A DNA stretch of 64,000 nucleotides from Gemmatimonadaceae bacterium (GTDB lineage: Bacteria > Gemmatimonadota > Gemmatimonadetes > Gemmatimonadales > Gemmatimonadaceae), in contig JADZDM010000005.1 of assembly GCA_020851035.1 (NCBI GenBank), positions 1 to 64,000 of the forward strand, given 5' to 3'. Positions within the stretch are counted from its first letter, which is position 1, and each line of letters begins with the position of its first letter. The position numbers were made by a program, and so were the translations under genes. Under the pieces are notes generated by a model. The model did not search any database. It was not told the origin of the DNA and saw only the letters and a list, made by a program, of their open reading frames with translations. Positions 1-64,000 of this stretch are shown one piece after another.

Positions 1-120
1 AGCTGTCCGGGCTCTGAACGATCGGTTCAGCGGCGCTCCTACTTTGCGTCGGGCTCGCCTCGCCCCGGGCGCTATCGAGCTGCCGCTTCCCCGATGATTT
101 ACCGCTGCGCTGTGACATAC
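1..120. other. Window edge, no gene seen
   Basis: No convincing coding frame lies here. A short hairpin (CTGAAC at 14-19 pairing with GTTCAG at 25-30, five-base loop) could be the terminator of a gene to the left of the window. The structured repeat starts at about 121. Confidence 0.4.
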
Positions 121-328
121 AAGGCGCAAAGGGCGCGAAGGACGCAAAGAAGAGCATGATGAATGAGGCCCCGGTGCGCGGAGTAATCCTCCATGCGCAT
201 CGGGGCCTCGTCATTGCTTTGGGAACGGCAACTGCCACCGCAGTTCCCCTCAGAATCGTCGCTCATCGAGCGCCTGACGCTCGCCCGCGGCACCGACCTC
301 TTTGCGTCCTTCGCGCCCTTTGCGCCTT
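121..328 (+). repeat. Structured interspersed repeat, copy 1
   Basis: The element is bounded by a perfect 30-bp inverted repeat: 121-150 is the reverse complement of 299-328. Inside it are two further hairpins. Hairpin A (165-209) has arms starting GAGGCCCCG and ending CGGGGCCTC, with a G-T wobble position. Hairpin B (221-248) has GGGAAC pairing with GTTCCC. A second copy lies in inverted orientation at 20801-21004. By eye about 81 of 87 bases match over the two hairpins (165-251 against 20875-20961). The right arm ends five bases before the stop codon of the PP2C gene. No reading frame in it looks coding. It could be a MITE-like mobile element or a structured RNA/terminator element; no target duplication is obvious. 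Confidence 0.8.
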
Positions 329-332
329 CGCG

Positions 333-1232
333 TCAGAGCTTCTGCTGTTCGGAAGGCGTAGACGCCTGTCGAGGGCGCCCGATGACGATCGTGATGTTGT
401 CGGTCCCGCCCGCGTCGAGCGCATCCTGCAGCAGCGCCTCGCACGCCTGCTTCGCGGACGTCATGGTGCGCAGCCGCTCGGCAATGCGCTCGTCGGACAC
501 GTGCTTGGTGAGCCCGTCGCTGCAGAGCAGGCCGACCTGGTCCCACACCTGCTCGAAACGCGTGATCACCGGCGCGGCTTCCTCGCCGCCGATCGCGCTC
601 GAGAGCACGTGCGACAGCGGCGACCGCAGCGCCTGCGTCTCCGTCAGCACGCCGGCGTCCACCAGGTCCTGCACCACCGTCTGGTCGCGCGAGATCTGGC
701 GCAGCACACCCTCGCGCAGGATGTAGCAACGGCTGTCACCCACCTGGAGCAGGTAGGCGTGCGGCCACACACCCAGCCACAGGGTCATCGTCGTGGCCAT
801 GCCACGGGCGTCCGGGTCGCCGCTCGCGCGCTCGCGCGCCACCTCCTCGTGCACCCGCATCACCGCCGTGTTCAGCGCCTGCCCGAGGTCGTTCAGGTCC
901 GCCTCGTCCGAACGGTAGAAGCACTTCGAGCAGGCCGAGACGTAGTGCAGGATCCGCTCGACCGCGTGCCGGCTCGCCTCACCCCCCATCACGCTGCTGC
1001 CCACCCCGTCGGCCACCACCGCCAGCAGCGCCATCCGGTCGCTGCTCGACTTCGCGTCCGAGGCCGGGAGGCTCGTCTGCAGCACCGACACCTCGCGCCG
1101 CAGCGACGAGATCAGGAAGTGGTCCTGGTTCTCGCTGCGCACGTTCCCCGTGTGCGTCACCCCGTGGACGTCGATCTCCGAGTCCAGCGGCTTGCGCTGC
1201 ACCGGAGCCTGCGTGGCGGACTCGGCGCTCAT
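333..1232 (-). CDS. PP2C-family serine/threonine protein phosphatase
   Basis: A 299-residue soluble Mn/Mg-dependent phosphatase that would remove phosphate from Ser/Thr of target proteins, counteracting Hanks-type kinases. The family motifs occur in order: RSENQDHF near residue 34, VADGVG near 73, GDSRCY near 160, SDGLT near 238 and GTDNITIV near 275, which together supply the metal-binding aspartates. The length is typical of the bacterial stand-alone family and there is no signal peptide or membrane segment. A 'YRSDEADLNDLGQALN' region replaces the usual loop after the second motif. No kinase gene is adjacent. The stop codon lies just outside the inverted arm of the structured repeat, so the transcript 3' end probably runs into the repeat. 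Confidence 0.9.
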   Translation of the reverse strand: MSAESATQAPVQRKPLDSEIDVHGVTHTGNVRSENQDHFLISSLRREVSVLQTSLPASDAKSSSDRMALLAVVADGVGSSVMGGEASRHAVERILHYVSACSKCFYRSDEADLNDLGQALNTAVMRVHEEVARERASGDPDARGMATTMTLWLGVWPHAYLLQVGDSRCYILREGVLRQISRDQTVVQDLVDAGVLTETQALRSPLSHVLSSAIGGEEAAPVITRFEQVWDQVGLLCSDGLTKHVSDERIAERLRTMTSAKQACEALLQDALDAGGTDNITIVIGRPRQASTPSEQQKL

Positions 1233-1299
1233 GGATGTTGGATCGTGAATGGGACGGTCATGACTGGATGATACACCCGGGGTCCGGCACTGCCGAACA

Positions 1300-1650
1300 T
1301 TACCGCGTGTGCTTGTACATCAGGTCCACCAGCTCGTCGTACATCGCCTCCGCCTCCCCGGCCCCCGACTGGATCGCGTGCGTCGCGCAGTGCTTGAGGT
1401 GGTTCCGCATCAGCTCGCGCGCCACCGCCCGCAGCGCCTCGTGCACCGACGAGATCTGCGTCAGGATGTCCGCGCAGTACCGCTCCTCCTCCACCATCTT
1501 CTGCACCCCGCGCACCTGCCCCTCGATCCGCCGCAGCCGGGCCAGGTTCCGGGCCTTGCCCTTCTCGTCCACCCCGACCGCGCGCCGTCCGCAGTGTGCG
1601 GCGTGCGCGGCCTCATCCATGGCTTCCACCGGCGCCTCCGTGTCTGTCAT
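1300..1650 (-). CDS. csoR: Copper-sensing repressor, CsoR/RcnR family
   Basis: A 116-residue all-helical metalloregulator. In this family apo-protein represses the copper efflux operon and Cu(I) binding releases it. The Cu(I) ligand set is present in CsoR spacing: Cys in EERYCADIL, then His and Cys in NHLKHC (H-x3-C), matching the C-H-C set of CsoR rather than the nickel set of RcnR. The core [14 protein letters not shown] is typical. The N-terminal 30 residues are variable and add an HAAHC stretch. The start overlaps the copA stop by four bases (ATGA), so it is the third gene of copZ-copA-csoR and is probably autoregulated through the operon promoter. Confidence 0.92.
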
Positions 1651-4073
1651 TGCCGCCGCAGCCGCAGGCTGTTCGTGACCACCGAGAACGAGCTGAACGC
1701 CATCGCACCGCTCGCCAGCACGGGGCTCAGCAGCACCCCGAACGCCGGGTAGAGCACCCCGGCAGCGACCGGGATCCCGATCACGTTGTAGACGAACGCC
1801 CAGAACAGGTTCTGCCGCATCGTCCGCATCGTCGCGCGCGACAGCGCGATCGCCCGCAGCACCCCCGGCAGCCCCGCCCCCATCAATGCGATGTCCGCCG
1901 CCTCGATCGCCACGTCGGTCCCGGTGCCGATCGCGATCCCGACATCCGCCTGCACCAGCGCCGGCGCGTCGTTCACGCCATCGCCCACCATCGCCACCAC
2001 TGCACCGCTGCGCTGCTCCCGGGCCACGGCATCCACCTTCCCCGCCGGCAGCACCCCCGCGATCACGCGGGTGATCCCCACCTCGCGCGCCACGGCCTGC
2101 GCCGTCTGCTCGTTGTCGCCCGTCAGCATCACCACCTGCAGCCCCAGGCGCTGCAGCGACGCGATCGCCCCCGCCGATTCCGCGCGCACGCGATCCGCCA
2201 CCGCGATCACGCCGACCTGCTCCAGGTCGCGCAGCACATGCACCACCGTCTTCGCCTGCGTCGCAAGGCCGTCCGCGATCACGGCCATCGCATGATCCGG
2301 CACGGTGTGTTCCTCGACCATGACGTCGTTCCCGACCAGGACGAAGTGGTCACCGAGCATGGCGCTCGCACCACGACCCGTGTGCGACTCGAAGGCCGTG
2401 GCCGCCGTGAGGGTCAGGCCGCGCTCGGATGCCGCACGCACGATGGCACCCGCGACCGGATGTTCACTCTGCGACTCGATCGACGCCGCGAGCGCCAGGA
2501 TCTCATCGCTGGTCCATGCCGAACCCGGGACCGGAACCACGTCCGTCACCGCCGGCCGCCCCTCGGTGATCGTCCCCGTCTTGTCCAGCACCACGGTCGT
2601 GATCGACCCCGCCCGCTGCAGCGCCTCGCCCCCCTTGATCAGCACCCCCGACTCGGCGCCGCGCCCCGTCGCCACCATCACCGCCGTCGGCACCGCCAGC
2701 CCCATCGCACACGGGCACGCGATGATCAGCACCGCCACCGCCGCCGCGAACGCGCGCACCGTCGCCGCACCGGTGCCGGCATCTGCCCGCAGCAGCACCG
2801 CGAACCACACCGCGAACGTCAGCACCGAGAGCGCCATCACCGTCGGCACGAACACCGCGCTGATGCGGTCCGCCAGCCCCTGGATCGGCGCCCGTGACGC
2901 CTGCGCGTCACGCATGAGCATCATGATCTGCGCCAGCACGCTGCGGGTGCCCAGCGTCGTGGCGCGGTAGCGGAAGGCGCCCGAGGCGTTGATCGTCCCG
3001 CCGATCACGCGGTCGCCCGGCCCCTTCGCCACTGGCATCGACTCCCCCGTCAGCATGCTTTCGTCCACCGCACTGCTGCCGCTCTCGATCACGCCGTCCA
3101 CCGGCAGCCGCTCGCCTGGCCGGATCACCACCAGGTCGTGCACGCGCACGTCCGCAAGCGCGAGCTCCACCTCCGTCTCGCCGCCCTCGGGGGTCGGCCG
3201 CATCACCCGCGCCGTCGCCGGCCGCAGCGAGGCCAGCGAGCGCAGTGCCTCCGACGTCTGGCGCGTGGCGCGCGCCTCGAACATCCGTCCCGTCAGCACC
3301 AGCGCGATGATGAAGATCACCGCCTCGAAGTACACGTCCGCCGCCACGCCATGTGACGTGAACAGCGACGGCGTGAGGGTCGCGAGGGTCGAGTAGGTGA
3401 ACGCGGCCAGTGTCCCCACGGCGACGAGTGTGTTCATGTCGGCGGCACCGTGGCGCAATGCGGCCCACGCGTTCACGTAGAACTGCCGGCCTGCCCACGC
3501 CATCACCGCGACGGTCATCACGAGCAGCAACCAGGTGAGTAGCGGCGCCGGGATGGCGTACAGCCACGGCAGCGCGCGCTCCAGCACCGGCGAGATCGAC
3601 CGCATCACCCAGTGCATGAACGGGTCCGCCACGACGCCCATGCCCGCATGGTCGTTCACCGCCATCAGGGGCATCGAGGCCCCCATCGCGATCGCACCGG
3701 CGATGCCGCTCAGGATCGCCCGGGTGCGCAGCGCATCGTATTCGTGTGTCGTGGTCGCATCGCGCGCCGCCAGCTGCGCCACCACGTCGTCGTCCACCGC
3801 CGGCAGCTCGGCGCCGTACCCGGTCTTCACCACCACATGCACCAGGTCCGATGGCGAGGACACGGCCGGGTCGTACGTGACCGTTGCGCTGCCCATCAGC
3901 AGGTTCACGCTCGCGTCGCGCACGCCCGGCGCACGCGTGAGCTGGCGCTGCACGCGGCTCTGGCAGGCGGCGCACGTCATGCCGGTCACCGGCAGCGTCA
4001 CCGTCTGTGTCGCCGCCGGCGCCGCACCGCCCTCAGCCGGCGAGCCCTCCGCCGGCACCAGCACCTCAGGCAT
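1647..4073 (-). CDS. copA: Copper-exporting P1B-type ATPase
   Basis: An 808-residue inner-membrane pump that uses ATP to export Cu(I). An N-terminal HMA domain carries GMTCAAC (residues 31-37). About eight membrane segments follow, with the translocation motif ACPCAMG near 451-457. The phosphorylation site DKTGT is near 496, TGDN in the P domain, and [10 protein letters not shown] near 696. A single HMA domain and this length are usual for CopA. The start is the ATG inside the 3' end of copZ (8-bp overlap), and the gene ends in a 4-bp overlap with csoR, so the three genes look translationally coupled. It probably receives copper from the CopZ-like protein. Confidence 0.96.
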
Positions 4074-4311
4074 CCGGCGCGGGCGGCGGCGCCACGTTCA
4101 GCACCCGTCCCTTCACCACGTCGAACCCTGCCTCGTCGATCGCCGCCTCGGCCGCGGCCAGCGCCCCGCTCCCCGCCTCGAACGCCACCGCCGCCGCACC
4201 GATCTCCACCGTCTCCACCTGCAGCCCCGGGACCTCGCCCAGCGCCTTCTGCACCGCCGAGACGCAGTGCGCGCAGCTCATGCCCGAGATGCGGATCGTC
4301 GCCGTTTCCAT
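4066..4311 (-). CDS. copZ: Heavy-metal-associated domain protein, CopZ-like copper chaperone
   Basis: An 81-residue cytosolic protein that is one HMA domain. Family members carry Cu(I) by the two cysteines of the MxCxxC loop and hand it to CopA and CsoR. The motif GMSCAHC lies at residues 10-16. The frame is open for 62 codons further upstream, but that extension encodes the tandem leader repeat and is not HMA-like, so I chose the ATG preceded by GGGAG. The gene overlaps copA by 8 bp. The tail VAPPPAPDA is a short flexible end. Confidence 0.85.
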
Positions 4312-4437
4312 GTCTCCCTCCCGTGTCAGCCTGACTCTGTCCCCTTTGCCACCATCCGACTCAGAGTCACTCGCACGCATGTCTCCCTCCCATGTCGGCC
4401 TGACTCTGTCCCCTTTGCCCCCATCCGACTCAGAGTC
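4310..4437 (-). repeat. Tandem 59-bp repeat in the copZ leader
   Basis: Two near-identical 59-bp units lie at 4310-4368 and 4379-4437, separated by 10 bp (69-bp period, three mismatches by eye). Each contains an inverted pair TGACTCTG/CAGAGTC(A) (4332-4339 with 4362-4369; 4401-4408 with 4431-4437), so the leader of the copper operon would carry two identical hairpins. The last bases of the first unit supply the copZ ribosome-binding site. The GACTCTGTCCCC core resembles REP-type elements found in many genomes. Confidence 0.75.
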
Positions 4438-4455
4438 GTTCCCGAAGCCGGAATA

Positions 4456-4486
4456 CGAATATAGGGGGTGGGGGTATCCCCGCCAG
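4456..4486 (-). promoter_or_regulatory. Candidate copper operon promoter and CsoR operator
   Basis: Read on the minus strand, a TATATT -10-like hexamer (4458-4463) is preceded by a C-rich tract, ATACCCCCACCCCC (about 4462-4475), flanked by GGGG. CsoR sites in other bacteria are G/C-tract boxes of the TACCCC...GGGGTA type placed in the spacer of the promoter, so position and composition fit, but the symmetry here is imperfect. There is no good -35. The site lies about 150 bp before the copZ start. Confidence 0.4.
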
Positions 4487-4550
4487 CCGCCCTGCACGTG
4501 CCTTCACATGCCCCCGAGATCGCCACCCCCCGTCACGGAACCGCCCTGAC

Positions 4551-5897
4551 TCACGGCTTGGATGGCAGCTGTAACGTCTTCCGCTCCACATCCTGGCGGA
4601 CGCCGGCCGCCTCCTGCCGCGGCACGAGCGGCGGCGGCGGCGGCACGACCACGCCCCGCCCTTCGCTGGCGACAATCCGGCGCGCCTCCGCCAGACCCGC
4701 CTCGAAGATCGGGTCGGTCGCGCCACCCAGCGGCCCCGCCCACGAGACGCGGACGTCCGGCTCGAGGCGCCGCAGCTCGAGGCGCTGGTACGTGCCCCAG
4801 GACGGTTTCTGCGGCAGCATCAGCATCATCCCGTGCCCCACGCGCCGCTCGCCCGACGGCAGCACCGCGCCCGCGGACGCCTCGCCGACGATCCGTGCCA
4901 CCCCACGCGCGCGGAGCCCATCGGCCAGCATCTCCTTGGCGCTCCGCGTCTGGCGGTCCTGCAGCAGCACCACGGTGCCGCGATAGCGCTGGTGCGACCC
5001 GGGCGTGAGTGTCTCCACCATGCTCGTCGCGAGCCCGCCATCACCACCACGGCCGCGCAGGTCGAGCACCAGGGCGTCGATCCCCGCGAGTGGCCCGGAA
5101 AGGAGCCGGTTCAGCCAGTCGTGCAGGCGAAAGTGCATGTACCACAGGTGGACGTACCCCACCCGCAGGCCATCCGCCTCGATCACCTCCACGCTCGACT
5201 GCGTCGCCTCCAGCGCACTGTATCGCTCGGCGACGACCGTGACGTCTGCGATCGAGTCGCGCGACACCCGGACCGTGAAGCGACACTCGTTCACCAGGTC
5301 CACACGCAGCGGATGCACCGGCGGATCGATGGAGTCGGGCAGGAAGGCGTCGTCGGTGCTGTAGTCCAGTACTGGACTCGAGTCCGGCACGAAGCCGTTG
5401 ACCCGCACCACTTCATCCCAGGCCCGGATGCCGGCACGATGCGCCGGCCCATCGTTCAGCACCATCGTGGCATACCACCGCCCCTGCCAGCGCAGCAGCT
5501 GCATGCCGAACATCTCCTCGCGCTCACCACGCAACGCGCGATCCAGCGTGCGGTAGGCCGTCGCGCTGCTCAGCCCCAGATGGCTCGCCGGGATCACGGC
5601 CAGCATCGCCTTCACCACGGCCACTTCGTCGCCGAACGTCTGCGCGGCGGCCGCGGCGGCCGCATGCTCCTGGAGCACGGGCTCCACGATGCCGCGACGC
5701 ACGCCGCTGTCCGGCCAGTCACGCTTCAGCACCACCGCGACGCTGTCGTACAGCCCCACCCGCGGCGCACTCCCTGCCGGTGGCGACGGCATCGCATCGC
5801 GCGCCACGGACGGCGTCAGCCGGGGTTCGAGCGGCTGCTGCCCGAGGAGCAAGACCGGGACGAGCACCGCGGGCAACACGCGCAGGATCAATCGCAT
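4551..5897 (-). CDS. Secreted S41-family peptidase-like protein
   Basis: A 448-residue protein with a signal peptide (MRLILRVLPAVLVPVLLLG, then QQ). A middle region around 'MVLNDGPAHRAGIRAWDEVVRVNG' (about residues 145-170) is PDZ-like. The C-terminal half has the tail-specific protease fold: VGYVHLWYMHF, then DALVLDLRGRGGDGG, and GEASAGAVLPSG. The catalytic Ser of S41 is normally in a G-x-S-A-S/A-A context; SAGA here keeps a serine but is not the classical site, so activity is uncertain. The open frame continues far upstream to about 7856, but that part is antisense to the transporter gene, so I start at the ATG before the signal peptide. It is divergent from the MFS gene (90-bp gap). Confidence 0.8.
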   Translation of the reverse strand: MRLILRVLPAVLVPVLLLGQQPLEPRLTPSVARDAMPSPPAGSAPRVGLYDSVAVVLKRDWPDSGVRRGIVEPVLQEHAAAAAAAQTFGDEVAVVKAMLAVIPASHLGLSSATAYRTLDRALRGEREEMFGMQLLRWQGRWYATMVLNDGPAHRAGIRAWDEVVRVNGFVPDSSPVLDYSTDDAFLPDSIDPPVHPLRVDLVNECRFTVRVSRDSIADVTVVAERYSALEATQSSVEVIEADGLRVGYVHLWYMHFRLHDWLNRLLSGPLAGIDALVLDLRGRGGDGGLATSMVETLTPGSHQRYRGTVVLLQDRQTRSAKEMLADGLRARGVARIVGEASAGAVLPSGERRVGHGMMLMLPQKPSWGTYQRLELRRLEPDVRVSWAGPLGGATDPIFEAGLAEARRIVASEGRGVVVPPPPPLVPRQEAAGVRQDVERKTLQLPSKP

Positions 5898-5987
5898 ATC
5901 GACACAAACTACAACGGCCGACCGGCGTCCACGCGACCCGCGTCGCCAGCGCCGCAGTGCTATCGTAGGGACAACCCCGGATCTCCG

Positions 5988-7322
5988 ATGCCTACGCTCC
6001 TCGACCGCCAGCACGCCATCGCCCCGCCCGGCTTCAACCGCTGGCGCGTTCCACCCGCCGCCCTCGCCATTCACCTCTGCATCGGCCAGGCGTACGCCTT
6101 CTCCGTCTTCTCCCTCCCGCTCTCGAAAGCCATCGGCCTCACCGCCGCCGCCCCCGGGGACTGGAAGGTCAGCACCATCGGCTGGGTCTTCTCCACCGCC
6201 ATCGTCTTCCTCGGCCTCTCCGCCGCCCTCTTCGGGGCCTGGCTCGAACGCGTCGGCCCGCGCGCCGCGATGTTCGTCGCCACCCTCTGCTTCACCAGCG
6301 GGCTCGCCATCGGCGCCGCCGGCATCGCCACGCACCAGTTCTGGCTCCTCCTCGTCGGCTACGGCGCCATCGGCGGCATCGGCCTCGGCATCGGCTACAT
6401 CTCGCCCGTCTCCACCCTCATCCGGTGGTTCCCCGACCGCCCCGGCATGGCCACCGGACTCGCCATCATGGGCTTCGGCGGCGGCGCCATCATCGCCTCG
6501 CCACTCTCCGTGAAGCTGATGGCGTTCTACCGCTCGCCGACCTCCAACGGCATCGCTGCCACCTTCCTCACCCTCGCGATCATCTACTTCGCCGTGATGA
6601 TGTTCGGCGCCTTCACCGTGCGCGTCCCCGCCACCGACTGGCAGCCGTCCGGTGCCATCGCACATCGCGTCGCGCGCGGCACCCGGGCCCCGTCGGGCAT
6701 GCCGGTGGGCGACGCCGTCCGCACCCCCGCCTTCTGGCTGCTCTGGACCATGCTCTGCGTGAACGTCACCGCGGGCATCGGCGTCCTCGGCCAGGCCTCG
6801 GCCATGATCCAGGAGATGTTCCCAGGACGCATCACCGTGCCACAGGCCGCCAGCTTCGTGGTGCTGCTCAGCATCTCGAACCTCGTCGGCCGCTTCGCCT
6901 GGTCGTCCCTCTCCGACCACATCGGCCGCCGTGCCACCTACGGCACCTTCTTCGCGCTCGGCGCCGTGCTCTACGCCTGCGTGCCGGCCATCGGCCGCAG
7001 CGGCAGCATCGTGCTCTTCATCGCGGCGTACGCCATCATCCTCACCATGTATGGCGGCGGCTTCGCCACGATCCCCGCCTACCTCCGCGACCGCTTCGGA
7101 ACCCTCCAGGTCGGCGCCATCCACGGACGGCTGCTCACCGCCTGGTCCGTGGCCGGTGTGCTCGGGCCGGTGCTCGTGAACTACATCCGCGAGTACCAGA
7201 TCAGTCGCGGTGTGCCGAAAGCCGACGCGTACAGCGTCACCATGTACCTGATGGCCGTCCTCCTGCTCGTCGGGCTCGCCGCCACCGCCGCCCTCAAGCC
7301 CCTTCCGCACGGGGAGCACTGA
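5988..7322 (+). CDS. OFA-type major facilitator transporter
   Basis: A 444-residue inner-membrane protein with about 12 hydrophobic segments and no signal peptide. The first helix region 'ALAIHLCIGQAYAFSVFSLPL' and 'GWVFSTAIVFLGLSAALFGAW' are typical of the oxalate:formate antiporter (OFA) branch, which exchanges small carboxylates; 'PVSTLIRWFPDRPGMATG' and 'GRFAWSSLSDHIGRRATY' are also conserved there. The actual substrate cannot be read from the sequence. The ATG at 5988 begins the family-like N-terminus; the frame is open upstream only as antisense to the S41 gene. It is 120 bp upstream of deoC on the same strand. Confidence 0.88.
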   Translation: MPTLLDRQHAIAPPGFNRWRVPPAALAIHLCIGQAYAFSVFSLPLSKAIGLTAAAPGDWKVSTIGWVFSTAIVFLGLSAALFGAWLERVGPRAAMFVATLCFTSGLAIGAAGIATHQFWLLLVGYGAIGGIGLGIGYISPVSTLIRWFPDRPGMATGLAIMGFGGGAIIASPLSVKLMAFYRSPTSNGIAATFLTLAIIYFAVMMFGAFTVRVPATDWQPSGAIAHRVARGTRAPSGMPVGDAVRTPAFWLLWTMLCVNVTAGIGVLGQASAMIQEMFPGRITVPQAASFVVLLSISNLVGRFAWSSLSDHIGRRATYGTFFALGAVLYACVPAIGRSGSIVLFIAAYAIILTMYGGGFATIPAYLRDRFGTLQVGAIHGRLLTAWSVAGVLGPVLVNYIREYQISRGVPKADAYSVTMYLMAVLLLVGLAATAALKPLPHGEH

Positions 7323-7442
7323 CCCGCGCCCGGCGGGTCGCCCCGCGTCTCCTCGGGCCCTAACTTGCGGCTCCACGGAACAGCCCTGCCGTCGCTCCAC
7401 GTCGGCGGCCCGCGCTGCTCCCTCGCGCCGCAGGTGCACCAC

Positions 7443-8498
7443 ATGACGCTGGGCAACCGACCGACCCCATCCGCCGCGCCGACCACCGCTGCCGCACCGT
7501 CGCGACCCACCCTCGTCAGGCCCACCGGACCCGCCCCGATCGGCGACCACGTCGACCGCAATCCCGGCACCCCGCTCGACCTCGACGTCGTCCGCGCCAT
7601 CCGCGTCAACCGCAGCGCCGTCGAACGCCGCGCCGCCACCATCCCCACGCGGCGCACCGTCAAGAAGGAATGGCAGGCCGCATGGCTCCTGCGCGCCATC
7701 ACCTGCATGGACCTCACGACGCTCTCCGGTGACGACACCCCGGGCAACGTCCGCCGCCTCTGCGCCAAGGCCCGCCACCCGCTCCGCGACGACATCTCCG
7801 CCGCACTCGGCGTCCAGCACCTGCGCATCACCACCGGCGCGGTCTGCGTCTACCACAGCCTCGTCCCCACCGCCGTCGAGGCCCTCGCCGGCAGCGGCAT
7901 CCCCGTCGCCGCCGTCTCCACCGGCTTCCCCGCCGGCCTGTCACCCATCGAGACGCGCATCGCCGAGATCAAGGCGAGCGTCGCCGCGGGCGCCCAGGAG
8001 ATCGATATCGTCGTCACCCGCGCGCATGTGCTCACCGGCAACTGGCACGCGCTGTACGACGAGGTGAAGCGCTTTCGCGAGGCCTGCGGCGACGCCCACA
8101 TGAAGACCATCCTCGCCACCGGCGAGCTGGCCACGATGACCAATGTCGCCCGCGCCAGCATGGTCGCCATGCAGGCCGGCAGCGACTTCATCAAGACCAG
8201 CACCGGCAAGGAACCCGAGAACGCCACCCTCCCCGTCGGCCTGGTCATGGTCCGGATGATCCGCGCCTACCGCGAGCACACCGGCCACGTCGTCGGCTTC
8301 AAGCCCGCCGGCGGCATCCGCGCCGCCAAGGGCTCGCTCGACTGGCTCGCCCTGATGAAGGAAGAACTCGGCGATCGCTGGCTCCGCCCCGACCTCTTCC
8401 GCTTCGGCGCCAGCGGCCTGCTCACGGACATCGAACGCCAGCTCGAACACTTCATCACTGGTCGCTACGCCGCAGCGTACCGCCAGCCGATGCCGTGA
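7443..8498 (+). CDS. deoC: Deoxyribose-phosphate aldolase
   Basis: A 351-residue class I aldolase that splits 2-deoxyribose 5-phosphate into glyceraldehyde 3-phosphate and acetaldehyde in deoxynucleoside catabolism. Visible motifs: MDLTTLSGDDTPGNV, VSTGFPAG, EIDIVVTR, and DFIKTSTGKEPENA. The Schiff-base lysine lies in one of the conserved contexts FIKTSTGK or VGFKPAGGI. Compared with the ~220-260-residue E. coli form it has an N-terminal extension of about 90 residues, as seen in longer DeoC variants. The ATG at 7443 is preferred over the longer frame. It is followed after 19 bp by the aldehyde dehydrogenase gene, which would remove the acetaldehyde. Confidence 0.93.
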   Translation: MTLGNRPTPSAAPTTAAAPSRPTLVRPTGPAPIGDHVDRNPGTPLDLDVVRAIRVNRSAVERRAATIPTRRTVKKEWQAAWLLRAITCMDLTTLSGDDTPGNVRRLCAKARHPLRDDISAALGVQHLRITTGAVCVYHSLVPTAVEALAGSGIPVAAVSTGFPAGLSPIETRIAEIKASVAAGAQEIDIVVTRAHVLTGNWHALYDEVKRFREACGDAHMKTILATGELATMTNVARASMVAMQAGSDFIKTSTGKEPENATLPVGLVMVRMIRAYREHTGHVVGFKPAGGIRAAKGSLDWLALMKEELGDRWLRPDLFRFGASGLLTDIERQLEHFITGRYAAAYRQPMP

Positions 8499-8517
8499 CC
8501 CACAGCACCCAGCACAC

Positions 8518-10908
8518 ATGACCTCCGTCGCGGACATCTTCGAGACCATGGCCTACGGCCCCGCCCCCGAGGGCGACGCGCCGGTGCGTGAATGGATCGA
8601 GCGCCACAGCCAGGGCACCTTCGGCCACTTCATCGACGGTGCGTTCACGAAGCACGGCACCACCTTCGCCGTGAACAACCCCGCCACCGGCGCGCCACTC
8701 GCGAAGGTCACGCAGGGCACCGCCGCCGATGTCGATGCGGCGGTTGCAGCCGCTCGCGCGGCATTGCCCGCGTGGCAGCAGCTCGGCGGCCACGGACGCG
8801 CGCGCCATCTCTACGCCCTCGCCCGCGCCGTGCAGAAACACGCGCGCCTGCTGTCCGTGCTCGAGACGATGGACAACGGCAAGCCGATCCGCGAGACACG
8901 TGACCTCGACATCCCACTCGTCGCCCGCCACTTCTACCATCACGCCGGCTGGGCCCAGCTCCTCGACACCGAGTTCGCCGGCTACACCGGCGCCGGCGTC
9001 TGCGGCCAGATCATCCCGTGGAACTTCCCGCTGCTGATGCTGGCGTGGAAGGTTGCCCCCGCCCTCGCCGCCGGCTGCACCGTGGTGCTCAAGCCCGCGG
9101 AATTCACTCCACTCACTGCGTTGTGCTTCGCCGAGATCGCGCGTGACGCCGGGCTCCCCGCCGGTGTGCTGAACGTGGTCACCGGCGATGGCGAGACGGG
9201 CAAGGCACTCGTCGCCCACAAGGGCCTCGACAAGCTCGCCTTCACCGGCTCCACCGAGGTCGGCAAGCTGATTCGCCGCGCCACCGCTGGATCGGGCGTG
9301 AAGCTCTCGCTCGAACTCGGTGGCAAGAGCCCGTTCATCGTCTTCGACGATGCGGACCTCGACAGCGTGGTCGAGGGGGTGGTCGACGCGATCTGGTTCA
9401 ACCAGGGCCAGGTCTGCTGCGCCGGTTCGCGACTGCTCGTGCACGAGGGCATCGCCGCGCAGCTCGAGCAGAAGCTCCGCGACCGCATGGAGCACCTGCG
9501 TCTCGGCTCGCCGCTCGACAAGTCCATCGACATGGGCGCCATCGTGGACCCGGTGCAGCTGGATCGCATCCGCACCCTCGTCGATGCCGGCGTGGCCGAG
9601 GGCGCGCAGATGTGGCAGCCATCGTGGGCGGTACCGTCGCAGGGCTGCTTCTATCCGCCGACGCTCTTCACCGGCGTCTCACCCGCCGCGCGCATCGTGC
9701 AGGAGGAGATCTTCGGCCCCGTGCTGGTGTCGATGACGTTCCGCACGCCGGCCGAGGCCGTCGACCTCGCGAACAACACGCCCTACGGCCTCGCCAGCAG
9801 CGTCTGGACGGAGAACATCAACCTCGCCCTCGACATCGCGCCGAAGATCAAGTCGGGTATCGTCTGGGTGAACAGCACCAACCTGTTCGACGCCGCCGCC
9901 GGTTTCGGTGGCTACAAGGAGAGCGGCTTCGGGCGCGAGGGTGGTCGCGAGGGGATGTACGAGTACCTCACGCCGTCGTGGAAGAAGGGCGCTGCCGTCG
10001 TTGCCGAGCCGCCGGTCATCACCGCCGTCGCGGCGGAGAGCGCGGCGGAGAGCGCGGCGGGCTTTGGCGTGCCGGCGATCGACCGCACCGCGAAGTTCTT
10101 CATCGGCGGCAAGCAGGCGCGCCCCGACGGCGGCTACACGCTCTCCGTGCGCGGCCCGGACGGGCGCACGGTGGGCGAGGTCGGCGACGGCAACCGGAAG
10201 GACCTCCGCAACGCCGTCACCGCCGCACTCGCCGCCAAGGGCTGGGCCCGTGCCTCGGGCCACAACCGCGCGCAGATCCTGTACTACATCGCCGAGAACC
10301 TCGCGGCACGCAGCAGCGAGTTCGCGGGTCGGATCGAAGCGATGACGGGGCTCGGCGGTGCGCTGGAGGTCGAGCAGTCCATCGCGCGCCTCTTCACGTA
10401 CGCCGCCTGGGCCGACAAGTACGACGGCGCCGTGCACGGCACGCCGCTGCGCGGCGTCACGCTCGCCATGAACGAGCCGGTCGGCGTGATGGCCCTGGCC
10501 TGCCCCACCACGCAACCGCTGCTCGGCTTCGTCTCGCTGGTGGCGCCGGCCATCGCGATGGGGAACACCACCGTCGTGATCCCCAGCGAGCGGCATCCGC
10601 TGGCGGCCACTGACTTCTACCAGGTGCTGGAGACGTCGGACCTGCCGGCGGGCGTGGTGAACATCGTCACCGGCGCCCGCGAGGGCCTGGTGAAGACGCT
10701 GGCCGAGCACGATGAAGTGGACGGGATCTGGTACTTCGGGCCCCAGGCCGGCGCCGCGGCGGTGGAGCGCGCGTCGGCCGACAACATGAAGCGCACCTGG
10801 TGCGAGTGGACCCGGCGCGACTGGGCCAGCACCGCCCAGGGCGAAGGCCGCGACTTCCTGCGGCACGCCACGCAGGTCAAGAACATCTGGATCCCGTACG
10901 GCGAATGA
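8518..10908 (+). CDS. Double-domain aldehyde dehydrogenase
   Basis: A 796-residue fusion of two aldehyde dehydrogenase domains. The first (about 35-490) is complete: LELGGKSPFIVFDDADL carries the conserved Glu, and NQGQVCCAGSR carries the catalytic Cys at about residue 300. It ends with NSTNLFDAAAGFGGYKESGFGREGG. The second (about 520-790) starts afresh with 'KFFIGGKQARPDGGYTLSVRGPDGR' and keeps EPVGVMALACPTTQPLLGFVSLVAPAIAMGN-type cofactor-fold sequence, but the catalytic-Cys segment is replaced by 'MKRTWCEWTRRDW', so it looks non-catalytic or structural. Paired with deoC, it most likely oxidises acetaldehyde with NAD(P); whether the product is acetate or acetyl-CoA is not visible. Confidence 0.9.
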   Translation: MTSVADIFETMAYGPAPEGDAPVREWIERHSQGTFGHFIDGAFTKHGTTFAVNNPATGAPLAKVTQGTAADVDAAVAAARAALPAWQQLGGHGRARHLYALARAVQKHARLLSVLETMDNGKPIRETRDLDIPLVARHFYHHAGWAQLLDTEFAGYTGAGVCGQIIPWNFPLLMLAWKVAPALAAGCTVVLKPAEFTPLTALCFAEIARDAGLPAGVLNVVTGDGETGKALVAHKGLDKLAFTGSTEVGKLIRRATAGSGVKLSLELGGKSPFIVFDDADLDSVVEGVVDAIWFNQGQVCCAGSRLLVHEGIAAQLEQKLRDRMEHLRLGSPLDKSIDMGAIVDPVQLDRIRTLVDAGVAEGAQMWQPSWAVPSQGCFYPPTLFTGVSPAARIVQEEIFGPVLVSMTFRTPAEAVDLANNTPYGLASSVWTENINLALDIAPKIKSGIVWVNSTNLFDAAAGFGGYKESGFGREGGREGMYEYLTPSWKKGAAVVAEPPVITAVAAESAAESAAGFGVPAIDRTAKFFIGGKQARPDGGYTLSVRGPDGRTVGEVGDGNRKDLRNAVTAALAAKGWARASGHNRAQILYYIAENLAARSSEFAGRIEAMTGLGGALEVEQSIARLFTYAAWADKYDGAVHGTPLRGVTLAMNEPVGVMALACPTTQPLLGFVSLVAPAIAMGNTTVVIPSERHPLAATDFYQVLETSDLPAGVVNIVTGAREGLVKTLAEHDEVDGIWYFGPQAGAAAVERASADNMKRTWCEWTRRDWASTAQGEGRDFLRHATQVKNIWIPYGE

Positions 10909-10935
10909 GTCGCACCGGGCGGGAGCCACCCGCTG

Positions 10936-11505
10936 TCACCCCGCGTGCACCAGCCCCGCCTCCGCCCACCGGCGCTTCGCCACCTCCACGTGGTGCCGGT
11001 TGTGGATCAGCGTGAACAGCATCATCTCGCGCACCGTCAGCTTGCCGAGTAACGGGTGCGGCAGCCGGTAGCCGTCGAGTTGCGCCTCCGTCCATCGCTC
11101 CATGGCCTGCGTCAGCCCGCGCAGGGTCTCGGAGTGCTCGTCCATGATCTTGTCACGGCGGGCCTGATCGGGGGCATGCGTGTCGGGGGGCGGCGCGAAG
11201 CGACCGGCCTGGCCACCCGCAGCCAGCGCGGCGCGGTAGGCGTCGCTGATCTGCCCCTCCGCCCGCGATGGCCGGTCCGGCATGCCGAATGCCATCCGGA
11301 GCCCGAGCTTGGGCAGCCGCAGCGCCGGGAGCAGTGGCGCCATGGAGCGCGTCAGGTGCCGGACATGCTCCGCCGCCGACCAGTGCCGTCCCATCGTACG
11401 GAAGAACTCGCTTGTCGAGAACGTCGACCAGTAGTCGACACCACGCTCGTGCTCCGTCTCCAGCGCAACGACGATCGCGCGGGTCGCGCCAGACTTCTGT
11501 GGCAT
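10936..11505 (-). CDS. DinB-family protein
   Basis: A 189-residue four-helix-bundle protein of the DinB/YfiT type. It has the three-histidine pattern of the family: RHWSAAEHVRHL near residue 40, DEHSETLRGL in the middle, and 'FTLIHNRHHVEV' near the C-terminus, which would bind a metal. Members include thiol transferases (bacillithiol or mycothiol) and many uncharacterised proteins. The start at MPQKSG was chosen because the upstream open frame is Arg-rich and overlaps the divergent hydrolase gene. It converges with the aldehyde dehydrogenase gene. Confidence 0.8.
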   Translation of the reverse strand: MPQKSGATRAIVVALETEHERGVDYWSTFSTSEFFRTMGRHWSAAEHVRHLTRSMAPLLPALRLPKLGLRMAFGMPDRPSRAEGQISDAYRAALAAGGQAGRFAPPPDTHAPDQARRDKIMDEHSETLRGLTQAMERWTEAQLDGYRLPHPLLGKLTVREMMLFTLIHNRHHVEVAKRRWAEAGLVHAG

Positions 11506-11614
11506 CTTCGTCAGCCGGTGTGTCGCATCCCGAATTCTACGCCCTGACCGCGGCTCGCGTGGTCGCGGGGACGACGCCGGTCCCATTCCGTAGGCACCGC
11601 ACGACCACCATGTC

Positions 11615-12556
11615 ATGACCGCGTCCCTCTCATCGATTGAGCGATTCCGTGCCTTCCGCCGCACCCTGGGCAGAACGCCGCGTCTTCATCGCGACACTGT
11701 CTCGACACGTGGGCTACAGTTCGCGGTGTTCCGCACAGAAGACCCGGGAACAGGTCAGCTCCCGCTGCTCTGCGTCAACGGCGGCCTGCTCTTCGACCAC
11801 ACCCTGCTCTGGCCCGCGCTCGCCCCGCTCGCCGCCACGCGCCAACTCATCTTCTACGACCAGCGCGGCCGCGGACGCTCCTCCGTGCCCCCCGCCGCCA
11901 GGTCCTCCCGCATCGAGTTCGACGCCTCCGACCTCGCGACACTCCCCTCCGCGCTCGGCCACGACCGCCTCCACATGCTGGGCCACTCCTGGGGCGGAGG
12001 TATCGCACTGAGATCGATTGGCTTTAATGGCGACGCCATCCACTCCCTCACGCTCATCGATGCCGTCGGGCTCACCTCCGCCGACTGGCTCCCCGGACTC
12101 ACCGACGCAGCGGCCGCACGACTCGCGGGAACCGAACTCGAGCGACTGTTTGCAGCGGACGCTGCCGTACGACCCGGCGCGACCGGTGCCGCCGACCCGG
12201 TCGCCCTCAGTGAGTACGCCGCCGCCATCTACCCGGCCTGGTTCCACGACCAGACCCTCGCCACGCTCTTCGCCCCGCCCCGCTCCACCAGCGTCACCGG
12301 CGCCGCCGTCTCCGCCAGGCTCCGGCGCGAGGGCTATGACTGGACCGGCACCATCGGCGCCCTGCCCATGCCCACCCTCCTCGTCCACGGCGAGTCGGAT
12401 CTCATCCCCATCCGCGTCGCGGAACACACCACCCGACACCTCGGATCGCGCGCCACCCTTCTGCCGGTCCCGTCCGCGGGACACAATCCGTTCTGGGAAC
12501 AGCCTTCGATCGTCTTCCCTGCGATCGAGCGGTTCCTGCTCGACGCGGAGCGCTGA
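11615..12556 (+). CDS. Alpha/beta hydrolase
   Basis: A 313-residue alpha/beta-fold hydrolase. The oxyanion region NGGLLFDHTLLW, then YDQRGRGRSS, and the nucleophile elbow GHSWGGGIAL (Ser near residue 124) resemble the proline iminopeptidase branch. The acid is probably in HGESDLIPI and the catalytic His in SAGHNPFWEQP near the C-terminus. There is no signal peptide, so it is probably cytosolic. The substrate is unknown; an aminopeptidase acting on proline peptides is one possibility. The matrixin gene follows 15 bp downstream on the same strand. Confidence 0.85.
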   Translation: MTASLSSIERFRAFRRTLGRTPRLHRDTVSTRGLQFAVFRTEDPGTGQLPLLCVNGGLLFDHTLLWPALAPLAATRQLIFYDQRGRGRSSVPPAARSSRIEFDASDLATLPSALGHDRLHMLGHSWGGGIALRSIGFNGDAIHSLTLIDAVGLTSADWLPGLTDAAAARLAGTELERLFAADAAVRPGATGAADPVALSEYAAAIYPAWFHDQTLATLFAPPRSTSVTGAAVSARLRREGYDWTGTIGALPMPTLLVHGESDLIPIRVAEHTTRHLGSRATLLPVPSAGHNPFWEQPSIVFPAIERFLLDAER

Positions 12557-12571
12557 CCATCTCCCCACCGC

Positions 12572-13414
12572 ATGTCCCTTCCCTCCCTGCCGCGCCTGCT
12601 CGGCCTGATCCTCGCCGGACTCGCAGTCCTGGTGCTGCTCGAGACGGCCAGCGTGCGGCGCCACGGCTACGACCTCGCCCGCACCGCACCGGCGGACAGT
12701 GTGCAGCAGGGCGCCGACGCTGCGCCGGCGATGGCCCCCACCGCGCGTGCTTCCGACGGCGATCGCGCCGCCAGTGATTCCATCCGCCGCGCCGAGACGC
12801 GCGCGATGCTCGAGGCGCGGGGGACCGGCACCTTCATCGGTGACATCCTCGAGCTCTCCGACAGCACCCTGCAGCGCTGGCCGGATCGTCGCGCCACGCC
12901 GCTCCGGGTCTTCATCAGCGACCAGGGCCCCGGCACCTCGGGACATCTGCGCGACGACTACACCCAGGCCGTCCGCGAAGCCTTCACCATCTGGGAAGGC
13001 GTCGAACTCCCGGTGCGGTTCGCCTTCGTCACCGACTCGGCCCTGGCCGACATCACCGTCTCGTGGGTCACCGACTTCCGGGGCGAGCCGGTGCTCGGCC
13101 GTACGAAGGTCGTGCGCGACAGCAAGTTCTGGATCGTGCGCAGCGACGTGCAGCTCGCCACCATGCGCCGCGACAACTCCGGGCAGCTCGACCCGACCGT
13201 CGTCCGCGCGCTCGCCATCCACGAGATCGGCCACGGCATCGGACTCGATCACGCCGCCGACACCACCGTGATCATGGCGCCGAAGATCCGTGCCCGCGCC
13301 ATCACCCTCGCCGACAAGGCGACCGCCCAGCTGCTCTACGCCGTCCCGCCAGGCTCGGTCGTCACCCGCGCACGCGCATCACAGCCCCTGCCCCGCGTCG
13401 CACCCGCCCCCTGA
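12572..13414 (+). CDS. Matrixin-like zinc metalloprotease, secreted or membrane-anchored
   Basis: A 280-residue protein with an N-terminal hydrophobic segment (LLGLILAGLAVLVLLETASV) that could be a signal anchor. The C-terminal domain has the metzincin zinc site HEIGHGIGLDH (about residue 218) followed by the Met-turn region VIMAPK, as in peptidase family M10. Upstream, 'LRDDYTQAVREAFTIWEGVELPVRFAFVTDSALADITVSWV' matches the matrixin beginning, where the protein winds round the active site. No propeptide cysteine switch is evident. Confidence 0.85.
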   Translation: MSLPSLPRLLGLILAGLAVLVLLETASVRRHGYDLARTAPADSVQQGADAAPAMAPTARASDGDRAASDSIRRAETRAMLEARGTGTFIGDILELSDSTLQRWPDRRATPLRVFISDQGPGTSGHLRDDYTQAVREAFTIWEGVELPVRFAFVTDSALADITVSWVTDFRGEPVLGRTKVVRDSKFWIVRSDVQLATMRRDNSGQLDPTVVRALAIHEIGHGIGLDHAADTTVIMAPKIRARAITLADKATAQLLYAVPPGSVVTRARASQPLPRVAPAP

Positions 13415-13429
13415 CGCCGCACGCGCGGC

Positions 13430-14623
13430 TCACCACCGCAGCGTGATCGCCCGTTCGCGATGCTGACGGCTCACGGCCAGCTGCACCGTGCGCCCGCCCC
13501 GCGACGACGCCCGTTGCACCGCGATCTGCAGGTCGCGCACCCCCTCGCAGTCCTCGTCGTTCACGCGCAGGATCACGTCGCCACCCCGCAGCCCCGACGT
13601 CGCCGCAGGCGTGCCCGGCGCCACCCGCAGCACCAGGATCCCCTCGTCCACGCCCGTGAGCTCCTCGAGCTCGTCGGTGATGCTCGTCATCACCGCCCCC
13701 GCGATCGAGAAGTCGTTCGAGGTCCAGGTGCCGAACCACGACGGCGGCGCCGGCGGCGCGGGCGCAGCGGCGGCGGACGGCCGCTCCGGTGCAGGCACGC
13801 GCCCCGGCTGCGGCGGCGCGGCCGGGCACCCCTCGCCGAAGCAGAGCCGGATCCCACCATCCGACGACGCCATCGACGTGCTGCCCGGCTGCGTCGCACC
13901 GACCGTCACCGTCACCTGCCGCTCCCGCCCGCTGCGACGGACCTTCATCGTCAGCCGCTCGCCGGGCGTGAGCACATCGGCCAGCGGCACCGCACCAGGC
14001 ACCGCCAGTCGCCCGAAGGCCGTGATCGTGTCACCGGCCGACAGCCCGCTGCGCGCCGCCGGGCTGTCCGGGATCACGGACTCGATCAGCGTCGGTGACT
14101 CGAACACGGTGAACACCTTGCCCTCGCGCAATTCCGTGCGCTGCTCGCCCGAAAGCGTCACGCCCAGGTAGCCCCGCGGTGCGGACCGGGTCATGAAGGT
14201 GAGCTCGCGCTGCTTCCCTGCGATGGAGCGCATCACGTCCGCAATCGCCCGCGCACTCGCGATCTGCACGCGCAGCTGGCCGCGCGCCTCGTCACTCGAG
14301 AGCTGCACCTGCACCCGATCGGCCTCCATCTGCACCCGCGCGATCTCTGCCGCGAGTTCGGCGATCCGATGCGAGGTCGTGCGGACGATCGAGTCACGGA
14401 CCCGCGGGTCCGCCTTCGCCGCCCGCTCGATCTCGCGCTGGAGCCGCGACAGGTCGCGCGCCTGCCGCTCGAGCGTCATCCGCATGCGCTGCGCCAGCTC
14501 CCGTGAGCGCGCGTCGTCCTCACCACCACTCTCGTGCTGCGCGGCCAGCGCCGGCACCTGCAGCGTCGCGGCAGCCAGCACCAGGGACGTCAGCATCCCC
14601 ACCCGTCGAAGCGCCGTCCGCAT
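13430..14623 (-). CDS. Exported double-PDZ protein
   Basis: A 397-residue protein with a signal peptide (MLTSLVLAAATLQVPALA, ending AQ), a coiled-coil-prone stretch at about 40-130 (RQARDLSRLQREIERAAK...), a first PDZ domain at about 155-250 (GYLGVTLSGEQ, SPAARSGLSAGDTI), a Pro/Ala linker containing CFGEGC, and a second PDZ domain at about 315-397 (ILVLRVAPGTPAATSGLRGGDVILRVN). There is no protease domain, so it likely binds exposed C-termini in the periplasm. It follows the anti-sigma gene with a 1-base TGATG overlap, suggesting a role in the same envelope-stress pathway, as a sensor or modulator. Confidence 0.8.
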   Translation of the reverse strand: MRTALRRVGMLTSLVLAAATLQVPALAAQHESGGEDDARSRELAQRMRMTLERQARDLSRLQREIERAAKADPRVRDSIVRTTSHRIAELAAEIARVQMEADRVQVQLSSDEARGQLRVQIASARAIADVMRSIAGKQRELTFMTRSAPRGYLGVTLSGEQRTELREGKVFTVFESPTLIESVIPDSPAARSGLSAGDTITAFGRLAVPGAVPLADVLTPGERLTMKVRRSGRERQVTVTVGATQPGSTSMASSDGGIRLCFGEGCPAAPPQPGRVPAPERPSAAAAPAPPAPPSWFGTWTSNDFSIAGAVMTSITDELEELTGVDEGILVLRVAPGTPAATSGLRGGDVILRVNDEDCEGVRDLQIAVQRASSRGGRTVQLAVSRQHRERAITLRW

Positions 14624-15450
14624 CAGTACTCCAGCACCTGCTGGGACGCGGGCAGCACCGTGGTCAGCCGGCGCAGCGTGACCTCGCGCGCCCCGAGCGT
14701 CGCCAGGTAGTAGCGGTTCATGACCGGGTCATCCGGGGCCTCGTACAACGCACGCCGCGCCGTCGCCATCGCCGCATCCAGCACCTCGAGCCGCGCCCGG
14801 TAGTTCATCGCCGCCGCCGCCGATCCCCCGGCCTGGCGCGGTGCCAGGGCGCTGTCGTGCGCCGCCAGCCAGAGCAGTGCGCCGCTGTACACCTCCTCCG
14901 CCGTCGCCAGCATGGCGCGTGCATCATCAGGATTCCGGAACCGCACCGCCACCGGCTGCGCGGTGGTGGCGTGCGGAATCGCCGCCGCCACGCCCTCACC
15001 TGCCGGCAGCACCGTGGGGCCAGCGTCGCGACGCACGGACAGTCGCCCACCCGCCACCCCCACGGTCACGAGCAGGGCGGCCGCCGCGGCCATGGCGCCG
15101 GGCCGCGACCACCAGCGCCGGCCCCCGCCTGCACCAGCCGCCGAGGCCACCGATGGCGCACTCGTGATCGGGCGGACGTCAGGGTGCGAATCCCGGCCGG
15201 CGCCGGCGCTCGCACCACCGGCACCGAGCAGCCCCTCGCTCCGCAGCGCCGTCGCCATCTGCTGCCACGGCACCAGCGGCGCGATCGTCCGGTCACGCTC
15301 GGCACCGGCCGCCGCGACGATCCGCCGCACGGCGACGAAGTCCGCGCGGCACCGCGCGCACCCGTCCAGGTGCACGCGCTCGTCGCCGGTCGCCGGTTCA
15401 TCGACCAGCGCCGCGATCCGTTCAGGCGAGAGGTGCGGCATAGCCATCAT
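14623..15450 (-). CDS. Zinc-finger anti-sigma factor
   Basis: A 275-residue membrane protein that probably sequesters the ECF sigma factor encoded just upstream. The N-terminal anti-sigma domain has HLDGCARC (H-x3-C-x2-C), the zinc signature of ZAS proteins. A single hydrophobic segment 'GAMAAAAALLVTVGVAGG' at about residues 130-150 separates it from a periplasmic C-terminal region of Ala-rich helices. The start overlaps the end of the sigma gene by up to 29 bp. Three ATGs (15450, 15447, 15441) are possible; I list the longest. Confidence 0.85.
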   Translation of the reverse strand: MMAMPHLSPERIAALVDEPATGDERVHLDGCARCRADFVAVRRIVAAAGAERDRTIAPLVPWQQMATALRSEGLLGAGGASAGAGRDSHPDVRPITSAPSVASAAGAGGGRRWWSRPGAMAAAAALLVTVGVAGGRLSVRRDAGPTVLPAGEGVAAAIPHATTAQPVAVRFRNPDDARAMLATAEEVYSGALLWLAAHDSALAPRQAGGSAAAAMNYRARLEVLDAAMATARRALYEAPDDPVMNRYYLATLGAREVTLRRLTTVLPASQQVLEY

Positions 15451-16000
15451 CCAGGCTCGGTGTAGTCAGGTGGTCCATCAGCGGCGCCAGCAGGCGGCGA
15501 AGCCGCGCCCGCGCCTTGAACAACTGCGATTTCGATCCGCCCGCCGTGATCCCGAGCTGGCTCGCGATCTCCTCGTGCGTGTACCCCTCCACGTCGTGCA
15601 GCACGAACACCGTCCGGGCACCGCGCGGCAGCCGATCCAGCGCCTGCGTGATCGACTCCCGGACGAACGGCTGCTCCACATCCTCCTCGATCATCGCCGT
15701 GTCCTCCGTGAGCTCCTCGTGCGTTCCCATCAGCCGGCGAGCCCGGCGCAGCGCATTCAACGTGCGGTTCACCGCGATCCGGTGCGCCCAGGTCGAGAAC
15801 TGGGCATCCCCGCGGAAGGTGGGCAGCGCCCGGAAGATCTGGATCCAGACCTCCTGCGCGATGTCCGCCGCCTCGTCTGTGTCATGCACCAGCCGCCGCA
15901 CCACGGCATCCACCCGTGGCGCGTGCTCGGCCCAGAGCGCGCGCATCGCCAGCTCGTCGCCGGCGACTGCGCGCGCGATCAACTCCTCATCGGTAGTCAA
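15422..16000 (-). CDS. ECF-type RNA polymerase sigma factor
   Basis: A 192-residue sigma-70-family protein with only regions 2 and 4. Region 2 includes DEAADIAQEVWIQIFRALPTF (core binding and -10 melting). Region 4 includes YTHEEIASQLGITAGGSKSQLFKARARL, the helix-turn-helix that reads the -35. It is the first gene of a sigma/anti-sigma/PDZ operon, so it should be released on an envelope signal and is usually autoregulated. The only start consistent with the family N-terminus is a TTG at 16000 (reading MTTDEELIARAV); no ATG occurs nearby in frame. Confidence 0.93.
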   Translation of the reverse strand: MTTDEELIARAVAGDELAMRALWAEHAPRVDAVVRRLVHDTDEAADIAQEVWIQIFRALPTFRGDAQFSTWAHRIAVNRTLNALRRARRLMGTHEELTEDTAMIEEDVEQPFVRESITQALDRLPRGARTVFVLHDVEGYTHEEIASQLGITAGGSKSQLFKARARLRRLLAPLMDHLTTPSLDDGYAAPLA

Positions 16001-16239
16001 CGGCGTGGTACGGGCGGACGGTGAGGCGGACTGCCGGCGCTGCGCGGTTCAGGGCAGGGCTCGGCCATGGGACACCACCGGTCCGGGAAGGGTTGCCAGG
16101 CGTCGCCGACATCCCGCCCCCCTCGGACCGCTCGACCGCACAACGCCACCACCCCCCTCCAGGATTCACCCCGGGTAACCGACACTCGCCTCCGGTCACA
16201 CATCACGTGAGAGCACGCAAACCCGTGCAACGGCTGCAC

Positions 16240-16268
16240 TTGACTCATCCGTTCGGCAGCCCTAGCAT
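16240..16268 (+). promoter_or_regulatory. Sigma-70-like promoter for the serine hydrolase gene
   Basis: TTGACT (16240-16245), a 17-base spacer and TAGCAT (16263-16268) make a good housekeeping promoter. It sits in a 423-bp gap (16001-16423) between the divergent sigma-factor and serine hydrolase genes. It implies a leader of about 150 nt before the GTG start. The rest of the gap shows no gene; apart from this promoter and the palindrome just downstream I see nothing else in it. Confidence 0.6.
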
Positions 16269-16282
16269 GACTTGGGGGGTGG

Positions 16283-16300
16283 CGGCGGAACGTTCCGCCG
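16283..16300. promoter_or_regulatory. 18-bp perfect palindrome downstream of promoter
   Basis: CGGCGGAACGTTCCGCCG is a perfect 18-bp palindrome centred about 17 bp after the predicted transcription start. This placement fits an operator for a dimeric repressor, or a hairpin at the start of the mRNA. Which regulator would bind cannot be told from the window. Confidence 0.55.
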
Positions 16301-16423
16301 GCAGCGTCGTCTCATGAGTGACTGAATGCGTGATTGGTCGGGTCCGCCCGAAACCGGATTGCGCATGCGTGTACGTGTACGCCTTTCCGCACGTCCAGCC
16401 GCAGCGCGACAACCGGAGCATTC

Positions 16424-18064
16424 GTGATCGTTCGACTCGCCACTGTATTCGCGCTCACTGCCACCGCCCTCCCGGCCACACCGGTCACGTTCGGTGACGG
16501 CCTGCCGAAAGCACGACCGGAAGCGGTGGAAATGAGCGCATTGCGTCTCGATGCCATCACGCGCGTCGTGCGACGCGGCATCTCGGAGGGCGGATTCCCC
16601 GGCGCGGCCGTCGTCGTCGGCCGTCGCGGTTCCGCCGTGTACTCCCAGGGGTTCGGACGCCTCTCGTGGTCCGCCGAGGCGCCGAGCGTCTCCCCCGATC
16701 GCTCCGTGTACGATCTCGCCAGCCTGACCAAGGTCATCGGCACCACGACCGCCATCATGCTGCTGTACGATGAAGGCAAGCTGAAGCTCGAGGACCAGGT
16801 GCAGACCTTCTTCCCCGAGTTCACCGGCGGCGGCAAGGAACTGGTCACCATCCGCGACCTTCTCACGCATCGTGGCGGTCTCCCGGCCGGCCGCGACCTG
16901 TGGCGCCTCGCCTGGTCGCCCGCCGATGCGCAGCGCCTCGTGCTCGACACCCCGCTCGAGTACGCCCCCGGCACCCGCTACATCTACTCCGATCTCGGCG
17001 CCGACATCCTCGGCTTCATCGCCGAGCGCGTCAGCGGCCGCAAGCTCGATGAACTGCTGCAGGAGCGCGTGTTCACCCCGCTCGGCATGACCGAGACCTG
17101 GTATCGCGTGCCGGCCGGCGTGCGGGAGCGCACCGCGCCCACCGCCACGATGTCGGTCCGCGGCTATTCCCTGCAGGGTGACGTGCACGACGAGAACGCG
17201 CATGCCCTCGGCGGCGTCGCAGGACACGCCGGCCTGTTCAGCACTGCCGGTGACCTCTCGGTGTTCGCCACCATGATGCTCAACAAGGGCGTCTATCTCG
17301 GCAAGCGCATCATCAGCGACAGCACGGTGGAGCGCTTCACCGCGCGCGCCGCCGGATCGCGCGCGCTGGGCTGGGACACCTGCGCCGGCCACAACGGCGT
17401 GGGCTGCGGCCGGTACATGTCGTCGCGCGCCTACGGCCACACCGGCTTCACCGGCACGTCGATCTGGATCGACCCCGAGCGCGACATGTTCGTCGTCCTG
17501 CTCACCAACCGGGTCTTCGAGTCGCGTGCCCGCCGCCCGGAACGTGTCATCTCCGACGTGCGTGCCGACCTCGCCGATGCCTCCACCTGGGCCGTCACGG
17601 CGCCGGACGTGGCCGTCGAGCTCGAGGGCGACCCGGAGTTCCGGGCCGACTACGCCACCGGCTGGAATCCGGTGCCCGTGGTGCGGACCCGCACGGCGAG
17701 CTGCGGCGTGAGCCGCGGGCGTGCCCTGGCCCGGAAGTCCGCCGGACGCCGCGCCAGCCGCGCCAAGGCCCGCCGTACCAGTTGCAGCAGCCCGCGCACC
17801 GTGAAGGCCAGCTCGCGCTCCGCCTCCGCCCGCGGCGGCCGCAGCGCGGCATCCGCCCGTTCGAGCAAGGCCGCGCGCCGGTCCACGGCTGCCAGGTCGT
17901 CCACGCGGGTGTCCGGCCGCACGGCCTCGCGGGCCGCCAGCCGGGCCTCCGCCAGCCGCTCCAGCTCGCGAGCCCGCACGGCGTCCGCCAGCCGCGTCAC
18001 CTCCCGGAAGGGCGGGAGCAGCGCTGCTCGCCCACGCCCCGTCGCGAAGAAGAAGCGCCGCTGA
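16424..18064 (+). CDS. Exported serine hydrolase (class C beta-lactamase fold) with basic tail
   Basis: A 546-residue protein with a signal peptide (residues 1 to about 22). The penicillin-binding/esterase fold carries SLTK (SxxK nucleophile near residue 103), the YSD triad of the YxN position (YIYSDLGAD) and HTGFTG for the KTG box. Such proteins are esterases, D-aminopeptidases or low-activity beta-lactamases. From about residue 430 the protein becomes a roughly 115-residue Ser/Arg/Ala/Lys-rich tail ending PVAKKKRR, while G/C is kept at third codon positions, so the tail looks truly translated. I chose the GTG at 16424, with GGAG five bases before it, over an upstream in-frame ATG that would hide the signal peptide. 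Confidence 0.85.
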   Translation: MIVRLATVFALTATALPATPVTFGDGLPKARPEAVEMSALRLDAITRVVRRGISEGGFPGAAVVVGRRGSAVYSQGFGRLSWSAEAPSVSPDRSVYDLASLTKVIGTTTAIMLLYDEGKLKLEDQVQTFFPEFTGGGKELVTIRDLLTHRGGLPAGRDLWRLAWSPADAQRLVLDTPLEYAPGTRYIYSDLGADILGFIAERVSGRKLDELLQERVFTPLGMTETWYRVPAGVRERTAPTATMSVRGYSLQGDVHDENAHALGGVAGHAGLFSTAGDLSVFATMMLNKGVYLGKRIISDSTVERFTARAAGSRALGWDTCAGHNGVGCGRYMSSRAYGHTGFTGTSIWIDPERDMFVVLLTNRVFESRARRPERVISDVRADLADASTWAVTAPDVAVELEGDPEFRADYATGWNPVPVVRTRTASCGVSRGRALARKSAGRRASRAKARRTSCSSPRTVKASSRSASARGGRSAASARSSKAARRSTAARSSTRVSGRTASRAASRASASRSSSRARTASASRVTSRKGGSSAARPRPVAKKKRR

Positions 18065-18080
18065 CCCTACGGTGCGGCAT

Positions 18081-18102
18081 CGGGAGCCCCAGCGGACTCC
18101 CG
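18081..18102 (+). terminator. Possible terminator hairpin
   Basis: CGGGAG (18081-18086) pairs with CTCCCG (18097-18102) around a 10-base loop, starting 16 bases after the serine hydrolase stop. There is no T-run, so the call is weak. Confidence 0.3.
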
Positions 18103-18116
18103 GGCCTGAGTAGGTT

Positions 18117-18506
18117 ATGCACATGCAGATGTCCCCCGAGGAACCGATCGACAGCCCGGATGCCACGGGTGCGTCCGACGATGCCGACCCTGCCGCCGCG
18201 GCAAGCGGCGGCGTGACGCTCGATCAGGCCAGGCTCGTGCTCCGCCGGGTCAAGGATCCCGAGCTGAACCTGAACATCGTGGACCTCGGGCTGATCTACG
18301 ACATCCAGGTCGATGGCAGCGACATCAACGTCGACATGTCCCTCACCTCCCCCGGGTGCCCCTCCGGCCCCGAGATCATGGGTGAGGCGGAGAAACAGCT
18401 CCGCACCGTCCCGGGCGTCGGCGACGTGAAGATCAACCTGATCTGGTCACCACCGTGGACCCCGGATCGCATCGAGCCGCGCGTTCGCACGTATCTCGGG
18501 TTCTGA
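18117..18506 (+). CDS. MIP18/SufT-like Fe-S assembly protein (DUF59)
   Basis: A 129-residue protein whose C-terminal 95 residues are a DUF59/MIP18 domain: ARLVLRRVKDPELNLNIVDLGLIYDI, then 'MSLTSPGCPSGPEIMGEAEKQLRTVPGV'. DPE and the TSPGCP cysteine are conserved in the family, which includes SufT and PaaD and helps mature Fe-S proteins. The acidic N-terminal 35 residues are a variable extension. Starts at 18117, 18123 and 18129 are all possible. It lies outside the suf operon at 37.5-44.3 kb but likely serves the same pathway. Confidence 0.85.
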   Translation: MHMQMSPEEPIDSPDATGASDDADPAAAASGGVTLDQARLVLRRVKDPELNLNIVDLGLIYDIQVDGSDINVDMSLTSPGCPSGPEIMGEAEKQLRTVPGVGDVKINLIWSPPWTPDRIEPRVRTYLGF

Positions 18507-18510
18507 CCTG

Positions 18511-19029
18511 ATGCGGCGCTCCGTCCATGCGCTGCGGCTGGTGGCGGCCGCCGCGTGGCTCACGGCCTGCGGACCCGCCGAGAAGAAGGAGATCCCCCGC
18601 GTCACCACCGCCGTCACGACGGGAGGCGGACCCGCGCCACTGCCCTCCTGCCCGGGGACGGGACACTGGGAAGCCTGCACGGTCTTCGACCGCCTCGAAC
18701 GCGCCGGTCTCGCGCCGCAGCGTGGTGACACGATCCGCCTCCCGTTCCTCCGCGTCGCGGGACAGACATGGCGACTCGGGAGTGCCACGATCTTCGTCTT
18801 CCGTTACCGTGACTCGACCCTGCGCCATGCCGACTTCGTGGCACTCGACAGCCTGCAGGCCAGGCCCGCCGGTGACACAGCCACGCACTGGACGGGTACA
18901 CCCACCCTGCTGGTGAACGACAACCTGCTCGCCATCCTGCTCAGCGAGAACGAGGAGCAGGTCGAACGCGTGAGCCTGGCCCTGACCGCGGGACCCGCGC
19001 CGAAGGCGCCCCCCGCCGCACCGAAATGA
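18511..19029 (+). CDS. Hypothetical lipoprotein
   Basis: A 172-residue protein with a lipoprotein signal peptide (lipobox LTAC, Cys near residue 20). The mature part contains 'CTVFDRLERAGLAPQ' and 'QTWRLGSATIFVFRYRDSTLRHADFVALDSLQ', and a C-terminal 'LLVNDNLLAILLSENEEQVERVSLAL'. I do not recognise the family. It lies 4 bp after the DUF59 gene and overlaps the next gene by 4 bp (ATGA), so the three genes form one transcription unit. Confidence 0.7.
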   Translation: MRRSVHALRLVAAAAWLTACGPAEKKEIPRVTTAVTTGGGPAPLPSCPGTGHWEACTVFDRLERAGLAPQRGDTIRLPFLRVAGQTWRLGSATIFVFRYRDSTLRHADFVALDSLQARPAGDTATHWTGTPTLLVNDNLLAILLSENEEQVERVSLALTAGPAPKAPPAAPK

Positions 19030-20771
19030 CCGTCATGCGTGTCCCTGCCGCACTGCGACCACTCCTGCTGCTCACGCTCGTCGCCGCCTGCGCGCGCCGC
19101 ACTCCCGCACCGGCGCCCATGCCGGCGCCGGCGGTTCCGCCTCCTGTGGCCGCGCCAGTGCCGTCCGAGCGACCACGGACGCCGACCCCCACGCCCGCGG
19201 TGCCCGGCGAGGTGATGGTCGATCCGCGCCGCACCAATCCGGTGGTCGAGGGTGGGGCGCCACGCGGCGCCACCTCGCTCCCCGCCCCGCCGGCCGTGGC
19301 GCGCGAGTTCCGCGCCGCGTGGGTCGCCACGGTCGACAACATCGACTGGCCCTCCCGCCGCGACCTCACCACCGCGCAGGCACAGGCCGAGCTGATCGCG
19401 ATCCTCGACCGCACGAAGCAGCTCGGCATGAACGCGCTCGTCTTCCAGGTCCGGCCGGCCGCCGATGCGATCTATCCATCCACGCTCGAGCCCTGGTCGG
19501 CATACCTCACCGGGGCACAGGGCCGCGCGCCATCGCCGGCGTGGGACCCGCTCGCCTTCGTGGTCCGCGAAGCGCACGCGCGCGGAATCGAGCTGCACGC
19601 CTGGTTCAATCCGTACCGCGCCCGTCACCCCAGTGACCGGTCACCGCTCGATCCGACCCACATCGCCGCCGCCCGCGCGCCGCTGGTGAAGCGGTATGGC
19701 TCGTACCTCTGGATGGACCCGGGCGAGCCGGCCGTGATCGAGAAGTCGGTGGCCGTGATCGTGGATGTCGTGCGCCGCTACGACGTGGATGGCGTGCACA
19801 TCGACGACTACTTCTACCCATACAAGGAACGGGACGCCCGCGGCGCGCTGATCCCGTTCCCCGACGACGCGAGCTACGGGGCCTACACGGCGCGCGGCGG
19901 CAGCATGGAGCGCGACGACTGGCGCCGCGCCAACGTGGACAGCTTCGTGCGCCGGATGTACGTGCGCGTGAAGGCCGCCAAGCCGTGGGTGAAGGTCGGC
20001 ATCAGCCCGTTCGGCATCTGGCGGCCCGGCTATCCCGCCGACGTGCGCGGCTACGACAGCTACGCCGAGCTGTACGGCGACTCGCGCAAGTGGCTGCGCG
20101 AGGGCTGGCTCGACTATGCTTCGCCGCAGCTCTACTGGCCGATCGCGAAGGCGGGCCAGCCGTATGGTTCCCTGCTCGCCTGGTGGGCGTCGGAGAACGT
20201 GAAGAACCGCCACATGTGGCCGGGCAACTACACCAGCCGCGTTGGGCGCGCCGCCGTGTGGACCGCCGATGAGCTGATCAACCAGATCGCCGTCACGCGA
20301 CGCCAGGGCAATGCGACAGGCAACGTGCACTTCAGCATGTCGGTGTTCATGCCGAAGGGTGCCGACACCGCACGCGCCGAGCGCGAGCTGCTCGCCACGC
20401 GGCTGATGACCGAGGCCTACCGGCTGCCGGCACTGGTGCCGGCGTCGCCGTGGCTCACCGGCAGCGAGGGCGCCCCCGCCGTCGCCACCGTGCGCGAGGA
20501 GCGCGACGCCCGCACCGGCGCGACGTTCATCATCGCGAACACGCCGCCGACACAGGTGGCCCGCACCTGGGTCATCGCCCGCTGGGACGGCCGCAACTGG
20601 ACCAGCGAGCTCCGCCCGGCGGACGCCGGTCCGCTCACCCTCGCCGTCGCCGCCAACGCCGGCGAGGGCATCGGCTACTGGATCAGCTGGATCAACCGCG
20701 CCGGCGTCGAGAGCCCGCGCGCCGGCTGGCTGCGCACCTCCGACAACGTCGCCCGCGTCATCGCACCCTGA
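19026..20771 (+). CDS. GHL10-family glycoside hydrolase-like lipoprotein
   Basis: A 581-residue protein with a lipoprotein signal (LVAAC), a Pro/Ala-rich linker to about residue 85, and a catalytic-type (beta/alpha)8 domain beginning EFRAAWVATVDNIDWPS. Conserved blocks of the GHL10 (DUF187) family follow: LGMNALVFQVRPAADAIYPS, GIELHAWFNPYR, YDVDGVHIDDYFYP, VGISPFGIWRPGYP and LDYASPQLYWPI. A small C-terminal beta domain ends the protein. Characterised relatives of this family cleave peptidoglycan glycan strands or other polysaccharides; the substrate here is unknown. Its stop is 30 bp before the second structured repeat. Confidence 0.85.
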   Translation: MTVMRVPAALRPLLLLTLVAACARRTPAPAPMPAPAVPPPVAAPVPSERPRTPTPTPAVPGEVMVDPRRTNPVVEGGAPRGATSLPAPPAVAREFRAAWVATVDNIDWPSRRDLTTAQAQAELIAILDRTKQLGMNALVFQVRPAADAIYPSTLEPWSAYLTGAQGRAPSPAWDPLAFVVREAHARGIELHAWFNPYRARHPSDRSPLDPTHIAAARAPLVKRYGSYLWMDPGEPAVIEKSVAVIVDVVRRYDVDGVHIDDYFYPYKERDARGALIPFPDDASYGAYTARGGSMERDDWRRANVDSFVRRMYVRVKAAKPWVKVGISPFGIWRPGYPADVRGYDSYAELYGDSRKWLREGWLDYASPQLYWPIAKAGQPYGSLLAWWASENVKNRHMWPGNYTSRVGRAAVWTADELINQIAVTRRQGNATGNVHFSMSVFMPKGADTARAERELLATRLMTEAYRLPALVPASPWLTGSEGAPAVATVREERDARTGATFIIANTPPTQVARTWVIARWDGRNWTSELRPADAGPLTLAVAANAGEGIGYWISWINRAGVESPRAGWLRTSDNVARVIAP

Positions 20772-20800
20772 CCTGCAACGCCAACTGCAACAGCTTCAAC

Positions 20801-21004
20801 GCGCACAGGGCGCGAAGGACGCAAAGGGGTCTGCGTGACAGCCGGGCGTCGTGTGCTCGATGAGCGAAGTAGTTGAGGGGAACTGCGGTTGCGGTTGCAG
20901 TTCCCAAAGCAATGACGAGGCCCCGATGCGCATGGAGGAATGCTCCACGCACCGGGGCCTCGTTCGTCGCCCACTGCTTTGCGTCCTTCGCGCTCTTTGC
21001 GCCT
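20801..21004 (-). repeat. Structured interspersed repeat, copy 2 (inverted)
   Basis: Reverse-complement copy of the element at 121-328. The outer arms are 20801-20826 and 20977-21002 (24 of 26 positions pair). Hairpin A spans 20917-20961 and hairpin B 20877-20905, the latter with a perfect 9-bp stem GGGAACTGC/GCAGTTCCC. It fills the 267-bp gap between the convergent GHL10 and RNase D genes. The inner hairpin block is almost unchanged between copies while the segment between hairpin B and the outer arm is diverged, arguing that the hairpins matter. Confidence 0.8.
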
Positions 21005-21038
21005 TTGCGTCACGCCGTTGCTGTGGCCGAACAGCGCC

Positions 21039-22256
21039 TCAGTCGCGATACGGCGAATCGTTCGCAGGCGCAGCGACGGTGACAGTGGTGGGCTTGGCAG
21101 CCGCCGCCCCGGAGGCCGTGAGCGCGCGCAGGATGCCGGGCGCGAGCAGGTCGGCCTGCCAGCGGCGCAGGTCGGGCGTCTCGTAAAGCTCCTCGATGGT
21201 CGTCGGCAGTCGCCGCGCGATCGTCTCGAGCTTCTCCCGCGAGCAGAGCACCCCCGGGTCGAGCGACAGCGACGTCGCCACCTCGTCGCGCACCGCGCGC
21301 AGCCGTGCGGCGCGGTCGTCGAATTCGGGATCCTTCTCCCACCGCGGCGCCTTGGGGAACTTCGGCAGCGAGGCCTCGTCGAGGGCCATCGCGCGGGCGA
21401 CGCACTGCAGGACCACGTCACCACGCTGGTCGAGCACGCCGCGCGGCATCCCCTTGATCACGCCAAGCGCCTGCTTGCTGGCCGGTTGCACCCGGCAGAT
21501 CTCCAGCAGCACCTCGTTGCTGACCACCCGGAAGGTGGAGCGATCCAGCTCGCGCGCCACGCCGTCGCGCCACGGCACCAGCTCGCGCAGCACCGCCAGC
21601 TCGCGGCGCTTGAGGTCGCGCGCCCCCTTCACCTTCAGGTAGAGCTGCGCCGGATCCTCGGCCGACCACTGGGTCTGCTCCAGGCGCGCGAACTCCTCCG
21701 CCGCCCACCCGAGCCGCCCCTTCGCGTCCAGCTCCGCATGCAGGATGTCGCGCAGCGCCAGCAGGTACATCGTGTCCTGCGACGCGTACTGGAGCATTCC
21801 CTCGCTCAGCGGCCGCAGGCTCCAGTCCGCCCGCTGGAATTTCTTGTCGAGCGTGATGCCGAAGTGCAGCTCCAGCAGCGCCGCCAGGCCGAAGGCCTTG
21901 TAGCCAAGCAGCTGCGCCGCGATCCGCGTGTCGAAGATGTTGCGCGTGGCCCAGCCGTAGTCCTGCCGCAGCAGCCGCAAGTCATAGTCGGCATCGTGGA
22001 ACACGATCTCGATCGTGCTGCTCTCCACCAGCGGGCGCAGCGAGGAGAGGTCTCCCGTCGGGAGCGGGTCGACGATCGCCGTCGCCGTCCGCGTGGAAAG
22101 CTGCATCAGGTAAACGCGGTCCACGAACCGGTGGAAACTCGCCCCCTCGGTGTCGAGGGCGATGCTCGGAGCACTGGCGATCTCGTCGGCGAACCTGGCC
22201 ACCGCCGCGGCGGTATCGAGGTACTGCATGACATGGCTGGGCGGGCGTGGTGGCAT
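21039..22256 (-). CDS. rnd: Ribonuclease D
   Basis: A 405-residue 3'-5' exoribonuclease of the DEDD family that trims tRNA precursors and other RNAs. The acidic ligands are in SIALDTEGASFH (exo I), IVFHDADYDLRLL (exo II) and YASQDTMYLL (exo III, DEDDy type with Tyr). An HRDC domain follows at about 210-285 (RELAVLRELVPWRDGVARELD), and a second HRDC-like region ends the protein. I start at MPPRPPSHV; the internal ATG (22229) beginning MQYLDTAAAV would match E. coli more closely. It is divergent from the hydrolase gene with a 56-bp gap. Confidence 0.92.
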   Translation of the reverse strand: MPPRPPSHVMQYLDTAAAVARFADEIASAPSIALDTEGASFHRFVDRVYLMQLSTRTATAIVDPLPTGDLSSLRPLVESSTIEIVFHDADYDLRLLRQDYGWATRNIFDTRIAAQLLGYKAFGLAALLELHFGITLDKKFQRADWSLRPLSEGMLQYASQDTMYLLALRDILHAELDAKGRLGWAAEEFARLEQTQWSAEDPAQLYLKVKGARDLKRRELAVLRELVPWRDGVARELDRSTFRVVSNEVLLEICRVQPASKQALGVIKGMPRGVLDQRGDVVLQCVARAMALDEASLPKFPKAPRWEKDPEFDDRAARLRAVRDEVATSLSLDPGVLCSREKLETIARRLPTTIEELYETPDLRRWQADLLAPGILRALTASGAAAAKPTTVTVAAPANDSPYRD

Positions 22257-22312
22257 GCCCCAAGGATAACCGACCCGGGCCCGCTGCGGCTCGCGGCATG
22301 AGATATTGCGGC

Positions 22313-23134
22313 ATGGAACACATGATTGCCCTTCCCCACGGCACGCTCGCCTGGGAAGCCGCCGGCCCGCATGACGCCGCGGTGACCCTCGTCCTCGTCC
22401 ACGGCTTCCCACACGATCGCGGCCTCTGGACGGCGCAGCTCGCCGCGCAGGCGGCCGTCTTCCCGCACGCCCGCATCCTGGTCCCGGACCTGCCGGGACT
22501 CGGCCGATCGACCCCGCTCCCCGACCCGTCGATCGACGGGTACGCCGACGCGATCGCCGCGCTGCTCGACCACGTGGGAGCCCAGCAGGCCGTGATCGCC
22601 GGCCTGTCGATGGGTGGCTACGTCGCCTTCGCCTTCTGGCGCCGCCACGCCGCACGGGTCCGGGCGCTGATGCTCCTCGACACCCGCGCGGATGCGGACA
22701 CCGACGCGGTGAAGGAGAAGCGCTCCGCGCTCATCACCCGCGTGCAGACCGACGGGGTCGGAGCGGTGGTCGGCGGGATGCTTCCGGACCAGCTCGGCAC
22801 CACGACACGCGCCAGCCAGCCCGCGCTCGTGGAACGCATCGAGGTCATGCTGCGGCGTGCACCGGCCAGCGGCGTCATCGGCGCCGCGCTGGCGATGCGA
22901 GACCGGATCGATTCACGCCCGACGCTCGAGACCATCACGGTCCCAACCCTCGTCGTGGTCGGCGCGGAGGACACCCTCACCCCGCCGAAGGATGCGCAGG
23001 CCATCGCCGCCGCCATCCGCGGCTCGCGGCTCGTGACGATCCCTGACGCCGGCCACCTGTCGCCGGCGGAACAGCCGGACGTGGTCAACGCCGCCATGGC
23101 GGAATTCCTCGACGTGGCAGTGACCCGCGGCTAG
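22313..23134 (+). CDS. Alpha/beta hydrolase
   Basis: A 273-residue cytosolic alpha/beta hydrolase. LVHGFPHDRGLW forms the oxyanion loop, GLSMGGYVAF is the nucleophile elbow (Ser near residue 99), VVGAEDTLTPP holds the likely acid, and PDAGHLSPAEQP the catalytic His. The lid region 'GVGAVVGGMLPDQLGTTTRASQPALVERIEVML' is typical of 3-oxoadipate enol-lactonase-like hydrolases. The substrate cannot be decided. It converges with the ferredoxin gene. Confidence 0.85.
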   Translation: MEHMIALPHGTLAWEAAGPHDAAVTLVLVHGFPHDRGLWTAQLAAQAAVFPHARILVPDLPGLGRSTPLPDPSIDGYADAIAALLDHVGAQQAVIAGLSMGGYVAFAFWRRHAARVRALMLLDTRADADTDAVKEKRSALITRVQTDGVGAVVGGMLPDQLGTTTRASQPALVERIEVMLRRAPASGVIGAALAMRDRIDSRPTLETITVPTLVVVGAEDTLTPPKDAQAIAAAIRGSRLVTIPDAGHLSPAEQPDVVNAAMAEFLDVAVTRG

Positions 23135-23156
23135 CAGCACGGCCAGCAGGGCCCCA

Positions 23157-23182
23157 CCCGCCACCCCCGGGGGGGCGGCGGG
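23157..23182. terminator. Bidirectional terminator-like hairpin
   Basis: CCCGCC (23157-23162) pairs with GGCGGG (23177-23182), with further C/G pairing inside. It lies between the convergent hydrolase and ferredoxin genes. There is no T-run, as for the other hairpins in this GC-rich window. Confidence 0.4.
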
Positions 23183-23187
23183 GGCGA

Positions 23188-23451
23188 TCAGCGCGTCGGG
23201 CGACCCGGCGGGGTGTCGCTCTTGAACACGTCGCGATTGATCTGGATGTACTTCTGCTGGGCCGCCGGCACGTCTTCCTCGGGGAAGATCGCCGTCACGG
23301 GGCACTCCGGCTCACACGCGCCGCAATCGATGCACTCGTCGGGCTGGATGTACAGCTGATCCGGGCCCTCGTAGATGCAGTCCACCGGGCAGACGTCCAC
23401 GCACGCCTTGTCCTTGGTATTGATGCAGGCTTCGGTGATCACGTACGGCAT
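23188..23451 (-). CDS. fdxA: Ferredoxin with two Fe-S cluster motifs
   Basis: An 87-residue electron carrier. The N-terminal half has CINTKDKACVDVCPVDC and the second half CIDCGACEPECPVTAIFPEEDVP. The first motif has the spacing of a [3Fe-4S]/[4Fe-4S] FdxA-type seven-iron ferredoxin. MPYVITEACI is the classical FdxA start, so I chose 23451 over an upstream Arg-rich extension. The stop is 5 bp from the hairpin. Its redox partner is not evident from the neighbours. Confidence 0.92.
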   Translation of the reverse strand: MPYVITEACINTKDKACVDVCPVDCIYEGPDQLYIQPDECIDCGACEPECPVTAIFPEEDVPAAQQKYIQINRDVFKSDTPPGRPTR

Positions 23452-23581
23452 GTGTGCGATCCGACGATTGAAGGGCTTCTGACTGGGGCGCGACCGGAAC
23501 ACCCGGACGCGGGACCGGACGCCTCCGGCGTCCTACGGATTTACGTCATTTTTCCCCTGACGCAACGGGCACGGCACCGGC

Positions 23582-23890
23582 TCAGTTCCGCCACGGCGGC
23601 ACGCCATCCTTCCGCTTCAGGTCCGGATTCCAGCGATACAGCGTGCACGTCCGCCCGATCACCTGCACCACCTCCGCACGGGTCGCCTCGGCCAGCCGGT
23701 TCGCCGCCGCCCGCGGCGTCTCGTCGGTAGTCTTGGCCAGCTGGATCTTCACCAGCTCCCGCGTCCGCAAGGCGTCGTCCACGGTGGCGATCACGGTCTC
23801 CGTCAGGCCCTGGTGGCCGACATGCACCGCTGCCATCAGGTGGTGCGCCTCTCCGCGCAGTGCCGCGCGGTCCTTGCTGGTCATGGTCAT
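23582..23890 (-). CDS. yhbY: YhbY-family RNA-binding protein
   Basis: A 102-residue CRS1-YhbY domain protein. KDRAALRGEAHHLMAAVHVGHQGLTETVIATVDDALRTRELVKI is the conserved first half, and VVQVIGRTCTLYRWNPD holds the GxxxxLYR signature. Family members bind pre-50S ribosomal particles and RNA. The start overlaps the stop of the M23 gene by four bases (ATGA), so it is translated from the same mRNA. Confidence 0.9.
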   Translation of the reverse strand: MTMTSKDRAALRGEAHHLMAAVHVGHQGLTETVIATVDDALRTRELVKIQLAKTTDETPRAAANRLAEATRAEVVQVIGRTCTLYRWNPDLKRKDGVPPWRN

Positions 23891-24549
23891 CGCAATGCCC
23901 CGGGGAGCTGCAGGAACGGCCGCGGGTCAACCGGGACACCATCCCACAGTCGGCTGCGGTCCAGCACCCGCATGATCTGGAAATGGAGATGCGGCGCATC
24001 GGGCGGCGCGTTCCCCGTCGTCCCAACGTAACCGAGGACGTCACCACGACGCACGCGCTGCCCCACTGCAAGATCCGGCGCGTACGCCTCCAGATGCGCG
24101 TAGTAGTACACGAACCGCTCCTCTACATCGGTCGCATAGACGGTGATCCCGCCGAGCGCATTGCTCGACAGCCGCTGGATCACCCCGTCGTCCGCACTCA
24201 ACACCAGCGTCCCGCGCGGCGCCATGATGTCGCTGGCGTTGTGCTGCCGCCCACCACTCCGCCCGGCCCGGAAGGTGTCCGAGACATCAGCGGGATAGCG
24301 CCCCAGCACAGGCACGGCCAGCTGCCGAGCCCGGAGCCGCGCGAGATCGTCCTCCGTCACCACCCCCCGCCGGCCGTCGTACAGCCGCTCGTCAGCCGCC
24401 GGCCCGATGGCCGGTGGCGCCGGCACGGTGCGGCCTCCCGACGTGGCCGACACCACGCCTGACTCAGGAATTTGGCTGGGCACAGTCCGACATGCTGAAG
24501 CCATCACAGCGCCAGCAACGCAGCAAGACAGATAGCGCTTACTTCTCAA
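23887..24549 (-). CDS. M23-family (LytM) metallopeptidase, probable lipoprotein
   Basis: About 220 residues. The LytM domain has GGRQHNASDIMAP (zinc ligands His and Asp in H-x3-D), VYYYAHL and PHLHFQI (HxH), so all zinc ligands of active peptidoglycan endopeptidases are present. I choose a TTG start at 24549, which gives a signal peptide ending MASAC (a weak lipobox) and overlaps the MazG-like stop by 11 bp; an ATG at 24504 is the alternative and would lack the signal. It would act on cell-wall cross-links in the envelope. It sits in the middle of a MazG-M23-yhbY operon. Confidence 0.8.
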   Translation of the reverse strand: MRSKRYLSCCVAGAVMASACRTVPSQIPESGVVSATSGGRTVPAPPAIGPAADERLYDGRRGVVTEDDLARLRARQLAVPVLGRYPADVSDTFRAGRSGGRQHNASDIMAPRGTLVLSADDGVIQRLSSNALGGITVYATDVEERFVYYYAHLEAYAPDLAVGQRVRRGDVLGYVGTTGNAPPDAPHLHFQIMRVLDRSRLWDGVPVDPRPFLQLPGALR

Positions 24550-24871
24550 CGTCGGCGCGACGCGCACTGGCTTCGGCGGAGAAACCGTCAGGGTAGCGTT
24601 TCCGGAGCTTGTCGACGTTGCGCTGGGCGACGTCATCGAGGGAGGCGCCGATGGCGGTGGCCATCCCGGCGACGTACCACATGACATCGCCGAGTTCCTT
24701 GATGACTTCGTCGTGGTCGAGCGGCTTTCCGTGGAAGAGGTGCTTCTTGAGCATGTCGGCCGTCTCGCCCGCTTCGCCGGCGAGGCCGAGCGCCATGTTG
24801 GAGAGCTGGTCGGCGTGGGTGCGAGTGCCGATGGTGCGGGCGGCGAGCTGCTGGTACTCGTCGAGGGTCAT
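24539..24871 (-). CDS. MazG-like nucleotide pyrophosphohydrolase
   Basis: A 110-residue all-alpha NTP-PPase-like protein. It has GLAGEAGETADMLKKHLFHGKPLDHDEVIKELGDVMWYV, with the ExxE (GEAGE) and ExxD (KELGD) metal-binding patterns of MazG-type enzymes, which cleave nucleoside triphosphates to monophosphates and pyrophosphate (housecleaning of non-canonical NTPs). The start is the ATG at MTLDEYQQLA; the upstream frame is not coding. The 232 bp before the start hold no gene I can see. Confidence 0.88.
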   Translation of the reverse strand: MTLDEYQQLAARTIGTRTHADQLSNMALGLAGEAGETADMLKKHLFHGKPLDHDEVIKELGDVMWYVAGMATAIGASLDDVAQRNVDKLRKRYPDGFSAEASARRADVEK

Positions 24872-25103
24872 GGCGGTCGAGCAGGAGAGGGAGATTGGTG
24901 GAATGTGGCGTCCTGAACATACCGGGCCACCCGTGCCGGCCAGAAGTCGGCGATGAGGATCGCCGGGGGCTGCCCGGGGCGCGTGCCGGGACCACACCGG
25001 GCATCCTGCATGGCATGCGCAGCCGGGCTCCGGGGGAGCGGACGGAGAACTCCCGGTCAGGCACCTCAGGCGAATAACGTCGTATTGTGGCGATAGTGGC
25101 CTG

Positions 25104-25562
25104 TTACTGCCCCGTAACTGTGCGCAACTTGGCGATCGGTACCACGGCTGGAGCGCCGCGGTCGATCGTGAGCCAGATGCTGACGGCGAACACCCAGGCA
25201 CCGGCCGCGGCGAGGGTTCCGCCGCTGGCAAGCATGATGCTTCCGGCGGATGCGGCGGCCGAGGAGTGTGCTGACGCGCGTGTGATGAACCCGGAGACCA
25301 TGAGGAGGAGGCCCGCGTTGGAGAGCCACCAGTGCCAGATGGGTGCGGTTCGGCTTGGCAGCGGTGCCCCGGCGAAGCGTGGGATCACGTGGTAGGCCAC
25401 GCCGTAGATCATCATCGCGACGAAGCCCAGCACGACGCTGTGCGCGTGGGCGGGGCGATGGACCGTCCAGGCGGGGACCATCGCCATGGCGATGCCCCCG
25501 GTTGTCCCGGCCACCAGCCAGGCCAGGCTGGCCTTGAGGAAGGCTTTCACGAAGCCGTCCAT
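25104..25562 (-). CDS. Small membrane protein resembling part of cytochrome oxidase subunit I
   Basis: A 152-residue protein with four hydrophobic segments. 'HAHSVVLGFVAMMIYGVAYHVIPRFAG' (residues 39-65) matches the heme-b histidine region found in heme-copper oxidase-like proteins (HxH...YHVIPRF). The whole protein is far shorter than subunit I (over 450), so it is not an oxidase. Its start overlaps the stop of the DUF542 gene (ATGA), which in other genomes accompanies nitric-oxide and iron-stress repair genes. It could bind heme and sense or handle NO; that is inference. Confidence 0.65.
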   Translation of the reverse strand: MDGFVKAFLKASLAWLVAGTTGGIAMAMVPAWTVHRPAHAHSVVLGFVAMMIYGVAYHVIPRFAGAPLPSRTAPIWHWWLSNAGLLLMVSGFITRASAHSSAAASAGSIMLASGGTLAAAGAWVFAVSIWLTIDRGAPAVVPIAKLRTVTGQ

Positions 25563-25858
25563 CAGGCTGGTCCGTGGGTGAGGGCGGTGAGGGCGGCCAG
25601 GACCTGATCGAGTGGGAGTCCGGCGGTCGTGGCGGCGTCGCGGAGGGAGGCACCGGCGCCGCAGCAGGTGTCGATGCCCATGCGCGTGAGGACGGGCATG
25701 CTGGCGGGGAGCAGCTGGGTGATGGTGCGGACGCTCATCGTCTCGGAGATGGCCGTGGCATCTCCGGTCGCGGGTGGTGCGACGGCCGAGGACGAGCTGC
25801 AGGCGCAGGGGGTGGAGTCCTGGGCCGTGGGAAGGGGGGCGTGGCGGGTGGTGGTCAT
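25562..25858 (-). CDS. DUF542/ScdA-N domain protein
   Basis: A 98-residue protein. The C-terminal 50 residues, LPASMPVLTRMGIDTCCGAGASLRDAATTAGLPLDQVLAALTAL, are a DUF542 domain with the typical GIDxCCG motif, the N-terminal domain of RIC/ScdA repair proteins for Fe-S centres damaged by NO or peroxide. The iron-binding hemerythrin domain of full RIC is absent. The first 40 residues are low in complexity but include two cysteines (PCAC). It is coupled to the membrane protein gene downstream. Confidence 0.82.
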   Translation of the reverse strand: MTTTRHAPLPTAQDSTPCACSSSSAVAPPATGDATAISETMSVRTITQLLPASMPVLTRMGIDTCCGAGASLRDAATTAGLPLDQVLAALTALTHGPA

Positions 25859-25945
25859 CTGGGGCTCCGGGGATGTGTCGTGCCGGCGGATGGGTGGGCC
25901 GGCGGCCGTGGCTGCGCGTGGGCGGCGGCACGGCGGCGTGGGGGC

Positions 25946-26368
25946 TCAGGCGATGCGGCTGCCGAGGAGGTCGCGGACGGTCGTGTCGGTGAGTGGGGCG
26001 CGCCGGATGTGCTGGATGGCGCGCCAGCGTGTGTGGGCCGCGCAGGGGTCTGCCGGGTTGCAGGCGCCGGCGCCGAGCAGGCAATGTCCGTTTGCGGGTG
26101 CGTCGTCGAAGCAATCGATGATGGTGGCGACGCGGAGGTCGGCCGGTGCGACGAGGAGGGAGAAGCCGCCGCTCGGTCCGCGCGAGGAGCTGACGATGCC
26201 GGCCTTGGCGAGCTGGTTGAGCGTCTTGGCCATGTAGTTGCGCGGCGCGCCGGTGCGGCGCGCGATCTCGTCGGCGGTGACGGTGTGCGTCTCCGGCTCC
26301 TGTGCCAGGACGAGCACGGCCCGGAGTGCATATTCAGAGGTCGACGACAGCATGGCGGTGGCGGGCAA
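25946..26368 (-). CDS. Rrf2-family transcription regulator
   Basis: A 140-residue winged-helix regulator: SSTSEYALRAVLVLAQ, then ADEIARRTGAPRNYMAKTLNQLAKAGIVSSSRGPSGGFSL. Three cysteines at GHCLLGAGACNPADPCAAH match the cluster-binding Cys set of NsrR/IscR-type Rrf2 proteins. With DUF542 and a heme-oxidase-like gene next to it, an NsrR-like role sensing NO is likely. It starts 87 bp upstream of the DUF542 gene on the same strand, so it probably controls its own operon. Confidence 0.88.
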   Translation of the reverse strand: MPATAMLSSTSEYALRAVLVLAQEPETHTVTADEIARRTGAPRNYMAKTLNQLAKAGIVSSSRGPSGGFSLLVAPADLRVATIIDCFDDAPANGHCLLGAGACNPADPCAAHTRWRAIQHIRRAPLTDTTVRDLLGSRIA

Positions 26369-26379
26369 AGGCGAGTTTC

Positions 26380-26402
26380 ACATCTCGATATAATCTTTGT
26401 TC
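26380..26402. promoter_or_regulatory. AT-rich promoter region between divergent genes
   Basis: An AT-rich island, ATCTCGATATAATCTTTG, stands out in an otherwise GC-rich sequence. It holds TATAAT on the plus strand (26389-26394) and its reverse complement on the minus strand for the Rrf2 gene. No clear -35 is visible. A repeated ATCT (two copies, 10 bp apart) may be part of the Rrf2-protein site. The site lies 12 bp before the Rrf2 start. Confidence 0.4.
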
Positions 26403-26515
26403 GGCTGGTCAGCCGCGCCTGTCCGCCATTGCCTGTTTCTCGCTTCACCTTTCCCCCACGCGCCGCCGCCCCGACCGGTGGCGCGCGCCCTCCGCAGCCT
26501 CCCAGGCACCCCGTC

Positions 26516-26902
26516 ATGCCGATCGTCACCATCGTCGCCGGAGGGCTGCTGACCGTCCTTGGCCTGCTCAGCTACTTCATGAGCGTGAGCCACAGCCTCA
26601 CCGCGCTCATCCCGCTGGCCATCGGCATCCCGCTCGAGGCCTGCGGGGCGCTGGCGCTGCGTCCGGAGCTGCGGAAGCACGCCATGCATGGCGCGGCCGG
26701 CCTGGCGTTGCTGGGGGTGCTCGGCTCGGCGCCCGGCGCGGTGGCACTCCTGCGGTTGCTCGCCGGTGAGGACGGCGCCGTGGTGGCACTGGCGGCGGGC
26801 GCTCAGGCGGCGATGTTCGTGATCTGCCTGCTGTTCCTCATCCTCTGCATCCGCAGTTTCATGAATGCCCGTGCCCGACGCCTGGATGACCGGGCAGCCT
26901 GA
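26516..26902 (+). CDS. Hypothetical membrane protein
   Basis: A 128-residue protein with four predicted membrane helices: residues 2-22, 28-50 (ALIPLAIGIPLEACGALAL), 60-85 and 95-118 (MFVICLLFLILCIRSFM). I do not recognise the family. The frame is open far upstream, but that is antisense to the DUF542/Rrf2 genes; the ATG at 26516 begins the first helix. It probably shares the intergenic control region with the Rrf2 gene. Confidence 0.6.
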   Translation: MPIVTIVAGGLLTVLGLLSYFMSVSHSLTALIPLAIGIPLEACGALALRPELRKHAMHGAAGLALLGVLGSAPGAVALLRLLAGEDGAVVALAAGAQAAMFVICLLFLILCIRSFMNARARRLDDRAA

Positions 26903-26928
26903 CGGGCGCATCCCGACTCTGGCATCGC

Positions 26929-27534
26929 GTGCATTCCTGCTCCTGGCGGTGCGTCACCGCCTCAGCACTCATGGTCGTCGCCGCCGGGGTCGGCGGGTGC
27001 TCGGCTGCGGCCAGTGACGAGGCGCCACGCGACACCGCGGTGGCGCGCGTCGTGCCGCCGCTGCCTCCGTTGCCGCCAGCGCGTGACACCGCCGCCAGCA
27101 TCGCCGAGCTCACCCGTCGCGCCGCCCGCATCGACCAGGACACGCTGACCATGCCGGCGCGCACGCGTCCCGTGGATCTCGGTGCCGGCGCCACCGGCAC
27201 ACTCACCGCGTGGCGGCTCGGGTCCGAGTGGCGGCGCCTGCGCCTCGTGAGCGAGGGTGAGACGTTCCGGAACGTGGACACCTACTGGCGCGCCGACGGC
27301 GCCCTGCTCGGGGCGCGGCTCGAGAGCGGTCGGCCCGGCGCGAAGCCGCAGACCGACATCGTGTTCTTCCGTGACGGCGCGGTCTACTACTGGCTGGCCG
27401 CCGACGGTCGCAAGCTGAACACCGACGCCCGTTCGACCGTATCCGAGGCAGAGATGTTGCAGCGGCGGCTCGCCGACATCCTCGACGTGCTTGCCGATGA
27501 CGACGCCGCCACGCGCGCGCCGCCGCCGCCCTGA
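26929..27534 (+). CDS. Hypothetical lipoprotein
   Basis: A 201-residue protein with a GTG start and a lipoprotein signal (VVAAGVGGC, Cys near residue 24). The mature part has 'LTMPARTRPVDLGAGATGTLTAWRLGSEWRRLRLVSEGETF' and 'DIVFFRDGAVYYWLAADGRKLN'. The fold may be beta-rich and export-localised; the family is unknown. The C-terminus is Pro-rich. It is followed by the CocE gene after 58 bp. Confidence 0.65.
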   Translation: MHSCSWRCVTASALMVVAAGVGGCSAAASDEAPRDTAVARVVPPLPPLPPARDTAASIAELTRRAARIDQDTLTMPARTRPVDLGAGATGTLTAWRLGSEWRRLRLVSEGETFRNVDTYWRADGALLGARLESGRPGAKPQTDIVFFRDGAVYYWLAADGRKLNTDARSTVSEAEMLQRRLADILDVLADDDAATRAPPPP

Positions 27535-27592
27535 GCGGGCGGGTGCGGTGCGCACCACCCACCGACCTCCGTCGGGTCACCAGGGATTCCGC

Positions 27593-29500
27593 ATGTCCAG
27601 TCCGATGCGCCGCCGCGGCGGCGCGAGGGGCCTCGCGATGCTGCTGCTCGCGACCGGTGCGCTGCCCGCCGGCGGCGGCGCGCAGCAGTCCGGCTCCGCC
27701 GCCGAGACGGCGTACATCCGCGAGCACTACACCAAGCGCGAGGTCGTGATCCCGGTGCGGGATGGGACGAAGCTCTACACGATCGTCTACACCCCCCGCG
27801 ACACCACACGCCGCTACCCGATCCTGCTCAACCGCACGCCGTACAGCATCGGGCCCTACGGCGGATCCGACACGCTCAAGGCCACACTCGGCCCGTCGTT
27901 CGCGTTCGTGAAGGCCGGCTACATCTTCGCCTACCAGGACGTGCGCGGCGCGTACATGTCCGAGGGGCGCTTCGTGAACATGACGCCCCACCGGGAGAGC
28001 AAGCCGACCCCGCAGGAGACCGACGAGAGCACCGACACCTGGGACTCGATCGACTGGCTGCTGAAGTTCTCGCCGCACAACAACGGGCGTGTGGGGACGT
28101 GGGGCATCAGCTATCCCGGGTTCTACACGGCCGCCGGCATGATCGACGCCCATCCTGCACATCGCGCCGCGTCGCCGCAGGCGCCGATCGCCGACTGGTT
28201 CGCGGGTGACGACTTCCACCGCAACGGCGTGCTGTGGTTGCCGCACTTCTTCGGGTTCATCAGCGGATTCGGCAAGCCGCGTCCCGTGCCAACGCCCCGC
28301 GGCAACCGCCGGTTCGCGTTCCCCACCGCGGACGGCTACGATTTCTTCCTCAACGACCTCGGGCCGGTGGGGACGGCGAACGCGAAGTTCTTCCACGACA
28401 GTGTGGCGTTCTGGAACGAGGCGCTCGCGCACCCCACCTACGACCAGTTCTGGCAGTCGCGCAACCTGCGCCCGCACCTGCGCCGCATCCGGCCGGCGGT
28501 GATGACCGTGGGCGGGTTCTTCGACGCCGAGAACGTGTTCGGCGCGCTGCAGGTGTACCGCAGCGTGGAGGCACAGAGTCCGGATGCCAGCAACACGCTG
28601 GTGATGGGGCCGTGGTTCCACGGCGGCTGGGCGCGCAGCAACGGCCTGCGGCTCGGTGATGCCTACTTCGGCAGCGCGACCAGCGAGTGGTACCGCGACT
28701 CGGTGGAGTTTCCGTTCTTCGAGTACCACCTCCGGGACGTGGGCAACGACCCACGCAGCGAGGCAATCATCTTCGACAGCGGCCGGAACGCGTGGACGCG
28801 ACTCGATGCCTGGCCGCCGAGGAACGCGGGGGCGCAGGCGCTCCATCTCGGCCCCGGAGGCGTGGCGGCGTTCACGGCTCCTCCGACGGCGGCGCGTGCG
28901 ACCTTCGACCGCTACGTCAGCGATCCCGCGAAACCCGTCCCGTTCACGCAGGTCGTGGCCACCGGCATGCCGCGCGAGTACATGACGGAGGACCAGCGCT
29001 TCGCCTCGCGCCGGCCGGACGTGCTCGTGTACCAGACGGCGCCACTCACCGACGACCTCACGGTGATGGGCCCGGTCGGCGTGGACCTCGTCGTGAGCAC
29101 GAGCGGCACCGACGCCGACTTCGTGGTGAAGGTGATCGACGTCTTCCCTGACAGTGCGCCCGCCGCGCCCGGCGACCGCGCCGGCTTCTCACGCGGGGGC
29201 TACCAGATGCTGCTGCGCGGGGAACCGTTCCGCGCCCAGTTCCGCGACAGCTACGAGCGCCCGTCGGCGCTGGTGCCCAACACGCCCGTCACGTTGCGGT
29301 GGCAGCTCAACGACATCGCCCACACCTTCCGGCGCGGGCACCGCATCATGGTGCACGTGCAGGGCACCTGGTTCCCGCTGATGGAGCGGAACCCGCAGGT
29401 GTTCTCGCCCAACATCGCCTTCGCGGCACCCTCCGACTTCCGTGCCGCGACCATGCGCGTCTACCACTCCTCACGGCTCCTGCTGCCGGTCGTGCGCTGA
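27593..29500 (+). CDS. Exported CocE/NonD-family hydrolase
   Basis: A 635-residue secreted serine hydrolase. The signal peptide ends GALPAGGGAQQ. The alpha/beta domain has GTWGISYPGFYT (nucleophile Ser near residue 169), MTVGGFFDAENVFG holding the Asp, and GPWFHGGWARS with the catalytic His. The C-terminal domain (about 430-635) is the jelly-roll seen in CocE and X-prolyl dipeptidyl aminopeptidases. Such enzymes include X-Pro dipeptidases, glutaryl-7-ACA acylases and esterases; the substrate here is unclear. It converges with the M14 gene within a common hairpin. Confidence 0.88.
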   Translation: MSSPMRRRGGARGLAMLLLATGALPAGGGAQQSGSAAETAYIREHYTKREVVIPVRDGTKLYTIVYTPRDTTRRYPILLNRTPYSIGPYGGSDTLKATLGPSFAFVKAGYIFAYQDVRGAYMSEGRFVNMTPHRESKPTPQETDESTDTWDSIDWLLKFSPHNNGRVGTWGISYPGFYTAAGMIDAHPAHRAASPQAPIADWFAGDDFHRNGVLWLPHFFGFISGFGKPRPVPTPRGNRRFAFPTADGYDFFLNDLGPVGTANAKFFHDSVAFWNEALAHPTYDQFWQSRNLRPHLRRIRPAVMTVGGFFDAENVFGALQVYRSVEAQSPDASNTLVMGPWFHGGWARSNGLRLGDAYFGSATSEWYRDSVEFPFFEYHLRDVGNDPRSEAIIFDSGRNAWTRLDAWPPRNAGAQALHLGPGGVAAFTAPPTAARATFDRYVSDPAKPVPFTQVVATGMPREYMTEDQRFASRRPDVLVYQTAPLTDDLTVMGPVGVDLVVSTSGTDADFVVKVIDVFPDSAPAAPGDRAGFSRGGYQMLLRGEPFRAQFRDSYERPSALVPNTPVTLRWQLNDIAHTFRRGHRIMVHVQGTWFPLMERNPQVFSPNIAFAAPSDFRAATMRVYHSSRLLLPVVR

Positions 29501-29517
29501 CCGCTGCCGTCAGCGCA
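29493..29517. terminator. Hairpin containing both convergent stop codons
   Basis: TGCGCTGAC (29493-29501) and GTCAGCGCA (29509-29517) form a perfect 9-bp stem with a 7-base loop. The stop codons of the CocE gene (TGA) and of the M14 gene (TCA on the plus strand) each lie in one arm, so a single stem would end both transcripts. Confidence 0.6.
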
Positions 29518-31792
29518 GGATCGAACCCCAGAGCAGCGGCTGCGTGTTCATGCTCTGGCCGCGGTACTGCGGCCGGAACCCGAACAGGATCACGTGGCCC
29601 TTGCCGACGGTGACGTCGACCATCGCCGCGCGGCCGTTGAGTCGCGAGCCGCCCAGCAGCCACCCCGAGAGCAGCGGGTCACCAGTGCCCGGATACGAGG
29701 CCACCGCCACGGCGCGTGCCGGGTCGGTGATCTCGAACGCCGGGCTGTCCTCGAACCAGGCGGCTGGCACCGGGGCCGTCATGCGTGCCGTCACCGGGCT
29801 GGCTCGGTTGAGCGTGATGGCCATCAGGGACCCGGGGGCGTAGAAGTCGGTGTTGCGCACACCGGCCAGCACGTTCTTCACCGGCAGCTCCAGCGTCTCG
29901 ATCGCGTACTCGCTGGCATCGTTGAACGTGATCAGCGTGCCACCGGCCTCGACGAACGCCTTCAGGCTCGCCGCGCCTGCATCGCCCAGCCCGCCGCGGA
30001 GTGAATCGGGATACGGCGCGCCGAGGCCGCGGCGCAGCTGGGAGGCACCCTGGTCGGGCACGATGATCACGTCGTGGCGCGCCTTCAGGTTGCCCGCGCG
30101 CATCTCGGCATCCAGCACGCTGCGGTACGGGATGTGGTTGACGTCGAAGAGCCACCGCGTCCATCCCTCGTCCATCGACCCGGGGTAGCTGCGATAGATC
30201 GCGATCCGCTTCGGCGAACGGGTGCTGAGTCCCGGCACCGTGAAGCGGGGCTCGGGCATCGGCGCGGCCAGTGCGCCGAGTGCCGGCGCCGCGCCGGTGA
30301 CGGCATCCACCCGCACGCCGAAGAGCAGGGGCAGCGTGTGCGCGGTCACGTCGTACGGGCGCTTCGGCGGGCCGCCGGGATACTCGCTCAGGTTGGGATA
30401 GTGCTGCCGCTCCAGCAGCGTCTTCGCATACGAACCGAACGGCTGCCGGGTCGGCACGATGTAGCTGCCGGCGGGCGCGGACTCATAGACCTCGACCTGG
30501 CCGTGCTGCAGTGTCCACACCAGCCGCTGCAGCGCCTGCGGGTCGGCCTGGTCGCGCGGGATCACATACGCGGACGGCACGTCCGTGGTGGTCCACGGGT
30601 GCGCCGGGTCCATCGCACGATCCGCGACGGCGAGATAGCTCTCGAGCCACTGCCGGCGGTCACGCGCCACCGAGGCGAGCATCGCCCAGGAGGCGCTCGC
30701 CTGGTAGGCGACGATGTCGCCGTAGGTCCAGGTGCCGCCCGGCCAGCGGGCCGGGAAGTTCCACGAGGACACGCGGGCGTCGTAGCCGCGCGCGGTGCCG
30801 AGCTGGGTGAACGGGATCTCGATCGGCGACGCAAGGCGGGCGCTGGCGGTCTCGGTGAGGATGCGCACGCCGTGGTGGTTCAGCGAGTACTGCCGGGCCG
30901 GTGACCACTGGTCGTAGGAGGCGTTCGTCGCGATGCCGGTCTTGCCCTCGGCGATCATCCGCCAGCCCATGTGCATGCCGAGCGCATTGGTGCTGCTGGT
31001 GAGCACCGGGTCGATGTTCGGCTCGACCGGGTCCATGTAGGGCGGGATGAAGATGCGGCCGCCGTTGGCGCCCTGCTGGTGGATGTCGTTGACCACGGCG
31101 GGCGTCCACGGCGAGTACAGCGAGTCGAGCACCATCCGCTGCTCCACCTGCGTGAACGCGTACCAGTCGCGGTTGTTGTCGTGGCCCGTGTAGTGGTGGT
31201 AGAGCTGCGGCGGCTGCGTCCCTTCCGCCGGCGTGCCGACGGTGCTGCGGTACCAGTCCCCCACGATGTCCACGCCATCCGGGTTCTGGCTCGGCACCAG
31301 CATGATGATGGTTTCCTTCAGGATCTCGCGCGATTCCGGGGTGTCGCCGCGCAGGAGCCGGTCGGCGATCACGAGTGGCGACGAGAAGCCGCCCACTTCC
31401 GTCGAGTGGATGCTCGACGTGATCAGGACGATGGTGCGGCCCTCCGACAGCAGCCGCTCGCGGTCACCGTCGGTGCGCTTGCGCGGGTCGAGGAGCTGCT
31501 GCTGCACCTGCCGGAGGTGCTCCAGGTTGGCCAGGTTCGCCGAGTCGCTGATGAAGGCGACGATGAACGGCCGGCCGAGGGTCGTCTTGCCGAGCGTGCG
31601 CACCTGGATGTGCGGACTCGCTGCATCGAGCGCCGTGAAGTAGTCGGTGACCTGCTTCCAGGACGGGAGCCGGCGATCGGTGCCGGGCTCGAACCCGAGG
31701 ATGCTGGCTGGCGTCGGGACCGCGCTGCGCTGCGCGGGGAGCACGGTGGCACAGGCAGTGACGGCGACTGCGGCGGCGAGAAGGCGGCGCAT
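29510..31792 (-). CDS. Secreted M14-family zinc carboxypeptidase-like protein
   Basis: About 760 residues with a signal peptide (RRLLAAAVAVTACATVLPAQ). The zinc site is in TSSIHSTEVGG (HxxE near residue 130); the third ligand is probably the His of VVNDIHQQGANGG. 'MLVPSQNPDGVDIVGDWYR' and 'YHHYTGHDNNRDWYAFTQ' are typical of the large M14 group of these bacteria, which trim C-terminal amino acids. A long C-terminal region (about 500-760) adds beta-rich and glutamine-amidotransferase-like sequence. I start at the ATG (31792), one codon after the GTG that also fits, with GGAG upstream. Confidence 0.85.
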   Translation of the reverse strand: MRRLLAAAVAVTACATVLPAQRSAVPTPASILGFEPGTDRRLPSWKQVTDYFTALDAASPHIQVRTLGKTTLGRPFIVAFISDSANLANLEHLRQVQQQLLDPRKRTDGDRERLLSEGRTIVLITSSIHSTEVGGFSSPLVIADRLLRGDTPESREILKETIIMLVPSQNPDGVDIVGDWYRSTVGTPAEGTQPPQLYHHYTGHDNNRDWYAFTQVEQRMVLDSLYSPWTPAVVNDIHQQGANGGRIFIPPYMDPVEPNIDPVLTSSTNALGMHMGWRMIAEGKTGIATNASYDQWSPARQYSLNHHGVRILTETASARLASPIEIPFTQLGTARGYDARVSSWNFPARWPGGTWTYGDIVAYQASASWAMLASVARDRRQWLESYLAVADRAMDPAHPWTTTDVPSAYVIPRDQADPQALQRLVWTLQHGQVEVYESAPAGSYIVPTRQPFGSYAKTLLERQHYPNLSEYPGGPPKRPYDVTAHTLPLLFGVRVDAVTGAAPALGALAAPMPEPRFTVPGLSTRSPKRIAIYRSYPGSMDEGWTRWLFDVNHIPYRSVLDAEMRAGNLKARHDVIIVPDQGASQLRRGLGAPYPDSLRGGLGDAGAASLKAFVEAGGTLITFNDASEYAIETLELPVKNVLAGVRNTDFYAPGSLMAITLNRASPVTARMTAPVPAAWFEDSPAFEITDPARAVAVASYPGTGDPLLSGWLLGGSRLNGRAAMVDVTVGKGHVILFGFRPQYRGQSMNTQPLLWGSILR

Positions 31793-31878
31793 CACGACGG
31801 GCTCCGGGAGTGGGAGAGGCCCTGCGGGGGGTCGAGCGCGCTACGCGCGGCACCGGGTGAGTGCTGGCGCGCGGGGGG

Positions 31879-32874
31879 TCAGCGCTTCTCGATGGTGAAG
31901 CCGCTGGCGAACCGGGTGAAGGTCACCGAGTCGGTCATGCGGAGCGCTGCCCACGTTTCCATCGCGGGACGGAAGCTGTGGACCACGATCTCGTCGGTGC
32001 CGTCGCGGTCGAGGTCGAGCGTGGCGAGGAGCTCGTGCAGCGGGTAGGACAGGTCGCGCAGCTTGCCACTGCGGGTCGTCCCGTCCGCCCTGACGAGGAC
32101 CACGCGCTCGACGGTCTCCGGGGTGATGCTGCGCGGGCGGATCGCGATCATCGCGCGGAATTTGCCGAAGCAGCCACGGAGGACGCTCAGCGCCTCGGAG
32201 TCGGCCGGCGCGTACCGCGCCACGGCCGACTCGATGGCGGCGCCGTCGCCCGGATCGCAGCGACGGGGGGTGCCCGCTGCGAGCGGCATGGCCGGGTTGC
32301 CGCGCCACTCGATCGGGAGCGCCGTCGGCGGCGCGGCGGGAAACGGGGCGTCGAGGAGGGCCACGATGCGCCGTCCGGAGAGGCGGAAGCCGGTGACCCG
32401 CGTCGCGGCCGGTCCGGCGCTGGCGTGCAGGGTGAAGGTCATGCCCGCCTGGACCGGGCTCAGCGCCACGACCATGCGGTCGAACGCAGCGCGCGCGGCG
32501 TCGGTGGTGCCGACCCCGCCGTCGATCCGGCCGATGTCCATCGCCAACACGCTGTCCACCGGCCGCGCCATGAACCATCGCTGGCTGCGCGGCGCGAACA
32601 CGGCCCGCTCCCCCAGGCTCCCCGACTCGCCACCCACCTCAGGGTCCGACGGCGCCGGGAGCAGGCCGAGCGAGATGGTGGCGCTGTCGGGGGGCTGGAC
32701 CCGGATGGTGTCGGGGCGTTCCTCCGGGATCGAGTCCGGACCGGCCGCACTGTCGACGCGCGCGGCGGCGATGGTGTCGGGGCCGCCGGTCGTCCGGGGC
32801 CGCTCACCGCACCCCGCCATGCTCGCCGCCGACAGGGCCAGGCACGCCGCGGCGCGGAACGCTCCCACCCGCAT
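31879..32874 (-). CDS. Hypothetical lipoprotein
   Basis: A 331-residue protein with a lipoprotein signal (LSAASMAGC, Cys near residue 22). An acidic, Pro/Asp-rich linker of about 60 residues precedes a domain with 'MVVALSPVQAGMTFTLHASAG' and 'LLDAPFPAAPPTALPIEWRGNP'. Near the C-terminus, 'LATLDLDRDGTDEIVVHSF' resembles a calcium-type DxDxDG loop. I do not recognise the family. It is 2 bp downstream of the FHA gene on the same strand, so it may belong to the same operon. Confidence 0.65.
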   Translation of the reverse strand: MRVGAFRAAACLALSAASMAGCGERPRTTGGPDTIAAARVDSAAGPDSIPEERPDTIRVQPPDSATISLGLLPAPSDPEVGGESGSLGERAVFAPRSQRWFMARPVDSVLAMDIGRIDGGVGTTDAARAAFDRMVVALSPVQAGMTFTLHASAGPAATRVTGFRLSGRRIVALLDAPFPAAPPTALPIEWRGNPAMPLAAGTPRRCDPGDGAAIESAVARYAPADSEALSVLRGCFGKFRAMIAIRPRSITPETVERVVLVRADGTTRSGKLRDLSYPLHELLATLDLDRDGTDEIVVHSFRPAMETWAALRMTDSVTFTRFASGFTIEKR

Positions 32875-32876
32875 GG

Positions 32877-33701
32877 TCAGCCGAGGTACTGGAGCACCGA
32901 GGCGACCAGCCCGTAGCGCCAGGCGAGGACGCCGCCGATGGCGGCCAGCAGGGCGAGTGCGAGGCCGGTCACGGCCTTCTGCCACAGCTTCCGCTGGCGT
33001 ACCTCACGCTCCTCCCGCCGCTCGACGATGCCGAGCTTGCTGGTGGGGACGCGCCGGGTGTAGCGGTCGGTCCGCATGGCGTTGGCCGTCTCGAGCGCAC
33101 GCCGGACGGGCGGATCCATGGTGAACCAGAGCACCGTCCGGCCGATGCCGATGGCGTCGCCATCCGCCAGCCGGGTGGACTTCTCCACCTTGTTGCCGTT
33201 GAGCAGCATCAGGGCGCCGACCTCCGGGAGGAGGCGGATGGCGTCCCCGTCGCGCTCGACCCGGGCGTGGATGCGGGAGACTTCAGGCTCCTGCAGGAGG
33301 ATCCCGGCGCCCGCCTCACGGCCGATGGTCGTGACGTCGCTGCCAATCGGGTAGATCCGGTCCCGTCGGGCATCCCGGAGCCAGCCGGTGCCGGTGCCGG
33401 CCGCCGCCTCGGGGGGCGAATCAGTCTCATACCGGAACTCATGCGCCCCCATCACGATCACGTCGCCGGCCTGCAGCCGGTGGGGCTCGCCGGTCAGCAG
33501 TTCACCGTTGACCGTGATCTCGGCGTCACTGCTGGCACGGCTGATGGTGGCCGCCCCGAAGGACCCATCTCCCATGACCAGGGCATGCAGCCGGAGCAGG
33601 TCCGGTTCCCGGATCCGCCAGGTCGCCTCGACGCCGCTGCCGATGGACAGGACGCCCAGTCCGAGGGGCCGGGACTGCTCGCCGAAAATGAGATGGGCCA
33701 T
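32877..33701 (-). CDS. FHA-domain membrane protein
   Basis: A 274-residue protein. A degenerate FHA-like segment occupies residues 1-95. A canonical FHA domain follows at about 110-200 (TTIGREAGAGILL, SRIHARVERDG, LNGNKVEKSTRLADGDAIGIG), with the GR and SxxH residues that bind phosphothreonine. A basic stretch (REEREVRQRKLWQK) leads to one membrane segment (ALALLAAIGGVLAWRYGLVA) at the C-terminus, so the FHA domains face the cytoplasm. It may bind kinase substrates; the PP2C gene is far away. A GTG at 33743 is an alternative start. Confidence 0.8.
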   Translation of the reverse strand: MAHLIFGEQSRPLGLGVLSIGSGVEATWRIREPDLLRLHALVMGDGSFGAATISRASSDAEITVNGELLTGEPHRLQAGDVIVMGAHEFRYETDSPPEAAAGTGTGWLRDARRDRIYPIGSDVTTIGREAGAGILLQEPEVSRIHARVERDGDAIRLLPEVGALMLLNGNKVEKSTRLADGDAIGIGRTVLWFTMDPPVRRALETANAMRTDRYTRRVPTSKLGIVERREEREVRQRKLWQKAVTGLALALLAAIGGVLAWRYGLVASVLQYLG

Positions 33702-33940
33702 CTGCGCGCTGAGGGGACGTCGCGGGTCGCTTGTGGAATGCACCCTGCGAATACGATTGTACTGGGAGCAAGATAACCGCCGGTCCCCGATTTCGGGCTC
33801 GGCGGGCGACTTCGGTCCGCCTGTCGGGGAGGTAGATTGGACGCTGGCGGACTGCCACGGCAGGGGCGGTGCGTCCGGGTGTGCGCCATCGGCTCGCTGC
33901 GGAGTGCCCGCAGGTTCGTTCACAGTTCTTCGGTGCCCAG

Positions 33941-35248
33941 ATGAGTGACGAGCAGTTGCATTCACCGGTCCTCCCGTCCGTCAATCCCGCCGAGGCGTAC
34001 GCGGCCGACATGGCCCGCCTGCAGCGCACCACGCCGATCGGGCCGAGTGACGACGCCTGGCTGGTGCTCGCGCACGCGCTCACCCGCTTCAGCGAGTTGT
34101 CCGCGGCGGAGCTGAGCCAGACGATCCCGCATGCGGCCGACATGCTGGCCGTGAGCGCGGTGGCGATGGGGCTGGCGTCGGAGTCGACGGTGCTGCGCGC
34201 GGCCCGCGCGCTGCGCAGCCTGCACGACCCGCGCATCCAGCTGGCGACCGGGTACGACTCGATCACCGAGGTGGTGGTGTCCACGCAGGCGGTGGCGGAG
34301 GACCAGGAGGTGGCTGGGGCGCTCGGGCTGGCGTATGCCACGCTGACGGCGCTCCTCAGCGCGTTCGGTCCGCGGATCCGCCCGCGGATGCAGGGGAACG
34401 TGTTCGCGCAGCTCGGTCGTGCGGCGCGCCAGCTGGGCGCGAACGACATCGCGCGCGACATGTATGAAGAGGCGATGGTCGTCGGGTACGAGTCCGAGTC
34501 GCTGGACGTCGTGGCGCGGGCCGTGCTCGGCCTCGGCGTGATGGCGCTGACGCGGGGGAACTACCCGAAGGCGCGCGAGCTGTTCGAGCGTGGGCTGATG
34601 AACGCGGACCGCGCCAAGGATCCGGAGCTGATCCGGAGTGCGCACCACGGCCTGCTCAACTGCGGGCTCGCGTCCGGCGACCTCGATTCCGCGATGGTGC
34701 ATGGCTGGAACGTGCTGCGGCTGTGCATCGCCCCGGACTCGCGCGCCGAGGCGCTGATGAACATGGCGGAGATCTGCCGGCTCACCGGTGAGCACGACGC
34801 GGCGATGAAGGTGTACGCCGTGGCGATGGAGTGGACGTCGCAGCGCCGCGTGCGACTGCACGCGGCGAGCGGCGCCCTGCTTTCCGCCGCGACGAGCGGT
34901 CGCAGTGCGGAGGCAGCGCGCTATCGCGCGCTGCTGCACGAGCTGCTGCCCGCCGAGCCCGACCCGTACACGCGGGCCGTCATCGGCCTGGAGTTCGCGG
35001 ACTCGCTGCGGCGCCTCGGTGAGGCGGCCGCGGCGGGGGCACAGCTCAGCGCGGCGCGCGCGCTCGCTGCGGAGCATGAGTTTCACGAGTTGCTGCACCG
35101 TGCGGAGGCGGCAGAGCACAACACGGACGTCGCCCCGACCAAGGTCGAGGCGACGCGCCGTGCCACTCGAAGAACCCGTGCCTACCGTTCAGAGCATTTC
35201 CGGATGGTGCTTCACTCGTTGAACGGACTGACGGCCGCGTCGCTCTGA
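33941..35248 (+). CDS. TPR-like helical repeat protein
   Basis: A 435-residue cytosolic protein, nearly all alpha-helical. TPR-type segments are seen at 'GRAARQLGANDIARDMYEEAMVVGY', 'GLGVMALTRGNYPKARELFERGLMNADRAKD' and 'EICRLTGEHDAAMKVYAVAMEW' (about residues 165-300). There is no DNA-binding or enzymatic motif. The C-terminus is basic (KVEATRRATRRTRAY). It converges with the repeat-peptide gene 13 bp away and is divergent from the FHA gene (239 bp gap, no other gene seen). A scaffold or regulatory role is plausible but unproven. Confidence 0.75.
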   Translation: MSDEQLHSPVLPSVNPAEAYAADMARLQRTTPIGPSDDAWLVLAHALTRFSELSAAELSQTIPHAADMLAVSAVAMGLASESTVLRAARALRSLHDPRIQLATGYDSITEVVVSTQAVAEDQEVAGALGLAYATLTALLSAFGPRIRPRMQGNVFAQLGRAARQLGANDIARDMYEEAMVVGYESESLDVVARAVLGLGVMALTRGNYPKARELFERGLMNADRAKDPELIRSAHHGLLNCGLASGDLDSAMVHGWNVLRLCIAPDSRAEALMNMAEICRLTGEHDAAMKVYAVAMEWTSQRRVRLHAASGALLSAATSGRSAEAARYRALLHELLPAEPDPYTRAVIGLEFADSLRRLGEAAAAGAQLSAARALAAEHEFHELLHRAEAAEHNTDVAPTKVEATRRATRRTRAYRSEHFRMVLHSLNGLTAASL

Positions 35249-35261
35249 GCGACGGCGAGCG

Positions 35262-35549
35262 TCAGTGGTTGGTCGCGGCGGGCGTCGCGCGGCGGGCGCT
35301 CACCCAGGGCAGCGTCGGGGCGGTGTTCACGTCGGCCCAGGGCAGTGTCGGGGCGGCGTTCACGTCGGCCCAGGGCAGCGTCGGCGCGGAGTTCACGTCC
35401 ACCCAGGGCAGCGTCGGCGCACGGCCCGTGGTGTCGCCGTCGGCGTTGAAGTCGGCGATGGGCGAGGTCGGGCCATTGGCACATGCTGCGAGGCCGGCGG
35501 TGAGCAGCGTGATCGCTGCGACAGTCATGCGGTGGCGGATCGTCGTCAT
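35262..35549 (-). CDS. Small repeat lipoprotein with four APTLPW motifs
   Basis: A 95-residue protein. The signal peptide MTTIRHRMTVAAITLLTAGLAAC ends in a lipobox (LAAC), so the mature protein would be about 70 residues attached to a membrane. Most of it is four copies of APTLPW followed by a VDVN/ADVN-type stretch, 11 residues each (APTLPWVDVNS, APTLPWADVNA, APTLPWADVNT, APTLPWVSARR). I know of no family. It is divergent from the receiver-like AraC regulator, with 38 bp between starts, and convergent with the TPR gene. It could be a repeat-type structural peptide or a precursor; see findings. Confidence 0.7.
   Translation of the reverse strand: MTTIRHRMTVAAITLLTAGLAACANGPTSPIADFNADGDTTGRAPTLPWVDVNSAPTLPWADVNAAPTLPWADVNTAPTLPWVSARRATPAATNH
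35303..35434 (-). repeat. Four 33-bp tandem repeats
   Basis: The unit start CCCAGGGCAG recurs at 35303, 35336, 35369 and 35402, an exact 33-bp spacing (11 codons). The repeats are near-identical and encode the APTLPW motif of the small lipoprotein; the fourth diverges after about 20 bp. Silent changes between copies are few, which suggests recent duplication or conversion. Confidence 0.85.
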
Positions 35550-35587
35550 TGTCTGTGTCCTGAAGTGGGTGTAAGCCAAAGGTGCCG

Positions 35588-36613
35588 ATGCCGGCGTCGA
35601 TCACCGCACACGGTGCGGGCACCACCCTCACCGGATGGGAAACCGTGGGACTTTCGTTGCTCGACTCCTCGCGACAGAACCAGACGAGACCGCTCGAGCG
35701 CGTCGTCGCGGCCCTCGTTCGCGACCGGCGGGACCTCGCGCGACTGGCCGAGGCCCTCCGCCCGTCAGTCTCGGCACCGGAGGCGGGGGTGCTGCACACC
35801 TTCGACCGCGTAGACAAGCTCGACAGTGCGCTCCAGCGCACTCACTTCGACGTGCTCGTCATCGAGCCTACCGACGCCGACGGCATCTCCACCGAGGAGA
35901 CGATCCGCGGCATTCGCGCCCGCTTCCCGCGACTCTCCGTGCTCGGACACGTGGTGATGAAGCCCGGCGTGTCGTCGCAGGTGCTCTCCTTCGCGCGCGC
36001 CGGCGTGCACGAACTGATCGTCGCCGGCATCGACGACTCGGCGTCGGTCCTCCGCATCGCGCTGCAGCGTGCGGCCCAGCGCTGCCTGACCGAGGAGGTG
36101 TTCTCGGAGGTCAGCGCGTCGCTCCCGCGCGAGGCGGCCAACCTCGTGCGCTACTGCCTCGAGCATGCCAGCGAATCACCGTCCATCGACGTGATCTCGC
36201 GCGCCCTCGGTGTCCACCGTCGGACGCTCGTCAACCGGATGCAGAACGCGATGTTGCCACCGCCGAGTGAACTCGGTGCCTGGGCACGCATCCTCCTCGC
36301 CGCACGCTACCTCGAGATGCCGGGGCGCTCGGTGGAGTGGGTGGCGCTCACGGTCGGGTATCCCTCCGCGAACGCGCTGCGCAACGCGCTGAAGAAGTAC
36401 ACCGGCCTGGTGCCCAGCGAACTGCGTGAGGACGACGGGTTCGCGCGCGCCACGCTGGCCTTCCGCTCGGCGCTGCTGGAGTCGTCGCGCCGCATCGGTC
36501 CGATGCTGGTGCGTGTGTCCCACGAGTCACGCCAGCCGCCGGTGAGCGCCACCCGACCCGCCGTCGTTCCGCGCGCCCGTGCCTCGGCCGAGAACAACAC
36601 CGCCCGCCTCTGA
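35588..36613 (+). CDS. Receiver-like domain plus AraC-type DNA-binding regulator
   Basis: A 341-residue regulator. The N-terminal part (about 30-160) looks like a response-regulator receiver (FDVLVIEPTDADGISTEETIRGIR, RLSVLGHV) but the usual phospho-acceptor Asp position appears as Glu and no conserved Lys is visible, so it is probably a pseudo-receiver. The C-terminal part (about 185-285) is an AraC-type helix-turn-helix: IDVISRALGVHRRTLVNRM and EWVALTVGYPSANALRNALKKYTGLVPSELR. A basic tail follows. The AAAGG before the ATG at 35588 favours this start over GTG 35582. It is divergent from the repeat lipoprotein, a likely target. Confidence 0.78.
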   Translation: MPASITAHGAGTTLTGWETVGLSLLDSSRQNQTRPLERVVAALVRDRRDLARLAEALRPSVSAPEAGVLHTFDRVDKLDSALQRTHFDVLVIEPTDADGISTEETIRGIRARFPRLSVLGHVVMKPGVSSQVLSFARAGVHELIVAGIDDSASVLRIALQRAAQRCLTEEVFSEVSASLPREAANLVRYCLEHASESPSIDVISRALGVHRRTLVNRMQNAMLPPPSELGAWARILLAARYLEMPGRSVEWVALTVGYPSANALRNALKKYTGLVPSELREDDGFARATLAFRSALLESSRRIGPMLVRVSHESRQPPVSATRPAVVPRARASAENNTARL

Positions 36614-36622
36614 CCCCGCAAT

Positions 36623-36711
36623 CCGGTGACAGTGCACCGATTGCGCCGATTCGAAAAAACCGGTGACAGAAAAAACCGGTGACAGTGCCGTATTTGCGCG
36701 TTTTCGGTGAC
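36623..36711. repeat. REP-like CCGGTGACAG repeats
   Basis: CCGGTGACAG occurs at 36623, 36660 and 36676, with a degenerate CGGTGAC at 36705. A perfect 16-bp direct repeat (AAAAAACCGGTGACAG) lies at 36654-36669 and 36670-36685. The cluster fills the 123-bp gap between the convergent regulator and DUF6174 genes. It looks like the remains of a short interspersed repeat family. Confidence 0.6.
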
Positions 36712-36736
36712 CGTGCTCTGCCTGGGTGCTGCCCCG

Positions 36737-37192
36737 TCAGCGCAAGGCCACCAGGCTGTCGGCCCCGACGAATCCACCCGCGTCGTTCTCCGGGGTGCCC
36801 CACTTCACCTGCCTCGGGTAGCCCAGCGCGGGATCGTACGCCACCGTGAGGTGACCGGGATCGTCGCGCAGCTGCTGCCGCACGAACGCGAAGAGACTGT
36901 CCACCGCGGGACGATACGCGACCGGCTCATCGGCACCATCCTCGCGCGACACCACCCGCACCACCTGCCCGGCGATCACCGTCACCTCGGCACTGCCATG
37001 GGTGACGCAGAAGCAGCTGAGTGAATGCACGTAGCGATACGACGTGATGCCGGCACTTCGCCAGCGTGACTCCGCCGCCTCGAACTGCTTCACGCGTGCG
37101 GTCGAGCCGAGGGGATCACACCCTGACACCGCGGCGAGCAGGAACACGAGCATGGCGGCTCGCCGGCGTGTGACCGTGTGCAGGATCGTCAT
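36737..37192 (-). CDS. DUF6174-like lipoprotein
   Basis: A 151-residue protein with a lipoprotein signal (FLLAAVSGC). The mature domain has 'WRSAGITSYRYVHSLSCFCVTHGSAEVTVIAGQVVRVV' and DPALGYPRQVKWG, the pattern of the DUF6174 family (SYxY...C.C...V.V..G.V, then D..YG.P). Its function is not known. The start overlaps the stop of a possible small gene by four bases (ATGA). Confidence 0.75.
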   Translation of the reverse strand: MTILHTVTRRRAAMLVFLLAAVSGCDPLGSTARVKQFEAAESRWRSAGITSYRYVHSLSCFCVTHGSAEVTVIAGQVVRVVSREDGADEPVAYRPAVDSLFAFVRQQLRDDPGHLTVAYDPALGYPRQVKWGTPENDAGGFVGADSLVALR

Positions 37193-37377
37193 GGCAGCGC
37201 CCCCAGGTTCTCGAGCCGGACGCGCAACGCACCCTGCGGACATGGCGCACCGGCGGCGCACCCCGACCGCGGCTGCCCTGACCTGCGGCCGGACCGGTCG
37301 CCGGGTTCGGCGTCTCCGCCAGTCGCGAGCGACCCGGACAGCAGCTCGGCGATGGATCGGGTGACGATTTCGGGCAT
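37189..37377 (-). CDS. Possible small gene coupled to DUF6174 lipoprotein
   Basis: A 62-residue frame (MPEIVTRSIAELLSGSLATGG...) that ends in an ATGA overlap with the DUF6174 start. It carries a GCAAGAPC cysteine pair and ends LGALP. It has no known family and may be a leader peptide or a chance frame; the overlap is the main support. An earlier in-frame start lies at 37413. Confidence 0.35.
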   Translation of the reverse strand: MPEIVTRSIAELLSGSLATGGDAEPGDRSGRRSGQPRSGCAAGAPCPQGALRVRLENLGALP

Positions 37378-37464
37378 GTCAACGGGTCGGAGGTGGGTCG
37401 GGACCGCTGGCATACCCGGATGATCCAGCCTCGGTCACGGTCGCAGCTATCCGGCAAAGGCATT

Positions 37465-37506
37465 CGTCAACAGTTTTGTTGACGGATTGCGAAACCCGAC
37501 TACTTT
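37465..37506 (+). promoter_or_regulatory. suf operon promoter with SufR-type operator
   Basis: CGTCAACAGTTTTGTTGACG (37465-37484) is a perfect inverted repeat with 8-bp arms and contains CAAC-N6-GTTG, the operator known for SufR in cyanobacteria. The TTGACG (37479-37484) in its right arm is a -35, followed by a 16-bp spacer and TACTTT (37501-37506) as -10. The repressor site therefore covers the -35. The predicted transcription start (about 37513-37514) coincides with the ATG of sufR, so the mRNA is probably leaderless. Confidence 0.8.
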
Positions 37507-37513
37507 ACTTTGC

Positions 37514-38224
37514 ATGGAAGAGATGGGCACGGCCCTCGTCGGGTATCGTGGGATCCAGGCGGAGCTGCTGCTGGCGCTGAAGAAGCACCAGCCGCTCACC
37601 GCCCGGGAGCTCGCGGCGCGCTTCGATCTCACGCCGAATGCGATGCGGCGGCACCTCGAGACACTCGAGGCGGCCGGCATCGTGCGGCACACCCGCGAGG
37701 TGCGCGGGGTGGGCGGCCCGGTGCATGCCTTCACGCTCACCGGCAGCGGCGAGGCACTGTTCCCGCGCTCGTACGGGAACGTGCTGCTGGAAACGCTCGA
37801 CGCGCTGGCGGCGGAGCATGGTCGCGAAGGCGTCGCGGACTTCTTCCGGCGGAAGTGGACCGCGATGGCGGCGGAGGCGGCACCCGCACTGCACCAGCTG
37901 CCACTGGAGGAGCGGGTGCAGCTGGTGGCCGAGTTGTGGACGTCGCTCGGCTACATGGCGGAGGCGGATGTCGAGGAGGGGACCGGGTTGCCGTTGCTGC
38001 GCAAGCACAACTGCGCCATCCGGGCCGTGGCGGAGCGGTACCCCGAGGTGTGCGCGACCGAGGCGGAGTTCATCGCCGAGGTGGTGGGCGTGGCGGCCGC
38101 GCGGCGGCAGCACATCCTGGCGGGATGCAACACCTGTGTGTACGTGATGGGCGGGGGGCAGCAGGCGCCCGGCCCACGAGAGTTCGCAACGAGCAACGCC
38201 GGTGACCGGCGTGGAGATGCGTGA
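37514..38224 (+). CDS. sufR: Fe-S-responsive repressor of the suf operon
   Basis: A 236-residue regulator with an N-terminal winged helix ([36 protein letters not shown], DeoR/ArsR-like) and a C-terminal domain with four conserved cysteines: HNCAI, PEVCAT and AGCNTC. In SufR these hold the [4Fe-4S] cluster, and loss of cluster relieves repression of suf genes. It is the first gene of the operon and overlaps or abuts sufB. The start is the ATG at 37514; an upstream in-frame start would lie inside the promoter. Confidence 0.9.
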
Positions 38225-38228
38225 CGCA

Positions 38229-39662
<1,434 letters not shown>

Positions 39663-39715
39663 GCCGAACGCCTGGACCGAATCCGATTCTTCACACACGC
39701 TGCGACGAGAACCAC

Positions 39716-40470
<755 letters not shown>

Positions 40471-40474
<4 letters not shown>

Positions 40475-41787
40475 GCGTCGCACACTGGCAGGCGGCGTTC
40501 GCCGCCCGCAGCACCGCCGGTGAGCCGGCGTGGCTGGCCCCGATGCGGGTGGACGCGATGGCGGAGTTCAGCCGCCTCGGCTTCCCGACCCCGGCACTCG
40601 AGGACTGGCACTACACGTCGCTGGCTGCGGTGGCCGAGGTGCCCTTCGGCATCGGGGCGTCCGCATCGGGGACCACCGTGGCCGACCTGGCACCGTACAT
40701 GGTCAGCGCCGAGTTCCCGACGCTGGTGCTCCTCAACGGCGTCCATTCACCGGCGCTGTCCTCGCTGGATGCGCTCCCGGCCGGCGTGCGCGTGCTGACC
40801 CTCGCGCAGGCCTGGACCGAGATGCCCGGCCTGGTGCAGGCACACCTGGGCACGGTCGCCACCAGCGCGCATGCGCTCACCTCGCTCAACACCGCCCTGC
40901 TGCAGGACGGCGTGGTGGTGGTGGTGCCGAAGGACGTGGTGACCGACACGCCGATCCACATCCTGCACGTGGCCGACGCCGCCGCCGCCGGCACCGCGCG
41001 ATTCCCGCGCACGCTGATCATCGCGGACCGCTTCGCGAAGGCCACCGTGCTCGAGAGCTTCATCGGGCTGTCCGACGTGACGTACCTCACCAACCACGTC
41101 GCCGAAGTGGTGGTGGGCGAGAACGCCACCATCACGCACACGAAGATCCAGCGTGAGTCGGAGCACGCCACCCACGTCAGCACCACCGAGGTGCACCAGG
41201 CGCGCGACAGCCACTACGTGAACTTCTCGATGGCGATGGGCGCGCGCCTCAGCCGCACCAACGTCTACACGGTGCTGGACGGCGAGAACTGCGGTGCCAC
41301 GCTCAACGGCCTGTACCTCGGCAAGGGCACGCAGCACACCGATCACCAGACGCGCATCGAGCACGCCCAGCCGAACTGCTTCAGCCGCGAGCTGTACAAG
41401 GGCGTGCTGGACGGCTCGTCGCACGCGGTGTTCAACGGCAAGGTGTACGTGCATCCGATCGCGCAGAAGACCGACGGCAAGCAGAGCAACCACACGCTGC
41501 TCCTCTCTCCCGAGGCCCGCATCGACACCAAGCCGCAGCTCGAGATCTTCGCCGACGACGTGAAGTGCACCCACGGCGCCACCGTCGGCCGCATGGACGA
41601 GGCGGGGCTGTTCTACATGAAGAGCCGCGGCGTGCCGGCCGAGACGGCGCGCCGGCTGCTGACGTACGCGTTTGCCGCCGACGTGCTCGAGACGATCGAG
41701 GACGCCACGGTGAAGGAGGCGATGGAGCGCATCACACTGGAGCGGTACGCCGGCGCCACCGCCGTCACGGCTGCGACCACCGCCTGA
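40471..41787 (+). CDS. sufD: Fe-S cluster scaffold subunit SufD
   Basis: A 438-residue SufB paralogue of the scaffold complex. 'HILHVADAAAAGTARFPRTLIIADRFAKATVLESFIGL' begins the beta-helix, and SHAVFNGKVYVHPIAQKTDGKQSNHTLLLS with GRMDEAGLFYMKSRG are SufD-typical. The start is the GTG at 40471 overlapping the sufC stop, indicating coupling. The N-terminal alpha-helical region (1 to about 100) is SufD-like. Confidence 0.95.
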
Positions 41788-41803
41788 CCCGCCAGCGGAC
41801 TTC

Positions 41804-42259
41804 ATGGCTGACCTCGACGAGCTCTACCAGAGCATCATCCTCGACCACAACCGCCGGCCGCGCAACTACGGCGAGCCGGCACGCTGCAGCCACCACGCGA
41901 GCGGGCGCAACCCGCTCTGCGGCGATGAGGTCACCGTGTGGCTGACGGTCGCCGATGACGTGATCACCGACGTGCACTTCGTCGGCCAGGGCTGCGCGAT
42001 CTCGAAGGCGTCGAGCTCGCTGATGACGGAGGCCGTGCGCGGAAAGACGCGCGCCGAGGCGCTGGCCATGTTCGACGCCGTGCACGACCTGCTCACCGGC
42101 AAGGCCGATCCCGTCGCCGAACGGAAGCGACTCGGGCAGATCGCCGCACTCGGCGGCGTGTCGCGTTTCCCGATCCGGGTGAAGTGTGCCTCGCTCGGCT
42201 GGCACGCCTTCCGCAACGCCCTGCAGGGTGCGCCCCAGGATGGGGTGGCGGCACCGTGA
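41804..42259 (+). CDS. sufU: SufU, zinc-dependent sulfurtransferase
   Basis: A 151-residue IscU-fold protein that accepts sulfur from SufS. The three metal-binding cysteines are present: NPLCGDEV, GCAISKASSS and IRVKCASL, and the SKASSS insertion region is characteristic of SufU rather than IscU scaffolds. 'ELYQSIILDHNRRPRNYG' is the standard N-terminus. It ends in a GTGA overlap with the Rieske gene. Confidence 0.93.
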   Translation: MADLDELYQSIILDHNRRPRNYGEPARCSHHASGRNPLCGDEVTVWLTVADDVITDVHFVGQGCAISKASSSLMTEAVRGKTRAEALAMFDAVHDLLTGKADPVAERKRLGQIAALGGVSRFPIRVKCASLGWHAFRNALQGAPQDGVAAP

Positions 42260-42600
42260 GTGACATCGGTCGCGCCCCGGCGCACGCCGTTGCATCGCTG
42301 GCCGACGTCCCGGTCGGCACGCTCAGGGCCGTCACGCTGCCCTCCGGCGAGAAGGTCTGCCTGGTGCACACGGTGGCCGGCGTCTGCGCGCTGGCCGATC
42401 GCTGCACCCATCGGGACTTCCCCCTCTCGGCCGGCGAGGTGACGCCCGACGGGCTGGTGGAGTGCGCATGGCACGGTGCGCAGTTCGACCCGCGGACCGG
42501 GGTGATGCTCACCGGTCCCGGCGGGGACGATGTGCGCACGTACCAGGTGCAGGTCGAGGACGACACGATCCTGATCACCCCGACCACTGCCGGCTCATGA
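42256..42600 (+). CDS. Rieske [2Fe-2S] ferredoxin
   Basis: A 114-residue protein with one Rieske cluster site: CTHRDFPLS (C-x-H) and CAWHG (C-x2-H). It has the length of NirD/bphF-type small ferredoxins. The GTG start overlaps the sufU stop by 4 bases and the stop overlaps the sufS start (ATGA). Small Rieske proteins occur in suf operons of other bacteria; the electron donor/acceptor role in assembly is assumed. Confidence 0.9.
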   Translation: MSDIGRAPAHAVASLADVPVGTLRAVTLPSGEKVCLVHTVAGVCALADRCTHRDFPLSAGEVTPDGLVECAWHGAQFDPRTGVMLTGPGGDDVRTYQVQVEDDTILITPTTAGS

Positions 42601-43823
42601 CATCCCTCGCGCCCCGCGCCGACTTTCCGCTCCTGGCCGGCGACCCGGCCCTGCACTACCTCGACTCCGCCGCCACGGCGCAGAAGCCGCAGGTGGTGCT
42701 GGACGCGCTGCAGCACTACTACACCCACGACAACGCCAACCCGCATCGCGGTGCCTACGCCCTCTCGGCGCGTGCGACGGAGCGCTACCACGACGCCCGT
42801 GGCACGGTCGCCCGCTTCATCGGTGCGCGGGATGCCGACTGCACCCTGTTCGTGCGCGGCACCACCGAGGCGATGAACCTGGTGGCGTACGCCTGGGGCA
42901 CGGCGAACGTCGGCGCCGGGGATGCGGTGCTGGTGACCGCCATGGATCACCATGCGAGCTTCGTGACGTTCCAGCAGCTCGCGCTGCGCGCCGGCGCCGA
43001 GCTCCGGATCGTGGAACTCACGCCGGATGGGGCCCTCGACCTCGAGTCACTGCGGTCGCAGCTCGATGCGCGGGTGAAGCTGGTCGCCGTCCCGCATGTG
43101 TCGAACGCGCTCGGCACCATCAATCCCGTCACGACGATCGTCGGGATGGCGCATGCGGTGGGTGCGGTGGTGGTGTGTGACGGTGCGCAGGCGGTGCCGC
43201 ACCTGGCCGTGGACGTCGAGGCGCTCGGCGTGGACTTCTACGCCTTCAGCGGACACAAGCTCGGCGGGCCGATGGGGATCGGCGTGCTCTGGGGCAGGCG
43301 CGCGCTGCTGGAGCGGATGGCTCCGTGGCAGTTCGGCGGCGACATGATCGAGGTCGTCGGTGACCGCACCACCACCTTCAACGCATTGCCGCATCGCTTC
43401 GAGGCCGGCACCCCGAATGCCGCCGATGCGATCGGCCTCGCCGCGGCCTGCGACTACCTCACCGCGCTCGGCATGGATCGCGTGCGCGCGCACGAGGTCG
43501 CGCTCACGGGCACGATGCTGGCGGCCCTGCGCGGGCTGGAGGGCATCCGCATCTTCGGCCCCGCCGATGCCGAGGGGCGCAGTGGCGTGGTGAGCTTCGC
43601 GTTCGACGAGGTGCATCCCCACGACCTCGCCACCATCCTCGACGAGCATGGGGTGTGCGTGCGGGCCGGCCACCACTGTGCCCAGCCCCTCATGCGCCGC
43701 CTCGGCGTGCCGGCGACGGCGCGGGCCTCGGTGTGGGTGCACTCGTCCCCGGACGACATCACGGCGCTGGTGACCGCACTGCAGCACGCCCGTGTGCTGT
43801 TTGCCGATGGCGCCCTCCGCTGA
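42597..43823 (+). CDS. sufS: Cysteine desulfurase SufS
   Basis: A 408-residue PLP enzyme that takes sulfur from cysteine and delivers it to SufU. The PLP lysine lies in SGHKLGGPMG, the active cysteine in RAGHHCAQPLM, and NPHRGAYALSARAT is the type II (SufS) N-terminus. The start overlaps the Rieske stop. It overlaps the second sufU by 17 bp. Confidence 0.96.
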   Translation: MTSLAPRADFPLLAGDPALHYLDSAATAQKPQVVLDALQHYYTHDNANPHRGAYALSARATERYHDARGTVARFIGARDADCTLFVRGTTEAMNLVAYAWGTANVGAGDAVLVTAMDHHASFVTFQQLALRAGAELRIVELTPDGALDLESLRSQLDARVKLVAVPHVSNALGTINPVTTIVGMAHAVGAVVVCDGAQAVPHLAVDVEALGVDFYAFSGHKLGGPMGIGVLWGRRALLERMAPWQFGGDMIEVVGDRTTTFNALPHRFEAGTPNAADAIGLAAACDYLTALGMDRVRAHEVALTGTMLAALRGLEGIRIFGPADAEGRSGVVSFAFDEVHPHDLATILDEHGVCVRAGHHCAQPLMRRLGVPATARASVWVHSSPDDITALVTALQHARVLFADGALR

Positions 43824-44289
43824 CCCGGTCCCGGTGACCCTCCCGCCGGCGCCCGACGCCGGTCTCGCATCGCTGTACCAGGAGATCATCCTCTCCCACT
43901 ACCGTGCGCCCCGTCACCGCGGCGTGCTGGCCGGTGCGGTACCGGCCGTGGAGCATCGCAACCCGCTCTGCGGCGACGTGCTGGCCCTCCAGCTGGAATT
44001 CGCCGGGGACCGGATCACGGACGCTGCCTTCACGGCGCGCGCCTGCTCCATCACGCAGGCCACGGCGTCGATGCTGCTGGACCGCCTGATCGGCACCAGC
44101 CGCGCGGAGGCCCTGGTGCTGGTCGCCCGTGTCGAGGCGCTGATCGAGGCCTCCCCGGCTGCGGGCGCCACTCCCGCCGACGAGCTGGGCGACCTGCGCG
44201 CCCTTGCCAGCGTCGCCAGATTCCCGGCGCGGCGCGCCTGCGTCCGCCTCGTGACCGGCGCCGCAACCGAGGCGCTCACCGGCGCCTGA
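43807..44289 (+). CDS. Second SufU-like protein
   Basis: A 160-residue IscU-fold paralogue of SufU. It keeps the three cysteines in RNPLCGDVL, ARACSITQAT and RRACVRL, so it may also bind zinc or iron. The central region differs: SKASSS becomes TQATAS, and the C-terminus is shorter. The frame starts inside the 3' end of sufS (17-bp overlap), and the gene ends the operon. It may be a specialised sulfur acceptor or a scaffold; the other SufU is canonical. Confidence 0.88.
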   Translation: MAPSADPVPVTLPPAPDAGLASLYQEIILSHYRAPRHRGVLAGAVPAVEHRNPLCGDVLALQLEFAGDRITDAAFTARACSITQATASMLLDRLIGTSRAEALVLVARVEALIEASPAAGATPADELGDLRALASVARFPARRACVRLVTGAATEALTGA

Positions 44290-44443
44290 GCGGGCATCGA
44301 CCGGCGGCAGCGGTCTGACCATTCGCCCGCCGGATCGTCCCAGTCACTGAGCGGCAGCTCCGGGCCGCGCCAGTCACCTCACGGTGGCGGGCGCGCCACT
44401 CGCAACGGGCATGCGCCGCGCTTCCGTTCCCCTTGCACACGAC

Positions 44444-46336
44444 ATGAGCACACGACTCACGCGCCTCGCCCTCACTGCCGGCATGATGTTGCTGTCGGCC
44501 TGTGGTGGCCGGCAGGCGCCCACGATATCCGGCGGTGGCACGGCCAGCATCAGCGTCGCAACCGGTGCGGCCACCCTGTCCGTCGCCCAGGCGGCGGCAG
44601 CCACGGCGGAGATCAGCATCGCCCGCACCATCTACTCCGGTGACGTGGCACTGTCGGCGGAGGGGCTTCCGTCCGGCATCACCGCGACCTTCGCCCCCCC
44701 GACACTCGCCGGCAGCACCATCACCAGCAGCCTCACGCTGCAGGCCTCCGGCACGGCGGCGGTCGGCACCAGCACCATCACGGTCCGCGCGCGCGGCACC
44801 GGCGTCGCCGACGCGGTGACCACGATCGCGATCACCGTCACCACCGCCGGCGCAAGCGCGGCGATCGGACTGACCGCCAGCCCGGTGAACGCCGACATCC
44901 TCGCCGGCGATCCGGCGTCCACGACCGTCACCTTCACGCGCAGCGGCGGCTTCACCGGCGCCGTGACGTTCACGGTGACCGGCGCCCCCGCCGGGATGAC
45001 GACGACGTTTTCCTCGGCCAACCCAGTCACCGTGCCGAGTGGCAGCCTGTCCATCACCACCACGCCCGCCGTGACACCGGGCACGTACACCCTCACGCTG
45101 CACGCGACCAGCGCCGGCATCACCGAGGCCACGGCCACCTGGCTCGTGAAGATCGCGCCGCTCCCGGTGAACGCCTTCACCTGGCGCTTCTGCAACCCGG
45201 CCCGCATCCCGGCGTTCTTCGCCTACCAGAACGGCCCGGAGGCGGCGTGGCGCAGGGCGACCGACGTGAGCACCGGCGTGTTCAGCTTCAACGTGGACCA
45301 GCCGCAGATCGGCATCGCCACTGTCGCCACGGAGAATGGCCTGGTCACGACGCGGGTGCAGTACGTCGGGCTGGGTGAGGTGGCGGCGACCGCGGCAGCG
45401 GAATGCGCCGGCAATCCCGCCCCGGGCACCAAGGCGCACACGGGTTCCGTGTCCGGCCTCAGCTCGGCCACCGAGGTCGTCACCGCTTCACTCGGGAATG
45501 TGGTCTCGAGCGGCGCGTCGCTGCTGAATCCGACCTTCAGCCTCGCGCAGGTGCTGGACGGCCCGCGCGACCTCGTCGCCGTGCTCTCGAACGTCGCGGC
45601 AAGCACCGCATCGCGGCTCTACCTGCGGCGCGACGTGAACAGCGCGACCGGCACGTCGCTCGGCGCACTCGACCTGTTCGGCACACACTCGTTCGCCCCG
45701 GCCAGCGCGCCGTTGACGGTGACGGCGCCGAACGACGGCACCCTGCTGGCGCAGACCGAGTTCACCACCGCCAACGGCAGTGCGGCGACGCTCACCTCGC
45801 CGCAACTCTCGAGCGGCGTGGCCGCGACGTACCAGGGCGTGCCCGAGGCGGCGATGCGGGCCACGGATGTGCAGCTCGTGCGCGTCTCGCAGAGCGTGAC
45901 GAACAGCTCGCTCAGCCGCTCGACGGCCCGGTACATACGCGGGCCGCTGGCGCTGGCACTCACCATGCCCCCCGACCCGGGGGCGCCGACCGTCACGCCG
46001 GTCACCGGATACGCCTACCCGCGCGCCACCGTGAGCGGCGCGCTGCCCAGCGCCTACAACGGCCGCGTGGAGTTCCTGCTGCAGCAGCCGGCCCGGTTCC
46101 GCGCCTTCGCCCTCGCCGCCACACCCGCGGGCCGTGGCAGCTCCACCGCATACTCGCTCTCGATTCCCGATTTCAGTGCGCTGGCCGGCTGGCAGGCGTC
46201 CTGGGCGCTGTCGTCGGGCGCCGCCACCATCACGAGCAGTTTCGCGGGCAGCGCCAATGCCGCGGCGGATGGCACCCCGATTCCCGGCACGACGCTGGTG
46301 AGCGTGATCCGCAGCGGCGCCTTCACCCTCCCCTGA
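44444..46336 (+). CDS. Ig-like lipoprotein
   Basis: A 630-residue protein with a lipoprotein signal (MMLLSAC, Cys at 20). Two Ig-like beta-domains at about 30-115 and 120-235 share 'VALSAEGLPSGITATFAPPTLAGSTITSSLTLQ'-type repeats (sequences about Pro-Ser-Gly and Thr/Ser/Ala-rich). The C-terminal part has Ala/Ser/Gly-rich beta-strand repeats. I recognise no catalytic motif. It is likely an outer-surface adhesive or structural protein. There is a 154-bp gap after sufU2. Confidence 0.7.
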   Translation: MSTRLTRLALTAGMMLLSACGGRQAPTISGGGTASISVATGAATLSVAQAAAATAEISIARTIYSGDVALSAEGLPSGITATFAPPTLAGSTITSSLTLQASGTAAVGTSTITVRARGTGVADAVTTIAITVTTAGASAAIGLTASPVNADILAGDPASTTVTFTRSGGFTGAVTFTVTGAPAGMTTTFSSANPVTVPSGSLSITTTPAVTPGTYTLTLHATSAGITEATATWLVKIAPLPVNAFTWRFCNPARIPAFFAYQNGPEAAWRRATDVSTGVFSFNVDQPQIGIATVATENGLVTTRVQYVGLGEVAATAAAECAGNPAPGTKAHTGSVSGLSSATEVVTASLGNVVSSGASLLNPTFSLAQVLDGPRDLVAVLSNVAASTASRLYLRRDVNSATGTSLGALDLFGTHSFAPASAPLTVTAPNDGTLLAQTEFTTANGSAATLTSPQLSSGVAATYQGVPEAAMRATDVQLVRVSQSVTNSSLSRSTARYIRGPLALALTMPPDPGAPTVTPVTGYAYPRATVSGALPSAYNGRVEFLLQQPARFRAFALAATPAGRGSSTAYSLSIPDFSALAGWQASWALSSGAATITSSFAGSANAAADGTPIPGTTLVSVIRSGAFTLP

Positions 46337-46360
46337 GCCGCGCCACGCGCATCGGTGATG

Positions 46361-46400
46361 CCACGCGGGCACCCTGGTGATCACCGGGGTGCCCGCGTGG
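46361..46400. terminator. Long palindromic bidirectional terminator
   Basis: CCACGCGGGCACCC (46361-46374) pairs with GGGTGCCCGCGTGG (46387-46400), and the 12 bases between contain the self-complementary GGTGATCACC. The 40-bp near-perfect palindrome lies between the convergent Ig-like and hexosaminidase genes. Confidence 0.65.
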
Positions 46401-46423
46401 CCGTCCTGCCCACCGCGGCCGCG

Positions 46424-48499
46424 TCACGGCACCGGCGCGGGCCTCGGGATGCCGAGCTGCTCCATCGAGGGCAGTGTCTTCGTGCGCCGGAACTGCGACA
46501 TGGCATTGCGGATCGCGTCGGCGCGCTGGATCCAGAGCTGGGCGGCGTTGTCGTAGCGGTTGGTGAGGTTGCCGAGGTAGGTGGGACGGTTCTCGTTCGC
46601 CCAGGCGTGCTCGTACACCTCGCGGCCCAGCACGTAGCCTTCCTTCAGGTCGCCGATGCGACCGTTGAGCGGCGAGACGATGTCCATCAGCTCGTTGCGG
46701 GTGTTGGCGTTGACCGGCGTGCTGGCGCGCGCGTACATCTGCGCGATCTCGTCGGCGAACTGAAACTTCATGCCGATGAAGTCGAGGCGGCGGGCGCCGA
46801 CCTCCATCGCCTCGAGCGCGGCCTGCTCGCGCAGGTCAGGCTGCAGCGCCTTCGCCTCGGCGATCAGCACCAGCGCCGACTCGGCCTGGATGCGGAGCTG
46901 CCGTAGCCCCGGCCGGATCTTCTGCGCCATCACCTGGCCCTCCGCCGACCACGGGTCCAGCCAGTACAGGTCATTCCGGCCATCGCCCTGGTTGGTCTGG
47001 ATCAGCGCCGCATGCGCCGCCGTCAGCTTGCGCTGCGCAAGGTCGATCCTGCCGGTGGTGTCGCCATGGAAGACGCGCCCGTACGCGCGCTCGAACTCGG
47101 GAATGCTCGCCTCGCCCGGCTGCCAGGCGGCCGCGGCACCGAACAGCACGCCGTACCACACCTGCTCGAACAGCGCGTCACCATCGTCGTCCCAGTTGGT
47201 GTTCAGCATGCCGGTGGCACCGAACTTCTGGCCGTCGCGCACGAACGCCTGGATGTTCCGCAGCGCGGTGGCGTTGTTCGGGTAGACCACGTTCCAGTTG
47301 TTCACGCCCGGCGCCACCCAGGTCTCCATGCCGGCGTCGGCGAAGGGCTTCAGGCAGCGCTCGAAGCCGTTGAACGACCAGTAGTCCCAGCACACCGCGA
47401 TCATCTCCTTCGGCAGGATCCCCACCAGCTGGGGTGACTCCATCGCGATGTCGGCCCAGAACATGAGCCGCTTGCCGTTGGGCCGGAGCGCCGTGTTGAT
47501 GTCCTTCAGGAACTGCAGGTACACGCGGCCCAGGCCCTCGGCCTGCACCCGGTCGCGCGTCTGGCCACGCCCGAGCTCCACCGTCTCGTCGGCACCGATG
47601 TGCACGAAGCGCGACGGGAAGAGGGAGTCGATCTCGGCGAACCACGACTTGATCAGCGCCATCGAGCCCGGCTTGCCCGGGGCCAGCACGTGTCCATGCG
47701 GCGTCTCGGCGAGGTCCGCATACAGCTCGTACTTCAGCACGTGGTGAAGGTGGCCGAAGGCCTCCTGCTCCGGGATCACGTCGATGTGGTACTTCGCGGC
47801 ATACGCGATCAGCTCGCGGACGTCCGCGCGCGACATCGCACCGCGCGGCGGGGCGATCAGCGGGTTCGCGGAGTACGCCAGCGAGTGCTCGTAGTAGGGC
47901 GAGTAGACGTTCATCTTGACGGCGGCGAAGCGGCGGATCTGCGCCTTCTGCCAGGCGAGCGTCGGCACCGGGCCGCGTGACAGGTCGTCGTGGAAGCCAC
48001 GGTAGCGCATCGCCGGCCAGTCACGGATCGTGGCCGCCTGCAGCACCGCCGCCGGCCCGGTGCCCGACACGAGCTGTTTCAGCGTCTGCGCGCCGTAGAA
48101 CACGCCACGCGGCGTCGCACCGATCACGTGGGCCCCGCTGCTGTCGGCCAGGAGGAGGTAGCCCTCCGCCGTCATGGCGGTGTCGAAGGTCATCTTGTGG
48201 TCGCGCAGCACCTGGGTGGCGCGCGCCGTGCCGAGCCGCAGGAGCTCCACGCGGTAGCGTGCCGCACCGGCCACCGTGTCGGCACGGACGCGGCGCTCGG
48301 CCATCGCCTCCACCAGGTCACGCGCCGTGAAGGCGTCCTCGGGGTTCGGGGCGTAGGTGATGCTGAGGCCGGAGGCCAGCGGCACCTGCACCCCGCGCAC
48401 GAACTCGCGCGGCAGAGGGATCAGGCGGAGGGGTGCCGACTGGGCCGCGAGGGGGGCCGCGACAGTCGCACTGAGCAGGATGAGGGCAGGTATGCGCAT
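46424..48499 (-). CDS. Secreted GH20 beta-N-acetylhexosaminidase
   Basis: A 691-residue protein with a signal peptide (LILLSATVAAPLAAQS). The GH20b domain is at about 25-130, the catalytic barrel starts near 150 (MRYRGFHDDLSRGPVP). The acid/base pair is in HIGADETVELG (DE near residue 302), the GH20 signature. Members release terminal GlcNAc/GalNAc from chitin, peptidoglycan and glycoproteins, using the substrate's own acetamido group. The C-terminal 180 residues form an extra helical domain. It is divergent from the HAD gene. Confidence 0.92.
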   Translation of the reverse strand: MRIPALILLSATVAAPLAAQSAPLRLIPLPREFVRGVQVPLASGLSITYAPNPEDAFTARDLVEAMAERRVRADTVAGAARYRVELLRLGTARATQVLRDHKMTFDTAMTAEGYLLLADSSGAHVIGATPRGVFYGAQTLKQLVSGTGPAAVLQAATIRDWPAMRYRGFHDDLSRGPVPTLAWQKAQIRRFAAVKMNVYSPYYEHSLAYSANPLIAPPRGAMSRADVRELIAYAAKYHIDVIPEQEAFGHLHHVLKYELYADLAETPHGHVLAPGKPGSMALIKSWFAEIDSLFPSRFVHIGADETVELGRGQTRDRVQAEGLGRVYLQFLKDINTALRPNGKRLMFWADIAMESPQLVGILPKEMIAVCWDYWSFNGFERCLKPFADAGMETWVAPGVNNWNVVYPNNATALRNIQAFVRDGQKFGATGMLNTNWDDDGDALFEQVWYGVLFGAAAAWQPGEASIPEFERAYGRVFHGDTTGRIDLAQRKLTAAHAALIQTNQGDGRNDLYWLDPWSAEGQVMAQKIRPGLRQLRIQAESALVLIAEAKALQPDLREQAALEAMEVGARRLDFIGMKFQFADEIAQMYARASTPVNANTRNELMDIVSPLNGRIGDLKEGYVLGREVYEHAWANENRPTYLGNLTNRYDNAAQLWIQRADAIRNAMSQFRRTKTLPSMEQLGIPRPAPVP

Positions 48500-48593
48500 G
48501 CCCGAAATGTGTCACCGTCACCGCCGGAAGTGGGTCCGCACGCCGCGCACCGCGGCGCACGCAGCCGGTCGCACGTTCGCCTATCTTGTCGCG

Positions 48594-49196
48594 ATGCACC
48601 TCGACATCCCGGCCGGCGACTTCGGCGCCTACCTCTTCGACCTCGATGGCACGCTGGTGGACTCGATGCCGGTGCACCTCCGCGCGTGGTCGGCAGCCCT
48701 GGCGCGTGCCGGCCTGCGGGTGCCCTTCGACGAGGCCTACTTTTACTCGCTCGGCGGCGTGCCGACGCTCGAGTCGGCCGAGCTGTTCGGTGCGCACTAC
48801 GGCCTCGAGTTCGACGCGCACCGGCTGGTCGAGGAGAAGGAGCTGCTCTATCTCGACCTGCTCGACGAGGTGCACGAGATCGGTCCCGTGGCCGACTTCG
48901 CGCGACGGGTCTCGCGCACGCACCCCGTTGCGATCGTCACCGGCGGCGGTCCCGAGATCGCCTATCCTGCGCTGGAGGTCACGGGGCTGCGCGCGCTGTT
49001 CCCGGTCGTGATCACGCCGCACGACGTGGCAGCCGGCCGCGGCAAGCCGGCGCCGGACATGTTCCTCCTGGCTGCCGCGCGGCTGGGCGTGGCACCCGGA
49101 CGCTGCCTCGTGTTCGAGGACGCGATGCCGGGCGTCGAGGCCGCGCGCGCGGCGGGGATGCAGGTGGTGGTCGTGCCGCGCGGCACCACCGCCTGA
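48594..49196 (+). CDS. HAD-family phosphatase
   Basis: A 200-residue subfamily I HAD hydrolase. Motif I is FDLDGTLVDS (nucleophile Asp), motif II VTGGGPE, motif III GRGKPAPDMFLLA (Lys) and motif IV VFEDAMPGVEAA. Similar proteins include beta-phosphoglucomutase and phosphoglycolate phosphatase; the substrate is unknown. The ATG at 48594 begins just before the family start. It is 94 bp from the divergent hexosaminidase. Confidence 0.9.
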   Translation: MHLDIPAGDFGAYLFDLDGTLVDSMPVHLRAWSAALARAGLRVPFDEAYFYSLGGVPTLESAELFGAHYGLEFDAHRLVEEKELLYLDLLDEVHEIGPVADFARRVSRTHPVAIVTGGGPEIAYPALEVTGLRALFPVVITPHDVAAGRGKPAPDMFLLAAARLGVAPGRCLVFEDAMPGVEAARAAGMQVVVVPRGTTA

Positions 49197-49232
49197 CCCC
49201 GTGGCTGCGGTGCGCTCAGGCGCCGATGCGGT

Positions 49233-50093
49233 TCATGGCGATGCAGCCGCGCCGTGCCGGACCGCCGCGATGTACCCCGCCCGCATCCGCACCGTGACCG
49301 GCCCCGGCGCGCCGGTGCCGATGTCCCGGCCGTCCACCTGCACGATCGGCATCACGAACGCCGTCGCCGCCGTGATGAAGAGCTCCGACGCCGCCAGCAG
49401 CTCCACCGTCGTGATGCTGCGCTCGATCACCGGCAGCCGCTGCGCCGCGGCCAGCGCGAGCACCCGTTCGCGTGTGATCCCCGGCAGCACCTCGTGCCCG
49501 AGTGCGTGCGTGACCAGCGCGCCGTCGATGAGGGCGAAGAGCGTGGCGGCACCACCCTCGGTGAGCCGTCCGTCCTCGACCATGAGCGCCTCGAAGGCAC
49601 CGGCCGCCCGCGCGGCCTGCTTCGCCAGCACCTGCGGCAGCAGCGCGATGCTCTTGATGTCGCGACGGGCCCAGCGCTGGTCCGGCACCGTCACCGCCGT
49701 GGCACCCGCGGCGGCGCGCGGATGCTCAAGCACCGCCAGGGGACGCGCCCACGCCACCACGGTGGGCTGCGGTGCTGCGGGAAAGGCGAAGTCGCGCTCC
49801 GCCGGGCCGCGCGTGACCTGCAGGTACACGAGCCCCTCCGCGATCCCGTTCCGCTCGACCAGCGATCGCAGCTGGGCGTGGAGCGTCGCACGCGGCATCG
49901 GCAGTGGCAGCGCGATCTCGTGCAGCGACCGGTCGAGCCGGTCGAGATGCGGCCCGTCATCCACCAGGCAGCCGTCGACCACCGCGATCACCTCGTACAC
50001 GCCGTCGGCGAACAGGAAGCCACGGTCGAAGATGGAGACGGTGGCGTCCGCCTCGGGAAGGAACCGTCCGTTGACGCAGGCGATGCGGGTCAT
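49233..50093 (-). CDS. Class IV PLP aminotransferase, D-amino-acid aminotransferase-like
   Basis: A 286-residue enzyme. The PLP lysine lies in RRDIKSIALLPQ (near residue 145). 'DRGFLFADGVYEVI' and 'PGITRERVLALA' are hallmarks of class IV aminotransferases, and 'ELFITAATAFVMPIVQVDGR' is typical of D-alanine/D-amino-acid transaminases (aminotransfer between D-Ala and 2-oxoglutarate) rather than branched-chain or ADC lyase, though these cannot be excluded. Upstream frame is not used. It ends 36 bp from the HAD stop. Confidence 0.88.
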   Translation of the reverse strand: MTRIACVNGRFLPEADATVSIFDRGFLFADGVYEVIAVVDGCLVDDGPHLDRLDRSLHEIALPLPMPRATLHAQLRSLVERNGIAEGLVYLQVTRGPAERDFAFPAAPQPTVVAWARPLAVLEHPRAAAGATAVTVPDQRWARRDIKSIALLPQVLAKQAARAAGAFEALMVEDGRLTEGGAATLFALIDGALVTHALGHEVLPGITRERVLALAAAQRLPVIERSITTVELLAASELFITAATAFVMPIVQVDGRDIGTGAPGPVTVRMRAGYIAAVRHGAAASP

Positions 50094-50126
50094 GGGTGAA
50101 GGTACACCGACCGGAGGCCGGTGCCG

Positions 50127-50672
50127 ATGACTTCCGGCATGGCTCCTTCCTGGTCGTCGCTCTGGGCAGCGGTCGTGCGCTTCGCCCATGCCCGCGGTGC
50201 CGTGCCGGCCACCTTCGGCTGGAACCTCGCGCAGGGATCGGTGGTGCCTGGCCCGTCCGAGCTGCTGCTGGCCCCGCTCGTGCTCGCCGATCCCCCACGC
50301 GGCTGGCGACTGGCCGCCGCAGCCACCACCGGCTCGGTCCTCGGCGGCTGCATCGCGTGGTGGCTCGGTGCCGCGGCGTTCGAGACCATCGGGCGGCCGC
50401 TGCTGGGCTACATCGGCATCAGCGACACCATGCTCGCGCGCGCGATGGCATTGATGGCGAGGCATGGCTGGCTGTTCATCATCGGCAGCGTGCTCACGCC
50501 GGTGAGTGCGAAGGCCGTCTCCATCGGCGCCGGCGCGGTGGGCATGCCGCTCCCCGTGTTCGCGCTCGCGCTCACTACCGGCCGTGCCCTGCGGTTCAGC
50601 GTCGTGGTGGTCCTGTTGCGCACCAGCGCCGGTGTGCTCCACCGCTGGCGGCTGCAGCGCTTTCCCCCCTGA
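50127..50672 (+). CDS. YqaA-like VTT/DedA-type membrane protein
   Basis: A 181-residue membrane protein with about four helices. 'GWNLAQGSVVPGPSELLLAPLVLADPPRGWRLAAAATTGSVLGGCIAWWLG' resembles YqaA-type members of the VTT/SNARE-associated family, linked to lipid transport. The ATG at 50127 has GGAGG nine bases upstream. Its stop abuts the stop of the next gene (TGATCA). Confidence 0.75.
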   Translation: MTSGMAPSWSSLWAAVVRFAHARGAVPATFGWNLAQGSVVPGPSELLLAPLVLADPPRGWRLAAAATTGSVLGGCIAWWLGAAAFETIGRPLLGYIGISDTMLARAMALMARHGWLFIIGSVLTPVSAKAVSIGAGAVGMPLPVFALALTTGRALRFSVVVVLLRTSAGVLHRWRLQRFPP

Positions 50673-51283
<611 letters not shown>

Positions 51284-51287
<4 letters not shown>

Positions 51288-52072
51288 GCGCGTTCCATCC
51301 GCCGCGAGAGGCGCACCACCAGCAGCACGCCGAGCGCGACGCAGACCAGCGCAGCGGCCACCGGCAGCGCGGCACGCAGTCCGTACGTGACGTAGCGGTC
51401 GTACGCCAGGACGCTCGCCACGCGCGGGTGGTACGCCACCAGGACGATGGCGCCGAACTCGCTCGTGGCGCGCGCCCACATCGCGGTCGCTGCGGTCACG
51501 ATCCCGTTGCGGGCAATCGGCAACGTGACGCGCTGCACCGCCCGGAGCCGGTCGTCGCCGAGCGTCCGGGCCACCGCCTCGAGGCGCGGATCCACCCGCG
51601 CGATCGACTCCCGCGCGCCAAGGATGAACAGGGGCGCGCTCACCACGAGCATCGCCACCACGATGCCGACCGGGGAGTTCACGACCGACAGCCCCCGGGG
51701 GGCCAGCGTCGCACCGAGCGGACTGCCCCGTCCCAGCGCGAGCAGCAGGGCCATGCCGATCACCGGGTGTGGAATGACGAGCGGCAGTTCGAGCAGCGCC
51801 TCGAGCACCGCGCGCCCGCGGAAGGGCACGCGCGCCAGCAGGTACGCCACCGGGATGCCGCCCGCCACGGCCAGCGCCGTGGCGATCGTCGCCGACAGCA
51901 GCGTGAGCCCGATCGCCTGCAGCACCTCGCGATCGAGGAACGCGGTGAGCAGGCCACCGGCCCCCGCACCCGAGAGCAACGTGCCGGCCGGCAGCAGCAG
52001 TGCGACCACGAGCAGGGAGGCGAGCAGCGTCGCGAGCGCGAGCAGGACCTGCCGCACGGGGGAGCGCGTCAC
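51284..52072 (-). CDS. ABC transporter permease, molybdate/tungstate type
   Basis: A 262-residue inner-membrane protein with about six helices. The EAA-like loop 'EAVARTLGDDRLRAVQRVTLPIARNGIVTA' contacts the ATPase. It overlaps the binding-protein gene and the ATPase gene by 4 bp each (ATGA). The family (ModB/WtpB, CysTW type) transports oxyanions. Confidence 0.87.
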
Positions 52073-53019
52073 GGCGCGCCGTGCAGCGAGTCGCGGGCGC
52101 GCGTGACATGCACGCTGTCGAGCACGTCGAGGCCCGCGCGGCGCATGATGCGGCGGCTGTCGGCATCCAGCAGGCGCTCGCGCAGCACCGCCGCACGCAC
52201 GGGATCGATGCCCCCGGTGAGCACCGCGATGCCGTAGCGGATCGGCGTGCCCGTCATCTCGATCGAGTCACCCGGTGCGGCACCGGGCACCCGGACCCGC
52301 GCCTGCGCATAGCCGGCCACGTCCGCCGGCGCCGTGGAGCCGAGGTCGATGTCGCTGCCGAGCGTGACGTAGCGCAGGCCAAGAGCGCGGGCCAGCGACT
52401 CGTAGCACCAGGCCGCGTCGGCATCGCCGCTCTCGAGGAGTGCCGCGAGGTCGGATTCATTGCCGCGCACGAGCGCCGCCGGCGAGGCCGCCGCGAGGCG
52501 CTGCGCCAGCCCGGCCTCGTGCCGCGCCGCCTCCGTGAGGATCCACACCAGCTGTGTGCGATAGCCGAGCGGCGCGCGTGCCGGGTCGGTCCGCGCCACG
52601 CGCAGCGCGCCGGACGCCATCACCGCGGCCCAGTTGCGCGTCGTGACGGTGTCACCACCGGCCAGGCGTCGCGAGAGCGCCAGCACCACCCGGTTGCGCG
52701 CGAAGGTGGTCGACGCGGTGATGTGCGATGGCAGCAGGGTGCGCTCCATCTCGTCCGCATCGGCGGTGACGACCAGGTCGGGGATGCGGTGCAGCGAGGT
52801 CACGGCGCGGAGCATCTCGCGCGAACCCATGATCTCGAGCGTGGCCGGCGGGCCGCCGCTCGCGACGACCGAGTCGAGAGCGGCGCGGAGCGGACGGGCC
52901 AGGCTGCCGGCGGCAAAGACCGTCAGCGGTGCATCCGTTGCCGGCGCCTCCCGTCCACACCCCCCCGCCAGAACGATGAGCACCGCCAGCAGGCGGCGCC
53001 GGTATCGGGTCCCGTGCAT
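52069..53019 (-). CDS. Substrate-binding lipoprotein of molybdate/tungstate importer
   Basis: A 316-residue protein with a lipoprotein-like signal (LIVLAGGC). It starts 'LTVFAAGSLARPLRAALDSV' and 'GSREMLRAVTSLHRIPDLVVTADADEMERTL', which matches the WtpA tungstate/molybdate-binding family more than ModA. 'ARTDPARAPLGYRTQLVWIL' is also conserved. The long upstream frame overlaps the NatA gene in antisense and is not used. Confidence 0.85.
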   Translation of the reverse strand: MHGTRYRRRLLAVLIVLAGGCGREAPATDAPLTVFAAGSLARPLRAALDSVVASGGPPATLEIMGSREMLRAVTSLHRIPDLVVTADADEMERTLLPSHITASTTFARNRVVLALSRRLAGGDTVTTRNWAAVMASGALRVARTDPARAPLGYRTQLVWILTEAARHEAGLAQRLAAASPAALVRGNESDLAALLESGDADAAWCYESLARALGLRYVTLGSDIDLGSTAPADVAGYAQARVRVPGAAPGDSIEMTGTPIRYGIAVLTGGIDPVRAAVLRERLLDADSRRIMRRAGLDVLDSVHVTRARDSLHGAP

Positions 53020-53169
53020 CGGCCCAAGATACCCGGCGGGACTCCCGGCCACGAAACAGCGGGCGACGAATTCCCGTACGATTGGACAGCGATCGACCCC
53101 TGCCGTGCCTCGCTTACCTTGCACCCGTCGCACCGGCACGCTGCCGGCGACCGTCTCCCAGCCGCCACC

Positions 53170-54135
53170 ATGTCCGAACTCGCCATCGATATCCGGGGCG
53201 TGACGAAGCGCTACGCGGAGCACCATGCCGTGCGCGACCTGTCGCTGCAGGTGCCCCGCGGCACCGTCTATGGCCTGCTCGGCCCCAACGGCGCCGGCAA
53301 GACGACGACGATCCGCATGATCCTCGACATCATCGCCCCCGACGAGGGGTCGATCGCGATCTTCGGCACGAAGCACAACGCGAAGGGCGTGCTGGACCGC
53401 ATCGGCTACCTCCCCGAGGAGCGAGGCCTGTACAAGAAGATGAAGGTCCGGGACGTGCTCAAGTTCCTCGCGGAGCTCAAGGGCGTCGGCGGTGCCGAGG
53501 CCGAGAAGCGGATCGACACCTGGATGGACCGCATGTCGCTCCGCACCGCCGACAAGGACTGGGGCGAGTCGAAGGTCGATGAACTGAGCCGCGGCATGCA
53601 GCAGAAGGTGCAGTTCATCGGCACGCTGCTCCACGATCCCGAGCTGGTGATCCTCGATGAGCCGTTCAGCGGGCTCGATCCGATCAACGCCCAGGCGCTG
53701 AAGGACACCGTCGTCGAGCTCAAGGACCGCGGCCGCACCGTCATCTTCAGCACCCACATCATGGACAACGCCGAGAAGCTCTGCGACGCCGTGTGCATCA
53801 TCGCCCAGGGGCGGAAGGTGCTCGACGGGAGCGTCTCCGACGTGAAGGCGGCACACGCCGGCCGCACCGTCGCGGTGGCTTTCGACGGGGCACCGGGCGC
53901 CGCCGTCGACCTCGTGCTCGGCGACCCGGCGCTGGTGTCCGGCATGGACGACCAGAACCGCTACCTCGAGATCGAGCTCGCCGCCGGTGCCTCGTCGGGT
54001 GAGCTCCTCCGCCGGCTGGTCGATGCCGGTGCCTCGTTGCAGCGCTTCGAGCGCGTGCAGCCCTCACTCCACCGGATCTTCCTCGAGAAGGTCGGTGCCA
54101 CCGGTGTCGAAGCGGGGATGAGCGGCCATGGATAA
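53170..54135 (+). CDS. ABC transporter ATPase, NatA-like
   Basis: A 321-residue ATPase with Walker A GPNGAGKTT, signature ELSRGMQQK, Walker B LVILDEPFSGLDP and a C-terminal DUF4162-like domain (residues about 215-320). With the 437-residue permease it forms an exporter of the Na+/antibiotic/lipid type (NatAB). The start is the ATG at MSELAIDIRG; 150 bp separates it from the divergent binding protein gene. It overlaps the permease gene by 8 bp. Confidence 0.88.
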   Translation: MSELAIDIRGVTKRYAEHHAVRDLSLQVPRGTVYGLLGPNGAGKTTTIRMILDIIAPDEGSIAIFGTKHNAKGVLDRIGYLPEERGLYKKMKVRDVLKFLAELKGVGGAEAEKRIDTWMDRMSLRTADKDWGESKVDELSRGMQQKVQFIGTLLHDPELVILDEPFSGLDPINAQALKDTVVELKDRGRTVIFSTHIMDNAEKLCDAVCIIAQGRKVLDGSVSDVKAAHAGRTVAVAFDGAPGAAVDLVLGDPALVSGMDDQNRYLEIELAAGASSGELLRRLVDAGASLQRFERVQPSLHRIFLEKVGATGVEAGMSGHG

Positions 54136-55441
54136 GCTCTGGGCAATCATCCGCCGCGAGTACATCGAGCGGGTGCGGACGAAGTGGTTCGTCATCGCGA
54201 CGCTCCTCGGGCCGGTGCTCTTCCTGGCCATCACGGTCCTGCCGGTGCTCTTCATCTCGAAGACCAAGGCGTCGGCCGAGACGACGAACATCGCGATCAT
54301 CGATGCCACCGGTGCCGGCCTCGGAAGTCGCGTCGCGGCACAACTCGCCGACTCGGCCACCGCCAGGCCGGTGGTCACCGTCACCCTGCCGTCCGGGGTC
54401 GCCGCCGCCGAGTCGCTCGCGTCACGCGGGGTGATGGACAAGGCGCGCCAGGGCTACCTGGTGCTCGACTCGGCCACGCTGGCGGGACGGGCCGCACGCT
54501 ACGCCGGCCGCAACACCACCACCGTGCCGGACATGCAGCGACTCGGCACGGCCGTGGACAAGGCGCTGATGGCGCTGCGTCTCGAGGGCACCGGGTTCAC
54601 GCAGGCGCGCATCGACTCGCTCACCCGCGTCGACGTGGAGCTCGAGAAGACCCAGCTCAGCGACAAGGGCCGCGAGAAGTCCGGGGCCGGCAGCACCATC
54701 CTCGGCCTCATCGTCGCCTTCCTCCTCTACATGGTGCTGGTGCTCTACGGACAGACCGTGCTGCGCAGCGTCATCGAGGAGAAGAGCACGCGGGTGGCGG
54801 AAGTCGTGATCAGCAGCGTGAGGCCCGAGATCCTCCTCGCCGGCAAGATCATCGGCATCGGGGGCGTCGCCGTCACGCAGATGGGCGTCTGGATGGCCAG
54901 CTCGGCCTGGATCGGCGCCAACGTGGTGCCGATGATCGTCAGCCGCAGCTCGCGCGCCGGCGCCACCGCCGCCGACAGCGTCGCGCGCACCAACGACCTG
55001 CTCAGCAACATGCCGAGCTTCTCGCTCGGGCTGCTGGTCGCCCTGCTGCTGTACTTCGTGCTCGGCTTCATCTTCTACTCGTGCCTCTACGCGGCCGTCG
55101 GCAGCACCGTCAACAGCGAGTCGGAGGCGCAGCAGGCCTCGACCCCGGTCGTCATGCTGCTGGTCCTGAGCGCCGTCTGCATCCAGCCGGTCGCACTCGC
55201 ACCACAGAGCACACTGGCCATCGTGACGTCGATGCTCCCGATCTCGTCGCCGATCATGATGCCGATGCGGATGAGCCTCGTCTCCGTGCCGGCCTGGCAG
55301 GTGACGCTCAGCCTCGCCGGCATGCTGGTGTCATGCGTGGCGGCGATCTGGCTCTCCGCGCGCATCTACCGCGTGGGGCTGCTCATGTACGGCAAGCGCC
55401 CCACCGTGCGCGAGCTGCTGAAGTGGCTCCGGTACTCCTGA
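54128..55441 (+). CDS. ABC-2 transporter permease, NatB-like
   Basis: A 437-residue protein. One N-terminal helix (WFVIATLLGPVLFLAITVLPVLF) is followed by a large periplasmic domain (about 45-190) and five or six C-terminal helices (from residue 200), with EKSTRVAEVVISSVRPEILLAGKIIGIG, the conserved ABC-2/NatB loop. It forms the membrane part of the exporter with the upstream ATPase. Confidence 0.88.
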   Translation: MDKLWAIIRREYIERVRTKWFVIATLLGPVLFLAITVLPVLFISKTKASAETTNIAIIDATGAGLGSRVAAQLADSATARPVVTVTLPSGVAAAESLASRGVMDKARQGYLVLDSATLAGRAARYAGRNTTTVPDMQRLGTAVDKALMALRLEGTGFTQARIDSLTRVDVELEKTQLSDKGREKSGAGSTILGLIVAFLLYMVLVLYGQTVLRSVIEEKSTRVAEVVISSVRPEILLAGKIIGIGGVAVTQMGVWMASSAWIGANVVPMIVSRSSRAGATAADSVARTNDLLSNMPSFSLGLLVALLLYFVLGFIFYSCLYAAVGSTVNSESEAQQASTPVVMLLVLSAVCIQPVALAPQSTLAIVTSMLPISSPIMMPMRMSLVSVPAWQVTLSLAGMLVSCVAAIWLSARIYRVGLLMYGKRPTVRELLKWLRYS

Positions 55442-55487
55442 CACGCCACCGGCCGCGCTGACCCGGCGCCACCATGACGGCAACGGG

Positions 55488-55534
55488 CGAGGCGCCGGGA
55501 CCATCGTGCAGTGCACGCGGGCCCCGGCGCCTCG
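55488..55534. terminator. Bidirectional terminator hairpin
   Basis: CGAGGCGCCGGG (55488-55499) and CCCGGCGCCTCG (55523-55534) are perfect 12-bp arms around a 23-base loop. It lies between the convergent permease and bacilliredoxin genes. No T-run follows. Confidence 0.6.
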
Positions 55535-55567
55535 ACTCGTTCCACCCGCCACACCCGCCGGGTCAGC

Positions 55568-55984
55568 TCACGCGCAATACTGGTCGAACGCCCCCACCAG
55601 GTCGTGCGAGATCTCGTCGGCGGAGCGCCCCTCGATCTGGTGGCGCTCCAGCATGAACACCAGCTTGCCGTCCTTCATGAGCGCAATGCTCGGGCTGCTC
55701 GGCCGGTAACCCGTGAAGTAGCTGCGGGCCTGCTGGGTCGGCTCCGGGTCCTGGCCGGCAAACACCGTCACGCTGCGGTCCGGGGTCGCGGTGTGTCCGA
55801 GCGCCGTGCGCACGGCCGGCCGCGCGTTTCGCGCGGCACAGCCGCACATGCTGTTGACCACCACCAGCGTGGTGCCCTCCGCCCCCTTCAGCGCCTGGTC
55901 CACCTCGGCTGCGGTCTTCAGTTCCTGCACGCCGAGCTGTGTGAGCTCGGCCCGCATCGGGGCAATGAAGCGTTCATCGTACAT
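55568..55984 (-). CDS. Bacilliredoxin, BrxA/BrxB family
   Basis: A 138-residue thioredoxin-fold protein with the CGC active site in NSMCGCAARNARPA (near residue 47), as in YphP/YqiW. The family removes bacillithiol from protein thiols in Firmicutes; in other phyla the low-molecular thiol is not known. Features 'FTGYRPSSPSIALMKDGKLVFMLERHQIEGR' are conserved. It sits 42 bp downstream of the GroES-like gene on the same strand. Confidence 0.9.
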   Translation of the reverse strand: MYDERFIAPMRAELTQLGVQELKTAAEVDQALKGAEGTTLVVVNSMCGCAARNARPAVRTALGHTATPDRSVTVFAGQDPEPTQQARSYFTGYRPSSPSIALMKDGKLVFMLERHQIEGRSADEISHDLVGAFDQYCA

Positions 55985-56026
55985 CGTCCTGCTCCTGCTG
56001 AATTGTGATCCGGGGGACCGTGCGTG

Positions 56027-56425
56027 CTAGAACAGCACGTCGTCGGCCACGTTCGTGTCGCGAACCAGCGCCAGGATGGCCGCCTGCGGCACCACCAGGT
56101 ATCGCTCGTTCTCGAAGGTGATTTCCACGCTCGCCTTGCGGAAGAACAATGCATAGTCGCCGGTGCGCGCCTGCATCGGGACGTGTCGTGCACCGGACGA
56201 TGCGCCCTGCTGCGCCGTGCGCCACGGCTCGTCGCTGTCCTGGGACGTGAGGTCGGGCATCGGCAGGCCCGGGCCTGTCGCGACGATCCGCCCTCCCTGC
56301 ACCGCCTGGTTCTCGATCGCCGTCGGTGGCAGGTACAACCCCACGTTGGACCGCTCCTCACCACTCTCGATGGTGACGAGCACGCGGTCGCCGACGACGA
56401 TCAGTTCCTTGTTCTTCTTCCGCAT
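56027..56425 (-). CDS. GroES-like co-chaperonin, divergent and without groEL
   Basis: A 132-residue GroES-fold protein (usual length about 95). KELIVVGDRVLVTIESGEERSNVGLYLPPTAIENQAVQGGRIVATGPG aligns with the GroES start and mobile-loop region (mobile loop GLYLPPTA). Then comes an insertion of roughly 35 residues (MPDLTSQDSDEPWRTAQQGA...) before 'TGDYALFFRKASVEITFENERYLVVPQAAILALV'. No groEL follows, so it is unlikely to be the essential GroES. It may serve a specialised substrate or a distant chaperonin. Confidence 0.8.
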   Translation of the reverse strand: MRKKNKELIVVGDRVLVTIESGEERSNVGLYLPPTAIENQAVQGGRIVATGPGLPMPDLTSQDSDEPWRTAQQGASSGARHVPMQARTGDYALFFRKASVEITFENERYLVVPQAAILALVRDTNVADDVLF

Positions 56426-56507
56426 GACGATCCTGGTCGATCCCGGCCGGCAGGACATCCGCCGGCCCCTGGGTCAAAGCTATCGAGGCACCACCCTGGC
56501 GCCGCGA

Positions 56508-57944
56508 TCAGCGGCCCCGTGTCACAGGCCGGACGAGATGAAAGCGCACCTGCCGCTGGTACCCCCAGCGCACGGCACCGGCTCCATCGAGGATCACGTC
56601 CTCCTCCTGCCCCACCCGCACCGGCTGCCCGCCCCATTCCGCCACCGGTGACGTCGCCTGCAGCTCGATCGAGTACCACGTCGACGGCACGAACTGGTGG
56701 TCGCCGCGACCGGGCACGCCGTCCTGATAGTCCCAGAGCCCGATCAGCGGGCCGGCACCATGCCCATGCATGCCGATCGGATGTGAATAGATCGTGCCGG
56801 TGATGCTGTCTGCCGCCATCAGCTCGCGCGACGACCGCAGGACCTCGTTGCCCGTCCGGCCCGACCGGATCTCCGTCGTCACGATGTCCTGGAGCCGGTT
56901 GGCCGTGCGCAGCGCCTGCTGCAGGCCGGGCGGCACATCGCGCTCGCCGTCCCGCAGCACGTACCCCATGTGCTGCGTGTCGGTGTTCAGCCGCAGTGCC
57001 GTGATCCCGAAGTCGCAGTGCAGCACGTCACCCTTCTGGATGACCGGGTCGTCACCGAGCACGGCATCGGACCCGCCCTTCCGCTGCACGTCCACCGACG
57101 GCTGGAACCAGGTCGTCAGCCCGAGGTCGGCCACCCGCTGCCGCATCCACCAGACGACATCGCTGGTCCGCGTCACGCCGGGCGTGATCACGCGCGACGA
57201 GAATGCCTCCTCGATGATGTCCCAGGTCAGCCGGTTCATCCGCTCGAACGTGGCCTCCTCCTCCCGCTGGCGCACGGCGATCATGTCCACGGCCAGCCGC
57301 CCTGCCGGTAGGATCTGCGCCTTCCACTCCCCCTGCGGCTTGAGCACCTCCCGCGAGAGCATGCCGGTGTACTCGCCGAGGGTCAGCCCATCGGCGAAGG
57401 CGAAGGTGGTGTCGATGTCGAGCGCGATCTTCCTCGGCTTGCGGTCACGGATCACCTTCGTGAGCACGTCCCACTGTGCCGAGCCCCAGAGTTCGGCGGT
57501 GGTCCGGCCGGAGCTGACGTTCGTGGCCGCGAGCTCGGACCGCACGGCCGTGTACAGGCCCCCCTGGGACGTGCCACCGAGCGCGAGCCGTTCGACACCC
57601 TGGTCGCCGCCGCGGTCGAAGAAGACGTAGATCGTGCGACGCCGCGCCGAGAAGGTCGTGGGCGAGACGATCGACGAGAAGACGGGATCTTCGTTGTACT
57701 CGCGCATCGGCACGATCCACATGTCCACGCTGTCGCGCCGCATCAGCATCGGCAGCGTACGCTCGAGCCGGAGCCGGAGCCACTCCTGCTGCAGGCCCGC
57801 CCACTCACGTTGCGTCCCCAGCGGTCGACGCGGATCGGCGCTCGGTGCGACCGGCGTGAGGTGCGGCCGCGACCCGCCCTGACCTACGAGCGGTCCGGCG
57901 AGCACGGTCAACATCAAGGCAAGGCGAGGCACGGCTGGACGCAT
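56508..57944 (-). CDS. Exported M24-family metallopeptidase
   Basis: A 478-residue protein with a signal peptide (LALMLTVLAGPLVGQ). The M24 'pita-bread' domain at about 240-470 has metal ligands in HCDFGI, LNTDTQH, HPIGMHGHG, SIELQ and QEEDV (Asp, Asp, His, Glu, Glu). Family members include X-Pro aminopeptidase and methionine aminopeptidase. The N-terminal creatinase-like domain includes 'VDMWIVPMREYNEDPVFSSIVSP'. As an exported form it likely cleaves Xaa-Pro peptides. The ATG at 57944 is chosen after a possible GTG. Confidence 0.88.
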   Translation of the reverse strand: MRPAVPRLALMLTVLAGPLVGQGGSRPHLTPVAPSADPRRPLGTQREWAGLQQEWLRLRLERTLPMLMRRDSVDMWIVPMREYNEDPVFSSIVSPTTFSARRRTIYVFFDRGGDQGVERLALGGTSQGGLYTAVRSELAATNVSSGRTTAELWGSAQWDVLTKVIRDRKPRKIALDIDTTFAFADGLTLGEYTGMLSREVLKPQGEWKAQILPAGRLAVDMIAVRQREEEATFERMNRLTWDIIEEAFSSRVITPGVTRTSDVVWWMRQRVADLGLTTWFQPSVDVQRKGGSDAVLGDDPVIQKGDVLHCDFGITALRLNTDTQHMGYVLRDGERDVPPGLQQALRTANRLQDIVTTEIRSGRTGNEVLRSSRELMAADSITGTIYSHPIGMHGHGAGPLIGLWDYQDGVPGRGDHQFVPSTWYSIELQATSPVAEWGGQPVRVGQEEDVILDGAGAVRWGYQRQVRFHLVRPVTRGR

Positions 57945-57995
57945 GACTCCCACTCCGGGGGCTGGAAAGGCTGGGTTGTTGGACGGCGGAGGACC

Positions 57996-58514
57996 CTACT
58001 GGTCGTCCTTCGGGTCGTCGATCACGACGTCGCCCACCGCGGTGACCGACCGACGGATGCCCTGGACGACGAGCGCAAGGATACCACCGTAGATGCAGAG
58101 CACCACGATGTGCGTCGTGAGCACCGTGGCCGCGATGCTGCCGAGATCGTGCCATTCGGCCATCGCGCTGCCATAGGGCTCGCGTGCGACGGCGATCAGG
58201 AGTGCCGACGTGGCGACCTCAGCCGCGCTCTCGACCAAGGCGAAGACGGGCACACGCCACAGCCATCGTTTCAGTGGATAGTTGCCCACGTGCAGGGTGG
58301 CCATCCCGAAGAACACGCACACGCCGAGCGCGATCACCGAACCGAAGAACAGCGGCGCGTCGGTCGGGCCCGCACCAAGCAGGAGCGCGCGCAGCAGCCG
58401 CCACGCCACACCGGTGACGACGGCCATCGCGACGAGCGACCTGCTGAACTGCCGCAGGGCACTCGCTTCGTACGCATCCCATGCGCCGGTGTGTGTCGGG
58501 GCGAAGCGGACCAT
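57996..58514 (-). CDS. Hypothetical membrane protein
   Basis: A 172-residue protein with four predicted helices (about 25-45, 55-75, 85-110 and 125-155, e.g. HIVVLCIYGGILALVVQGI). The C-terminus is Asp-rich. No family is recognised. It lies 51 bp upstream of the M24 gene and may share its transcript. The start at MVRFAPTHTG is chosen over an Arg-rich extension. Confidence 0.6.
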   Translation of the reverse strand: MVRFAPTHTGAWDAYEASALRQFSRSLVAMAVVTGVAWRLLRALLLGAGPTDAPLFFGSVIALGVCVFFGMATLHVGNYPLKRWLWRVPVFALVESAAEVATSALLIAVAREPYGSAMAEWHDLGSIAATVLTTHIVVLCIYGGILALVVQGIRRSVTAVGDVVIDDPKDDQ

Positions 58515-58677
58515 GCTGGGAACTTGACGACCGGCAGGCGCGAATGGCAAGGCGAATCGTTCCCGGCGCGCCGGTGCGCGGTGCACCGACGCGACGACGG
58601 CCACCCCGCCCGGAGGCGGAGCGGCCGTCGCACGCGACCAAAGGGACCAGTCGCCGGTCAGCGTTCCACGACGTCGA

Positions 58678-59460
58678 TCAGGCGCGGCGGCGGCGACGTG
58701 CGATGCCGCCGAGCATCAGGAGACCGCCACCGAGCAGCGCGACCGACGCCGGCTCAGGCACCACCGTCGGGTCGACCGGTGGCGGCGTGACGGCGCCGAA
58801 GCCGTCGAGGTACACCGTGCCCGAGTGACCCGTCGGCGAGCAGTCGGCGGCCAGCAGGATCAGGCTGAAGTCATTGCCGATGTAGGCGGACACGTCGAGC
58901 GACTCGATCTGCCAGTCCTTCGTGTAGTAGTAGCCGTCGGTCGACAGCGCGAACCGGGTGTCGACGCCGGTCCCGCTGGTGGCGGCGGAGTAGGTCCGGT
59001 CGATCAGGTTGACGCCGGTCGTCTCATTCCGGAGGATGAGCTTGAACACGGCAGCGCCGCTCTCGTCATGCGCGCCTTCCAGCACCGCCGCCCAGGCGAA
59101 GAAGATGCTGTTCGACATGTACTTCGTGACACGCTGCGAGATCACGGAGGCGTAGCCACCGTTCGTCAGGTCCTCGGCACGGAACGAGTAGCTGCCCGAA
59201 TACACCTGCTGGAGCTTGCCGTCGGTGTGGGCCATCAGCCCGGCGCCAACGACGGCGGAGTGGACGATCGACGGGCTGTAGTTCGCGCCGCCGGGGAGGA
59301 AGGAGTTCGGGTCCAGCGCGGCATTCGTGATGCCGCCGCGGTACCCGCCGCCTGTGGTCCAGCCGTCGGTCGTGCCCGACTCGAAGTTGCCGTTCACGAA
59401 CTGGGCCTGCATCGCCGGGGCGAGCCCGAGCGAGAGTGCAAGCAGAAGCGTTTTCTTCAT
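58678..59460 (-). CDS. Secreted PEP-CTERM protein
   Basis: A 260-residue protein. It has a signal peptide (KKTLLLALSLGLAPAMQAQ), a beta-sandwich-like body (FVNGNFESGTTDGWTTGGG, ...) and the C-terminal sorting signal VVPEPASVALLGGGLLMLGGIARRRRRA: PEP motif, helix and Arg tail. PEP-CTERM proteins are processed by an exosortase and linked to extracellular polysaccharide formation. No exosortase gene is in the window. The body resembles DUF642-type or choice-of-anchor domains. Confidence 0.9.
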   Translation of the reverse strand: MKKTLLLALSLGLAPAMQAQFVNGNFESGTTDGWTTGGGYRGGITNAALDPNSFLPGGANYSPSIVHSAVVGAGLMAHTDGKLQQVYSGSYSFRAEDLTNGGYASVISQRVTKYMSNSIFFAWAAVLEGAHDESGAAVFKLILRNETTGVNLIDRTYSAATSGTGVDTRFALSTDGYYYTKDWQIESLDVSAYIGNDFSLILLAADCSPTGHSGTVYLDGFGAVTPPPVDPTVVPEPASVALLGGGLLMLGGIARRRRRA

Positions 59461-59798
59461 ACGATGCTCCGGGAGGGGAGGGCGGAAGGAAGTTCCCACG
59501 CGCGTACATGCGAGCAAGGCATGTACCATCCTACGGGATTTCGTCACTCGGAATTCCTGAGCGGAAACTCATGCCGGACGCTGTGGCAGGATCACAGCGA
59601 ACTCGTGCTGAGTCTCGCGTGTGTGGGGCGTGCGCGCCTCACCGCGTCATGTGTTTGCGGCAATGCTTGCCCGACAACCAGCATCGCCTGACTTTCCCCG
59701 GGTATCGCCCGGATGCCACAGTTGCACCGTTGATGACACGGTCACGATGCACGCGCACTACAGCCGGGAGCACCCCAGGGCGACAGTCGCGCCGGTCG
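59461..59798. other. 338-bp gap without a gene
   Basis: Between the PEP-CTERM gene start and the stop of the esterase gene (both minus-strand). GGAG lies 9 bases before the PEP-CTERM start. A GTACAT-type -10 (about 59520) is suggestive but there is no clear -35. A hairpin-like GGCAATGCTTGCC (about 59659) and a CCCGGGTATCGCCCGG-type stretch (about 59697) occur farther upstream. I see no credible coding frame. Confidence 0.4.
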
Positions 59799-60824
59799 TC
59801 AGCGCTGCGCGCGATCGGCGAGGAATCGCAGGCTCGCGGCGACGTGCGCGCGCCAGTACGCCCAGTCGTGGCGACCGCCCCATTCGGCGTACACGAGGGG
59901 CACGCGCAGGGCGGTCATGCGCTCGCGGAACGCCCGGTTCATCGGCAGCAGGTAGTCCTCGGTGCCGACGTCCACGAACAGCGCCGGCACCGCGTCGCCG
60001 CGGGCCAGCAGCCGCGCGATGAGCCGCGACGGGTCGCGCGCCATCCAGCTCACCGAGTCGGTGCCGAAGGCCGGCACGATGCGATCCCAGCGGCCACCTG
60101 ACGCTGCGCGCAGTTCGTCTCGCGTGCGCGCATCGCGCATCGTCACCGTGCCGGTGCTGGCGAGTGTGCTGCTGTCCGCCATCAGCGCGGGGCTCAGCAC
60201 ACCGCTGTGGCTCGCCGCGGCGGCGAACGTGCCGGGGAAACGCGCCGCGATGCTGATCGCGCCGTACCCGCCCATGCTCAGCCCGGCGATCCCGCGTGCC
60301 CCGCGCGTGGCGAGGGTGCGGTACAGCGAGTCGGTGTGCGCCACGACGTCACGGGCGACGTAGTCGTCGTACTTCGGCCACGGCACGCAATAGGTGTCCG
60401 GCGACTCGTCGCGCGGCGTGCGGCGGCAGGCGGCGAGGTCGTTGAGCGAGTTCCAGGTCGTCCACCACCCGTTGTCGCCGTCCGGCATCACCACGATCAT
60501 CTCCGGCATGCCGGCGCCGACCAGCGAGTCCATCACCTGTGCCAGCGCCCCCTGCGTCGTCCAGTCACGCTCGCTGCCCATTGCGCCGTGCAGGTACACC
60601 GCCAGCGGATAGCGCGTGCCGCGCGCTGCGGCCGTGTGGTACGACGGCGGCAGGTAGACCACCAGCTGCTTCCGCGTGCCCAGCGACTGGGCGAACATCG
60701 TGTCGGTGTGCACGCTGCCGGCCCGGGGCGCGGTCGGCTGCGCCGACAGCGACGGCCCGCCGGCCAGCAGCGGCACCAGCAGCGCGAGGCAGGCCCCGGG
60801 CCAGCGATGCCGCGACCCGGACAT
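59799..60824 (-). CDS. Exported esterase (feruloyl/S-formylglutathione hydrolase type)
   Basis: A 341-residue alpha/beta hydrolase with a signal peptide (ACLALLVPLLAGGPSLSAQ). The nucleophile is in GIAGLSMGGYGAIS (Ser near 197); 'KQLVVYLPPSYHTAAARGTRYPLAVYLHGAMGSERDW' and 'VVMPDGDNGWWTTW' are the esterase D/feruloyl esterase pattern; the catalytic His is in WGGRHDWAYWRAH. The 1-base overlap with lepB (TGATG) suggests co-translation. Confidence 0.87.
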   Translation of the reverse strand: MSGSRHRWPGACLALLVPLLAGGPSLSAQPTAPRAGSVHTDTMFAQSLGTRKQLVVYLPPSYHTAAARGTRYPLAVYLHGAMGSERDWTTQGALAQVMDSLVGAGMPEMIVVMPDGDNGWWTTWNSLNDLAACRRTPRDESPDTYCVPWPKYDDYVARDVVAHTDSLYRTLATRGARGIAGLSMGGYGAISIAARFPGTFAAAASHSGVLSPALMADSSTLASTGTVTMRDARTRDELRAASGGRWDRIVPAFGTDSVSWMARDPSRLIARLLARGDAVPALFVDVGTEDYLLPMNRAFRERMTALRVPLVYAEWGGRHDWAYWRAHVAASLRFLADRAQR

Positions 60825-61687
60825 CAGCGGAACACGTGGCCGATGCGCGACCAGCGGATGTCGGTGAGGAACGGCAGTGCGCGATCCGAGTCGGCCGCGT
60901 TGTAGCTGTAGTACACGAACACCGGCCGGCCACGCACGTTGCCGCGCGGCACGATGCCCCAGTAGCGGCTGTCCTTCGACTCGTACCGGTTGTCCCCGAG
61001 CATGAAGAGGTGGCCGGCCGGCACCACCAGCGGACCCCAGTTGTCGTGCGTCGGCACCGCAGGTGGCTCGCCGAAGCGCGTCCCCTTCACCTCGATCGTG
61101 TGCTGCCATGCGAAGAGCGGATGCGTCTCGTCGGCCGCGATCTTCACCGTGCTCTCGTCCGCGCGCTGCGGATAGGGCGTGCCGTTCACGTGCACCACGC
61201 CATCGCGCATGTGCAGCGTGTCACCACCCGTGCCCCAGAGGCGCTTCACGAGCGTGGGCTGGGGATCGTTGCCGATGCTCGCCTCGTCGGCCTGGTACGG
61301 CGACTTGAACACCACGATGTCACGCCGCTCCGGCTCGGCGTAGCCGGGCAGCGTCACGTCGGTGAACGGGATGTTCGGCCCGTACACCAGGTTGTTCACG
61401 AACAGCCAGTCACCGACCATCATCTCCGGCTGCATGCTCGGCGACGGGATGCGGTACGCCTGGAACAGGAAGATGCGGATGAGGAAGAAGAGGAGGATCG
61501 GGACGATCCACCCCTTCAGCCCCTCGACGATCCCGGACTTGCCGGCAGGCGCGATGCCCTTGCCGCGGGCGGCGGACACCACGGTGGAGGTCGCAGGCGG
61601 GGCAGGGGTCGGTGTCTGGTCGGCGGCCACGGGAATCGGGTGCGGCGGGGAGTGCGGAGTGGGCGGCACGGCGGGGTCCGGACGCAA
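60824..61687 (-). CDS. lepB: Signal peptidase I
   Basis: About 287 residues. A membrane anchor (WIVPILLFFLIRIFLFQAY) precedes the S26 domain: the catalytic Ser in IPSPSMQPEM, Lys in LVKRLWGTGGD, and GDNRYESKDSRYWG (box E). The enzyme removes signal peptides of the secreted proteins seen all through this window. The start is uncertain: TTG at 61687 gives a Pro/Ala-rich cytosolic tail of 40 residues; GTG at 61630 is an alternative. Confidence 0.9.
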   Translation of the reverse strand: MRPDPAVPPTPHSPPHPIPVAADQTPTPAPPATSTVVSAARGKGIAPAGKSGIVEGLKGWIVPILLFFLIRIFLFQAYRIPSPSMQPEMMVGDWLFVNNLVYGPNIPFTDVTLPGYAEPERRDIVVFKSPYQADEASIGNDPQPTLVKRLWGTGGDTLHMRDGVVHVNGTPYPQRADESTVKIAADETHPLFAWQHTIEVKGTRFGEPPAVPTHDNWGPLVVPAGHLFMLGDNRYESKDSRYWGIVPRGNVRGRPVFVYYSYNAADSDRALPFLTDIRWSRIGHVFR

Positions 61688-61688
61688 T

Positions 61689-61720
61689 CGAGGGCCTGCC
61701 CTCAGGAGGACACGCCCTCG
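61689..61720. terminator. Hairpin between SWIB and lepB genes
   Basis: CGAGGGC (61689-61695) pairs with GCCCTCG (61714-61720), starting two bases upstream of the TTG proposed for lepB. It could end the SWIB transcript or mask the lepB start. Confidence 0.4.
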
Positions 61721-61765
61721 ATCCGGTCCAGCGGAAGATAACCCGTCTGGCGACGGGAGATCCGG

Positions 61766-62140
61766 TCAGCTCAGGTGCTTGGACACCAGTGCCGTCATCT
61801 CGAACATGGTGACCGACTTCTTGCCACCGAACACGGCCTTGAGCTTGTCGTCGGCCAGGATGTTTCGCTTGTTCTTGGGGTCCTGCAGGTTGTGCTTCTT
61901 GATGTAGGCCCAGATGGCGCTGGTCACTTCGGTGCGCGGACGCGCATCACCGCCGATCACGGCGGCGAGCTCCGGGCTCACCTTCATGGCCTTGTTGAAC
62001 GCAGACGCGGACTTCTTCGCGGCAGGCGCCTTCTTGGCGGCGGCCTTCTTGGCCGGTGCCTTGGCGGCAGGGGCCTTCGCCGGAGCCTTGGCGGCAGCCT
62101 TCTTGGCCGGGGCCTTGGCGGCCTTCTTGGCAGGGGGCAT
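61766..62140 (-). CDS. SWIB-domain protein with lysine/alanine-rich tail
   Basis: A 124-residue protein. Residues 1-45 are a Lys/Ala/Pro repeat (AKKAAAKAPAK-type) like the tails of histone H1 and bacterial HU-like basic proteins. Residues about 50-124 are a SWIB domain: FNKAMKVSPELAAVIGGDARPRTEVTSAIWAYIKKHNLQDPKNKRNILADDKLKAVFG. SWIB proteins occur in chlamydial and other bacterial nucleoids. The combination suggests a DNA-compacting protein. Transcription probably starts in the 160-bp gap before it. Confidence 0.9.
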   Translation of the reverse strand: MPPAKKAAKAPAKKAAAKAPAKAPAAKAPAKKAAAKKAPAAKKSASAFNKAMKVSPELAAVIGGDARPRTEVTSAIWAYIKKHNLQDPKNKRNILADDKLKAVFGGKKSVTMFEMTALVSKHLS

Positions 62141-62299
62141 CGCAGATCCTCGAGATTGAGGGAGAGGCGAGCGACGCTCGCCATGTCGTGGAGCGAGACT
62201 CGCACGCTCATCCTGGCCCGCGCCGGCGACCGCCGGGCGCTGGGACCATGACGCGCGGGAAGGTACACATAGGGTCCCCGGGCGCAACAGGAGCCGTCA

Positions 62300-62317
62300 C
62301 CCCCTGCGCACAGGGGG
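62300..62317. terminator. Terminator-like hairpin after endonuclease IV gene
   Basis: CCCCCTG (62300-62306) and CAGGGGG (62311-62317) form a perfect 7-bp stem with a CGCA loop, starting two bases after the stop of the minus-strand nuclease gene. Confidence 0.5.
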
Positions 62318-62319
62318 AA

Positions 62320-63216
62320 TCACGCGTCGGTGTCGAAGGAGCGCAGGAGCGCCACCATCCGCAGATCGTACGGGTCGGCCGCCGCATCGTCCTCAGCCAT
62401 CAGCTCGATCTCCTGCGGCGTCTCCAGCAGCAGCGGGATGCCACGCGTGCGCGGGTCCGCCAGCAGCCACCGGAACGCATCGAGTCCGATCTGCCCCTCG
62501 CCCAGCAGCATGTGGCGGTCCTTGTTCGACGCCAGCTCGCCCTGGCTGTCGTTCAGGTGCAGGAACGTCGGCGGCTCGCCGCACGCCGCCTCGAACCGGT
62601 CCAGGATCGCCGTGCAGGCCGACGGCGACGCACTGATATCGTAGCCTGACGCGAATAAATGGCAGGTGTCGAGGCCGTAGCCGGCGCGTGCACGCACGGA
62701 CGCCGGCAACGCCGCCAGGATCCCCGCCACTTCCTCCACCGTGCGCCCGATCGTGTTGCCGGCACCGGCACTGTTCTCCACCAGCAGCTTCGTCGCACCG
62801 TCCACCGTCTCGAGCGCGCGCGTCATCGCCGCCGCCACCCGCGCCACGCCGGCATCCCGGTCCTTGTCGGTTGCCGCACCGGGATGAAAGCACACCCCAC
62901 GCACCTCCAGCGCCGTGCTGCGCTCCAGCTCCTTCGCCAGCGCGGCGGCCGCCCGCTCCCACTTCTCCGCCTCCGGCGTGGCGCAGTTCAACACGTAGCC
63001 GGCGTGCACGATCACCGCATCGCGCGCGATCCCCGCCTCGGCCAGCGCGGCATGAAACGCCTTCACCCGCTCGGGTTTCACGCCGTTCTTCTCGTTGTAG
63101 AACTTCGGCACCGCCGTGAAGACCTGCAGCGCGGTCATCCCGGCGTTGCCGGCACGGCGTGCGGCCATGGCGATCCCGCCGGCATCGATCGTGTGGGCTC
63201 CGATCAGTCTGGGCAT
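62320..63216 (-). CDS. nfo: AP endonuclease family 2 (endonuclease IV)
   Basis: A 298-residue TIM-barrel nuclease that cuts DNA at abasic sites in base-excision repair. Zinc ligands are visible in VIVHAGYVLNCA, GVCFHPGA, LLVENSAGAG, YGLDTCHLFASGYD and TFLHLNDSQG, DRHMLLGEGQIG, matching E. coli Nfo. The start MPRLIGAHT is the family start. It is 19 bp from the last gene of the window. Confidence 0.9.
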   Translation of the reverse strand: MPRLIGAHTIDAGGIAMAARRAGNAGMTALQVFTAVPKFYNEKNGVKPERVKAFHAALAEAGIARDAVIVHAGYVLNCATPEAEKWERAAAALAKELERSTALEVRGVCFHPGAATDKDRDAGVARVAAAMTRALETVDGATKLLVENSAGAGNTIGRTVEEVAGILAALPASVRARAGYGLDTCHLFASGYDISASPSACTAILDRFEAACGEPPTFLHLNDSQGELASNKDRHMLLGEGQIGLDAFRWLLADPRTRGIPLLLETPQEIELMAEDDAAADPYDLRMVALLRSFDTDA

Positions 63217-63235
63217 GTCTGCTCCGTCAAGAGGT

Positions 63236-64000
63236 TCAGCGCGATACGATCCGTGCCCGCCGCAGCAGAAAGGCGCTGCCCGATGCGGACGTCTCCGTCC
63301 ACCCGACCCACAGCTCCCCTCCCGACAGCCGCACCACCTGCGGTGCCGAGGCCGACTGCGAACTGGTGCTCACGGGAATCAGCCGCGCTGTCTGCTCGAA
63401 CAGGTGGCCCGACGTCAGCGACACGCTCATCGCGATCCGGCCATGTTCACTGTTGGGATCCTCGTAGGCGAGTGCAATCGTGTCACCGCGGCTCGCGAGT
63501 GCCACCCGCACCGGCCGATCGCCGTACACTACCGCCAGCGGGGGCTCGAACCGGCTCGCCCGCGGGTCCATCAGGTGCGCATAGAACAGCCCCGGCCCCT
63601 CCGGCGCCACCATGAAGTACGACACGTGCACGTAGCCGTTCGCGCTGTCGACGGTGATCGCCGGCGCCGGGCGCGCGCACCCGAGCAGTGCCCGGTCGAG
63701 CGAGTCGACGACCAGCGACCGCACCAGCCGCCCCGCCGAGTCGCGCTGGCCCGCGTGCAGCAGCGCGCTGCTGTCGGCCCGCACCTGCCACCAGCTCGAC
63801 CAGGTGGTGCCCCGGACCGGCGGCGCCACCACCACTGACGCGGCGCAGACCCCGCCGTCCAGCGACGCCGGCCGCGACGCCGCCGCCACCGGGACCGCCA
63901 CGACCTCGGGAACCCGGCCGGGCAGCCAGCGCGCCTCGTACAGCACCGTGCTGTCGGGCGCTGACGCCACGGGGGCAGGCGACTGCCACTCCACCGGGGG
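63236..64000 (-). CDS. Hypothetical protein, cut by the window end
   Basis: The C-terminal 250 or so residues of a protein that begins beyond the window. Recognisable parts are 'WSSWWQVRADSSALLHAG', 'TVDSANGYVHVSYFMVAPEGPGLFYAHLM' and 'GELWVGWTETSASG', a pattern of repeated beta blades, as in sialidase/exo-alpha-type propellers. Family assignment is not possible from the fragment. The sequence is Val/Ala/Ser/Arg-rich and likely periplasmic. Confidence 0.6.
   Translation of the reverse strand, partial: PPVEWQSPAPVASAPDSTVLYEARWLPGRVPEVVAVPVAAASRPASLDGGVCAASVVVAPPVRGTTWSSWWQVRADSSALLHAGQRDSAGRLVRSLVVDSLDRALLGCARPAPAITVDSANGYVHVSYFMVAPEGPGLFYAHLMDPRASRFEPPLAVVYGDRPVRVALASRGDTIALAYEDPNSEHGRIAMSVSLTSGHLFEQTARLIPVSTSSQSASAPQVVRLSGGELWVGWTETSASGSAFLLRRARIVSR

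Follow-up and report, generated by a model that had tools for sequence, protein, structure and literature searches.

Dispersed palindromes at convergent gene ends in a Gemmatimonadaceae genome and their association with GxxExxY nuclease genes

At one end of a 64,000-nucleotide stretch of DNA from a Gemmatimonadaceae bacterium (the window, by which we mean the whole stretch analysed), a segment with inverted outer arms and two hairpins is found next to the 3' end of a gene, and it recurs in inverted orientation some 20 kb away. This raises the question of whether such a structure serves the genes that it adjoins, as a small RNA or a 3'-end structure, or whether it is a mobile element. Our preferred reading, to which we give a probability of about 0.55, is that the element is a non-coding foldback or MITE-like mobile palindrome located mainly in gaps between convergent gene 3' ends, and that it is a non-coding derivative within a class of palindromes associated with GxxExxY genes.

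Two window copies and the genomic family

The two window copies, at 121-328 on the plus strand and 20798-21005 on the minus strand, are 84% complementary over 208 nt, and both fold far more stably than shuffled sequences (z = −13.8 for copy 1 and −10.2 for copy 2). The left arm of copy 1 (121-150, plus strand) consists of the 9-nt periodic units CGCAAAGGG-CGCGAAGGA-CGCAAAG and pairs with the right arm (299-328) at 30 of 30 positions, while the arms of copy 2 form an imperfect inverted repeat (82% over 38 nt). Between the arms of copy 1 lie hairpin A (163-211), a G+C-rich, exchangeable module, and hairpin B (221-248), which reads GGGAAC(G/T)GC..GCAGTTCCC and is common to most copies. In copy 2, pairing places the 3' and 5' arms of the minus strand at 20798-20826 and 20977-21005, respectively, and the fold together with copy comparison places hairpin B at 20877-20905 and hairpin A at 20915-20963. 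Neither copy contains an open reading frame or has coding capacity.

These results bear out the original prediction with respect to the inverted recurrence and the perfect 30-bp arms of copy 1, but the limits that it gave for the arms are too short, since the arms run on to a (GGCATCnT)nAACNGC terminus. Copy 2 accordingly spans about 20789-21019, from AACAGC to GCCGTT on the minus strand, filling the gap between the convergent genes for GHL10 and RNase D (stops near 20771 and 21039, respectively), and copy 1 extends rightward to GCTGTTC at about position 350 (121-350, plus strand). The left limit given for copy 1 coincides with an assembly junction: positions 1-127, which we place outside the element, match without a difference the 127 bases with which another contig of this assembly, C26, begins. 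The match is a k-mer overlap of the kind usual at contig ends, so neither the left flank nor the outer left arm of copy 1 can be trusted. Beyond the 127-base overlap, C26 runs into a different subfamily of the same palindromic element.

The prediction described a two-copy element and proposed a search of the full genome, and sequence searches of this genome (one draft assembly of 4.97 Mb in 34 contigs) recovered at least 62 copies. An arm 17-mer with up to two mismatches occurs 110 times, versus 3 times for a control. The copies are 120-290 nt long, with inverted arms of 45-50 nt that are built of a 9-nt unit (..ACGCAAAGGCGCAAAGGGCGCGAAGGACGCAAAG) and start with the (GGCATCnT)nAACNGC motif, the consensus end being (GGCATC[GCT]T)GAACNGCTTTGACGCAAAGGCGCAAAGGGCGCGAAGGACGCAAAG, mirrored on the opposite side. 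Hairpin B is present in most copies (GGGAACTGC..GCAGTTCCC), module A differs in sequence among subfamilies, and a second subfamily carries a CGGCCTGCGGCCGCC insert in its arms. The copy number, the 9-nt periodicity, the outer termini and the link to a nuclease described below were all absent from the earlier description. No match at the Rfam gathering score was found at the six loci scanned.

Seven full-length copies at unrelated sites are about 81-84% alike over 208 nt, the non-repetitive hairpin A included. Both hairpins are kept in all seven, and the sequence separating hairpin B from the right arm has diverged, as had been noticed from the two window copies. The likeness at unrelated sites requires copying between sites, which makes it barely credible, and the least probable of the readings considered here, that slippage and fold-back template switching built the arms at each site with no movement at all, even though 9-nt and 6-nt tandem units have expanded symmetrically on both arms, concentric layers occur and the arms are matched within copies. 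Such in-place growth may nevertheless shape the arms after insertion. In the main subfamily, the two arms of one copy resemble each other more closely than arms taken from different copies do (z = 7.7), a pattern that fits pairing or co-inheritance.

The dispersed copies have unrelated flanks and inverted terminal repeats, as expected of MITEs, and sequence conservation fades about 9 nt beyond AACNGC. No transposase gene lies between paired arms in the copies read, in an assembly of 34 contigs where some copies sit at contig ends. The proposed check for target-site duplications returned none: there is no excess at k = 2-8 and offsets 0-25 among 48 copies. The suggestion of a MITE-like element thus holds for the many dispersed, non-coding copies with unrelated flanks and inverted termini and for the failure to find the family in two genomes of the same genus (see below), but not for target-site duplication, and a classical transposase-MITE relationship is not shown.

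Insertion between convergent genes

With respect to location, neighbours were called with a simple codon-usage gene caller, and 58 copies had two called neighbours. The neighbours are convergent for 40 of these, co-directional for 17 and divergent for 1, with 11 of 64 neighbour pairs in the window being convergent as a baseline, which strongly supports the 3'-end location reported for the two window copies. Of the 95 facing gene 3' ends found up to 120 nt away, 91 have their stop no more than 60 nt from the arm core. At convergent sites, a median of 28 nt remains outside the element, and the convergent gaps in the window that lack an element, 10 of the 11, are short as well (0, 9, 13, 15, 27, 36, 53, 87, 123 and 126 nt; median about 31). 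Because the residual gap beside elements equals the element-free gap, we read the elements as clean insertions into normal-sized gaps that add their own length, and not as obligatory terminators. All copies read adjoin protein genes, and no rRNA match was found at the six loci scanned.

The extreme bias toward convergent 3' ends, together with the very stable fold and the closely matched arms within copies, would also be expected of a bidirectional 3'-end hairpin with a host function, ending transcription or protecting the 3' ends of both convergent mRNAs, one that ectopic recombination has multiplied and selection maintains. We consider this unlikely. Neither window copy has the G+C hairpin followed by a U tract of an intrinsic terminator, so that a canonical terminator, one form of the 3'-end structure suggested earlier, is not supported; the 10 element-free gaps indicate that the element is not needed; and matched arms can equally reflect sub-lineages. 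Two genomes of the same genus bear on both sides of this question. The window family was not found in either of them, which counts against a host function, and palindromes of other sequence are present at their orthologous sites, which counts in its favour.

These orthologous sites hold different palindromes, nested ones, or none (four nested inverted repeats at L175, three at L177 and none at L170), and at the GHL10/RNase D site of copy 2 both relatives carry unrelated palindromes. The relatives' palindromes have the same build with other units and are often concentric. At five loci (L175, L177, L302, L314 and L326), we observe Russian-doll palindromes, with arm layers of different 9-nt units around one central hairpin. 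This concentric nesting is a striking feature, and any mechanism must account for it.

Dispersed palindromes by convergent gene ends are also typical of REPs, which show a strong bias to convergent 3' ends, within 20 bp of both open reading frames, and are defined as stem-loops of 20-40 nt with a GTAG or CGTC tag (PMC3733652). The convergent bias itself is therefore already known. This genome encodes three Y1 transposases, and one could consider a REP/REPIN-type element that a RAYT (Y1) transposase mobilises. We regard it as very unlikely, since the window family consists of elements of 120-290 nt with periodic arms and not of short tagged stems, and the Y1 loci (L091-L093) show isolated short matches only. 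A RAYT link was rejected because none of the three loci is flanked by the 9-nt arms. The two systems are alike in their dispersed palindromes, their 3'-end bias and a candidate mobiliser gene between or beside copies, but the gene associated with the elements described here encodes a PD-(D/E)XK nuclease instead of a Y1 transposase.

Arms shared with GxxExxY genes

This genome has four GxxExxY genes, and every one of them lies inside or beside such a palindrome. Two of these GxxExxY elements, L031 and L034, share the extreme terminus GGCATCGTnAAC, and GGCATCNTNAAC is found at 11 of 122 non-coding family ends as well as at the ends of two of the genome's own GxxExxY elements, and does not occur in the window at all (0 in 128 kb, both strands counted). 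The exact arm sequence of the window family occurs at none of the four genes. We propose to recognise members of the class by inverted arms of 8-9-nt CRCNRAG-type units, by termini that recur in a GxxExxY element of that genome, and by a GxxExxY gene or descent from one; the window family shows the first two. It resembles the GxxExxY (PDDEXK_3; TIGR04256, PF13366) elements in arm units and, in this genome, in terminal bases, and differs from them in that the window copies carry no open reading frame.

The association extends well beyond this genome. In a set spanning some twenty phyla, assigned by record titles, 53 of 73 GxxExxY genes are bracketed by inward CRCNRAG-N1-3-CRCNRAG arms within 250 bp, compared with 0 for shuffled, 0 of 58 for distal and 4 for reversed-order controls; since the same arms occur at unrelated loci, a control with mismatched flanks was too strict, and these three took its place. 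Within the phylum, inverted repeats that span the locus and exceed the shuffle maximum are found at 21 of 33 GxxExxY loci versus 1 of 29 other loci, and the neighbours of the GxxExxY loci are convergent in 16 of 33 cases and divergent in 2. S23-type genes (PF05635) of the same phylum have CRCNRAG-type arms in 0 of 30 cases and inverted arms of other short units in 24 of 30, indicating that arm unit and protein family go together. At these S23/four-helix-bundle genes (L271-L300), the unit of the inverted arrays is often 7 nt long, GGTGTCA or GGAGTCA.

Genomes rich in arm units make up 13 of 38 with GxxExxY versus 1 of 83 without (p = 6e-7), and the association persists when stratified by family (p = 4.6e-4); these tests correct for phylogeny only in part. 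In one genus (g19), the GxxExxY genome alone is rich in arm units. Many GxxExxY genomes are nevertheless poor in them, the correlation between arm type and nuclease sequence is weak (r = 0.11, p = 0.04), and one genome of the phylum set, G057, shows 46 net matches to the arm unit (CACGGAGGG) without any TIGR04256 hit, for which another mobiliser or a lost nuclease is possible.

Two further genomes connect non-coding palindromes to coding elements. G099 has only one GxxExxY element, and its dispersed non-coding palindromes carry that element's arms. They form nested layers around a G+C-rich hairpin and, in all four placeable cases, lie between convergent genes. In G067, repeats of about 300 bp at six or more sites combine these arms and a GGGGGAACTGC motif with no more of GxxExxY than its first ~28 codons, and are internal-deletion derivatives. 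Truncated derivatives of this kind were seen in G067 and not in the genome of the window. The G067 repeats (L331-L337) have their CACGGAG-type arms inside an extra 15-bp terminal repeat, GTAGTGGGTCAGTTT, with target duplications of 7-9 bp, features suggesting that an IS transposase may be responsible for their dispersal.

This IS-like arrangement, together with the multiple non-coding copies, inverted termini and species-restricted burst of the window family, would suit an origin as a classical MITE whose ordinary DDE transposase was lost from the assembly or falls in one of its gaps. We judge that origin quite improbable: the 48 copies show no duplication of any length or at any tested offset, their arms are periodic, their termini vary (AACNGC), and the G067-type terminal repeat is absent from every segment of the window's own genome that was read.

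The GxxExxY protein (PF13366) was modelled with AlphaFold2 from 40 sequences (pLDDT 93.5), giving a PD-(D/E)XK fold with D75, E85, K87 and Q99 invariant. No GxxExxY homologue was found in the PDB by sequence, and fold searches returned generic PD-(D/E)XK relatives. The best of these is a Cas4-like nuclease (Z 9.7); Hjc resolvase scores 6.8, and many other solved folds, Holliday junction resolvases among them, lie at Z 5-7. These matches are too weak for a substrate to be assigned from structure, and no paper stating a function for GxxExxY was found in the open literature searched.

A proposed mechanism and related systems

What the comparison shows is a dispersed family of palindromic insertions with high turnover at gene 3' ends, alike in build and termini to GxxExxY elements. 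In the mobile palindrome that we prefer, the arms are short arrays of the 9-nt unit that pair together, with hairpin B and the variable module A filling the loop. It would insert into the short gap past stop codons, chiefly between convergent genes, leaving no visible target duplication, and would be tolerated there. Coding members of the class would carry one small gene, for the GxxExxY PD-(D/E)XK nuclease, between arms of the same kind, and the non-coding copies would be derivatives of such elements, mobilised in trans. Copying of the element may start when the nuclease nicks or cuts DNA at the arms, at a cruciform or at a hairpin in the target, by a logic like that of homing or of REP-RAYT systems; that the nuclease drives the spread is what we infer from the association. 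A preference for hairpins as target sites is attractive, if unproven, and would explain both the 3'-end sites and the nesting, recalling the intervening sequences (IVS) in rRNA helices (PMC4990558). Mobility is read here from copies in one draft genome and from orthologous sites in two genomes of the same genus.

More tentatively, we suggest the possibility of a previously undescribed, phylum-spanning class of selfish DNA, in which palindromes with short-tandem-repeat arms invade hairpins at 3' ends as well as the centres of one another and owe their copying to the one-domain PD-(D/E)XK nuclease GxxExxY. A sister class would carry S23 four-helix-bundle proteins and different arm units, and the window element would be a non-autonomous member. 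This would place S23/IVS elements in a wider frame and account for one type of repeat found where genes converge. The GxxExxY nuclease family is widespread, and the characteristic inverted array that flanks its genes on both sides also occurs at dispersed sites that lack the gene; the arm link gives the family a testable role in the mobility of palindromic elements.

Arms with an open reading frame are already known from the IVS of 23S rRNA, where a small frame lies in stable-stem inverted arms and a selfish element in a hairpin has been proposed (PMC4990558). The elements described here share the small frame between stem-forming arms but differ in that the frame is GxxExxY (not S23/four-helix-bundle) or absent, the arm unit is 8-9 nt, and the sites are intergenic 3' ends and not rRNA. 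MITEs and ERIC-type intergenic palindromes are likewise non-coding, multi-copy and intergenic with inverted termini, but the window family lacks target-site duplication and its arms are short tandem arrays. Eukaryotic Foldback (FB) transposons have long inverted arms of short tandem sub-repeats, a build that the window family shares, although it is bacterial, far smaller and without homology to them. In the open-access literature (most subscription journals lie outside this scope), no paper on these arms, the GxxExxY link or the nesting was found. The sole bacterial match by arm sequence is a primer at a Bacteroides invertible promoter: the PCR primers for this Bacteroides fragilis promoter include CTCTGTGTTCTCTGTGGTG, an arm unit of this kind (PMC3090145).

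The window also contains other repeats. At 4309-4437, two 60-nt direct repeats starting with CATGTCTCCCTCCC are 95% identical and 69 nt apart, a 33-bp tandem repeat is present three times at 35303-35420, and 27-bp tandem repeats (CTTGGCGGCGGCCTTCTTGGCCGG..) at 62033-62143 probably encode a Lys/Ala-rich repeat within a minus-strand coding region.
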